Positions 1-34,776 of a stretch of 34,776 nucleotides of DNA are shown one piece after another. The stretch is from the NCBI GenBank assembly GCA_903840015.1, contig CAIMEL010000005.1, positions 1-34,776 of the forward strand. The letters are read 5' to 3'. The notes beneath the pieces were generated by a model, which was not told where the DNA came from, searched no databases, and saw nothing but the letters and a program-made list of their open reading frames with translations. How positions within the stretch are numbered: position 1 is the first letter of the stretch; each line of letters starts with the position of its first letter. The DNA comes from an uncultured bacterium. GTDB taxonomy: Bacteria > Patescibacteriota > Dojkabacteria > SC72. A program made the translations under genes and the position numbers.

Positions 1-1
1 A

Positions 2-1330
2 TTTATACCAGTACTTGCAAGCTTAATGCTGTTTGCATTCGTTAAACCAGCGCATGCCAATATCATTGACACTCTAGAAGGTTGGGCTAATACAGTCCAA
101 TTTGTAAAAGATGTAGTTGATACAGATGGTGAGAATATGGGCCAACTAGTCAACAAGTTTGCATATGGTGCTGGGGAAGCAGCTTTAACTACAGTATGTT
201 TGGAGTGTACAACTGCGGAAGAAAGGGTTCTAAATGATCCTACTCTTCCTGCACATATGAAGATTAGTCTAACTGGTATGGTAGACAAGCAAGTGACTGC
301 AATGTTCAACAATCATCCAAGAGTTGATGTTGTTGCACATCTGGCGAACGAATGGGTCCCTGGTTACAAGGAGTCTAATGCTGTATATGCTGGTGGATAT
401 GATGATTTGAATGATGCAGGTCTCAGTGGGTTATGGTCAATCACAAGAAATATTGCATATATTGGTTTTGTTGTCATTATGATAGCAATTGGATTCATGA
501 TCATGTTTAGGAATAAGATAGGTGGTCAAGCTCTTGTTACCCTTGGGAATTCAATACCTCGTGTTGTTGTTGCTTTGGTATTAGTAACATTCAGTTTCGC
601 AATAATGGGTTTGATCATAGACTTCGGTGGTGTTCTAATGCGTGTCTTCCATGGAATGATATACGATGATCCTGCAGCAGGAATTGCAATATACAATCCA
701 ATCGAACTCTTTATGGGCTTCATAGGACAGAACGCTACACAAGTCGCAGGAACAGGAAGTGCTTTGGGTATCGGCGTCATAGTAACAAGTCTTGTAGCCT
801 TGATGGCAACAGGAGTCGGTTCTACAGTAGCAATTGGAGCTACAATAGGTATCTTAATAATTGCCTTAATTCTTGCTGGTATAATCCTCTGGGGTGCAAT
901 AAAGCTTTGGATTGTATTAATCAAAGCATATCTTGGTCTTTTAGTTAATCTTGTAGTTGCTCCTCTTGCAATACTTTTTGGAGCTCTTCCTGGAAACGAA
1001 TCTACAACAACAAATATATTTAAGTCCGCATTGAGAAATGTTTTGGTTTTCCCATTGGCATATGCCATAGTCAATCTCCCTTACGCGATTGAAGAAAAAG
1101 GATTTTCTCTAGTATTTCCTGAATCATTAGCAACACAGGGAGTTGGTGGTATTGGAATGGATTTCTTCATTCAAATCGCTAAGATAGTTGCAATATATGC
1201 AGCATGTAGTGCTCCTGCAATCCTACAAGGTATTATTCCTTCTACTGCATCCAAATCTGGTGCAGATGCAGCAGCAGCAATTAAAGCTGGATTGAGTGGA
1301 GTACCTTTGATCGGAGGTATGTTTAAATAG
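2..1330 (+). CDS. VirB6/TrbL-like polytopic membrane protein (5' partial)
   Basis: The reading frame is open to the window edge, so the true start lies upstream; the first ATG at 26 falls inside a hydrophobic stretch that ends in A-H-A|N, which looks like the end of a signal peptide. A soluble, probably extracytoplasmic part of about 120 residues follows, then about five or six strongly hydrophobic segments (roughly 480-1000 and 1030-1230 in DNA) joined by Gly/Ala-rich loops. This layout resembles the VirB6/TrbL membrane channel subunit of type IV secretion systems, which CPR genomes often carry next to pilus or secretion ATPases. It sits 12 bp before a large membrane protein with an M23-like end, so the two probably belong to one envelope machine. 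No specific motif proves the family; the assignment rests on topology and context. Confidence 0.5.
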   Translation, partial: FIPVLASLMLFAFVKPAHANIIDTLEGWANTVQFVKDVVDTDGENMGQLVNKFAYGAGEAALTTVCLECTTAEERVLNDPTLPAHMKISLTGMVDKQVTAMFNNHPRVDVVAHLANEWVPGYKESNAVYAGGYDDLNDAGLSGLWSITRNIAYIGFVVIMIAIGFMIMFRNKIGGQALVTLGNSIPRVVVALVLVTFSFAIMGLIIDFGGVLMRVFHGMIYDDPAAGIAIYNPIELFMGFIGQNATQVAGTGSALGIGVIVTSLVALMATGVGSTVAIGATIGILIIALILAGIILWGAIKLWIVLIKAYLGLLVNLVVAPLAILFGALPGNESTTTNIFKSALRNVLVFPLAYAIVNLPYAIEEKGFSLVFPESLATQGVGGIGMDFFIQIAKIVAIYAACSAPAILQGIIPSTASKSGADAAAAIKAGLSGVPLIGGMFK

Positions 1331-1342
1331 TAGTAAGTAAAA

Positions 1343-3919
1343 ATGCCGAAAAGTAAACAGTACGAAGATGCTATGTCGTCAGTCTTTGACTTCATCTTCG
1401 AGCAATCAAAGAAAAGTCCAACAAAAGTAAAGCCTGTGAAAGTAACAGGTGTTGATGGCACTTCTGAATATGTTGACGCAATAGCTGCTACTCTGGAGGC
1501 TCCTTTGCTTTTTGTAAATAATAATACTCTTGAAGCGTTCAAAGATGCTACTGACATAGATTTCGCAGCTTTCCAGGTTGGAGGTAGGAAATCAGATGGC
1601 ATAAAACTCAATGTAAATGATCTTAAGGATATGCTTTCTGATCCAAGTGGTTTTGTGAACAAAAAGTTCTCAAAGATTGAGGGTGCAAGAAAGATGCAAA
1701 GATTAGCTTGGGCTGGTGAGGAGATGAAAGGAGTTCTAGGTGCTGTATGGGCTAGGCAACATAAGCTTGATTTCGATACACAGCAAGCTTTGATGTCTTC
1801 AGCTAAAAGTAGTGAAGGGAGAACTGATGTCTCCGCAACAGAAATGGCCAAGCGTACAGAGTTCCTAGCAGAGAAACATTTTGGATCTGGTGGAAGCGTT
1901 TTAGGTAAAACGGACTTTGAAAGAATGTATGGTAAAGGTCCTAAAGCAGACAAAGCATACAAAAAATACAGTGATGCATACGCTGCATTTTCTAAAACTC
2001 AGGATGTTACAAGTAAGGATTACAAAGATATTGTGTTTGACCGAGATCTTTATGCAGTTCTTGAGGGTGTAGAAATCAGAGGCAAAGCACAGAGTGCTTC
2101 TACTCGTGAGGAGAGGATGGGGTATATATCTGCTGCTAGTATGATTGAAAACAGTAGAGCCTTTGCGAATATGAAGGAGTATATCTCTCAACAGAAGGAT
2201 GCTAGGAAATCTCACCAGCAAGAGATAGATAGGTTGAAGAAAGTCCCAGGTAGTCAATCTTTAATTGATGACCACAGAGCTAGAATTAGAGAAATTGATT
2301 CTAGTTTGGGTGCTGCAAGAAGTTTTCAATTGGGAGACAAACTTGGTGAATGGGAAGGAGCCTTCTATTCTTACAAAGATTATGTGTTTGATGGGAATCT
2401 TCTTCCAAATATCATAAATGGGAAATTCTTCACATCAAAATACAACAAAATAGCTTGGCTACAACCTTCTGAGACGAAAGCAGGACTCTTAGGTTTAGGT
2501 ATGGGAGATTTAGAAGTTCATTACGGAAAAAGAACAGGTAACAAATTCAAAGATATAGCGTATGACAAGATGAATTCTCTTTACTACCTTTCTCCGGTAA
2601 CTTGGGTGAAAACACTGTACAACGGAGAAGGATTCGCATATATGATGCTTAAGAGTAGAGAGAAATTTGAGAAATCTCTTGCCACAATGATGGGGCAGAA
2701 ATTGGGGAAACTAACGAATGGAGATGATGTATTCAAACTACTTGCTGGAAACGATAAAGCTTTGTTAAATCTCTTGTCTGGGAAATTGACAGCTGCAGAG
2801 GAGAGTCTTCTTTTAAGCCAATTCTCCCCTGAGTTACAGGCTGTACTGAAGAACCCGCAAGCATCGAAAATCCTTTCTGGATTTCTCAAAAAAGATTCTC
2901 GTTTCAGGAAATTAGTAGATACATTCAGTTTTGCATCCAAGGTTAAGGCAAAGGTTGCCAAATGGTTTGAAGACAAAGTTGGAAAGAAAGTACGTCTTAA
3001 AATTGCAACAGCTTTGCTTAAGTCTAAACTAGTTAGGAAATATGCAGGAAAAATTCTTGGTCAGTGGATTGCAAAGGGAGGTCTTCAATTATTGATTAAA
3101 GGTTTGGTCACAACAATAACCTCTGCATTAGGTATTGTTGGAACTCCATTAGCCTCTGCAGTTGTTGGAGTATTGACTTGGATAGCAATGGATTTAGTAT
3201 ATGCCTTGTCCAAACCTTTAATCAAAGGTGTAATAGTTGTACTTAAGCTCATGCTGTTTGCTGGTTTAGGATTCATAGCTATTGGGGGTGCTTTCATTTT
3301 CTCTATATTAGGACAGCATTCTCATGTAGCTCCGACACAGATTGTGAGCTGTAGTGGTTTCTCTGGCACTAACCCAATTATAGATCCGGACAATCCAAAC
3401 AATCTTCCACCTGGGGGACCATTGGAGCCTTTTGTTGCAGGATCTTTACCTTCTGGTGTTGAGTGTCTTTTGGGGGATAGTGCATACAATTGTAGCCAAG
3501 GAGTATATGGCACATATTCCCACAAAAATTCTCCAGCCGTTGACCTAACGAATGTTAATTATTTCCATGCTCCTTCATTCTGTGATGTTGCAGATTGTCA
3601 GGTTACATATTTCGGCCCTGTGAACTGTACGGCAGGATATGCAGGAGGCCTATTGAAATTTACTGCCACATACGAAGGGAATACATATGAATTTAAATTA
3701 ATTCATGTAGATAGCTCCTTCTCTGTTGGAGATTCTCTCTCTGGTGGTGAGCGTGTTGCACGAGTCATGGAGCATAGTGAAACTGGTAGCGCATGTTCGT
3801 CAGGGAAGCACCTACACTTAGAAACAAAGTTTAATGGTGCTGTAGTGAATCCTTACGATATGATGACCTCCTCAACTGCCGAGGGTGGTTTCGGTTGTTC
3901 TGTATCTCTATGTCCTTAA
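1343..3919 (+). CDS. Large membrane protein with C-terminal M23-peptidase-like ectodomain
   Basis: This 858-residue protein has three parts. Residues 1 to about 570 are charged, helical and Lys-rich with no signal peptide, and are presumably cytoplasmic. Residues about 575-655 hold two or three hydrophobic helices. Residues about 670-858 form an ectodomain with nine cysteines. The ectodomain ends like a zinc peptidase of family M23 (lysostaphin/LytM type): an L-I-H-V-D segment followed by V-G-D-x-L-x-G-G and then G-K-H-L-H-L-E, where H823 and H825 fit the HxH motif. The first metal motif is irregular: H and D are separated by six residues (H-K-N-S-P-A-V-D) instead of the usual three, so activity is uncertain. 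Order and spacing with the upstream VirB6-like gene suggest a secretion or DNA-transfer complex in which this domain meets the cell wall. The N-terminal domain is not recognised. Confidence 0.55.
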   Translation: MPKSKQYEDAMSSVFDFIFEQSKKSPTKVKPVKVTGVDGTSEYVDAIAATLEAPLLFVNNNTLEAFKDATDIDFAAFQVGGRKSDGIKLNVNDLKDMLSDPSGFVNKKFSKIEGARKMQRLAWAGEEMKGVLGAVWARQHKLDFDTQQALMSSAKSSEGRTDVSATEMAKRTEFLAEKHFGSGGSVLGKTDFERMYGKGPKADKAYKKYSDAYAAFSKTQDVTSKDYKDIVFDRDLYAVLEGVEIRGKAQSASTREERMGYISAASMIENSRAFANMKEYISQQKDARKSHQQEIDRLKKVPGSQSLIDDHRARIREIDSSLGAARSFQLGDKLGEWEGAFYSYKDYVFDGNLLPNIINGKFFTSKYNKIAWLQPSETKAGLLGLGMGDLEVHYGKRTGNKFKDIAYDKMNSLYYLSPVTWVKTLYNGEGFAYMMLKSREKFEKSLATMMGQKLGKLTNGDDVFKLLAGNDKALLNLLSGKLTAAEESLLLSQFSPELQAVLKNPQASKILSGFLKKDSRFRKLVDTFSFASKVKAKVAKWFEDKVGKKVRLKIATALLKSKLVRKYAGKILGQWIAKGGLQLLIKGLVTTITSALGIVGTPLASAVVGVLTWIAMDLVYALSKPLIKGVIVVLKLMLFAGLGFIAIGGAFIFSILGQHSHVAPTQIVSCSGFSGTNPIIDPDNPNNLPPGGPLEPFVAGSLPSGVECLLGDSAYNCSQGVYGTYSHKNSPAVDLTNVNYFHAPSFCDVADCQVTYFGPVNCTAGYAGGLLKFTATYEGNTYEFKLIHVDSSFSVGDSLSGGERVARVMEHSETGSACSSGKHLHLETKFNGAVVNPYDMMTSSTAEGGFGCSVSLCP

Positions 3920-3924
3920 AAATT

Positions 3925-4899
3925 ATGAAAATACAAAGGAAATATTTAATAATTGGTGTCGCAGTGTTGGTAGTATTAGCACTACTTTTAATTATTTTTC
4001 TCCTGTTTCGTAATAATTTGAGATATCCTGAGGAACCTATTAATCAAACATCCCTGGCTGTAAATGAAAAAGAGATTGCACTAGGAAATACAACCCTTCA
4101 AGATGGTCTTGAATATCCGCTCTTCACTGTCTCTGATACTACAAAATATTCCTTTGTTAAATCATTTGCAGAAAAGCTCAATCTTAGTGTTGCGTCTTCT
4201 GAAGAAGGGGAGTATTACGAATGGAGATCAGAGGCGGGTATGTTACTGTATTCGTTGGATAGGAATACAGTAATATTTGAGCTTAAAGAAGGGCTTGAAT
4301 GGAGTGAAGTTGAATTAACAAAGCATTCATTTAATCGTTTCTTAAAAACATATTTTGGAGAGGATTGGAACTATGTTCTTTTTGACAAAGAAAAGAGAGC
4401 AGGGGGTGAGATAGTGTATTATGCGAAAAGAACAATCAATGAAACGGATGTAATCGAGATGAGAGAACATAAAGGGCAAACAGATTATCTAGCTTTGAAA
4501 GATGGCAAGATCATATATGGTAAATTGATGCTTACGGTCTTCACACCTTCACGTTACAAAGTTCCTTTGGTTACTAAAGAGGAATTAAGTTCATACCTAT
4601 TGCAAGCCAACTATCCTAAGGAAATATATCCAAGATTTGAAGCAGTAAGTAATTCGTTATTAGGCAAGGTAGATTATCTCTCTCCCGAATTTGTAAAGGT
4701 TGCTGAGAGTATAGATAATTGCTCGACAAAGGCCGCAACAGTAATTTACTACTACAAATCGTTTGATCAAAAATTACTCACACCTGTGTATAAATTGAAT
4801 ATGGATTGTGATGTATCATACAAAAAGGAGGTATATTCTATTCCAAGTACAGCCTATGTTAGTGCCATTGGTTTGGATTATTTAAATATCTCAGAGTAA
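3925..4899 (+). CDS. Single-span membrane-anchored protein of unknown function
   Basis: The chosen start is the ATG 5 bp after the preceding stop, which gives 324 residues beginning M-K-I-Q-R-K. Upstream in-frame starts (ATG 3910, TTG 3895) overlap the previous gene. A short basic N-terminus and one hydrophobic helix (about residues 7-29) are followed by an extracytoplasmic domain of about 290 residues rich in Glu, Lys and Tyr, with two cysteines near the C-terminus. I do not recognise the family. N-in topology with a folded exterior domain recalls VirB8-type or YycH-type bitopic proteins, but I see no motif for either. Its place directly behind the VirB6-like and M23-like genes suggests the same envelope module. 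Confidence 0.6.
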   Translation: MKIQRKYLIIGVAVLVVLALLLIIFLLFRNNLRYPEEPINQTSLAVNEKEIALGNTTLQDGLEYPLFTVSDTTKYSFVKSFAEKLNLSVASSEEGEYYEWRSEAGMLLYSLDRNTVIFELKEGLEWSEVELTKHSFNRFLKTYFGEDWNYVLFDKEKRAGGEIVYYAKRTINETDVIEMREHKGQTDYLALKDGKIIYGKLMLTVFTPSRYKVPLVTKEELSSYLLQANYPKEIYPRFEAVSNSLLGKVDYLSPEFVKVAESIDNCSTKAATVIYYYKSFDQKLLTPVYKLNMDCDVSYKKEVYSIPSTAYVSAIGLDYLNISE

Positions 4900-4906
4900 A
4901 CAGTAC

Positions 4907-4943
4907 TGGAGAATATTTCTCAAAAGATGTTAGAATAGCATAT
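4907..4943 (+). promoter_or_regulatory. Promoter of the PGRP-like gene, leaderless start
   Basis: A TAGAAT -10 box at 4931-4936 lies 8 bases before the ATG at 4945, with a weak TGGAGA -35 at 4907 (18 bp spacer). The 15-mer TAGAATAGCATATTA (4931-4945) recurs exactly at 24010-24024 before adk. The expected transcription start is within a base or two of the start codon. Confidence 0.5.
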
Positions 4944-4944
4944 T

Positions 4945-6126
4945 ATGAATTTAAGACCTTATTTCAAAATTCTTTTTGTATTAACATTTCTTTTGTTACC
5001 TATTTCAAGTATTAATGCTTTCTCTTTTTTTTCTACAGAAACTCAGAAATTAGACAAGTCATTGGCAGAACAATCTAGTACCGTGTATTCTCAACCTACC
5101 AAGATATACATATCGCAGATTAGTACGGATTCCTCTTCTCTCTCTAGAAATCCATCTCAATGGGTAAAGTCACTCTACTATTACTGTATAACAAGACTTC
5201 ACTTTGCAGATTTACCATACACATATCTTCTTGATGAAAATGGAATAATATATCAGGGACGATCCGGATATGTTGGTGCTAATCCAGAGTTGAAGAATAT
5301 TGACGGAGCTATAGTAATAGGCTATCTCTCAAATAATCCATCCTTAACCTCTCGTGCTGTAAGTTCTTTGAACGCTATGGTAGAGGAACTCTCCTACAAC
5401 TGGGGTATTTCTAAAATGCGAATAGTGAAATTAAAGATTGAACAGGAAGAAGGTAAATTAGCAACAGTAATTGCCAATGATACTACAGGAGAGTTTGCTG
5501 ATTCAACAAGGGATGCACTTAAGTATTGGAAAGGATATTCAACGGAACGTATTAACTACAAAGCTAAAATTGAGCAGGTAGATGTTCCAGATCAGACAGA
5601 GATAGGTAAGAGAGTTGCTGTAAAGATTAAGATTAAGAATATGAATGATTTCCCTTGGTTTACAGATGTCGATCCAATATATATATCAACCAAAGGTAGT
5701 AAAGAAAGTGAGTTCGCGATTAACAAGCTTTGGGATAGTTTCAGTAAACCAGTTAGTATCTCAGACAAAGTTGTTCTTCCTTACGAATCTGTAGAAGTCT
5801 CCTTTGAGATGGAAGCAAGGATCCTTATAGGGGAGGCGCGTGAAAGATTTAATATCCTAAAATTCGAAAATGATCCTTTTGAGGATTCTGACTTCGAAGT
5901 AAAATTTAAAATTGTAAAGGGGAATAATCAATTAGTTCGTGTTGCCTCCTCTCAGTATGGATTTGCAAATATTCGTGAATGTAAGAGGTTTAGTTGTAAA
6001 GTTCTAGAAAGTGCAGACAATGGTGCTATCTTTATCCTTCTCGATGAGCAGGATGGTTGGTCAAAGGTTCGATATGGTTCTGAAACTGTTGGGTGGGTTA
6101 TGTCCAGATATCTTAAAAAGATTTAG
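4945..6126 (+). CDS. Secreted protein with degenerate amidase/PGRP-like fold and C-terminal SH3b domain
   Basis: This is a 393-residue protein with a hydrophobic signal segment (residues about 7-26). Residues about 45-190 resemble an N-acetylmuramoyl-L-alanine amidase type 2/PGRP domain: L-P-Y-T-Y-L-L-D-E-N-G-I-I-Y-Q-G-R matches the family's Y-x-F-L-I-D-x-x-G-x-I-Y-E-G-R strand-turn, followed by a G-A-I-V-I-G-Y segment. The zinc-binding histidines expected at the start of the domain and after the E-G-R strand are not visible, so it may bind rather than cut peptidoglycan. The middle (about 200-320) is beta-rich and Ig-like. Residues about 325-393 look like a bacterial SH3b wall-binding domain ending D-G-W-S-K-V-R-Y-G and G-W-V-M. 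It closes the envelope gene group. The domain calls are from pattern only. Confidence 0.55.
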   Translation: MNLRPYFKILFVLTFLLLPISSINAFSFFSTETQKLDKSLAEQSSTVYSQPTKIYISQISTDSSSLSRNPSQWVKSLYYYCITRLHFADLPYTYLLDENGIIYQGRSGYVGANPELKNIDGAIVIGYLSNNPSLTSRAVSSLNAMVEELSYNWGISKMRIVKLKIEQEEGKLATVIANDTTGEFADSTRDALKYWKGYSTERINYKAKIEQVDVPDQTEIGKRVAVKIKIKNMNDFPWFTDVDPIYISTKGSKESEFAINKLWDSFSKPVSISDKVVLPYESVEVSFEMEARILIGEARERFNILKFENDPFEDSDFEVKFKIVKGNNQLVRVASSQYGFANIRECKRFSCKVLESADNGAIFILLDEQDGWSKVRYGSETVGWVMSRYLKKI

Positions 6127-6152
6127 TTGTCTAATATACGATTTTTTGTCTT

Positions 6153-8159
6153 ATGGATACCAGTTCAATATTACAGGGTCTAAATCCCCCTCAGCGAGAG
6201 GCTGTTTTGTATACAGAGGGACCTTTGTTAGTTTTTGCAGGGGCAGGATCTGGTAAAACCCGAGTGATAACGAACAGGATTGCATATCTAATAGCAGAGA
6301 AAAATGTAAGTCCATCAAAAATACTGGCTGTTACATTTACCAAGAAGGCTGCAACTGAAATGGTCGAAAGAATCTCAAGTATATTGAGAGATCTGGATCC
6401 CAACATTAAACAGATGCCTACCGTAGGCACATTCCACTCAGTTGGAGCAAATATTCTGAGAAAGCATGCTAAAGAGGTTGGTTTGACCAATAATTTCTCC
6501 ATCTATGATTCCGATGATTCAGAAAACATAATTAAAGATCTGCTCTTGGAAAGGGATATCGATATTAAACAGATAAAACCTTCTGCAATATCATACTTCA
6601 TTGGTGCTGCTAAGAATGAGATGATATCACCAGCTCAATTTCCTATGCATTACGGAGGATATATCGAAGATATCGTTGCTGATATATATCCTTTGTATCA
6701 AAAACAACTTCTTGCGCAGAATTCCGTTGATTTCGGTGACTTACTTTTTCTTCCAGTAAAAATTCTTGAAGAAAACAATGAAATCCGTAGACAGTATGAA
6801 GAAAATATTAAGTATCTATTGATTGATGAGTATCAAGATACTAATACCGCACAGTACCGATTTGCAAAGGTGTTGTCAGAAAAGAACAAAAATATCTGTG
6901 TTGTTGGTGACGATGATCAGGGTATATATGCTTGGAGAGGAGCTGATATAAAGAATATACAATCTTTCGAGAAGGATTTTGATAATGTGAAGGTTATAAA
7001 ACTAGAGCAGAATTATCGATCTACAAAAAATGTTATCAAAGCTGCTGTTTGTGTCATAGAACAAAACAATTCTAGAGTTAACAAAGTTCTTTGGACAGAT
7101 AACAATGAAGGGGAGAAGATCAGTATATATCAAGCAAGTGATCAAGAAGAGGAGGCTTCTTATGTAGTTGAGCAGATTAGAATGCTTGAACAGAAGAAAA
7201 TCTTTTTGCGAAATATTGCTGTTCTTTACAGGACGAACTATCAATCCCGAGCTATTGAAGAAGCTTTGTTACGAACAGGTATGCCTTACAAATTAGTAGG
7301 AGGGTATAGATTCTATGATAGGAAGGAGATAAAGGATGTTATTAGTTATTTAAGATTTTGTTTTAACCTTAAAGATGAGCTCAGTATAAACAGGGTAATT
7401 AATGTGCCTACTAGAAAGGTAGGAACCAAATCGATTGCCGCCCTGTATGATATCGCGAGGGAATGTGATTGTACTCTGGGTGAGCTTATTGTCGCGGGGT
7501 ACTATTCTATTAATCAACTTAGTAGGCCGAAATTAATATCCAACAATGTGTTTACACAGGTCGAGTTGGTTGCCGAGAAACTGCTTAAATATTCTAGTTT
7601 GATAAATATCTTTGGAAGTATCTATGAGTACTCCTTGACGAACAACCTTCTTCCTTTAATAGATTATATTTTGGAATCTACTAAGTATGTTCAATGGTTT
7701 GATGACAATACTGAGCAGGCACAGATGAAGAAAGAGAACTTAGTAGAACTTAAGAGTGTTGCATCATCATACACTGAGAAATTTGGAGAGAAAAGTCTGG
7801 AGGCATTTCTTAATGAGATAAACCTTATTGAGCAAGAGCAGGAGAAGAATCAAGATGGTACAGGTAATTATATTAACCTTATGACATTACATTCTTCAAA
7901 AGGATTGGAATTTGACTATGTCTTTATGGTTGGTATGGAAGAGGGTCTCTTGCCACACTCTAGATCCTTTCTTGAAGAAGATGATCTGGAGGAGGAAAGG
8001 AGGCTTTGTTATGTAGGTATTACAAGGGCGAAGCAGAAACTTTTTATGACTTTTGCAGAAAGAAGACAAACAAGGGAGGGTTACTCATCTCAAATACCAT
8101 CTCGTTTCCTCGGTGAGATACCTCAAGATATCTGTGAATATTTTAGCTATTCTAACTAG
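6153..8159 (+). CDS. uvrD: UvrD/PcrA-family superfamily 1A DNA helicase
   Basis: This 668-residue ATP-dependent 3'-5' DNA helicase would act in nucleotide excision and mismatch repair and in clearing RecA or stalled forks. The order of motifs is complete: the Q-motif region L-N-P-P-Q-R-E-A-V (10-18), Walker A A-G-A-G-S-G-K-T (29-36), motif Ia with T-F-T-K-K-A-A-T-E-M, motif II L-L-I-D-E-Y-Q-D-T (about 222-230), motif III D-D-Q-x-I-Y-x-W-R-G-A, motif IV with Q-N-Y-R-S, motif V L-M-T-L-H-S-S-K-G-L-E, and motif VI Y-V-G-I-T-R-A-K (about 620-627). The length is slightly short of E. coli UvrD (720). It could equally be named pcrA. It ends exactly one base before the convergent G5-domain gene, without room for a terminator. 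Confidence 0.93.
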   Translation: MDTSSILQGLNPPQREAVLYTEGPLLVFAGAGSGKTRVITNRIAYLIAEKNVSPSKILAVTFTKKAATEMVERISSILRDLDPNIKQMPTVGTFHSVGANILRKHAKEVGLTNNFSIYDSDDSENIIKDLLLERDIDIKQIKPSAISYFIGAAKNEMISPAQFPMHYGGYIEDIVADIYPLYQKQLLAQNSVDFGDLLFLPVKILEENNEIRRQYEENIKYLLIDEYQDTNTAQYRFAKVLSEKNKNICVVGDDDQGIYAWRGADIKNIQSFEKDFDNVKVIKLEQNYRSTKNVIKAAVCVIEQNNSRVNKVLWTDNNEGEKISIYQASDQEEEASYVVEQIRMLEQKKIFLRNIAVLYRTNYQSRAIEEALLRTGMPYKLVGGYRFYDRKEIKDVISYLRFCFNLKDELSINRVINVPTRKVGTKSIAALYDIARECDCTLGELIVAGYYSINQLSRPKLISNNVFTQVELVAEKLLKYSSLINIFGSIYEYSLTNNLLPLIDYILESTKYVQWFDDNTEQAQMKKENLVELKSVASSYTEKFGEKSLEAFLNEINLIEQEQEKNQDGTGNYINLMTLHSSKGLEFDYVFMVGMEEGLLPHSRSFLEEDDLEEERRLCYVGITRAKQKLFMTFAERRQTREGYSSQIPSRFLGEIPQDICEYFSYSN

Positions 8160-9080
8160 CTATCTTAACCAACTCAATTCTCCATATTTTGCTACGTACT
8201 TCCTATGCACAGCAGGCCAAACATTGTTTGGGTCAGTTCCATTTCGAAGTTTCTCCAACGCTCTTTTTATCTGTAATCTTCCATCGAAGATATTGTCATA
8301 TGGCCACTGTTTGTACCATATGCATGGGCTCCATTGAAACAGACCTTTGTAAAAGCCTTTGTTGTTCTCCGCATTGCATCCTGATTCCCACTTCATTACA
8401 AATTTTAACCACTGCTTCTCCTCTGCGGTAGCATTCAGACCATCAACATATGCATGCCAATATGTACAATTGTAACCAATTTGTGGAACTGAAGCTGGGG
8501 AATCATCTGGACCTTTAATCACTATGATTTCTGCTCTTGCCTCTTTTTGTACACTCTCTTCCAGAATCTCCTCGGCAATTAGCTCGTTGCCCCTATATAT
8601 TCTTTTAACTCGTTTGAGCATTAACCCCAAGACCCCTTCCTGTTCTTTCACCTTCGGTGAGAGCTGTTGACATAGTGTGCTTCCTTTTATGATAGTTTTG
8701 TAGGGAATTTCATATACAATCTCGTCTATTGTAGAAGTATAGCTTTGAACTAATATGTAAGAATTGTTATGTAATTCTGAGATTGGGGAAATTGAAGTAA
8801 TTCGATTCATATTGCTTACAGAGTAACCCAAATCTATTAATGCTGTTACAGGAGAGTAGGATCGTGTTAAATGTGATTGAATCTTACCATTGTAGTTTAC
8901 TGTCACCAGTTTAATATTGAGTCCCTTCTTGACCTCTTCAGTATCAACATTGTAAACGATATCTGTAAAGCGTTTACTGTTTGTTTGTTCAGGGTAGGTA
9001 TAGAAGATGACATTCAGAAGATCTACAATCAAGAAGAGGAAGAGAAGTGTGAGAAAAAGTAAAACATTATTTTTAATCAT
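8160..9080 (-). CDS. G5-domain cell-wall lytic enzyme (Rpf/lytic transglycosylase-like)
   Basis: This 306-residue exported protein would cleave glycan strands of the wall. An N-terminal hydrophobic anchor (about 5-27) leads to a DUF348-like beta-grasp region (about 50-110), a G5 domain (about 112-190; T-I-D-E-I-V-Y-E-I-P-Y-K-T then E-E-I-L-E-E-S), and a lysozyme-fold C-terminal domain (225-306). In the last, K-W-E-S-G-C-N-A-E fits the E-S-G-x-N catalytic signature with E232 as the acid, and G-L-F-Q-W matches the G-L-(F/W)-Q motif. The DUF348-G5-catalytic order is that of YabE/Rpf-type enzymes. It is transcribed against its neighbours, and its promoter is back to back with that of the TPR gene. 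Confidence 0.75.
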   Translation of the reverse strand: MIKNNVLLFLTLLFLFLIVDLLNVIFYTYPEQTNSKRFTDIVYNVDTEEVKKGLNIKLVTVNYNGKIQSHLTRSYSPVTALIDLGYSVSNMNRITSISPISELHNNSYILVQSYTSTIDEIVYEIPYKTIIKGSTLCQQLSPKVKEQEGVLGLMLKRVKRIYRGNELIAEEILEESVQKEARAEIIVIKGPDDSPASVPQIGYNCTYWHAYVDGLNATAEEKQWLKFVMKWESGCNAENNKGFYKGLFQWSPCIWYKQWPYDNIFDGRLQIKRALEKLRNGTDPNNVWPAVHRKYVAKYGELSWLR

Positions 9081-9083
9081 AGC

Positions 9084-9098
9084 TAGAGTATTTTAACA
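9084..9098 (-). promoter_or_regulatory. Extended -10 promoter of the G5-domain gene
   Basis: On the minus strand TG-T-TAAAAT (9098 down to 9090) is an extended -10 box. The ATG begins 9 bases later at 9080, so the mRNA would have at most a 2-3 base leader. The -35 region is weak. It abuts the divergent TPR-gene promoter. Confidence 0.5.
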
Positions 9099-9103
9099 TA
9101 TAT

Positions 9104-9132
9104 TTGACATCACTATTACTCTAAACTATATT
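9104..9132 (+). promoter_or_regulatory. Sigma70-type promoter of the TPR gene; leaderless start
   Basis: The -35 TTGACA (9104-9109) is a perfect consensus, followed by a 17 bp spacer and -10 TATATT (9127-9132). Six bases later comes the ATG at 9139, exactly where transcription should start. This is the clearest leaderless promoter in the window. Confidence 0.8.
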
Positions 9133-9138
9133 CAAATA

Positions 9139-10587
9139 ATGAAAAAGGTTTTCGGTAAAATATTACCTTGGATTATTCTGGTATTGGTCATTGGAGGTTT
9201 GGGAGCTTGGTACTTCCTAAGTCAAAGGGTAACCCAAGATGAGATTTCCCAGTATGACGGAATTGTAAAAGAAGCAGAAGCATTTTTTGAAGTCAAAGAG
9301 TATTCTCAGGCAATACGAAAATATCAAGATGCTTCTGAAATTATTCCGAGTAGACTTCGTGGATACGAAGGAATTGTAGATATACTTCTTCTCAAGAGTA
9401 GGGTAAACGATGCAACAGAAATAATTGGTAAATCAGCAAGGGCGTTGAGTTCAAATGATAGGTCAATACTTTTCGGTAAGGTAGGGAATTACTATTATTC
9501 TAGGGGAGATTATTCAAAAGCTAAAGATATATATCAAGACTCTCTTGGACTAGGTGTAAACAATATGTCCAGTGAGTTTATGTTGGCAAAAACACTGTTG
9601 AAACTCGGTAAAATTCAGGAAGCGAGAGCTGAGCTTAACAAGGGTGGGTATCCTGAGGAGCTTGTTTCTGAAGTAACTCTCCTTCTTGCATATATAGATT
9701 CTGTTACTGATACAGGTAAGGCAAAGTCTTTGCTCAGCTCTGTTACGCCATCGGAGGAATGGAAGCCGTATTTCGATGAATTCTCACAAGTCTTGAACAC
9801 ATTGGATGATAATGTGAAATACAATGCGACGAAACTAAGTCGCATATATCTAAATAATGGATTTCCATATTTGGCAATTTCTCTCTTGGAGCCTTTGGAG
9901 AAGGACATAGCTGAGTATCTCGATGCATTATATTTCTTGGGGAAAGCATATTATCAAGTTGGAGAATGGGATAAAAGTGTTGCTACATTGGAGAAAGCTT
10001 TGACTTTGGGTGGCTTAGAATCTGATATATTTTGGTTGAAGGGTCGAGTGTATCTCCATCTTACAGATTTGGATGGAAGCATCAGATCATATCAAAGAGC
10101 ATTGGACTATGCCGGTGTGTCCGTCTCTCAAGATTTGGTTAATGAGTATGTTGATGTTTTACTAGATAATGAACAGACTTTAAAAGCACAGGATGTTGTT
10201 AGGAAGCTATTATTAGTAAAGGGCGATCCATATCTTTTACTCCTTGGATTGGAAATCGAGTATCTAATGAAAGACAATCAGAAGATAGATTACTATGTAT
10301 CCCAGCTGGCAAAGAAAGATATGAGTGAAGTTGAGAAGATGGAGTATCTATATTGGAAAGCAACAGTTCTATTAGATAGGGAGGAATCAAATGGTGTTGA
10401 TACAATCTTAGAAGAGCTTTTGGCTTTCTCAAAATACAACCCTAAATATTATCTTCTAAAGGGTAGGCTGGATATATTGAATGGAAAGAATGATGATGGT
10501 TTGAAAGCATTGGAAGTTGCATTGGAATACGATTTGGATAGTTCCATAACTCAGGAAGCATCTGCCCTGTTGTCTAATACCAAGTAG
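9139..10587 (+). CDS. Membrane-anchored tetratricopeptide-repeat protein
   Basis: This 482-residue protein has a basic N-terminus, one hydrophobic helix (about residues 9-27), then a series of helix-turn-helix repeats with TPR character. Examples are Y-S-Q-A-I-R-K-Y-Q-D-A near 55, Y-S-K-A-K-D-I-Y-Q-D-S near 125, W-D-K-S-V-A-T-L-E-K-A-L near 280, L-D-G-S-I-R-S-Y-Q-R-A-L near 313, and a last repeat near 460. Such proteins act as scaffolds outside the membrane, for instance in pilus or wall assembly. No catalytic motif is visible. It lies in the place before fusA where many bacteria have rpsL and rpsG, but has its own strong promoter and the fusA promoter overlaps its 3' end. Confidence 0.75.
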   Translation: MKKVFGKILPWIILVLVIGGLGAWYFLSQRVTQDEISQYDGIVKEAEAFFEVKEYSQAIRKYQDASEIIPSRLRGYEGIVDILLLKSRVNDATEIIGKSARALSSNDRSILFGKVGNYYYSRGDYSKAKDIYQDSLGLGVNNMSSEFMLAKTLLKLGKIQEARAELNKGGYPEELVSEVTLLLAYIDSVTDTGKAKSLLSSVTPSEEWKPYFDEFSQVLNTLDDNVKYNATKLSRIYLNNGFPYLAISLLEPLEKDIAEYLDALYFLGKAYYQVGEWDKSVATLEKALTLGGLESDIFWLKGRVYLHLTDLDGSIRSYQRALDYAGVSVSQDLVNEYVDVLLDNEQTLKAQDVVRKLLLVKGDPYLLLLGLEIEYLMKDNQKIDYYVSQLAKKDMSEVEKMEYLYWKATVLLDREESNGVDTILEELLAFSKYNPKYYLLKGRLDILNGKNDDGLKALEVALEYDLDSSITQEASALLSNTK

Positions 10588-10598
10588 TTTTGTATAAT
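10570..10598 (+). promoter_or_regulatory. Promoter of fusA
   Basis: A -35 TTGTCT (10570-10575), a 17 bp spacer and a perfect -10 TATAAT (10593-10598) lie partly inside the end of the TPR gene. The predicted start near 10605 gives a leader of about 49 bases with a small GAGGA/TCCTC hairpin (10608-10624) and no Shine-Dalgarno sequence. Confidence 0.7.
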
Positions 10599-10653
10599 CG
10601 CAACTGCGAGGATATTGATTCCTCCTCTTTTGTTAAATTTTACTAATAATATA

Positions 10654-12756
10654 ATGGATAAGAGTTCGTATAATGTGAAGATGCCTTTGGATAAGGTTAG
10701 AAATATTGGAATCATTGCACATATTGATGCAGGAAAGACTACAACAACAGAAAGGTTATTGTATTTTACTGGGCAAGTTCACAAGATAGGAGAAGTTCAT
10801 GAGGGTGCAGCAACAACTGACTTCATGGAGCAGGAGCAAGAGAGAGGAATTACAATCATGTCCGCTGCAGTTACCTGTTTCTGGGATTACAATGGCTCAA
10901 GACACAGAATCAATATCATAGATACTCCTGGGCATGTCGATTTCACAGCTGAGGTTGAAAGATCTTTAAGGGTGTTGGATGGTGCTGTTGTTATTTTTGA
11001 TGGACGAAAAGGGGTAGAGCCACAATCTGAAACTGTTTGGAGACAGGCTAATAAGTATAAAGTTCCAAGAATCTGTTTTATGAACAAGATCAATTTAATA
11101 GGTGGTAGTTTTGAAAACAGTTTTAAAACAATCCAAGACAGGCTTAGCAATAGGGCAGTAGCAGTTACTTTCCCAATAGGAAAAGAGCAACAGTTACATG
11201 GTTATGTTGATTTGGTAAAGATGAAGGCCTATGAGTACAAGGGTGTAGATACTCCTGATTTAAATGAAGTAGAAATACCAGAAGATATTAAGGGTATAGT
11301 TGCTGAACATAGAGAGAGACTAGTCGAGATGTTAGCTGAGCAAGATGATGCTTTGATGGAAAAATATTTTGCAGGTGAAGAACTTACACTTGAAGAGCTA
11401 TATGCTGCTTTGAGAAAAGGTACCTTGGCAGGTAATATCTATCCTGTCCTCGGAGGAGACTCTCGAACAGCAATGTCAAAAACTTTGCTTGACTACATCA
11501 CTATATGTCTTCCAAGTCCTTTGGACAAAGAGGCAGTAAGAGGTGTACATCCTAAGAGTGGAGAAGAGATTACTAGAGAAGTCTCTGAAAAAGAGCCTTT
11601 CTCTTCTTTGGTGTTTAAGATAGTTAACGATCCCCATATAGGTAATCTTTCTTACTTTAGAATATATTCAGGAAAGATAGATGCAGGTTCCTATGTTCTT
11701 AACTCAACAAAAGGTATAAAGGAAAGAGTTAGTAGATTAATCCTTATGCATGCAGATGAAAGGGAAGAAGTTTCCTCTCTTAGCGTTGGAGATATTGGTG
11801 CAATAGTTGGTTTGAAAGATTCGATAACTGGTGATACTTTATGTGATGAGGCGAATCCAATAGTCTTGGAAACAATAGACTTCGCAGAACCAGTTGTCTC
11901 TCAAGCTATCGAGCCAGCAACAAAATCAGATGAAGAGAAAATGTCTGAGGCTTTGGGTCGATTGGTTAAAGAGGATCCTACATTTAGAGTTTCTTCTAAT
12001 GTCGAAACAGGCCAAACCATCATTTCGGGAATGGGTGAGTTGCACTTGGAAATTATCGTAGATAGATTGAAGAGAGAATTTAATGTTTCTGCAAATGTTG
12101 GTAAACCACAGGTAGCATACAGAGAAACAATTAAAAATATCGTAGAACAGTCAGAAGGAAAATATATTAAACAATCTGGAGGTAAGGGTCAGTATGGTCA
12201 CTGTTGGTTGAAGTTGGAACCAAATGAGAAAGGTAAGGGTTTTGAATTTATTAATGCAATTAAAGGTGGATCAGTTCCTAGAGAATATATACCTTCAATA
12301 CAGAAAGGTGTTGAAGAAGCAATGAAGACTGGTGTTGTTGCAGGATATCCAGTGGTAGATATGAAAGTTACCCTTTATGATGGCTCATACCATGAGGTAG
12401 ACTCTTCAGAGGCTGCTTTTAAAGTTGCTGGTTCTATGGCGTTTAAAGATGGTTGCCGAAGGGGCACCCCTATCCTATTGGAGCCTGTTATGAAGGTTGA
12501 TGTTGAAACTCCAGATTCCCATATGGGTGATGTTACTGGATCTTTGAGTAGTAAGAGAGGGCAGATTCAAGGTACGGAGAGTCTTGGTAGCGGTGTAAGT
12601 AGAATCTCTGCTTTTGTGCCTCTATCCGAGCTTTTCGGCTATACAAGTGAGTTGAGATCCTTAACTAGTGGAAGAGGTAGTGCAAGTATGGAGCCATCGC
12701 ATTATGCAGAGGTCCCAAGAAATATTGCAGAGGAAATAGCAGGTAAAAAGGTTTAA
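10654..12756 (+). CDS. fusA: Elongation factor G with altered guanine-specificity motifs
   Basis: The chosen start is the ATG at 10654 (700 residues); the TTG at 10615 would only add a non-conserved tail. EF-G drives translocation and ribosome recycling. P-loop A-H-I-D-A-G-K-T-T (22-30), the R-G-I-T-I switch 1, D-T-P-G-H-V-D-F, and domains II-V with normal family sequence (R-G-Q-I-Q-G, L-F-G-Y-T-S-E-L-R-S) are present, so it is a full-length, conserved EF-G. The oddity is G4: the family N-K-M-D is N-K-I-N here (144-147). G5, normally G-S-A-(L/F)-K, reads G-G-D-S-R with D269. The Asp that reads the guanine 2-amino group is therefore absent and a carboxylate has appeared in G5. The neighbouring tuf shows the same kind of change. 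Identity is certain; nucleotide preference is open. Confidence 0.97.
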   Translation: MDKSSYNVKMPLDKVRNIGIIAHIDAGKTTTTERLLYFTGQVHKIGEVHEGAATTDFMEQEQERGITIMSAAVTCFWDYNGSRHRINIIDTPGHVDFTAEVERSLRVLDGAVVIFDGRKGVEPQSETVWRQANKYKVPRICFMNKINLIGGSFENSFKTIQDRLSNRAVAVTFPIGKEQQLHGYVDLVKMKAYEYKGVDTPDLNEVEIPEDIKGIVAEHRERLVEMLAEQDDALMEKYFAGEELTLEELYAALRKGTLAGNIYPVLGGDSRTAMSKTLLDYITICLPSPLDKEAVRGVHPKSGEEITREVSEKEPFSSLVFKIVNDPHIGNLSYFRIYSGKIDAGSYVLNSTKGIKERVSRLILMHADEREEVSSLSVGDIGAIVGLKDSITGDTLCDEANPIVLETIDFAEPVVSQAIEPATKSDEEKMSEALGRLVKEDPTFRVSSNVETGQTIISGMGELHLEIIVDRLKREFNVSANVGKPQVAYRETIKNIVEQSEGKYIKQSGGKGQYGHCWLKLEPNEKGKGFEFINAIKGGSVPREYIPSIQKGVEEAMKTGVVAGYPVVDMKVTLYDGSYHEVDSSEAAFKVAGSMAFKDGCRRGTPILLEPVMKVDVETPDSHMGDVTGSLSSKRGQIQGTESLGSGVSRISAFVPLSELFGYTSELRSLTSGRGSASMEPSHYAEVPRNIAEEIAGKKV

Positions 12757-12799
12757 ACACTTGCATCTGCTTAGACTTTTTGATAATATTCAACGCAGG

Positions 12800-12828
12800 T
12801 TCTTAAATTTCAGAGAACTATGTAGAAT
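12800..12828 (+). promoter_or_regulatory. Possible promoter of tuf
   Basis: A -10 TAGAAT (12823-12828) lies 34 bases before the tuf ATG, with a poor -35 TTCTTA (12800-12805) at 17 bp spacing. The leader would be almost purely A/T (TATTTAATTTATTAAC) with no Shine-Dalgarno. Confidence 0.4.
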
Positions 12829-12862
12829 ATAAAAATATATTTAATTTATTAACAATATATTC

Positions 12863-14029
12863 ATGGCAGATTTTAATAGAACTAAGCCACACATGAATAT
12901 CGGAACCTTGGGTCATATCGATCACGGTAAGACTACATTGGTAAGAGGTATTCTTAATGCTTTCTCTCCAGAGGCAGCAGTAATGATCGATAAGTTGGAT
13001 AAAGATCCTGAATCAAGAGCAAAATCTATAACTGTAGCAGTTGCTCATGTTGAATTCGAAACAGATAGCAGACACTATGCATTAGTAGATTGCCCAGGTC
13101 ACAAAGACTATATTAAGAATATGATCACGGGTGCTGCACAAATGGATGGTGCTATCTTAGTTATATCTTCTAGTGATGGTGCTATGCCTCAGACAAAAGA
13201 GCATCTTTTACTTGCAAAGCAAGTAGGTGTTCCTAAGGTTGTTGTTTTCATCAACAAATTTGGTGAAGCGGATGAGGAGATTTTGGAATTGATCAAAGCA
13301 GATGTCCAAGAGCTATTAGCTAAGTATGGATATGATGAGAATTCTCCAGTAGTAATTGGTGATGCTTTGAAGGCACAGAAGGGTGATGAGGAAGGATTGG
13401 CAGCTGCAAGAGAGCTTATGAAGACAGTTGATGAATATATTGAACTACCAGAGAGAGATATTGAAAAGCCATTCTTGATGCCTGTTGAGGATGTCTTCTC
13501 CATTGAGGGAAGAGGTACAGTTGTAACTGGAAGAATTGAAAGAGGAATAATAAAGGTTGGGACGGATGTCGAGGTACTTGGAATGGGCCGAAAACCACAG
13601 AAGACAGCTGTAACTGGTGTTGAAATGTTCAACAAGACTTTGAATGAAGGTCAAGCTGGAGATAATGTAGGTATTCTTTTAAGAGGATTGAAGAGAGAAG
13701 ATGTTGAAAGAGGTCAGGTTTTGGCAATTCCTGGTTCAATAAATACTCATACTGAGTTCAAGACTGAAGTATATGTTTTGAGTAAAGAAGAGGGTGGACG
13801 ACATACACCATTTGTAACAGGTTACAAACCTCAGTTCTATGTAAGAACTGCAGATGTTACAGGTGAGGTAGTTCTTCCTGAGGGAGTAGAAATGGTCGCT
13901 CCTGGCGATAATACTGAGTTTACTGTGAAGATGGTATCTCCTGTTGCTATTGAGAAAGGTGTCTCATTCGCAATCAGAGAAGGTGGTCAGACAGTAGGTC
14001 AAGGTATTGTTACCGAGATTATTAAGTAA
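12863..14029 (+). CDS. tuf: Elongation factor Tu with altered guanine-specificity motifs
   Basis: This 388-residue protein (family about 393-400) delivers aminoacyl-tRNA to the ribosome. P-loop G-H-I-D-H-G-K-T-T (17-25), the switch 1 Ile-Thr, catalytic H80 in D-C-P-G-H, and the tRNA-contact segments in domains II and III ([16 protein letters not shown]) are intact. Three positions are unusual. G4 N-K-C-D is N-K-F-G (131-134), with one residue less in the following loop. G5 G-S-A-L-K is G-D-A-L-K (D167). The near-universal P-G-H-A-D-Y is P-G-H-K-D-Y (K81), which recalls the basic residue of archaeal EF-1A. Switch 1 is about three residues shorter than in E. coli. Given the same G4/G5 pattern in adjacent fusA, a sequencing error is unlikely. 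The gene follows fusA and is separated from rpsJ by a hairpin. Confidence 0.97.
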
Positions 14030-14038
14030 GAATAGATA

Positions 14039-14065
14039 CTAGGGGGTGGTTATACTACCCCCTAG
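14039..14065 (+). terminator. Hairpin after tuf
   Basis: CTAGGGGGT (14039-14047) pairs with ACCCCCTAG (14057-14065) around a 9-base loop, a strong GC-rich stem in an AT-rich region. It is followed by ATATTTAAATTAATTT rather than a clean T-run, so it may terminate weakly or act as a processing or attenuation site before rpsJ. Confidence 0.6.
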
Positions 14066-14097
14066 ATATTTAAATTAATTTAGCTCTTTTAAATATA

Positions 14098-14409
14098 ATG
14101 GCAAATCAAACTGCAAGAATTAGGGTAAAGCTCAAGGGTTATGACTCTGTTGTTGTTGATAATTCAGCCAAAAGTATTATTGAGACCGCAATTAGTACTG
14201 GTGCGAAGGTTGCTGGTCCTATACCTCTTCCTACCAAGAGAAGGAAGGTTGCTGTTAATAGATCGCCATTTATTTACAAGAGCTCAATTGAGCATTTTGA
14301 GATAAATACTCATAAGAGGATAATTGATATTATAGATCCTACTCCGAAAACTATAGATGCTTTACAGCATTTACAGATGCCTGCTGGAGTTGATATCGGG
14401 ATACAATAG
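14098..14409 (+). CDS. rpsJ: 30S ribosomal protein S10
   Basis: This 103-residue protein matches S10 throughout: I-R-V-K-L-K-G-Y-D at the start, G-P-I-P-L-P-T-K-R, then [14 protein letters not shown], and the C-terminal L-P-x-G-V-D-I (here M-P-A-G-V-D-I). It assembles in the 30S head and is the first gene of the S10 operon. The leader is A/T-rich (TTTTAAATATA before the ATG), without Shine-Dalgarno. No S10-operon L4-binding leader of the E. coli type is evident in the 68 bp between tuf and this gene. Confidence 0.97.
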
Positions 14410-14423
14410 TTATATATAAAAAT

Positions 14424-15005
14424 ATGAAAGCGTTAATAGGAATAAAAAAAGGAATGACAAGAGTTTTTCAGGGAGATAAAATCCTTCCTGTAACTATCGT
14501 AGATGTTACAGGTTGTGTTCTTTCATATTTGGAGAAAGAAGGGTTTGAATTGGGTATTGGAGAGATGAAGAGGCCTTCTAAGGCTCTTTCTGGGAAGTAT
14601 CAAGCTTTAGGCAAGGTCCCTTCTCAGAGGGTATACTTTAAAGGTTCTGTAGTAGAAAAAAGTATTGGGGATGCAATGGAAGCTGAAACTTTTGCACAAG
14701 GAGAGAAAGTTGTTGTTACTGGCATATCAAAAGGTAAAGGTTTTGCTGGTGTTGTTAAGAGATGGGGCTTTCATGGTGGACCAAGAACACATGGACAATC
14801 AGATAGATTGAGAGCACCGGGATCTATTGGTGCTGGTACTGATCCTGGAAGAGTTGTAAAAGGTAAGAAAATGGCTGGTAGAATGGGACAGGATCTTGTA
14901 ACTTTGAAGGGTCGTGAGATAGTCGATATCAAAGATAACCACTTAATGATATTGGGACCAATACCAGGAGCTAAGGGTGATTTAGTTAGAATATATTCTG
15001 AATAA
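14424..15005 (+). CDS. rplC: 50S ribosomal protein L3
   Basis: This 193-residue protein shows the L3 start (G-I-K-K-G-M-T-R-V-F) and the signature G-K-G-F-A-G-V-V-K-R-W-G-F with G-P-R-T-H-G-Q-S, G-S-I-G-A and G-R-V-x-K-G-K-K-M-A-G-R-M-G. It is an early 23S rRNA assembly protein reaching the peptidyl-transferase centre. It is somewhat shorter than E. coli L3 (209), with a trimmed central region. It lies 14 bp behind rpsJ and 2 bp before rplD. Confidence 0.97.
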   Translation: MKALIGIKKGMTRVFQGDKILPVTIVDVTGCVLSYLEKEGFELGIGEMKRPSKALSGKYQALGKVPSQRVYFKGSVVEKSIGDAMEAETFAQGEKVVVTGISKGKGFAGVVKRWGFHGGPRTHGQSDRLRAPGSIGAGTDPGRVVKGKKMAGRMGQDLVTLKGREIVDIKDNHLMILGPIPGAKGDLVRIYSE

Positions 15006-15007
15006 AG

Positions 15008-15619
15008 ATGGAAAAAACAGTAAAGAAAACAGTTAAAGAAGAGAAGAAAATGAAATTAAACCCAAAGGTTTGGGATATTCCATACAATGCTGATTTGGTT
15101 GCTCAGGTCATCTATGTATATAACAGTAACGAGAGAAAAGGTACAGCTACTGTTAAATCCAGAGGTGATGTGTCTGGTGGTGGTAAAAAACCATGGAAAC
15201 AGAAGGGAACCGGTAGAGCTAGGCATGGTTCTTCCAGATCTCCAATCTGGGTTGGGGGTGGTGTTGCATTTGCAAGTAATGATAGGAATTACAGTAGAAA
15301 GATAAATAAGAAAGTCGCAAAGAAAGCCCTTTGTATAATGCTTTCTCAGAGATTAAGAGACAAAGAATTGGAGTTTTCATCATTTACAAAGGAGGTGGAA
15401 GGGAAGGCGATAAGAGAGAATGTTGGAAAGAAAATGGGGAAGAAAATGCTTTTGATATCAGAGAGTGAGAATTTAAAGAAATATTTGAATAACATGGTAG
15501 GGGTGGATGTTGTCAATCCATTGAAGCTAAATGCTAAGCATATTGCTGGATCAAAGAATATATTGATAGATGAAGATAGTGTTAAAGTTATTGAAGAAAG
15601 ATTAACAGATGGAGAATAA
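15008..15619 (+). CDS. rplD: 50S ribosomal protein L4
   Basis: This 203-residue protein belongs to the L4/L1e family. The tunnel-loop signature is clear: G-G-G-K-K-P-W-K-Q-K-G-T-G-R-A-R-H-G-S-S-R-S-P, followed by G-G-V-A-F. It binds 23S rRNA and lines the exit tunnel. A Lys-rich N-terminal stretch of about 15 residues precedes the conserved part. The end overlaps the rplW start by 11 bases, implying translational coupling. Confidence 0.95.
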   Translation: MEKTVKKTVKEEKKMKLNPKVWDIPYNADLVAQVIYVYNSNERKGTATVKSRGDVSGGGKKPWKQKGTGRARHGSSRSPIWVGGGVAFASNDRNYSRKINKKVAKKALCIMLSQRLRDKELEFSSFTKEVEGKAIRENVGKKMGKKMLLISESENLKKYLNNMVGVDVVNPLKLNAKHIAGSKNILIDEDSVKVIEERLTDGE

Positions 15620-15902
15620 AGTAATAAAAATACAACCTGTGATATCTGAGAAGACATATGGTCAGGCGAATGAATTGAATAAATACACATTCTTGGTTCC
15701 AATAGGTGTAAACAAGATTGAGGTAAGAAAGATGATTGAGAAAAATTACAAGGTTAAAGTTGTTGATTCTAATTCTGTAATAAAACCAGGAAAAGAAAAG
15801 AGAGATTGGAAAACAAATAAGAGAACTAGAAAATCAGATATGGTTAAGATGATATTTACCCTTAAAAAGGGAGATAAGATTGATGAATTTTTAAAGAACT
15901 AA
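15609..15902 (+). CDS. rplW: 50S ribosomal protein L23
   Basis: This 97-residue protein has the L23 pattern: I-Q-P-V-I-S-E-K-T, then N-K-Y-T-F-L-V near 25, V-R-K-M-I-E-K-N-Y-K-V-K-V, and a basic loop K-R-x-W-K-T-N-K-R-T-R-K-S. L23 sits at the tunnel exit and docks trigger factor and SRP. The start at 15609 lies within the end of rplD and is preceded by no Shine-Dalgarno, so expression probably depends on termination of L4 translation. Confidence 0.94.
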   Translation: MENKVIKIQPVISEKTYGQANELNKYTFLVPIGVNKIEVRKMIEKNYKVKVVDSNSVIKPGKEKRDWKTNKRTRKSDMVKMIFTLKKGDKIDEFLKN

Positions 15903-15903
15903 C

Positions 15904-16755
15904 ATGGCAGTAAGAAAATTTAAACCTACAACTTCGACAAGGAGAAAAACACGATTAGAAGACAGATCCGCTCTTAGTAAGAGTCAGGGTCCAAAGAGTC
16001 TTACTATTCCTAAGAAGAAAATTTCAGGAAGGAACAATCAGGGTAAAATCACTGTCAGACATAGAGGTGGTGGTTTTAAGAGAAGATTAAGAAAAGTTGA
16101 CTTCAAGAGAGAGAAGTATGGTATACCAGCTAAGGTAGTTGGTTTCTACTTTGATCCTAACAGAAATGCCCATCTTGCATTATTAAACTATGTGGATGGT
16201 GAGAAAAGGTATATTGTAGCACCTAGAGGATTGGAAGTAGGTACTGAAATTCTTTCAGGGGAGAAAGTTGATGTTGTTGTCGGTAATTCAATGCAGATAA
16301 AGAATATCCCTTCCGGAACAATAGTTCACTGTGTTGAGAATGCTCCTGGTAAGGGTGCTAAGTATGCTAGATCAGCTGGTCAAGGTATTGTCGTTCAGGG
16401 TGTAGATACAACAGGTAAGTATATTCAGTTGAAAATGCCTTCTGGAGAGATAAGACTTGTTTTTGGTGAATGTATGGCAACAGTTGGTCAGGTTGGAAAC
16501 GAAGACAGATTGAATGTGAAATTAGGTAAAGCTGGTAGAAAGAGAAATCTTGGTTGGAGACCAGTAGTAAGAGGTATGGCTATGCATGCTGTTGAGCATC
16601 CTCATGGAGGTGGTGAAGGAAAAGGTGTTATTGGTGGACCAGCGAAGGATATCTGGGGTAACAGGGTTGGTACTAGAACAAGGAAGAATAGAAGAACAGA
16701 AGATTTGATTATAAAAAGGCGAAGAACTAAAAATAGGCCTTTTGCTAAGAAATAA
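15904..16755 (+). CDS. rplB: 50S ribosomal protein L2
   Basis: This 283-residue protein is near the usual length (about 275). It shows the OB and SH3-like domains, G-R-N-N-Q-G-K-I-T-V-R-H-R-G-G-G near 45, and the peptidyl-transferase-proximal signature V-R-G-M-A-M-H-A-V-E-H-P-H-G-G-G-E-G around 220-237, where the conserved His is present (bacteria usually have A-M-N-P-V-D-H-P-H-G-G-G; here A-M-H-A-V-E). The substitutions N-P-V-D to H-A-V-E in this loop are mildly unusual. It follows rplW by one base. Confidence 0.96.
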   Translation: MAVRKFKPTTSTRRKTRLEDRSALSKSQGPKSLTIPKKKISGRNNQGKITVRHRGGGFKRRLRKVDFKREKYGIPAKVVGFYFDPNRNAHLALLNYVDGEKRYIVAPRGLEVGTEILSGEKVDVVVGNSMQIKNIPSGTIVHCVENAPGKGAKYARSAGQGIVVQGVDTTGKYIQLKMPSGEIRLVFGECMATVGQVGNEDRLNVKLGKAGRKRNLGWRPVVRGMAMHAVEHPHGGGEGKGVIGGPAKDIWGNRVGTRTRKNRRTEDLIIKRRRTKNRPFAKK

Positions 16756-16772
16756 ATTATTGATTAATAAGT

Positions 16773-17078
16773 ATGTCTAGATCATTGAAAAAAGGACCAT
16801 ATACAGATGCCAAATTGATGGAGAAGGTTCTTAAAGCTAGGAACGAAGGTAAGATGTCCCCTATTAAAACATGGGCAAGGGCATCCACTATAACTCCTGA
16901 AATGGTTGGAATGAAGTTTTTGGTACACAATGGAAAGAAGCACGAAGAGGTTCTTGTTATAGAATCAATGATAGGACACAGATTGGGAGAATTTTCCCTA
17001 ACTAGAAAGTTTAAAGGCCATGCTAAGAAAGGAAAGTTGTCCAAAGTCTATGGTAGCAGTGGAAGGTTTGAGGAATAA
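16773..17078 (+). CDS. rpsS: 30S ribosomal protein S19
   Basis: This 101-residue protein starts with S-R-S-L-K-K-G-P-Y, the S19 hallmark, and contains [20 protein letters not shown], and [11 protein letters not shown]. It is an S13 partner in the 30S head. It is slightly longer than E. coli S19 (92) because of its C-terminal tail. The leader is AATTATTGATTAATAAGT, without Shine-Dalgarno. Confidence 0.97.
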
Positions 17079-17096
17079 TAATTATTTAATAAAGCC

Positions 17097-17438
17097 ATGG
17101 AAGAAAAAATAGTAAAAGTAAAAGTAAAAAATATACAACAATCACCTCTTAAATTAAGGCTTGTTGCTGATGTTGTCAGAGGTAAGGGAGTTGAGGATGC
17201 TTTGAATATGCTACAGCTTTTGAAAAAGAAAGGTTCTCTTTCTGTAAAAAAGGCTCTTCTTTCTGGTGTTGCAAACGGAAGAGATTTGTTTAATGTAGAC
17301 AAAGGAGATTTGATAGTAAAAAGTATAACAGTTGATGAAGCTCCAACATTGAAAAGGACAAGATTTAATTCTAGAGGTAGAGTATCAAGAATAGATAAAA
17401 GGAGATCAAATATTAATTTAGAACTTAAAGTTAAGTAA
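17097..17438 (+). CDS. rplV: 50S ribosomal protein L22
   Basis: This 113-residue protein shows K-N-I-Q-Q-S-P-L-K-L-R-L-V-A-D-V-V-R-G-K, A-L-N-M-L-Q near 43, and the tunnel hairpin region L-K-R-T-R-F-N-S-R-G-R-V-S-R-I. In most bacteria this last region is rich in P-R-A-x-G-R-A; the usual Pro and Ala residues are replaced here by R-F-N-S-R-G-R-V. L22 narrows the exit tunnel together with L4. The gene is 18 bp after rpsS. Confidence 0.95.
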   Translation: MEEKIVKVKVKNIQQSPLKLRLVADVVRGKGVEDALNMLQLLKKKGSLSVKKALLSGVANGRDLFNVDKGDLIVKSITVDEAPTLKRTRFNSRGRVSRIDKRRSNINLELKVK

Positions 17439-17440
17439 TT

Positions 17441-18088
17441 ATGGGAAGAAAAGTAAATCCAAACGCAATTCGAATGGGAATAAACAAAACTTGGGATTCC
17501 GTATGGTACTCTAACAAGAAAGACTATCCTGCAACATATGCACAGGATCTTCTAATTGAGAAGAAAGTTATAGCTGCAATGAGAGATGCTGGTTTGGATA
17601 AGATTAAGATAAACAGAACAGTAAACAAGATAGAAGTTTTAGTATTTGTAGCTAGACCTGGTGTTGCAATTGGTCGAGGTGGTGAAGGTATTGATGTTTT
17701 ACAGAAGGAATTAAAGAGAACATTGAAGAAAGATGTTGAATTAAAAGTAAGAGAGGTTAAGAAAGCTGATCTATCTGCAAGGATTGTTGCTAGAGCGATT
17801 GCTGATGGGATTGAGAGAAGACAACCTTCTAAATTACTAGTACAGAGTGCTAAGGAGAAGGTCATGATGTCTGGAGCAAAGGGATTGAGAATTTGGGTAT
17901 CTGGAAGAATAAATAATGCAAGTCAGGCAAGAACTGTTAAGGCAACAGCGGGATCAGTTCCTGCTCAAACTTTGAGAGCAGATGTTGATTATGCAAATGA
18001 GATAGCTAAGACAATGGATGCTGGTTTAATGGGGGTTAAGGTATGGATATACAAAGGAGAAAAAAGTGATATAGATCGAGAAGAATAA
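17441..18088 (+). CDS. rpsC: 30S ribosomal protein S3
   Basis: This 215-residue protein begins G-R-K-V-N-P-N-A-I-R-M-G, carries a KH domain with V-A-R-P-G-V-A-I-G-R-G-G-E-G-I near 75-90, and the C-terminal domain G-A-K-G-L-R-I-W-V-S-G-R and G-V-K-V-W-I-Y-K-G. It forms the mRNA entry site with S4 and S5. It starts 2 bp after rplV and lacks the long C-terminal tail seen in many bacteria. Confidence 0.97.
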   Translation: MGRKVNPNAIRMGINKTWDSVWYSNKKDYPATYAQDLLIEKKVIAAMRDAGLDKIKINRTVNKIEVLVFVARPGVAIGRGGEGIDVLQKELKRTLKKDVELKVREVKKADLSARIVARAIADGIERRQPSKLLVQSAKEKVMMSGAKGLRIWVSGRINNASQARTVKATAGSVPAQTLRADVDYANEIAKTMDAGLMGVKVWIYKGEKSDIDREE

Positions 18089-18110
18089 TATATTTAATTG
18101 GTAAATTACT

Positions 18111-18524
18111 ATGTTACAGCCAAAGAAAAGAAAATATCAAAAAGAATTCAGAGGTAAGATGGGTGGAGTAGCTACCGCTAATAACAAGATTACCTTTGGT
18201 GAATATGGACTTAGAGCTATGGAAAATGGTTGGGTAAATGCTAGAGAGATAGAGGCTGCACGTAGGGCAATGACAGGTTTTACTAAGAGAAAAGGTAAGG
18301 TTTGGTTGAAGATTTTCCCACATAAGCCATATACACAGAAATCAACCAACAGTAAGATGTTGGGAGGTAAGGGTGCTGTTGAAGGCTATGTAGCAGTCGT
18401 AATACCTGGGACAATTATGGTTGAGATCGGTGGAGTAGATGAGAGTGTTGCAAAGGAAGCTTTGAGGCTTGCTGCACACAAATTTTCTCTGAAAACTAAA
18501 TTTACTACTAGAAAAGATATATAG
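18111..18524 (+). CDS. rplP: 50S ribosomal protein L16
   Basis: This 137-residue protein matches L16 over its whole length: L-Q-P-K-K-R-K-Y-Q-K-E-F-R-G, F-G-E-Y-G-L-R-A, E-A-A-R-R-A-M-T, I-F-P-H-K-P, K-G-A-V-E-G-Y-V-A-V-V and E-A-L-R-L-A-A-H-K-F. It organises the A-site side of the 50S central protuberance. The next gene is rpsQ, so rpmC, which normally follows rplP, is missing here. Confidence 0.97.
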   Translation: MLQPKKRKYQKEFRGKMGGVATANNKITFGEYGLRAMENGWVNAREIEAARRAMTGFTKRKGKVWLKIFPHKPYTQKSTNSKMLGGKGAVEGYVAVVIPGTIMVEIGGVDESVAKEALRLAAHKFSLKTKFTTRKDI

Positions 18525-18525
18525 C

Positions 18526-18554
18526 TTGAGTATAGTCTCAATTATTGATAGAAT
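18526..18554 (+). promoter_or_regulatory. Internal promoter before rpsQ
   Basis: In the 57 bp gap between rplP and rpsQ lie -35 TTGAGT (18526-18531), a 17 bp spacer and -10 TAGAAT (18549-18554), then a short A/T leader (GTTATTTAATTACACAGAAT) to the ATG at 18582. A small TTGAG/CTCAA hairpin overlaps the -35. It occupies the spot where rpmC would be. Confidence 0.6.
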
Positions 18555-18581
18555 ACAAGCCGTTATTTAATTACACAGAAT

Positions 18582-18836
18582 ATGGAAAAAGAAACAAAGA
18601 AAGTAACAAAAAAGAGAGAAATACAAGGAGTTGTTACTAGTAACAAGATGGAGAAAACTGTGAAAGTTGAAGTTGGTACTTCTGAAAGGCATCCACAATA
18701 TCAAAAGATAGTGAAAAGGAAAAAGGTCTTCTTGGCACATACAAATGAGGTTTTAGAAATAGGTGATGTTGTAACAATACGAGAGAGTAGACCTTTATCT
18801 AAAAAAGTTAAATGGATAGTTGTTAATAAAAAGTAA
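18582..18836 (+). CDS. rpsQ: 30S ribosomal protein S17
   Basis: This 84-residue OB-fold protein shows the S17 signature: [28 protein letters not shown]-(T)-[17 protein letters not shown]. It binds 16S rRNA early in assembly. It is the first gene after the rpmC gap and probably has its own promoter. Confidence 0.96.
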
Positions 18837-18840
18837 AAAT

Positions 18841-19212
18841 ATGGTACAAACAGAATCAACATTAACAGTAGCAGATAACAGTGGGGCAAAGATAGTAAAG
18901 CTTATCGGTATGCCTGGCTATTCTAAAAGAAGGTATGCAAAAGTTGGGGATATAGTGACAGTTGCAGTTCAGAAATCTATCCCTAATACAGCAATTAAAA
19001 GACATGAAGTATTGAAGTCTGTAATAGTAAGAACAAGTAAGGAGTACAAGAGGAAAGATGGTACATATATTCGATTTGATGATAATGCAGTAGTTATTAT
19101 TGATCCTAAGAATAAAGCACCAAAGGGTACTAGAATATTTGGTCCTGTTGCTAGAGAGTTGAAAGAAAAGGGGTTTGATAAAATTTTATCTTTAGCTCCT
19201 GAAGTACTTTAG
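18841..19212 (+). CDS. rplN: 50S ribosomal protein L14
   Basis: The start at 18841 gives 123 residues, the family length; an in-frame start at 18820 overlaps rpsQ and adds non-conserved residues. Motifs are [32 protein letters not shown] and [13 protein letters not shown]14 lies at the subunit interface and binds RsfS. It is spaced 4 bp after rpsQ. Confidence 0.96.
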
Positions 19213-19223
19213 AAATATATACA

Positions 19224-19610
19224 ATGAAGATTAAAAAAGGTGATACAGTAAAAATATTATACGGTAAAGACTCTGGAAAAAGAGGTACAGTTGTTGCTTT
19301 GGATGTAAAGAATGACAAAGTGGTAATTGAAGGAATGAATTTGTACAAGAGACATCTTAAGGGCGATGGTAGAACAAGAACATCTGAGATATTGATTGTT
19401 GAGAAGCCATATCCTGTCTCTAAGATTATGATGATTTGTCCAGTATGTGACAAGAGTACAAGGATTGGTATGAAAAAAGAAGGAGAAAAAACTGTAAGAA
19501 TTTGTAAGAAGTGTGGTAAAGAATTAGTAAAAGAAGCTGTAAAGAAAACTGCAGTAAAGAAAGCAACAGTAAAAAAGGAGAATAATTCGAAAAAGAAAGA
19601 GAGTAAATAA
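19224..19610 (+). CDS. rplX: 50S ribosomal protein L24 with zinc ribbon and basic tail
   Basis: This 128-residue protein has the KOW motif (K-K-G-D-T-V-K-I-L-Y-G-K-D-S-G-K-R-G). The C-terminal half contains C-P-V-C and C-K-K-C (about residues 72-98), a zinc ribbon found in many L24 proteins, and then about 25 Lys-rich low-complexity residues beyond the usual end. It starts 50S assembly on 23S domain I. The stop codon TAA shares its last A with the rplE ATG. Confidence 0.94.
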   Translation: MKIKKGDTVKILYGKDSGKRGTVVALDVKNDKVVIEGMNLYKRHLKGDGRTRTSEILIVEKPYPVSKIMMICPVCDKSTRIGMKKEGEKTVRICKKCGKELVKEAVKKTAVKKATVKKENNSKKKESK

Positions 19611-20164
19611 TGGTACGATTAGTAGAAGAATACAACAAAAGAATTAAGGGAGAGTTGATGACTGAATTGGGTCTAAAAAATCCTATGCAGGCCCCTACTC
19701 TCAAGAAGATCGTAGTAAATGTTGGAGCTGGTGAAGCTGTTGATAATAGCTCTGCTATGGAGGAAATTGTAAATATTCTTACTCAGATAACAGGGCAGAA
19801 ACCAATAATCAACAAAGCGAGAAAAGCAGTTTCTGCATTTAAGATAAGAAAAGGTTTGGAAATAGGAACATCTGTAACACTACGAGGAGATAGAATGTGG
19901 CATTTCTTTGACAAGTTAGTAAACATTACTCTACCAAGAACAAAAGACTTCAGAGGATTAAGTCCTAAGTCTTTTGATGGATCTGGTAATTATTCTCTAG
20001 GTATAGAAGATCATACAGTGTTTGTTGAAATTGATTCTAACAATGTTACAAAGATAAGAAGTTTAGAAGTTACAATTGTTACAACTGCGAAAACTGATAA
20101 AGAAGGTAAATTACTTTTAGATAAATTTGGATTCCCATTTAAGAAAGATGTCAACAAGAGCTAA
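19610..20164 (+). CDS. rplE: 50S ribosomal protein L5
   Basis: This 184-residue protein carries the L5 pattern: [56 protein letters not shown] and [10 protein letters not shown]. It binds 5S rRNA. It overlaps rplX by one base and rpsN by 17 bases. Confidence 0.96.
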
Positions 20165-20342
20165 AGAATACAAAGCTAAAGAATTAAAGAAAAGCTCTAA
20201 ATATAGCTCTAGAGTATATAATAGGTGCGAAATATGTGGCCGAGCTAGAGGATATATGAGACATTATGGACTTTGTAGAATATGTTTTAGGAAATTAGCA
20301 AGTGAGGGAAAGATTCCAGGAGTTAAAAAAGCTATATGGTAA
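20148..20342 (+). CDS. rpsN: 30S ribosomal protein S14, zinc-binding type
   Basis: The start at 20148, inside the end of rplE, gives 64 residues, typical of the short zinc (C+) S14. Two C-x2-C pairs (C-E-I-C and C-R-I-C) frame [12 protein letters not shown], followed by F-R-K-L-A and a C-terminal K-K-A-I-W close to the usual K-A-S-W. It sits in the 30S head. No Shine-Dalgarno is visible, so translation is likely coupled to rplE. Confidence 0.95.
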
Positions 20343-20359
20343 TTTAATAATAAACAAAC

Positions 20360-20737
20360 ATGAATGATTTAATAGCAGATATGCTTACAAGAATACAAAA
20401 TGCAATTATGAGGAAGAAAGAATCTGTTGATGTTGTTAAAACAAATATTAATGGAGAGATTCTAAAGGTTTTGAAAGAGGAAAAAATGGTAGGAGAATAT
20501 GTTGAGAATGGGAAATCTTTTGAAGTAACTCTCCTCTATGAAAAGAATGAGCCAGTTATAACTCATCTGGAGAGAGTAAGTAAACTAGGCCAGAGGATAT
20601 ATGTTTCTAAGAAAGAAATTAAACCAATTATGAATGGAAGAGGTATTTCGATAATCAGTACATCAAAGGGTGTTCTCTCGGGTGCAAAAGCTAAAAGTAT
20701 GGATTTGGGTGGTGAATTAATATGTAAAGTTTGGTAA
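20360..20737 (+). CDS. rpsH: 30S ribosomal protein S8
   Basis: This 125-residue protein shows N-D-L-I-A-D-M-L-T-R-I-Q-N-A, I-L-K-V-L-K-E-E, V-S-K-L-G-Q-R-I-Y, and the C-terminal G-I-S-I-I-S-T-S-K-G-V-L-S, which matches the S8 signature. It binds the central domain of 16S rRNA and in E. coli represses the spc operon. The leader is TAATTTAATAATAAACAAAC. Confidence 0.96.
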   Translation: MNDLIADMLTRIQNAIMRKKESVDVVKTNINGEILKVLKEEKMVGEYVENGKSFEVTLLYEKNEPVITHLERVSKLGQRIYVSKKEIKPIMNGRGISIISTSKGVLSGAKAKSMDLGGELICKVW

Positions 20738-20742
20738 ATATA

Positions 20743-21282
20743 ATGTCTAGAATAGGTAAAGAAATAACAAAAATAGAAGATGGAATTGAAGTTTTAGTTT
20801 CAGGAAAAGAGGTTTTGATTAAAGGTCCTCTTGGAGAAATAAAAACTATTTTACCTGAGAATATAGATGCAAATCTTGAGAATGGAGAATTAAAAGTTGT
20901 TAGGACTTCCGAGTTGAAACAGACTAAATCAGATCATGGTACATACAGTAAAATCTTGGCCAATGCCGTATACGGTGTAAAGAATGGCTTTGCTAAGACA
21001 TTGGAATTGGTAGGAGTTGGTTACAGAGCGAGAATGGAAGGCGATAAATTAGTTATGAGTCTTGGTTGGAATCATCCAATTACAGTAGAGCCTCAGGAAG
21101 GTATAAAGATAGAGGTCCCTGAGGAGACAAAAATAGTTGTAAAGGGTTTTGATAAGCAATTAGTTGGTGCTGTTGCAGCAAAGATCAGAGAGATTCGTAA
21201 ACCTGAGCCTTACAAAGGCAAAGGTATTAGATATGAAGGTGAATATATTAAGAGAAAAAGTTCTAAATCTAGTGTAGCTTAA
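20743..21282 (+). CDS. rplF: 50S ribosomal protein L6
   Basis: The start at 20743 (M-S-R-I-G-K-E) gives 179 residues; the TTG at 20731 lies in rpsH. Motifs are V-L-V-S-G-K-E-V-L-I-K-G-P-L-G, V-G-Y-R-A-R-M-E-G, L-G-W-N-H-P and the C-terminal signature R-K-P-E-P-Y-K-G-K-G-I-R-Y, which is diagnostic. L6 sits near the factor-binding site at the sarcin-ricin loop. Its usual contact partner EF-G is encoded upstream. Confidence 0.96.
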   Translation: MSRIGKEITKIEDGIEVLVSGKEVLIKGPLGEIKTILPENIDANLENGELKVVRTSELKQTKSDHGTYSKILANAVYGVKNGFAKTLELVGVGYRARMEGDKLVMSLGWNHPITVEPQEGIKIEVPEETKIVVKGFDKQLVGAVAAKIREIRKPEPYKGKGIRYEGEYIKRKSSKSSVA

Positions 21283-21286
21283 AAAT

Positions 21287-21613
21287 ATGGTACAGAAAGA
21301 TAGAAAGCAAAAAAGAATAAGAAGAAAATTACATATTAGAAAAAATGTTAGAGGTAGTGCTTTAAAACCTAGAATATTTGTTTTTAAAAGTAACAGATAT
21401 TTCTATGCAGGTCTTGCAGATGATGATTCAAGTAAAGTTATTAAATCCTTTATGTCAAAGAAGAACAGTAATGATATAATCACCATGGCAGGAGCTTTCG
21501 CTAAAGAAGCTGTGAAATTTGAGACTTTGGTTTTTGACAGAAGTGGGTACAGGTATCATGGTTTAGTTAAAACTTTTGCAGACGAATTAAGAAATAAAGG
21601 AGTTAAAATTTAG
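21287..21613 (+). CDS. rplR: 50S ribosomal protein L18
   Basis: This 108-residue protein has R-I-R-R-K-L-H-I-R-K-N-V-R-G, P-R-I-F-V-F-K-S-N-R-Y-F-Y-A, and the C-terminal F-D-R-S-G-Y-R-Y-H-G-(L)-V-K-T-F-A-D-E-L-R, all typical of L18. It binds 5S rRNA with L5. It starts 4 bp after rplF and is followed by rpsE. Confidence 0.96.
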   Translation: MVQKDRKQKRIRRKLHIRKNVRGSALKPRIFVFKSNRYFYAGLADDDSSKVIKSFMSKKNSNDIITMAGAFAKEAVKFETLVFDRSGYRYHGLVKTFADELRNKGVKI

Positions 21614-21622
21614 ATAAAGAAA

Positions 21623-22264
21623 ATGGAAGAAAGATATAATAAAAACAGAGGTGAAAGAAAAATGTATGACAAGAGAACTCTACCTGTAAGGAGAGTAGCT
21701 AAAGTAACCAAGGGTGGTAAGCGATTAAGGTTTAGTACTGTGGTTGTTGTTGGTGACAGAGCTGGTTCAGTTGGTGTTGCTCTAGGAAGAGGTGCAGATG
21801 TTAAAAGTGCAGTTGAGCAAGGAGAGAGGTTGGCAAGCAAATCAGTTAAGAAAATTGAATTGATTGGAGATACCATTCCTCACGAAATATTCCATAAGTA
21901 TGGAGCAGCCCAGGTTATGTTAAGGCCAGCAAGACCAGGTACTGGTATTATCGCAGGTTCTTCTGTTCGATTAGTTTTGGAAATGGCTGGAATTGACAAT
22001 GTATATGGTAAAATTCTTGGTAGTCCTGAACCTAATGCGAATGCATATTGTACTTTCCAAGCTCTGAAGCTTTTGCAAAAAGACAGAGTCTTAGAGAAGA
22101 TGACAAAGATGAGAGACAGAATCAAGATGAAGGAAGATTCAGACAAAGAGAAGAAGGTGAAAGAAGAAAAGAGAAGGAAAGAATCAAAGAAAAAGAATGG
22201 TGATAGAAAAGACAAGTTCCAAAAGAGAGAAAGAAAACCAACTAAAGTTAATAGCAAAAAGTAA
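21623..22264 (+). CDS. rpsE: 30S ribosomal protein S5 with charged C-terminal tail
   Basis: The conserved S5 region runs to about residue 160: K-V-T-K-G-G-K-R-L-R-F-S-T-V-V-V-V-G-D, G-S-V-G-V-A-L-G-R-G, A-R-P-G-T-G-I-I-A-G and G-S-P-E-P-N-A-N-A. About 50 Lys/Glu-rich residues follow that are not part of the common fold. The N-terminus is also slightly extended; an internal ATG at 21662 is an alternative start. The stop TAA shares its last A with the rplO start, and rpmD, which normally lies between them, is absent. Confidence 0.94.
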   Translation: MEERYNKNRGERKMYDKRTLPVRRVAKVTKGGKRLRFSTVVVVGDRAGSVGVALGRGADVKSAVEQGERLASKSVKKIELIGDTIPHEIFHKYGAAQVMLRPARPGTGIIAGSSVRLVLEMAGIDNVYGKILGSPEPNANAYCTFQALKLLQKDRVLEKMTKMRDRIKMKEDSDKEKKVKEEKRRKESKKKNGDRKDKFQKRERKPTKVNSKK

Positions 22265-22707
22265 TGTATTTAGAAAACATACCATTAAGGAAAAATAGAA
22301 TAAAAAAAGGAAAGAGAATTGGTCGAGGTTATGGTTCAGGTGTTGGTGGACATACAGTAGGACGTGGTGCTAAAGGTCAGAAATCAAGATCTGGTCACAA
22401 ATCTCTGAAATTCTTTGAAGGAGGTAATGTTCCTTTCTTCAGAAGAATGCCAAAGTACAAAGGATTTAATAGAAAGTTTAAGGAGGAAACTCAGGTTGTA
22501 AATGTTGATATCCTTTCTGAGAATTTCAAAGATGGAGATGTAATTACAATAGCAATCCTAAAAGAGAGAACTTTGATAAAGCAAAGTGCCCAGAATGTGA
22601 AGATTTTGGCAAAGGGTGAGATAAACAAGAAGCTAGTAATAGAAGGTATTAACATGTCCCCTTCTGCTAGGGAAAAGATTGAAAAAGCAGGTGGGACTAT
22701 AAAATAG
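22264..22707 (+). CDS. rplO: 50S ribosomal protein L15
   Basis: This 147-residue protein has K-R-I-G-R-G-Y-G-S-G-V-G-G-H-T-V-G-R-G-x-K-G-Q-K-S-R-S-G, G-G-N-V-P-F-F-R-R-M-P-K-(Y)-K-G-F and the late I-E-K-A-G-G-T, all L15 hallmarks. It is a late 50S assembly protein. It follows rpsE with a one-base overlap and precedes secY by 11 bp. Confidence 0.96.
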   Translation: MYLENIPLRKNRIKKGKRIGRGYGSGVGGHTVGRGAKGQKSRSGHKSLKFFEGGNVPFFRRMPKYKGFNRKFKEETQVVNVDILSENFKDGDVITIAILKERTLIKQSAQNVKILAKGEINKKLVIEGINMSPSAREKIEKAGGTIK

Positions 22708-22718
22708 TCTCTAAACAA

Positions 22719-23984
22719 ATGTTAAACATATTTGAGAAAATCAAATCCCTCTTTAAGACAAAAGAGATAAGAAAGAAAATACTTTTTTCTTTGCTTATTC
22801 TTGTTATATACAGAATTTTGTCCGCGGTACCAGTTTCCGGAATTCCAGCAGAGGCAATAGTGAAGTTGTTTGAAGGTACAGGTTTTGGAGAGATTCTTTC
22901 AACAGTATCTGGAGGTGTCTTAGAAACTGCTTCAATAGTGGCGATTGGGCTGACTCCATATATCAATGCTTCAATCATCTTTCAACTATTAGGTACTGTG
23001 ATTCCTAAATTGGAAGAATTGAGGAAGGAGGGTCCTGAAGGTAGAAGAAAAATTTCTATGTACACTAGGTTGGTTACAGTTCCATTAGCAATTTTGCAAT
23101 CATTCGTCATATATTCGACTCTTCTTGGTTTTGGTTTGATAACTCAACTAGAACCATTAGAACTTGTTGCTATGTCTGCTACTTTGACAGCTGGATCTAT
23201 TGTGATGATGTGGTTTGGAGAGCTTATCTCTGAGGAAGGGTTAGGTGGTGGTACATCATATCTAATTATGTTGGGTATCCTTTCTGGTATTCCAGGTACT
23301 ATAAATAGTAATTTTGTTACAATGGATGGTTTCCAAAAATTCATCTTTATACTATTTTCTTTGATATTAATAGTGGCAGTTGTTGTTGTGACTCAGGCTG
23401 AAAGAAGGGTTAAGATTCAGTATTCAAGGAGAGTTAGAACTGGAGGAGCATTAGAGAGCTATATCCCGATCAAACTTACACAATCTGGAGTTATGCCTGT
23501 TATCTTTGCTATGGCATTTCTTTCCTTTCCTCAATTGATTGGGAAGTTTTTAATAAGTAAAGATTTCAATCCGGTGGTAACTGATGTTTCCGAAAAGATT
23601 ATTCTTTGGTTATCAAACCCATATATATACAATACTGTTACATTTGTTTTGGTTGTGGCATTCTCCTTCTTCTATCTGACCGTTGTCTTCAAGACAGATG
23701 AATTAGCTGAAAACCTACAGAAACAGGGTGCCTTCATACAGGGTATTCGTCCAGGAGATAACACTTCGGAATATTTGAGAAAAGTAAGTTTTAGACTAGC
23801 TGCTGTAGGTGCAATATTCCTAGGTCTTCTTTCAATCCTCCCTGACATATTTGTTAAAACGGGAATTGTTACTGCGGTTGTATTCTCAGGGACGGGTTTG
23901 TTGATTATGATAGGTGTTGTCTTGGAAATCAAAAGACAGGTAGAATCAATGATGACAGTTAGAAGTTACGACAAGTATCTTTAA
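22719..23984 (+). CDS. secY: SecY, channel subunit of the protein translocase
   Basis: This 421-residue inner membrane protein has about ten hydrophobic helices. Signature segments are R-I-L-S-A-V-P-V-S-G-I-P, A-L-G-L-T-P-Y-I-N-A-S-I here as A-I-G-L-T-P-Y-I-N-A-S-I-I-F-Q-L-L, the first cytoplasmic loop E-G-P-E-G-R-R-K-I, and R-P-G-D-N-T-S-E-Y-L near 345. It would form SecYEG to export the signal-peptide proteins seen at the window start and near 8-9 kb. It stands at its usual place after rplO. Confidence 0.96.
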   Translation: MLNIFEKIKSLFKTKEIRKKILFSLLILVIYRILSAVPVSGIPAEAIVKLFEGTGFGEILSTVSGGVLETASIVAIGLTPYINASIIFQLLGTVIPKLEELRKEGPEGRRKISMYTRLVTVPLAILQSFVIYSTLLGFGLITQLEPLELVAMSATLTAGSIVMMWFGELISEEGLGGGTSYLIMLGILSGIPGTINSNFVTMDGFQKFIFILFSLILIVAVVVVTQAERRVKIQYSRRVRTGGALESYIPIKLTQSGVMPVIFAMAFLSFPQLIGKFLISKDFNPVVTDVSEKIILWLSNPYIYNTVTFVLVVAFSFFYLTVVFKTDELAENLQKQGAFIQGIRPGDNTSEYLRKVSFRLAAVGAIFLGLLSILPDIFVKTGIVTAVVFSGTGLLIMIGVVLEIKRQVESMMTVRSYDKYL

Positions 23985-24009
23985 ATTAAATATCCAATTG
24001 TGTTTGTGG

Positions 24010-24024
24010 TAGAATAGCATATTA
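24010..24024 (+). promoter_or_regulatory. -10 element before adk, shared with the PGRP-like gene
   Basis: TAGAATAGCATATTA (24010-24024) is identical to 4931-4945. The TAGAAT part (24010-24015) would start transcription near 24022, about 8 bases before the adk ATG at 24030. No good -35 is visible. Confidence 0.4.
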
Positions 24025-24029
24025 ACTTG

Positions 24030-24689
24030 ATGCCTTTTCATTCTATGACAATACTCTTTCATGGTCCCTCCGGCAGTGGTAAAGATACCCAAGTTGAGTT
24101 ACTAGTTCAGAAATATTCTTTTGAAAATATCGGTACAGGGGAGATGTTTAGAAAGATGTATTCAGAAGGTGATCTCGATGCAATTAGAGCTTACGAATAT
24201 TATTCAAAGGGAAAATTTGTTCCAAATGATATCGTCTACAAAATGTTCACTAAATGGTTGGAAAAGTTTGATATATCTAAAGATTGGGCCTTAGTCTCTG
24301 TTGTAAGGGATATAGGGCAAGTTCAAATGCTTGATGATCTACTCGCTGCAAAGGGAAGGAAATTAGACAAGTTTGTGCACTTCACTCTCTCTGAAGAAGT
24401 AGCTATAGAAAGAAGAGCATTGAGATGGATTTGTAGTAATTGTGGCAGTACATATCATGAGAAATACAAACAAGAGAAGATCAAGGGATATTGTGATAAA
24501 TGTGGAACTATTCTCACTCAGAGGGTTGATGATACTCCTGAGAAGACCAAAAGTTTGTTGAGTGAATATAACAGGACAATAGCTCCGATACTCGAAGAAT
24601 ATCGTAACAGGGGCATTTTAGTCGAAGTGGATGCTAACCCAACTATAGAGGAGATACATACGAATGTAGTTAGGGTTTTGAACTTGTAA
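24030..24689 (+). CDS. adk: Adenylate kinase-like nucleoside monophosphate kinase, divergent active site
   Basis: This 219-residue P-loop kinase lies at the secY-infA position normal for adk. The start could also be the ATG at 24045 (M-T-I-L-F-H-G-P). The P-loop is G-P-S-G-S-G-K-D-T-Q, with Asp where adenylate kinases have Gly. T-G-E-M-F-R fits the NMP-binding T-G-D-M-L-R. The D-G-F-P-R-T-x-x-Q loop is replaced by S-V-V-R-D-I-G-Q, which keeps Arg and Gln but loses Asp, Gly and Pro. The LID has a four-Cys zinc site (C-S-N-C, C-D-K-C) and Q-R-V-D-D-T-P-E. It is probably an active kinase, AMP + ATP to 2 ADP, but NMP choice may differ. map, which often follows adk, is absent. Confidence 0.85.
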   Translation: MPFHSMTILFHGPSGSGKDTQVELLVQKYSFENIGTGEMFRKMYSEGDLDAIRAYEYYSKGKFVPNDIVYKMFTKWLEKFDISKDWALVSVVRDIGQVQMLDDLLAAKGRKLDKFVHFTLSEEVAIERRALRWICSNCGSTYHEKYKQEKIKGYCDKCGTILTQRVDDTPEKTKSLLSEYNRTIAPILEEYRNRGILVEVDANPTIEEIHTNVVRVLNL

Positions 24690-24763
24690 ATATATCTTTT
24701 TTTTGTTATCCTTACTCTGTCCCTTTAGAAGTGATACACAGCCAAGAGTTTATATACTTTTTG

Positions 24764-24792
24764 TTGAATTAAAGGTATTCCTTTGATATAAT
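24764..24792 (+). promoter_or_regulatory. Promoter of infA-rpmJ-rpsM-alpha cluster
   Basis: -35 TTGAAT (24764-24769), exactly 17 bp, and -10 TATAAT (24787-24792) lie in the 143 bp gap after adk, which also holds an eight-T run (about 24697-24706) that could end the secY-adk transcript. The leader to the infA ATG (24833) is about 34 bases with a GGATT/AATCC pairing. Confidence 0.75.
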
Positions 24793-24832
24793 TCTGAGGA
24801 TTCCATTTATTGCAATCCATAGGGAATATATT

Positions 24833-25066
24833 ATGAACGATAGCAAAAAAGTATTTGAATTTGAGGGTGTAGTTAAAGAGTGTCTTCCTAACACACAGTT
24901 TGTTGTGGAGATAGAAGCCGAGGGTGCAAAGCATGAGGTGATAGGCTATCTATCAGGTAAAATGAGGATGCACTACATTAGGATATTGGAAGGTGACAAG
25001 GTTCGTATTGAAATGACACCTTACGACAAAGAGAAGGGCCGTATAACATATAGATTTATGAATTAA
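24833..25066 (+). CDS. infA: Translation initiation factor IF-1
   Basis: This 77-residue OB-fold protein matches IF-1: [36 protein letters not shown] and the C-terminal P-Y-D-x-E-K-G-R-I-T-Y-R. It covers the A site during initiation. It leads the infA-rpmJ-rpsM-rpsK-rpsD-rpoA group and has a strong promoter of its own. Confidence 0.97.
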
Positions 25067-25067
25067 A

Positions 25068-25184
25068 ATGAAAGTAAGAGCTTCAGTAAAAAAGAGATGT
25101 CCAGATTGCTATGTTGTAAAGAGAAAAAGTAGAGTATATGTATACTGTAAAAAGAATCCTAAACATAAACAGAGACAAGGTTAA
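25068..25184 (+). CDS. rpmJ: 50S ribosomal protein L36
   Basis: This small 38-residue gene starts [14 protein letters not shown] and continues to C27 and H33, the C-x2-C-x12-C-x5-H zinc site of the C+ form of L36. The C-terminal K-H-K-Q-R-Q-G also fits. It starts 1 bp after the infA stop and is followed by rpsM at the conserved distance. It stabilises 23S domain packing. Confidence 0.95.
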
Positions 25185-25203
25185 TTTAATTAAAATATAT
25201 TAA

Positions 25204-25587
25204 ATGGCTAGAGTAGCAGGAATTGAAATATCAAACGAAAAGAGACTTTGGGTCTCATTGTTGGGTGTATATGGGGTTGGTGAGGTAAAAGCAAGAGAGA
25301 TATGTGAGAAAACAAACTTAAGTCCTGACGCATTAGTAAAAAATCTTTCTGAAGCTGAACTAGATTTAGTAAGAAGATACATAGAGCAGAATATAAAGGT
25401 GGAGGGAGAATTGAGACAAGGGATCTTTAGAGATATCAAGAGGTTGAAAGATGTTAGATGTTACAGAGGTGTTAGACATAAATTGGGTTTACCTGTAAGA
25501 GGTCAGAGAACTAGACACAATGCAAGAACGAGAAAAGGTAAGAGTAGACCTGTTGGTGGTTTAAAACGTACTTTAGAAAAAACATAA
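25204..25587 (+). CDS. rpsM: 30S ribosomal protein S13
   Basis: This 127-residue protein shows A-R-V-A-G-I-E-I, the helix-two-turn-helix region with G-V-G (here Y-G-V-G-E-V-K-A), and the C-terminal signature R-G-V-R-H-K-L-G-L-P-V-R-G-Q-R-T-R-x-N-A-R-T-R-K-G. It contacts the P-site tRNA and the 50S subunit at the 30S head. The leader TTAATTTAATTAAAATATATTAA has no Shine-Dalgarno. Confidence 0.97.
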   Translation: MARVAGIEISNEKRLWVSLLGVYGVGEVKAREICEKTNLSPDALVKNLSEAELDLVRRYIEQNIKVEGELRQGIFRDIKRLKDVRCYRGVRHKLGLPVRGQRTRHNARTRKGKSRPVGGLKRTLEKT

Positions 25588-25588
25588 C

Positions 25589-25975
25589 ATGGCAGAAATT
25601 AAAGCAAAAAGTAAAGCTAAAAAAAGTGTTCAAAGTGGTATTGCAACAATTCAATCTACTTTCAACAATACAATAATTAGTTTGACAGATGAAGAAGGTG
25701 AAGTTTTAGGTCAGGGTAGTCCTTCTAGAGTAGGATTTAAAGGTGCGAAAAGAAGTACAGCATATGCTGCTACAAGAGCTGCGACAGAAGTTGCAGAGAG
25801 AGTTATCAAAAAATATGGTTTGAGAGAAGTGAAGGTTTTCATTAAGGGACCTGGTGCAGGAAGAAATGCTGCAGTTAAAGGTTTGGACGCTGCTGGTTTG
25901 AAAGTTACTATGTTAACAGATAGGACCCCTATTCCTCATAACGGATGTAGGCCAAGAAAGGCTCCTAGGAAATAG
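25589..25975 (+). CDS. rpsK: 30S ribosomal protein S11
   Basis: This 128-residue protein carries S-G-I-A-T-I-Q-S-T-F-N-N-T-I-I, R-S-T-A-Y-A-A-T-R-A-A, V-F-I-K-G-P-G-A-G-R-N-A-A and the C-terminal D-R-T-P-I-P-H-N-G-C-R-P-R-K, matching the S11 signature. It forms the platform of the 30S subunit. It starts one base after rpsM. Confidence 0.97.
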   Translation: MAEIKAKSKAKKSVQSGIATIQSTFNNTIISLTDEEGEVLGQGSPSRVGFKGAKRSTAYAATRAATEVAERVIKKYGLREVKVFIKGPGAGRNAAVKGLDAAGLKVTMLTDRTPIPHNGCRPRKAPRK

Positions 25976-25999
25976 ATAATATAAATAGATGCAATATTA

Positions 26000-26611
26000 A
26001 TGGGTAGATATACTGGACCAAAAGAAAAATTAAGTAGACGAGAGGGAGTAAACTTACATCTTAAGGGTGCAAGATCTTTCTCTTTGAAGAATGGTTTGGA
26101 AAGAAGACCATTTGCTCCTGGTCAACATGGTAACAAGAGGAGAGCAAGATTGTCTAACTACGGTATTCAGTTAAGAGAGAAGCAGAAGGTTAAGAGAATA
26201 TATGGATTGAGAGAAAAGAAAATGAGATCTGTATATGATGAGTCAGATAGAAGGTCTAAGCTTAATAAGACAGATAAAGGATTGGAATTTTTGAGACTTT
26301 TGGAACTCAGACTTGATAATGTAATATATCTTGCGGGATTGGCACCTTCTAGGTCTGCTGCTAGACAGTATGTTACTCATGGTCATGTCAAATTAAATGG
26401 TGAGAAACTTACAATTCCATCACTTGAGTTAAAGGAGGGTGATTCTGTTGAAATTAAGAAGGCAAAATTAGTCCCATCAGAGAAACTTTTCGCTTCCCCA
26501 GGTTGGATAGAAACAAAAGATCTAACTTGCAAAGTTGCAAGATTGCCAATCAGAGATGATATTGATGAAGGATTGAAAGAGAATTTAATAATAGAGTTCT
26601 ACTCTAGATAA
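26000..26611 (+). CDS. rpsD: 30S ribosomal protein S4
   Basis: This 203-residue protein shows M-G-R-Y-T-G-P, the primary binding region R-P-F-A-P-G-Q-H-G, L-R-E-K-Q-K-V-K-R-I-Y-G-L-R-E, and the S4 domain L-E-L-R-L-D-N-V-I-Y with A-P-S-R-S-A-A-R-Q-Y-V-T-H-G-H (around 100-130). It nucleates 16S 5'-domain assembly. The zinc finger cysteines found near the N-terminus in some bacteria are absent. Confidence 0.97.
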   Translation: MGRYTGPKEKLSRREGVNLHLKGARSFSLKNGLERRPFAPGQHGNKRRARLSNYGIQLREKQKVKRIYGLREKKMRSVYDESDRRSKLNKTDKGLEFLRLLELRLDNVIYLAGLAPSRSAARQYVTHGHVKLNGEKLTIPSLELKEGDSVEIKKAKLVPSEKLFASPGWIETKDLTCKVARLPIRDDIDEGLKENLIIEFYSR

Positions 26612-26628
26612 TTTTATATTAAATATAA

Positions 26629-27594
26629 ATGGAAGCATTTAAAGATATTAAAGTCACTATTAAAGAAGAGAAAGATAATTATGGATTATTCGAGATATCT
26701 CCATTGCCAAGAGGTTATGGAAATACTTTGGGTAATGCTTTAAGAAGAATTCTCTACTCTAGCTTAAGAGGTTCTGGTATTACAGGAGTAAATATAAAGG
26801 GTGTTGATCATGAATATAGCACCATAGATGGTGTTAAAGAGAATGTTTTGGATATTATTTTAAATCTAAAGCAGGTTAAATTTCAGACGAAAATGGATGA
26901 TGTCTTTACCTGTAAGCTTAATGTTAAGGGAAAGAAAACAGTTTGTGCTGGAGATATTGAAGTCACAGGTGATTTGGAAGTTGTAAACAAAGATTTACAC
27001 ATTCTTGAATTAACAGATGCTTCTTCCGAGATAAATATGACTTTGACTGTAGAGTCTGGAGTTGGATACAAGAAAATTAACTCTGCGGAGAGAAAAGAAG
27101 TTGGTCAAATTCCTTTGGATTGTGATTTTGCACCAATTGAAAGAGTAAGTATGAGTGTAGAACAGGCACGTAAAGGACAGGAGACTGACTTAGATGCAGT
27201 AATGATAGGTGTTACTACCGATGGTAGTATTACTCCAAAAGATTCTTTGTTAGAGTCTGCAAAGATACTACAAGAATTCTCAGGTAAGGTTATGGTTGCA
27301 ATGGGAATGGCAGAGAAAGAGGTTTTGGAAATTGCAGAAGAGATTAATGCTGTAACAGAAGTAACTTCTGAAGGGGTAGCTGAAGGTGATGAAATAGGAG
27401 CATGGAAGATAGAGGATTTACCAATTTCTAAGAGATCAAAGACTGGTCTTCTAGCAGGTGGTTTCAAGAATGTTGCTGATTTAAGAAATACAACAGCTAC
27501 AGAACTATTGAATCTTCCTGGATTTGGTAATAAATCTTTGAACGAGATTTTAGAATTACTTAATCAGTACGATATTAATATAAAAGGTGCCTAA
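26629..27594 (+). CDS. rpoA: RNA polymerase alpha subunit
   Basis: This 321-residue protein has the dimerising N-terminal domain, including P-L-P-R-G-Y-G-N-T-L-G-N-A-L-R-R-I-L near residues 25-42 and E-R-V-S-M-S-V-E. A linker (about 235-255) leads to a complete C-terminal domain with I-E-D-L-P-I-S-K-R-S-K-T-G-L and L-P-G-F-G-N-K-S-L-N-E-I, the helix-hairpin-helix that contacts UP elements and activators. The usual N-terminal R-x-N-x-L-R-R motif fits. It is in the standard place between rpsD and rplQ. Confidence 0.97.
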   Translation: MEAFKDIKVTIKEEKDNYGLFEISPLPRGYGNTLGNALRRILYSSLRGSGITGVNIKGVDHEYSTIDGVKENVLDIILNLKQVKFQTKMDDVFTCKLNVKGKKTVCAGDIEVTGDLEVVNKDLHILELTDASSEINMTLTVESGVGYKKINSAERKEVGQIPLDCDFAPIERVSMSVEQARKGQETDLDAVMIGVTTDGSITPKDSLLESAKILQEFSGKVMVAMGMAEKEVLEIAEEINAVTEVTSEGVAEGDEIGAWKIEDLPISKRSKTGLLAGGFKNVADLRNTTATELLNLPGFGNKSLNEILELLNQYDINIKGA

Positions 27595-27597
27595 CAC

Positions 27598-28101
27598 ATG
27601 TATAAAAGGATAAAGAAAGCAAAACTTGGTAGAAAGAGTTCACACAGAAAAAGTCTAAAACACAATCTGCTTAGGTCGTTGTTTGACAAAAATTATGTTT
27701 TAACAACTTCACCTCGAGCTAAGGTTCTGAAGCAGGAAGCATCTTCTTTAATAGAGAAGGCTTTAATTAAGAAAGAGGAACTATCTTTCAGGAGAGATCT
27801 TCAAGTCATATTCGGTAATGATATCCTTGTAAAAAAGTTTGTGGAGTATGCAGGGAAAGATAAGGTTGGTGTAAGGATAGTCAAAGTTGGTTTTAGAGCT
27901 GGTGATAATGCAGAAAAAAGTAGAGTTTCCTTAATAGGTATGGAGAAGAAGAGAAAGATAGAGAAGAAAGATGAAGAAAAGGAAGTAATCAAAAAAGATC
28001 GTGTTGAGAAGAAGATTGTAGGTAGAGCTCAAGAGAAGAAAGTAGATACCACAGCTGTAGTTCACAGAACCGAGAGGGCAAAATCTAGATCAGGATTATA
28101 A
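27598..28101 (+). CDS. rplQ: 50S ribosomal protein L17 with basic C-terminal extension
   Basis: The first roughly 115 residues match L17: K-L-G-R-K-S-S-H-R-K-S-L-K-H-N-L-L-R-S-L (family: G-R-x-x-x-H-R-x-x-x-x-R-N-L), and G-V-R-I-V-K-V-G-F-R-A-G-D-N-A (family: Y-T-R-I-x-K-x-x-x-R-x-G-D-x-A). About 50 Lys/Glu-rich residues follow. It lies near the tunnel exit. It begins 3 bp after rpoA. Confidence 0.94.
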   Translation: MYKRIKKAKLGRKSSHRKSLKHNLLRSLFDKNYVLTTSPRAKVLKQEASSLIEKALIKKEELSFRRDLQVIFGNDILVKKFVEYAGKDKVGVRIVKVGFRAGDNAEKSRVSLIGMEKKRKIEKKDEEKEVIKKDRVEKKIVGRAQEKKVDTTAVVHRTERAKSRSGL

Positions 28102-28115
28102 TATTAGGTAAATAA

Positions 28116-28553
28116 ATGATGAAATATAAAACAACTTGGACAAAAGAATCAGATATAGATAGAAAGTGGTATCTTGTTGATGTTAAAGATCAAATACTTG
28201 GTAGAGTTGCAACAAAGATAGCCTCCCTTTTGATTGGTAAAGAAAAGACAGAGATAGTACCAAATGTCGATTGTGGTGATTATGTTGTTGTCATCAATAG
28301 TGACAATGTAAAGTTAACAAGAGGTAAGGAATTGAAAAAGATGTATTATAGACATTCTGGATATCCTGGAGGATTCAAGGAAACAAGATTTGACCAGCAA
28401 TTAGAGAAAGATTCTACAAAGATTATTACTGATGCTGTCAAAAATATGTTACCTCAGAACAAATTGAAAGATGTGAGAATAGCAAGATTGATTGTTTACA
28501 AAGGATCGGAGCATAAACATTCTGCACAGAACCCAGTTACTATTAAATTATAA
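28116..28553 (+). CDS. rplM: 50S ribosomal protein L13
   Basis: This 145-residue protein has the L13 opening W-Y-L-V-D-V-K-D-Q-I-L-G-R-V-A-T-K-I-A, D-C-G-D-Y-V-V-V-I-N, Y-Y-R-H-S-G-Y-P-G-G-F-K and N-M-L-P-Q-N. Two ATGs in tandem (28116, 28119) make the first residue uncertain. It is an early 50S assembly protein and pairs with rpsI as in nearly all bacteria. Confidence 0.96.
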   Translation: MMKYKTTWTKESDIDRKWYLVDVKDQILGRVATKIASLLIGKEKTEIVPNVDCGDYVVVINSDNVKLTRGKELKKMYYRHSGYPGGFKETRFDQQLEKDSTKIITDAVKNMLPQNKLKDVRIARLIVYKGSEHKHSAQNPVTIKL

Positions 28554-28564
28554 TATTTTAAACA

Positions 28565-28960
28565 GTGGAGAAGAAATATTTTGAAGGAATAGGAAGAAGA
28601 AAAAGATCTACATCTAGAGTTCGTATATACGAGGGTGATAGTGCTTCATCTGTAAATGGTAAAGCTTTGAATCTGTATTTCAGTGGTGTGAAAGATATTG
28701 AGAAAATTCTATGTAGGCCATTGATAGTAGTTGGATTGGAGAAAAAATATTATTTTACAGCAACAGTTAATGGTGGTGGTTCTACGGGTCAGGTAGAGGC
28801 AATTAGATTGGGGTTGGCAAGAGCAATCTATACAATGAATGCTGAATTGAAGAGTGTTCTTCGAAAAGAGAAATTAGTATCTAGAGATCCTCGAGAAGTG
28901 GAGAGAAAGAAATACAACCATCTCAAATCAAGAAAGAAACCTCAGTTCTCTAAGAGATAG
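28565..28960 (+). CDS. rpsI: 30S ribosomal protein S9
   Basis: This 131-residue protein starts at a GTG (28565), the only non-ATG start I favour in the ribosomal cluster. Motifs are G-I-G-R-R-K-R-S-T-S-R-V-R, V-N-G-G-G-S-T-G-Q-V-E-A-I-R-L-G-L-A-R-A, V-S-R-D-P-R-E-V-E-R-K-K-Y and the C-terminal K-K-P-Q-F-S-K-R, whose last Arg touches P-site tRNA. It ends the ribosomal protein cluster. Confidence 0.96.
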   Translation: MEKKYFEGIGRRKRSTSRVRIYEGDSASSVNGKALNLYFSGVKDIEKILCRPLIVVGLEKKYYFTATVNGGGSTGQVEAIRLGLARAIYTMNAELKSVLRKEKLVSRDPREVERKKYNHLKSRKKPQFSKR

Positions 28961-28969
28961 TTTCTCCCA

Positions 28970-28998
28970 TTGCATATATTTCTATTATTCCATATTAT
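28970..28998 (+). promoter_or_regulatory. Promoter of the DUF4349 gene
   Basis: -35 TTGCAT (28970-28975), 17 bp, -10 TATTAT (28993-28998), in the 66 bp gap after rpsI. The predicted start near 29005 gives a 22-base leader. Confidence 0.55.
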
Positions 28999-29000
28999 TT

Positions 29001-29023
29001 AAATAGATAACTTTATCTATTTT
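29001..29023 (+). terminator. AT-rich hairpin with T-run after rpsI
   Basis: AAATAGAT (29001-29008) pairs with ATCTATTT (29015-29022), and the arm runs into a T-run (29020-29024). It could end the rpsI transcript, but it overlaps the predicted start of the next mRNA, so it may instead be a leader structure. Confidence 0.45.
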
Positions 29024-29026
29024 TCT

Positions 29027-29941
29027 ATGGAAAGCAAAAAGATATTAAAGATTGTTACTATTACAGTCCTCTCACTATTTTCCTTGTTTGTAATAATTGT
29101 TGCGGGACTTTGGGTATATCAGGGGAGATCTGAATCAATGATTGGATCAGAAGAGGGCTCAGGCGTTGTTGGAGCACCAGATATTCAGAATGGTATTTTC
29201 CCAGGGAGGACCGGAAGCGATGGTATTTCGTATGACGAGTATGTAAAGCAGAATGTTGTTACAGAAAGTTCAGGTAGTGAAGATCCAAGCATAATCAAGA
29301 CAGGGTATGTGAATGTTGCAGTGGATGATATTGATGCCACACTTAAGTCTTTACAAGATATAAGAAAACAGTTCGATGGCTCCTATGTGTCAATGTATGA
29401 TACTGGGAAAGGTAAAGATCGTGTTGTTGCAATAACAATAAAAGTGGAAGTTACTAAGTTTGAAGATTTGTACAATAGTATTAAAGAACTAAGCGGCGAA
29501 TTCTTAAGCTCTTCCATAAGTGAAAATGATGTGACAGAAACAGTTCAAGATTTAGAAGCAAGGTTAAAGAATTACAAGAGTGTTGAAAAACAGCTTTTAG
29601 AAATTCTCAAAAGTGCCAAGAGTGTACAAGATACCCTAGCTGTACACAAAGAGTTGAATGAGGTAAGGATGAATATCGAGATGATAGAAACGAATTTAAA
29701 GAGTATCTCTTCTCAAACAGATTACTCATATGTCAATGTGTATATAACCCAGAGTAGTACTGGCGCTGGTCTTTCAGATGATCAATGGAGACCTTCAGGT
29801 GTATTTAAAGATGCTGCTAGAGCACTTGTAGAGTTTGGTAAGTTCTTTGTTTCAGCGTTGATATGGTTTGTTGTCTTTATCCCTGTTGTTGCCTTGGTAG
29901 TAGTTCCAGTTGTTTTAATACAAAAAAGAGCCAAGAAATAG
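29027..29941 (+). CDS. DUF4349-type membrane protein
   Basis: This 304-residue protein has an N-terminal hydrophobic helix (about residues 8-28), an extracytoplasmic region that matches the DUF4349 pattern, and a C-terminal hydrophobic helix (about 272-298). Within the domain, a beta-rich part (G-Y-V-N-V-A-V-D-D-I, then V-V-A-I-T-I-K-V) precedes E-N-D-V-T-E-T-V-Q-D-L-E-A-R-L-K-N-Y, and a coiled-coil segment follows around 170-225 (E-K-Q-L-L-E-I-L, V-H-K-E-L-N-E-V-R). The function of DUF4349 is not established. Two anchors with a coiled coil between them suggest an envelope scaffold or sensor. The -10 box of the RNase P RNA begins directly after its stop. Confidence 0.7.
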   Translation: MESKKILKIVTITVLSLFSLFVIIVAGLWVYQGRSESMIGSEEGSGVVGAPDIQNGIFPGRTGSDGISYDEYVKQNVVTESSGSEDPSIIKTGYVNVAVDDIDATLKSLQDIRKQFDGSYVSMYDTGKGKDRVVAITIKVEVTKFEDLYNSIKELSGEFLSSSISENDVTETVQDLEARLKNYKSVEKQLLEILKSAKSVQDTLAVHKELNEVRMNIEMIETNLKSISSQTDYSYVNVYITQSSTGAGLSDDQWRPSGVFKDAARALVEFGKFFVSALIWFVVFIPVVALVVVPVVLIQKRAKK

Positions 29942-29947
29942 TATAAT
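29942..29947 (+). promoter_or_regulatory. -10 box of RNase P RNA
   Basis: A perfect TATAAT at 29942-29947 starts one base after the preceding stop. Transcription would begin near 29951-29954, which is where the P1 helix begins. The -35 region lies in the upstream gene and is poor. Confidence 0.5.
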
Positions 29948-29950
29948 TAA

Positions 29951-30255
29951 GGGTGCAAGTATTACAGGATGATTGCGTCTGCTTTTAGTAGATGAGGAAA
30001 GTCCGGACTCCATGTTTGTCCTGAACATATCAGGATGAGAGCCAATGTGAGTTGGGAGGGAGTGATCTTTCGGAGAAAAGGGCAACAGAAAGTTATACCG
30101 CCTACTTGTAGGTAAGGGTGAAATGGTAGTGTAAGAGACTACCGGGTATTGTAGTAATACAATACTGCGTGGTAACCCCCTCTCGGAGCAAGGTTTAACC
30201 GCATAGATAGATAATCATCGTTATACAGAATCCGGCTTATTGTATACTTGCACAC
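29951..30255 (+). ncRNA. rnpB: RNase P RNA, compact
   Basis: This is the catalytic RNA that removes tRNA 5' leaders. Ends pair as P1: GTGCAAGTAT (29953-29962) with ATACTTGCAC (30244-30253). Conserved regions are visible in order: GAGGAAAGTCCGGACTC (about 29994-30010), ACAGAAAGTTATACCGCC (about 30085-30102), AAGGGTGAAA, GCGTGGTAA, GGAGCAAGG, ATAGATAGATAATC and ACAGAATCCGGCTTAT (near 30226-30241). The length of about 303 nt is short for a bacterial type A RNA (E. coli 377). After GGAGCAAGG only a tiny GGTTTAACC segment remains where P15-P18 are expected, and P3 is a small hairpin. fmt converges on its 3' end with about 5 bp between them. Confidence 0.92.
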
Positions 30256-30260
30256 TCTTC

Positions 30261-31241
30261 TTAGAGAAGTTTCCTTCCAATTCCATTTAAGAATTCTTTT
30301 TCGCTCATCTTCTTTCTACCTTCTATCTGCAATTCATATACTCTCAGAGAAATCATTGGATCTCTAGTTGAAAAAAGTAACATGCTATCCTCTACAAACA
30401 TAGTTCCAGGATCTTTCTCAGAGGGTATATCAACTAACTCAGCTCTGAAAATCTTCATACTTTTGTTCGCTAGGTTCTTGTTCTCGAGAGCTGGATTTAA
30501 TTTACACCATGCGATTGGCCAAGGTATAAAAGCTCTAATCATCCTCTCGATATACTCAGGATCATATTTCTCCCATAGAATCTCACCCCTCTCTTTCGAG
30601 ATATCCTTTTGCCAACAGTACGTTGCATCCTCGTGCTTCTGTTTCTTTGCTACTATCTCACCCTGCACCCATTTTTCAAGTATTGGGAGAAGTATTTCGG
30701 AACTCTTTTCCACCATTCTTTTGCGCAACGAAAGATTAGTATCCCTCTCTTCAATTCTTTCTTTGTAAATTTCTAAAACATCTCCTTCATCCAATCCCTC
30801 AGACATAATCATTATCGATATACCAGTTTCGGTTGCTCCATCTAAAATCGCTTTCTGTATTGGAACAGCTCCTCTGTACTTTGGCAAGATTGAGAAATGG
30901 ATGTTAATACATTTGTACTTTGGATAGTCTAGAAACACCTTGGGTATAATTTCTCCAAAAGCTTTACATACCACTAGCTCTGGTTCATATTTCGTCAATA
31001 TCTTCTCATAATTCTCAACCTTCTTTTCCGTATGTATAACCGGTATTCTCTGTTCTACTGCATAGCACTTCACTTCGGAAGGTGTGAATATCTGTTCTCT
31101 GCCAACTGGTTTGTCAGGTGGAGTAACAACAGCAACAACATCAAATTTCGGACTTTCTTGAAGTACTTTAAGAGATTCTACAGATTCCCACCCTGTACCG
31201 AGAAAAACTGTTTTAACTGGTTCTTTTTCTAAATTTCTCAT
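30261..31241 (-). CDS. fmt: Methionyl-tRNA formyltransferase
   Basis: The start at 31241 (M-R-N-L-E-K) gives 326 residues; a TTG at 31247 is possible. The enzyme transfers formyl from 10-formyl-THF to initiator Met-tRNA. The Rossmann core has V-F-L-G-T-G, V-V-T-P-P-D-K-P-V-G-R and T-P-S-E-V-K. The catalytic set is present: I-N-I-H (Asn and His), I-L-P-K-Y-R-G-A-V-P-I-Q, E-T-G-I-S-I-M and E-G-L-D-E-G-D with the catalytic Asp. Family H-G-S-L-L-P is H-F-S-I-L-P here, a small deviation in the tetrahydrofolate site. The C-terminal OB domain (about 205-326) is present. It is transcribed divergently from queA. Confidence 0.92.
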   Translation of the reverse strand: MRNLEKEPVKTVFLGTGWESVESLKVLQESPKFDVVAVVTPPDKPVGREQIFTPSEVKCYAVEQRIPVIHTEKKVENYEKILTKYEPELVVCKAFGEIIPKVFLDYPKYKCINIHFSILPKYRGAVPIQKAILDGATETGISIMIMSEGLDEGDVLEIYKERIEERDTNLSLRKRMVEKSSEILLPILEKWVQGEIVAKKQKHEDATYCWQKDISKERGEILWEKYDPEYIERMIRAFIPWPIAWCKLNPALENKNLANKSMKIFRAELVDIPSEKDPGTMFVEDSMLLFSTRDPMISLRVYELQIEGRKKMSEKEFLNGIGRKLL

Positions 31242-31246
31242 AACCA

Positions 31247-31252
31247 ATTCTA
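31247..31252 (-). promoter_or_regulatory. -10 box of fmt, leaderless start
   Basis: On the minus strand TAGAAT (31252 down to 31247) is followed by only TGGTT and the ATG at 31241, so the mRNA should begin at or beside the start codon. It is divergent from the queA promoter 24 bp away. Confidence 0.5.
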
Positions 31253-31275
31253 CTGTAATATCAAACTAATTGCTA

Positions 31276-31281
31276 TATAAT
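31276..31281 (+). promoter_or_regulatory. -10 box of queA, leaderless start
   Basis: A perfect TATAAT (31276-31281) lies 7 bases before the ATG at 31289; the -35 is weak. Transcription should start at or next to the start codon. Confidence 0.55.
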
Positions 31282-31288
31282 ACCAATT

Positions 31289-32314
31289 ATGATGAAAATG
31301 TCTGAATTTAAATATGATTTGCCAGATGAAAAAATTGCAAAATATCCTCCGATTGAGAGAGGGAATGCAAAGCTACTTGTATTAGAGAGAAAAGATGGCA
31401 GTATCAGTCACAGAAAATATCCTCATATTTTGGAATATCTAAAACAGGGAGATGTTTTAGTGCTCAATGAGACAAAAGTTGAAAAAAGAAGAACATACTT
31501 TCTAACAGAGAAAAAGAAAAGATTAGAGATTCTTTTTTTGAATCGTATTGGAGATGGAAGATGGTATGTATTAATTAAAGGTGCTAAATACGTAAAACCG
31601 GACGATATCTTAGTATCAGAAGAAGATGAAAATATTAAAATAGAGGTTGATCAAAGAAGTAATGATGGCTTTTTGGTAAAACCTTTGGCTAATTCAGAAG
31701 AGATATTTGAGAAGATAGGGCATACTCCAATACCTCCATATATGAAGAGAGGTGATACAGAAGAGGATTATTTACGCTACAATACTGTTTTCGCTCGTTT
31801 AGAGGGCTCTGTAGCCTCTCCTACAGCTAGTTTGAATATGACACAGGACTTACTTCAAGCAATGGAAAGAAGGGGTATAAAGGTTGTTAAAGTAGAGCTG
31901 AAGGTTGGATGGGGTACATTTGCCCCTGTAAGGGAGGAAAATATTGAGGAACACAAGATACATACAGAAGAGATTACTGTATCAAAAGAAGTTGCGGAAA
32001 GTATTAACAGTGCAAAAAAAGAAGGAAACCATATCTGGGCAGTTGGAACAACAGTTGCCAGAACATTAGAAAGTTGTACAAATGAAGATGGAAATGTATA
32101 TGAATACAGTGGTAATACATCTCTTTACATATATCCTGGGTATCGATGGAAAGTTGTCGATCATTTGATCACCAATTTCCATATGCCGGATTCAAGTTTG
32201 ATATTACTTGTGTCTTCTTTTGCAGGTAATGATTTCATAAAGAATGCGTATGATGAAGCTTTAAAGAATGATTACAAATTCTTAAGCTATGGAGACAGTA
32301 TGCTCATAATTTAG
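31289..32314 (+). CDS. queA: QueA-like tRNA ribosyltransferase-isomerase, divergent active site
   Basis: This 341-residue protein is full-length for QueA, which transfers and isomerises the ribosyl part of SAM onto preQ1 in tRNA to make epoxyqueuosine. Family segments are clear: Y-D-L-P-D-E-K-I-A-K-Y-P, Q-G-D-V-L-V-L-N-E-T, P-I-P-P-Y-M-K-R, A-V-G-T-T-V-A-R-T-L-E-S, I-Y-P-G-Y, L-I-T-N-F-H-M-P and S-Y-G-D-S-M-L-I. Several normally invariant residues differ: A-P-T-A-G-L-H-F is S-P-T-A-S-L-N-M, T-L-H-V-G is E-L-K-V-G, N-x-T-R-V is N-E-T-K-V, and Y-Q-T-V-Y is Y-N-T-V-F. Two His are thereby lost. It is followed by tgt after 11 bp, which supports a role in 7-deazaguanine tRNA modification, perhaps on a variant substrate. 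Confidence 0.85.
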   Translation: MMKMSEFKYDLPDEKIAKYPPIERGNAKLLVLERKDGSISHRKYPHILEYLKQGDVLVLNETKVEKRRTYFLTEKKKRLEILFLNRIGDGRWYVLIKGAKYVKPDDILVSEEDENIKIEVDQRSNDGFLVKPLANSEEIFEKIGHTPIPPYMKRGDTEEDYLRYNTVFARLEGSVASPTASLNMTQDLLQAMERRGIKVVKVELKVGWGTFAPVREENIEEHKIHTEEITVSKEVAESINSAKKEGNHIWAVGTTVARTLESCTNEDGNVYEYSGNTSLYIYPGYRWKVVDHLITNFHMPDSSLILLVSSFAGNDFIKNAYDEALKNDYKFLSYGDSMLII

Positions 32315-32325
32315 TAAGATCAACT

Positions 32326-33351
32326 ATGGAATTAAAAGATTTTGGTAAAAAACATGTATTTATGCCAGATGCTACTAGGGGAGCGGTTAGATTTTTAACA
32401 ACTCAACAATTGAAAGAGACAGGAACTACTGCCATAGTTACAAACACATTACATCTCTTGATGAGTCCTGGAGTTGAGAGAATGGAGAAATTGGGTGGTA
32501 TAAAAAAAATGATGAATTGGGATGGTATTGTACTGACAGATTCTGGTGGTTTTCAAGTCTTTTCATTGATTCATTCGGGTAAATGGAAGGGGAAAGTACA
32601 CGAAGATGGTGCAACCTTTAAGTCACCTTTAACCGGGGATGTATATGAAATCACTCCAGAGAGATCGATCGATATTCAGATGAGTATAGGGTCTGATATT
32701 CTTGTTGCATTTGATGATTGTCGGAAAACCGATTTAACAAGGAAAGAGGCTGAAATTTCTGTGGATAGAACAGTGAAATGGGCACAGAGATGCAAGAAGC
32801 AGTTTGAAAGTGTATATGGTGGAACCAAAGCCACAGGGAAATTGCTCAGCTGTGTTGTTCAAGGGGCAAATTATCCTGATCTACGAAAAAGATGTGCAGA
32901 GGAATTAAGTGAAATAGGTTTTGATGGGTATAATTTCGGAGGTTTTGTTGTAAATGATAAGGGAGATTTAGTCTTAGATGAGATGGCCGCTGTTATAGAG
33001 AACACTCCTTCGGATAAATTTAAGTATGCGATGGGAGTTGGGAAACCAGAGGATATCAGAAGAGCTTCAAAGATAGGGTATAAGGTTTTTGATACTGTGT
33101 TGGTTACTAGAAATGCCAGACATGGCACCCTGTATTCCTCAGATATCGAGGGGGAAGTTCTTAGGATTGGCAATGCTGAGTATGCTGAGGACTTGAAGCC
33201 GATAGACTCTAGGTGTGATTGTTATACTTGTCAGACGCACAGTCGTTCATATGTTCATCAGATGCTAAAAGTGGGTGAAGCTACCGGTATGACCTTGGCT
33301 ACAATTCACAATTTGAGATACTATCAAAACCTCGTACAGGGTCTGTCCTAG
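32326..33351 (+). CDS. tgt: tRNA-guanine transglycosylase, shortened and divergent
   Basis: This 341-residue enzyme exchanges G34 of tRNA for a 7-deazaguanine base. Catalytic features are present: L-T-D-S-G-G-F-Q-V-F-S, F-D-D-C, V-V-Q-G, M-G-V-G-K-P-E-D-I, the nucleophile Asp in V-F-D-T, T-R-N-A-R-H-G, and the zinc site C-D-C-Y-T-C with I-H-N-L. Differences are the P-D-A-T-R-G-A-V start (usual P-V-G-T-x-G-x-V), the base-binding loop G-G-F-V-V-N-D (usual G-G-L-x-V-G-E), V-T-R for P-T-R, a shorter N-terminus and a C-terminus ending about 30 residues early. Its stop codon lies in an inverted repeat that flanks the transposase gene, so the C-terminus may have been altered by insertion. Confidence 0.9.
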   Translation: MELKDFGKKHVFMPDATRGAVRFLTTQQLKETGTTAIVTNTLHLLMSPGVERMEKLGGIKKMMNWDGIVLTDSGGFQVFSLIHSGKWKGKVHEDGATFKSPLTGDVYEITPERSIDIQMSIGSDILVAFDDCRKTDLTRKEAEISVDRTVKWAQRCKKQFESVYGGTKATGKLLSCVVQGANYPDLRKRCAEELSEIGFDGYNFGGFVVNDKGDLVLDEMAAVIENTPSDKFKYAMGVGKPEDIRRASKIGYKVFDTVLVTRNARHGTLYSSDIEGEVLRIGNAEYAEDLKPIDSRCDCYTCQTHSRSYVHQMLKVGEATGMTLATIHNLRYYQNLVQGLS

Positions 33352-33354
33352 ATC
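33343..33354 (+). repeat. Left inverted repeat flanking the transposase gene
   Basis: CTGTCCTAGATC (33343-33354) is the reverse complement, with one mismatch, of GATCTGGGACAG at 33836-33847. It contains the tgt stop codon. TCTGTCC also occurs twice in tandem here (33342 and 33353). Confidence 0.5.
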
Positions 33355-33359
33355 TGTCC

Positions 33360-33791
33360 CTAGTACTTACTCCACGGATATTCGGAAGGTTTCTTGACTA
33401 ATCCCTCCACAACCGGGTTTTGTTTGATGTATCCTGTTGCTCTTAGGAGATCTTTTTTCCAGTATAGCAGATTGGCATTGTATCGCCCTTGGAATATATG
33501 TCCAACTCTTTGATGTTTGCGATTTATTTGCATTGCCAGACTAGTTGTGATTTTCTGCATGTATTTGGAGATTTCTTCTGGTTTGTTCCCACTTCTCAGA
33601 ATAAGATGAAAATGGTTGTTCATTATGCAAAACGCAACTAATCGCAGGTTTGAATCTTTGATGTATTTATAAAGTAAATGTACAAAGAGTTGTTTGTTTT
33701 GTGCATCCTGCAAAATCATTTCTCTGTTATTGCAACGATTGTAGATATGGTAGTAAGAATTTCTTGCAAAATTTCTTTTGGCTCGTGGCAT
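33360..33791 (-). CDS. REP-associated (IS200-like, Y1) tyrosine transposase
   Basis: This 143-residue single-strand DNA transposase has the HUH motif N-N-H-F-H-L near residues 58-63 and a candidate catalytic tyrosine in G-R-Y-N-A-N-L near 103. It starts A-R-x-x-Y-Y-H-I-Y-N-R-C-N-N-R, typical of REP-associated transposases (RAYTs, PF01797). It is of normal length and intact. The gene lies just after tgt on the opposite strand and is flanked by a 12 bp inverted repeat and, on its upstream side, a small REP-like hairpin. RAYTs are usually domesticated and act on such hairpins; no second copy of the hairpin is seen in the window. Confidence 0.85.
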   Translation of the reverse strand: MPRAKRNFARNSYYHIYNRCNNREMILQDAQNKQLFVHLLYKYIKDSNLRLVAFCIMNNHFHLILRSGNKPEEISKYMQKITTSLAMQINRKHQRVGHIFQGRYNANLLYWKKDLLRATGYIKQNPVVEGLVKKPSEYPWSKY

Positions 33792-33835
33792 AAATAAGTT
33801 CTATCTGGCGAAGATTAAATTGAAATTAAGGGTTT

Positions 33836-33869
33836 GATCTGGGACAGGCCTCAGTAGGTCTCATTGAGG
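33836..33869 (+). repeat. Right inverted repeat and REP-like hairpin
   Basis: GATCTGGGACAG (33836-33847) mirrors the left repeat. Directly after it, CCTCAGT (33849-33855) pairs with ATTGAGG (33863-33869) around AGGTCTC. This is the size and position expected for a palindromic element recognised by a RAYT transposase. Confidence 0.45.
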
Positions 33870-33903
33870 AATTGTCTTAAAGGTGATATCATTACTTAAG
33901 TCC

Positions 33904-33933
33904 TTGAATAGAGACTTTTTTGGTAAATATACT
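33904..33933 (+). promoter_or_regulatory. Promoter of the rny leader
   Basis: -35 TTGAAT (33904-33909), 18 bp, -10 TATACT (33928-33933). The predicted start near 33940 leaves a leader of about 130 bases before rny, the longest in the window. The 278 bp between the transposase gene and rny hold this promoter, the repeat above, the small ORF and two hairpins. Confidence 0.55.
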
Positions 33934-33955
33934 GTTTGTAAAAATATATATTTTT

Positions 33956-34036
33956 ATGAAATTTAACGAAGTAAAAATTGAGTTTTTAAATCATCATAGC
34001 AGCCTTTCGGCTGTGGGTATCCCAAAAAGTTTTTAA
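33956..34036 (+). CDS. Possible 26-residue leader ORF upstream of rny
   Basis: ATG at 33956, about 16 bases after the predicted transcription start, opens a 26-codon frame ending TAA at 34034-34036 (M-K-F-N-E-V-K-I-E-F, then H-H-S-S-L-S-A-V-G-I-P-K-S-F). The TAA lies in the left arm of a hairpin (34032-34053), and a second hairpin (CAGCC/GGCTG, 34000-34013) lies inside the ORF. It may be a leader peptide or a chance frame; I know no homologue. Confidence 0.3.
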   Translation: MKFNEVKIEFLNHHSSLSAVGIPKSF

Positions 34037-34053
34037 GTTGAGGACAACTTAAA
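34032..34053 (+). promoter_or_regulatory. Leader hairpin before rny
   Basis: TTTAAGTTG (34032-34040) pairs with CAACTTAAA (34045-34053, one base beyond a perfect 8 bp core) around AGGA, 16 bases before the rny ATG. There is no T-run after it, so it is not a terminator. It could be an RNA-processing or translation-control structure, for example for RNase Y autoregulation. Confidence 0.5.
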
Positions 34054-34069
34054 TTATTAATATACAGGA

Positions 34070-34776
34070 ATGGAAACAATACTGATTGTTGCTATATCTA
34101 TTGTAGTAACTGGATTGCTTGTTTTTTCTCTTTTGAAATATGTATTTCACTGGGTTGATGTTAAAGATATCCCTGCAAAGGAGATAGAGGAAGCTGCAAA
34201 AAGAATGATGAGAGAGAGATTTGAAGCTGCGGAACAAGAGGTTTTCGAGCTTAAGGAGAGAGAGGAGAAGAGACTTAAGGAAATGAGAAGGGAAAGTACG
34301 GATCATGAGGAAATTTTGATAGAGAGGGAGAGGAAGTTGAACAAGAGATCGAAGATTTTAGATGAAAAAAGTGAGGATTTGGAAAAACAGGAGACTCAGG
34401 TTAAAGAGGGTTTTAAGAGACTGGAGATTGAGAGAATGGATCTTAAAAAGGCTTTGGAAAAGATCTCCGGTTTGTCTCGAGATGAGGCAAAAGAGAAGTT
34501 AATGAAAGAGATAGATCAGGATCTTAGGGAGTATGAGGCTAAAAAGATTCGAGAGGCGGAGAAGAATATTGAATTGGTGGCTGATGAGAAAGCTCAGAAG
34601 ATTCTTGTAGAGTCGATGCAAAGAGTTGCAACTGATTATGTAGGAGAAACTACTACCAAAGTTATTAAGGTTGAAGATGACAAGGTTAAAGGTCGAGTTA
34701 TTGGTAGAGAGGGAAGGAATATTCGTGCATTTGAACAGCTAACTGGGGTTGATGTTATTGTTGATGAATCTCCCGA
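34070..34776 (+). CDS. rny: Ribonuclease Y (3' partial)
   Basis: The frame from ATG 34070 runs off the window after 235 codons. A single N-terminal membrane helix (about 4-26) is followed by a long coiled coil (about 40-190) rich in Glu, Lys and Arg, and then the start of a KH domain ([15 protein letters not shown]), the exact RNase Y order. RNase Y is a membrane-bound endonuclease that starts mRNA decay; its HD catalytic domain would follow beyond the window. The ATG is preceded by AGGA, though too close (2 bases) for a normal Shine-Dalgarno. Confidence 0.93.

Follow-up and report, generated by a model that had tools for sequence, protein, structure and literature searches.

Candidatus Dojkabacterium, a member of the CPR, carries at a contig edge an operon of four genes, p1 to p4, in which the exterior domain of a predicted membrane-tethered wall hydrolase (p2) varies between genomes together with the protein encoded next to it (p3). 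Exchange of the exterior hydrolase and p3 as a single cassette is probable, and a VirB1-like protein whose exchangeable exterior cassette includes its neighbour seems to be new. The overall explanation, in which p1-p4 would form the envelope half of a type IV secretion system (T4SS) with an exchangeable hydrolase-p3 cassette, is proposed with moderate confidence. The window, i.e. the whole stretch of 34,776 nucleotides analysed, is the entire contig C5 (G000:C5, from base 1) of a 680,604-base, 25-contig genome with a completeness of 96.6%. The named relatives are metagenome genomes of Ca. Dojkabacteria (WS6).

The p1-p4 operon and its envelope proteins

Contig C5 opens inside a gene: the 5' end of p1 (positions 2-1330, plus strand; 442 codons) is cut by the contig edge and its reading frame remains open there. 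It is tightly packed with p2 (1343-3919, 858 amino acids) and p3 (3925-4899) on the common plus strand; p4 (4945-6126, plus strand) follows. The p3 ORF spans 3895-4899, and the ATG at 3925 is its likelier start. Downstream of p1-p4, the window encodes a UvrD helicase, a G5-like protein (below cut-off), a TPR protein, EF-G and EF-Tu. The ORF list and Pfam reveal no histidine kinase among the genes beside p1-p4 in the window. The order p1-p2-p3-p4 recurs in relatives, with p4 after p3 in related loci and uvrD next wherever mapped. Relatives of p2 are found in 36 of the 58 genomes searched, the window's own included, and p2 is located immediately 3' of p1 in 37 of 39 loci (L051-L089), the two exceptions being loci where p1 reaches the contig end or nearly so. 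These two counts indicate that the observation of p2 is not due to chance.

The polytopic membrane protein p1 is taken as VirB6/TrbL-like, mostly from its gene context and from TrbL matches in 2 of 30 family members. The window protein has no Pfam match at E<=1, and a search against PDB sequences gave no match. The TrbL family (PF04610) is matched by one of the 20 members of the p1 alignment (6e-5) and by one of 10 further homologues (L093, 5.2e-6, over cut-off). In other CPR lineages, p1 homologues precede prgI-trsD-virB4: among 40 loci (L090-L129), drawn mostly from those lineages, 18 have prgI and nine have virB4 on the 3' side of the p1 homologue, many loci stopping short of the distance at which these genes would be reached. 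The VirB6-like gene that had been postulated ahead of p2 is a putative assignment, with strong context in other CPR.

By hydropathy, residues 581-658 of p2 (3083-3316, plus strand) lie in the membrane, and the structural model places helices there at 581-596 and 602-655. The part that precedes them (residues ~1-580), which we infer to be cytoplasmic, is helical and displays no recognised fold, with pLDDT values mostly between 50 and 88. The exterior part (3317-3916, plus strand) harbors the M23 domain, the module that is swapped for a HExxH domain in other genomes. The nine cysteines of p2 (670, 708, 717, 747, 752, 762, 818, 852 and 857) are all C-terminal to the membrane stretch. The length of 858 residues, the membrane helices, the nine exterior cysteines, the H-L-H motif and the positions of the ORFs all agree with what had been read from the DNA.

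The Pfam M23 match of p2 (PF01551) is weak (E 7.6e-4, 20.1 bits, below the curated cut-off of 28.7); within alignment A3, 15 of 23 members match this family at E<=0.1, the best at 1.3e-6. The AlphaFold2 model of p2, built with 23 sequences, has a mean pLDDT of 72, and most 10-residue blocks of the exterior domain reach about 86-94. Foldseek returned LytM first for this domain (probability 1.00, E 3e-3, TM to target 0.52-0.61). The structure prediction that had been proposed as a check hence yields a LytM-like fold. The first metal motif, H727-x6-D734 (3521-3544), the active-site H788 (3704-3706) and the second motif, H823-L-H825 (3809-3817), all on the plus strand, are complete: all 23 aligned rows contain the five residues H727, D734, H788, H823 and H825, as well as C708 and C818. 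A degenerate, non-catalytic M23 domain, considered as a candidate, was rejected on this invariance of the five active-site residues. The first motif had been described as irregular, and the H-x6-D spacing is indeed seen, but the domain is not degenerate. The spacing of the H(x)nD motif is known to vary in M23 enzymes, according to a passage of PMC9662197.

Window p2 has no Pfam match to SLT, muramidase or CHAP domains. A distant homologue occupying the same place beside p1 and p4 (L105) combines a GH25 muramidase (E 2.6e-46) with M23, a domain set found in Gram-positive VirB1 proteins, which suggests that p2 works like VirB1. From these sequence and model data, the most plausible identity of p2 is that of a membrane-tethered wall hydrolase of VirB1-like type whose active-site residues are intact.

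Profile matches assign to p4 a secreted PGRP-like domain followed by a C-terminal SH3 domain. Its SH3_3 match in Pfam has an E of 4.3e-9; its profile against the PDB retrieves PGRP-SD weakly (E 4.3e-4) and the SH3 domain of an autolytic lysozyme (7.6e-9). In the p4 family alignment, no invariant or nearly invariant column holds a histidine. As judged from its sequence family, p4 is a probable wall binder and probably not an amidase. In other loci, SLT-like stretches (L158) and a lysozyme-like insert (L156) had been spotted by eye; they were rejected, as Pfam and PDB searches gave them no support.

The partner p3 and the exchange of exterior domains

The p3 protein is predicted to possess one N-terminal membrane helix and an exterior domain with the YycI/YycH/YpeB (PepSY-like) fold. 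Its AlphaFold2 model is confident (pLDDT 90.8), which answers for p3 the structure prediction that had been proposed as a check. The fold matches (Foldseek, VIA) comprise the uncharacterised 5coz, YycI (2o3o), YycH (2fgt), YpeB (5boi) and the propeptides of M4 proteases (4k90, 3nqz). Z values are 10.5 for YycI, 9.7 and 8.4 for YycH, 7.4 for YpeB, 7.1 for the fungalysin propeptide and 6.3 for the vibriolysin propeptide, a Z under 8 being weak when taken alone. The related folds span Z values from 10.7 down to 6.1; an unrelated row comes next, at 4.6. The structural alignments are loose, with rmsd values mostly of 4-7 Å, and a PDB sequence profile search returned no YycI, YycH or YpeB chain at E<=1. 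A VirB8/TcpC (NTF2-like) identity for p3 was considered first and is not favoured: the model matched YycI/YycH/YpeB, and no VirB8-like fold is among the matches listed. In a Pacebacterium locus (L099), a possible p3-like neighbour of an M23 protein is similar by eye and not significant by hhalign.

In Gram-positive bacteria, the target of YycI and YycH is the WalK kinase and not, directly, a hydrolase. Compared with them, p3 has the same predicted fold and topology, but no kinase gene lies alongside and the gene belongs to a putative T4SS operon. In the YpeB-SleB pair and in M4 proteases with their PepSY propeptides, the partner is fused to a hydrolase or encoded alongside it, and has a stabilising or inhibitory effect on that enzyme. 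Parts of two reports (PMC6660665, PMC13393411) describe YpeB as encoded in the same operon as the wall hydrolase SleB and as thought to keep it inactive. In vitro, SleB was inhibited by the N-terminal part of YpeB, whose C-terminal PepSY part has been modelled on the vibriolysin propeptide. The match of p3 to YpeB (5boi) covers the C-terminal domain, not the inhibiting part. Like these partners, p3 would be a membrane-anchored or pro-domain PepSY-type protein; it differs in that no sequence similarity to them was found, and in that the enzyme would be a domain, M23 or HExxH, within a T4SS protein. By analogy with YpeB-SleB, and given the modelled fold and the co-switching of p3 with the domain type, p3 most likely serves the exterior enzyme as its cognate guard or chaperone.

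The swapped exterior cassette is the most interesting feature of the locus and is invisible from the window alone. Among 29 typed loci, the M23 domain is kept in 22 and replaced by an unrelated HExxH domain in seven (L055, L057, L065, L067, L071, L079 and L088). Typed loci are those of L051-L089 with a p2N match plus an M23 or HExxH match; L067 is counted although split, L086 is labelled M23 with its M23 domain in an overlapping second frame, and truncated, hydrolase-less or frameshifted loci are left out. The variant exterior domain is also Cys-rich, and HExxHxxQ and EWGA are invariant in all seven. It has no Pfam match and no significant PDB match, and is from its motifs a probable zincin. 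M23 and HExxH profile matches never coincide in one p2. Of 41 genomes of the order, 13 are positive with the HExxH profile, including two with only weak matches. Four genera of one family (g1, g5, g7 and g11) hold both domain types, both types are found inside long contigs, and G019 (80% complete, 3% contamination) is a single genome in which both occur (L067 and L069).

Trees of the individual proteins relate differently to the domain type. In the p2-scaffold tree (25 rows), based on the residues before the exterior part and with the truncated p2 of L070 unlabelled, the HExxH label needs four changes, two of them forced by supported branches. Four changes are also needed in the p1 tree (24 rows), obtained by a quick method with no bootstraps, and five, four of them forced, in the p4 tree (24 rows). 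The p3 tree needs a single change: all HExxH rows form one clade (support 100/99), seen in two trees of 22 and 28 rows. The ORF that follows the p2 of L067 has no p3 match and was left out of the 28-row tree. AU tests, set up when the domain types were already known, reject a single HExxH clade for the p2 scaffold (p 8.2e-5) and for p4 (p 2.7e-31); for p3 they reject two mixed clades (p 4.6e-5 and p 1.1e-53, the latter for the mixed clade of p4 type). Supported branches of the p4 tree carry four independent switches, all in the same direction; the sign test gives p 0.125, four switches being too few to reach 0.05, and this independent-pairs test is descriptive, as the p3 clade labels were read from the 28-row p3 tree.

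Since the p3 trees split by domain type whereas the VirB6, scaffold and p4 trees do not, the exterior hydrolase and p3 probably travel as one cassette. Identity profiles along p2 are coarse: between near relatives with different domains, scaffold identity drops at about residues 650-730, and between two M23-type relatives it rises over about the same residues. The drop between unlike types agrees with an exchange border after the helices. The simplest reading is the exchange of one DNA piece, extending from just past the p2 membrane helices through the end of p3.

The type IV secretion context

The original prediction that this CPR bacterium has an envelope machine of secretion type is supported by the presence of VirB4, TrsD and seven pilins in the genome. 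The VirB4 ATPase, of the CD1110 family, matches NF045971 (E 1.6e-117, over the curated cut-off), and the adjacent TrsD matches NF041427 (E 9.4e-8, under the curated cut-off). Both are encoded on contig C2 (7,251 bases), together with a 3' PrgI-like gene fragment at the contig end. The same prgI-trsD-virB4 order is found in relatives, whose PrgI proteins match PF12666 below cut-off in one locus (L133, 5.4e-5) and over it in another (L141, 6.2e-12). Seven VirB2-like T4SS pilins (PF18895) exceed the cut-off in the genome, on contigs C10 and C17, and 18 of 20 genomes are positive for this family. TraG-D_C matches in the genome are weak. VirB4-type P-loop ATPases (PF19044) occur in 56 of the 58 genomes searched.

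The ATPase half is not adjacent to the p1-p4 operon. In ten contiguous relatives (G001, G005, G010, G012, G013, G014, G017, G020, G023 and G048), virB4 lies ~32-57 kb from p2; this distance in Dojkabacteria exceeds the ~20 genes around virB4 within which components are expected. In the four relatives with gene maps, no virB4 was found in the ~10 kb preceding p1, and VirB4 and PrgI profiles have zero matches in loci L051-L089. On these two results, a virB4 operon just upstream of p1, an arrangement that had been entertained, was rejected for Dojkabacteria. The search for VirB4 and pilins that had been proposed upstream of p1 thus finds both elsewhere in the genome, but no ATPase immediately upstream in the mapped relatives. 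The relaxase profile PF03432, which covers one relaxase class, was positive in none of 20 genomes, and on this sequence evidence DNA, which had been suggested as possible cargo, is not favoured as the substrate moved by the machine.

A survey of Patescibacteria T4SSs (PMC12102498) already reports these systems and their MPF_FATA affinity. It describes VirB8 as rare and VirB1 homologues as mostly not associated with virB4, with other hydrolases that may serve instead; in Southlakia, essential peptidase and lysozyme genes adjoin virB4. The Dojkabacteria system shares with it VirB4, TrsD, PrgI, a putative VirB6-like protein, VirB2-like pilins and the lack of a PF03432 relaxase, but differs in that the VirB6-hydrolase operon is ~32-57 kb away from the virB4 operon. 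In this frame, p2 is a candidate for the hydrolase standing in for VirB1 in the T4SS of Patescibacteria.

Gram-positive VirB1 proteins such as PrgK are membrane-anchored and carry muramidase or M23-type enzymes, as stated in part of PMC12857230. Like PrgK (pCF10), TraG (pIP501) and Orf14 (Tn916), p2 would be a membrane-anchored exterior T4SS wall hydrolase. PrgK has a LytM (M23-type) domain, and L105 a muramidase plus M23. Unlike the three Gram-positive proteins, window p2 has M23 only, without SLT, muramidase or CHAP; its inner part is very large, and its enzyme domain changes together with a partner, p3. No report of a swapped T4SS hydrolase with a YycI/PepSY-like partner was found in the literature searched.

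Proposed mechanism and alternatives

In the proposed mechanism, p1-p2-p3-p4 would be the envelope half of a Patescibacteria (MPF_FATA-like) T4SS, the ATPase half (prgI-trsD-virB4) being placed elsewhere on the chromosome. With p1 as the VirB6 membrane channel subunit, p2 would take the VirB1 role: held in the membrane and probably docked to the translocon via its large helical inner part, it would expose a zinc-dependent hydrolase of the wall, in this genome an M23 endopeptidase, and thereby open the peptidoglycan locally for the channel or pilus. As the cognate partner, p3 would most likely fold, inactivate or position the exterior enzyme until assembly, and p4 would use its PGRP and SH3 domains to bind peptidoglycan. 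Together, the hydrolase domain and p3 would constitute one exchangeable cassette on an otherwise vertically inherited scaffold; in relatives, a HExxH domain with its own p3 lineage would take the place of the M23 domain and its p3.

As to what the exchange serves, the most far-reaching reading, to which we grant a little less than an even chance, is a polymorphic wall-opening module on a fixed T4SS scaffold: a zinc hydrolase and its PepSY/YycI-like guard would be exchanged together between lineages (M23 for HExxH, perhaps plus glycan hydrolases), changing the bond cut while motor and channel stay the same, and possibly matching hosts. The hydrolase might instead target the host wall, with p3 as an immunity-like self-protection and the swap arising since the peptidoglycan of hosts differs or since the pair must co-travel. 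Polymorphic toxin-immunity pairs likewise swap a C-terminal enzyme and the next gene as a unit, as proposed here. Patescibacteria also live on hosts, and in the one species tested, Southlakia epibionticum, the T4SS is needed for epibiotic growth, as given in parts of PMC10633639 and PMC12857230. However, the enzyme is predicted to be tethered to the producer membrane, its catalytic residues suit ordinary wall opening, and nothing indicates that the domain reaches a host; furthermore, p3 is homologous between the two types, in contrast to immunity proteins that are unrelated to one another. We regard this host-directed role as rather unlikely.

It is improbable that p2-p3-p4 are a set for general wall remodelling or WalK-like sensing whose only link to a VirB6-like gene is a common operon. 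The fold of p3, which is that of the WalK regulators YycI and YycH, the wall binding proposed for p4 and the remoteness of virB4 would all fit such a set; against it stand the adjacency of p1 and p2 across the loci, the association of p1 homologues with prgI-trsD-virB4 in other CPR, the lack of a histidine kinase beside p1-p4 in the window, and the second p1 copies (L084, L085 and L091), which again precede p2-like scaffolds, these without hydrolase. Finally, hidden ancestral paralogy with differential loss, or binning and assembly chimeras, could mimic a swap, and the presence of both types in G019 and the metagenomic assembly of many genomes lend this some weight. Whole-operon paralogy would nevertheless split p1, the scaffold and p4 by type, and none of them is split; moreover, both types are found inside long contigs and in four genera of one family. 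Such an artefactual or paralogous origin of the pattern is thus very improbable.

As a conserved candidate for the missing wall hydrolase of Patescibacteria, provided with a dedicated partner, p2 is a concrete part of the machine that can be tested. The cassette exchange amounts to a natural experiment: it predicts a contact between p2 and p3 and a functional border inside p2, and it predicts that substrate specificity may be changed without altering the secretion motor.

Scaffolds lacking a hydrolase domain

The p2 protein consists of a scaffold, formed by an inner helical part and membrane helices, followed by a predicted exterior hydrolase domain of M23 or HExxH type. Behind second copies of the VirB6-like gene in Dojkabacteria, a p2-like scaffold is encoded in three loci (L084, 9890-13596; L085, 9695-16386; L091, 9686-13924), and in each it terminates directly after the membrane helices, without the hydrolase domain. 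Since these scaffolds occur without a hydrolase domain behind a VirB6-like gene, the p2 scaffold may have an independent function.

Unusual loci and upstream genes

In L086 (11186-14126), p2 ends past the linker and the M23 domain is encoded in an overlapping second frame, a split that may reflect a sequencing error or a real frameshift. The single contig L076 (1-8049) carries p2X-p3 and p1-p2-p3 sets in tandem, p1 being the VirB6-like protein and p3 the putative partner that switches along with the p2 exterior domain. Among relatives, L040 (8347-11706) and the corresponding place in L034, L037 and L041 harbor, upstream of p1 and in a largely conserved order, three kinds of protein: a small DUF948-like membrane protein, a membrane protein containing fn3, and a 435-493 residue protein without recognized family.

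Distribution of the exterior domain types

Genome G006, whose p2 bears the HExxH domain, also encodes the p2-type M23 domain in a separate 262-residue protein elsewhere (L139, 7559-8347). The metagenome-derived genome WOFB23 (G019) possesses two p1-p2 copies on different contigs (L067 and L069), one of HExxH and the other of M23 type; this could be a true double set or a strain mixture. In the p2 proteins of L158 and L156, additional stretches separate the HExxH domain from the membrane helices. On visual inspection these resemble lysozyme or SLT domains, a likeness that Pfam and PDB searches did not support. In the complete Dojkabacteria chromosome CP129470, a 978-residue protein (L115, 11106-14042) located between p1 and the putative wall binder p4 displays a weak HExxH-domain match (E 2e-9), and on account of this match the HExxH type may be old within the class.
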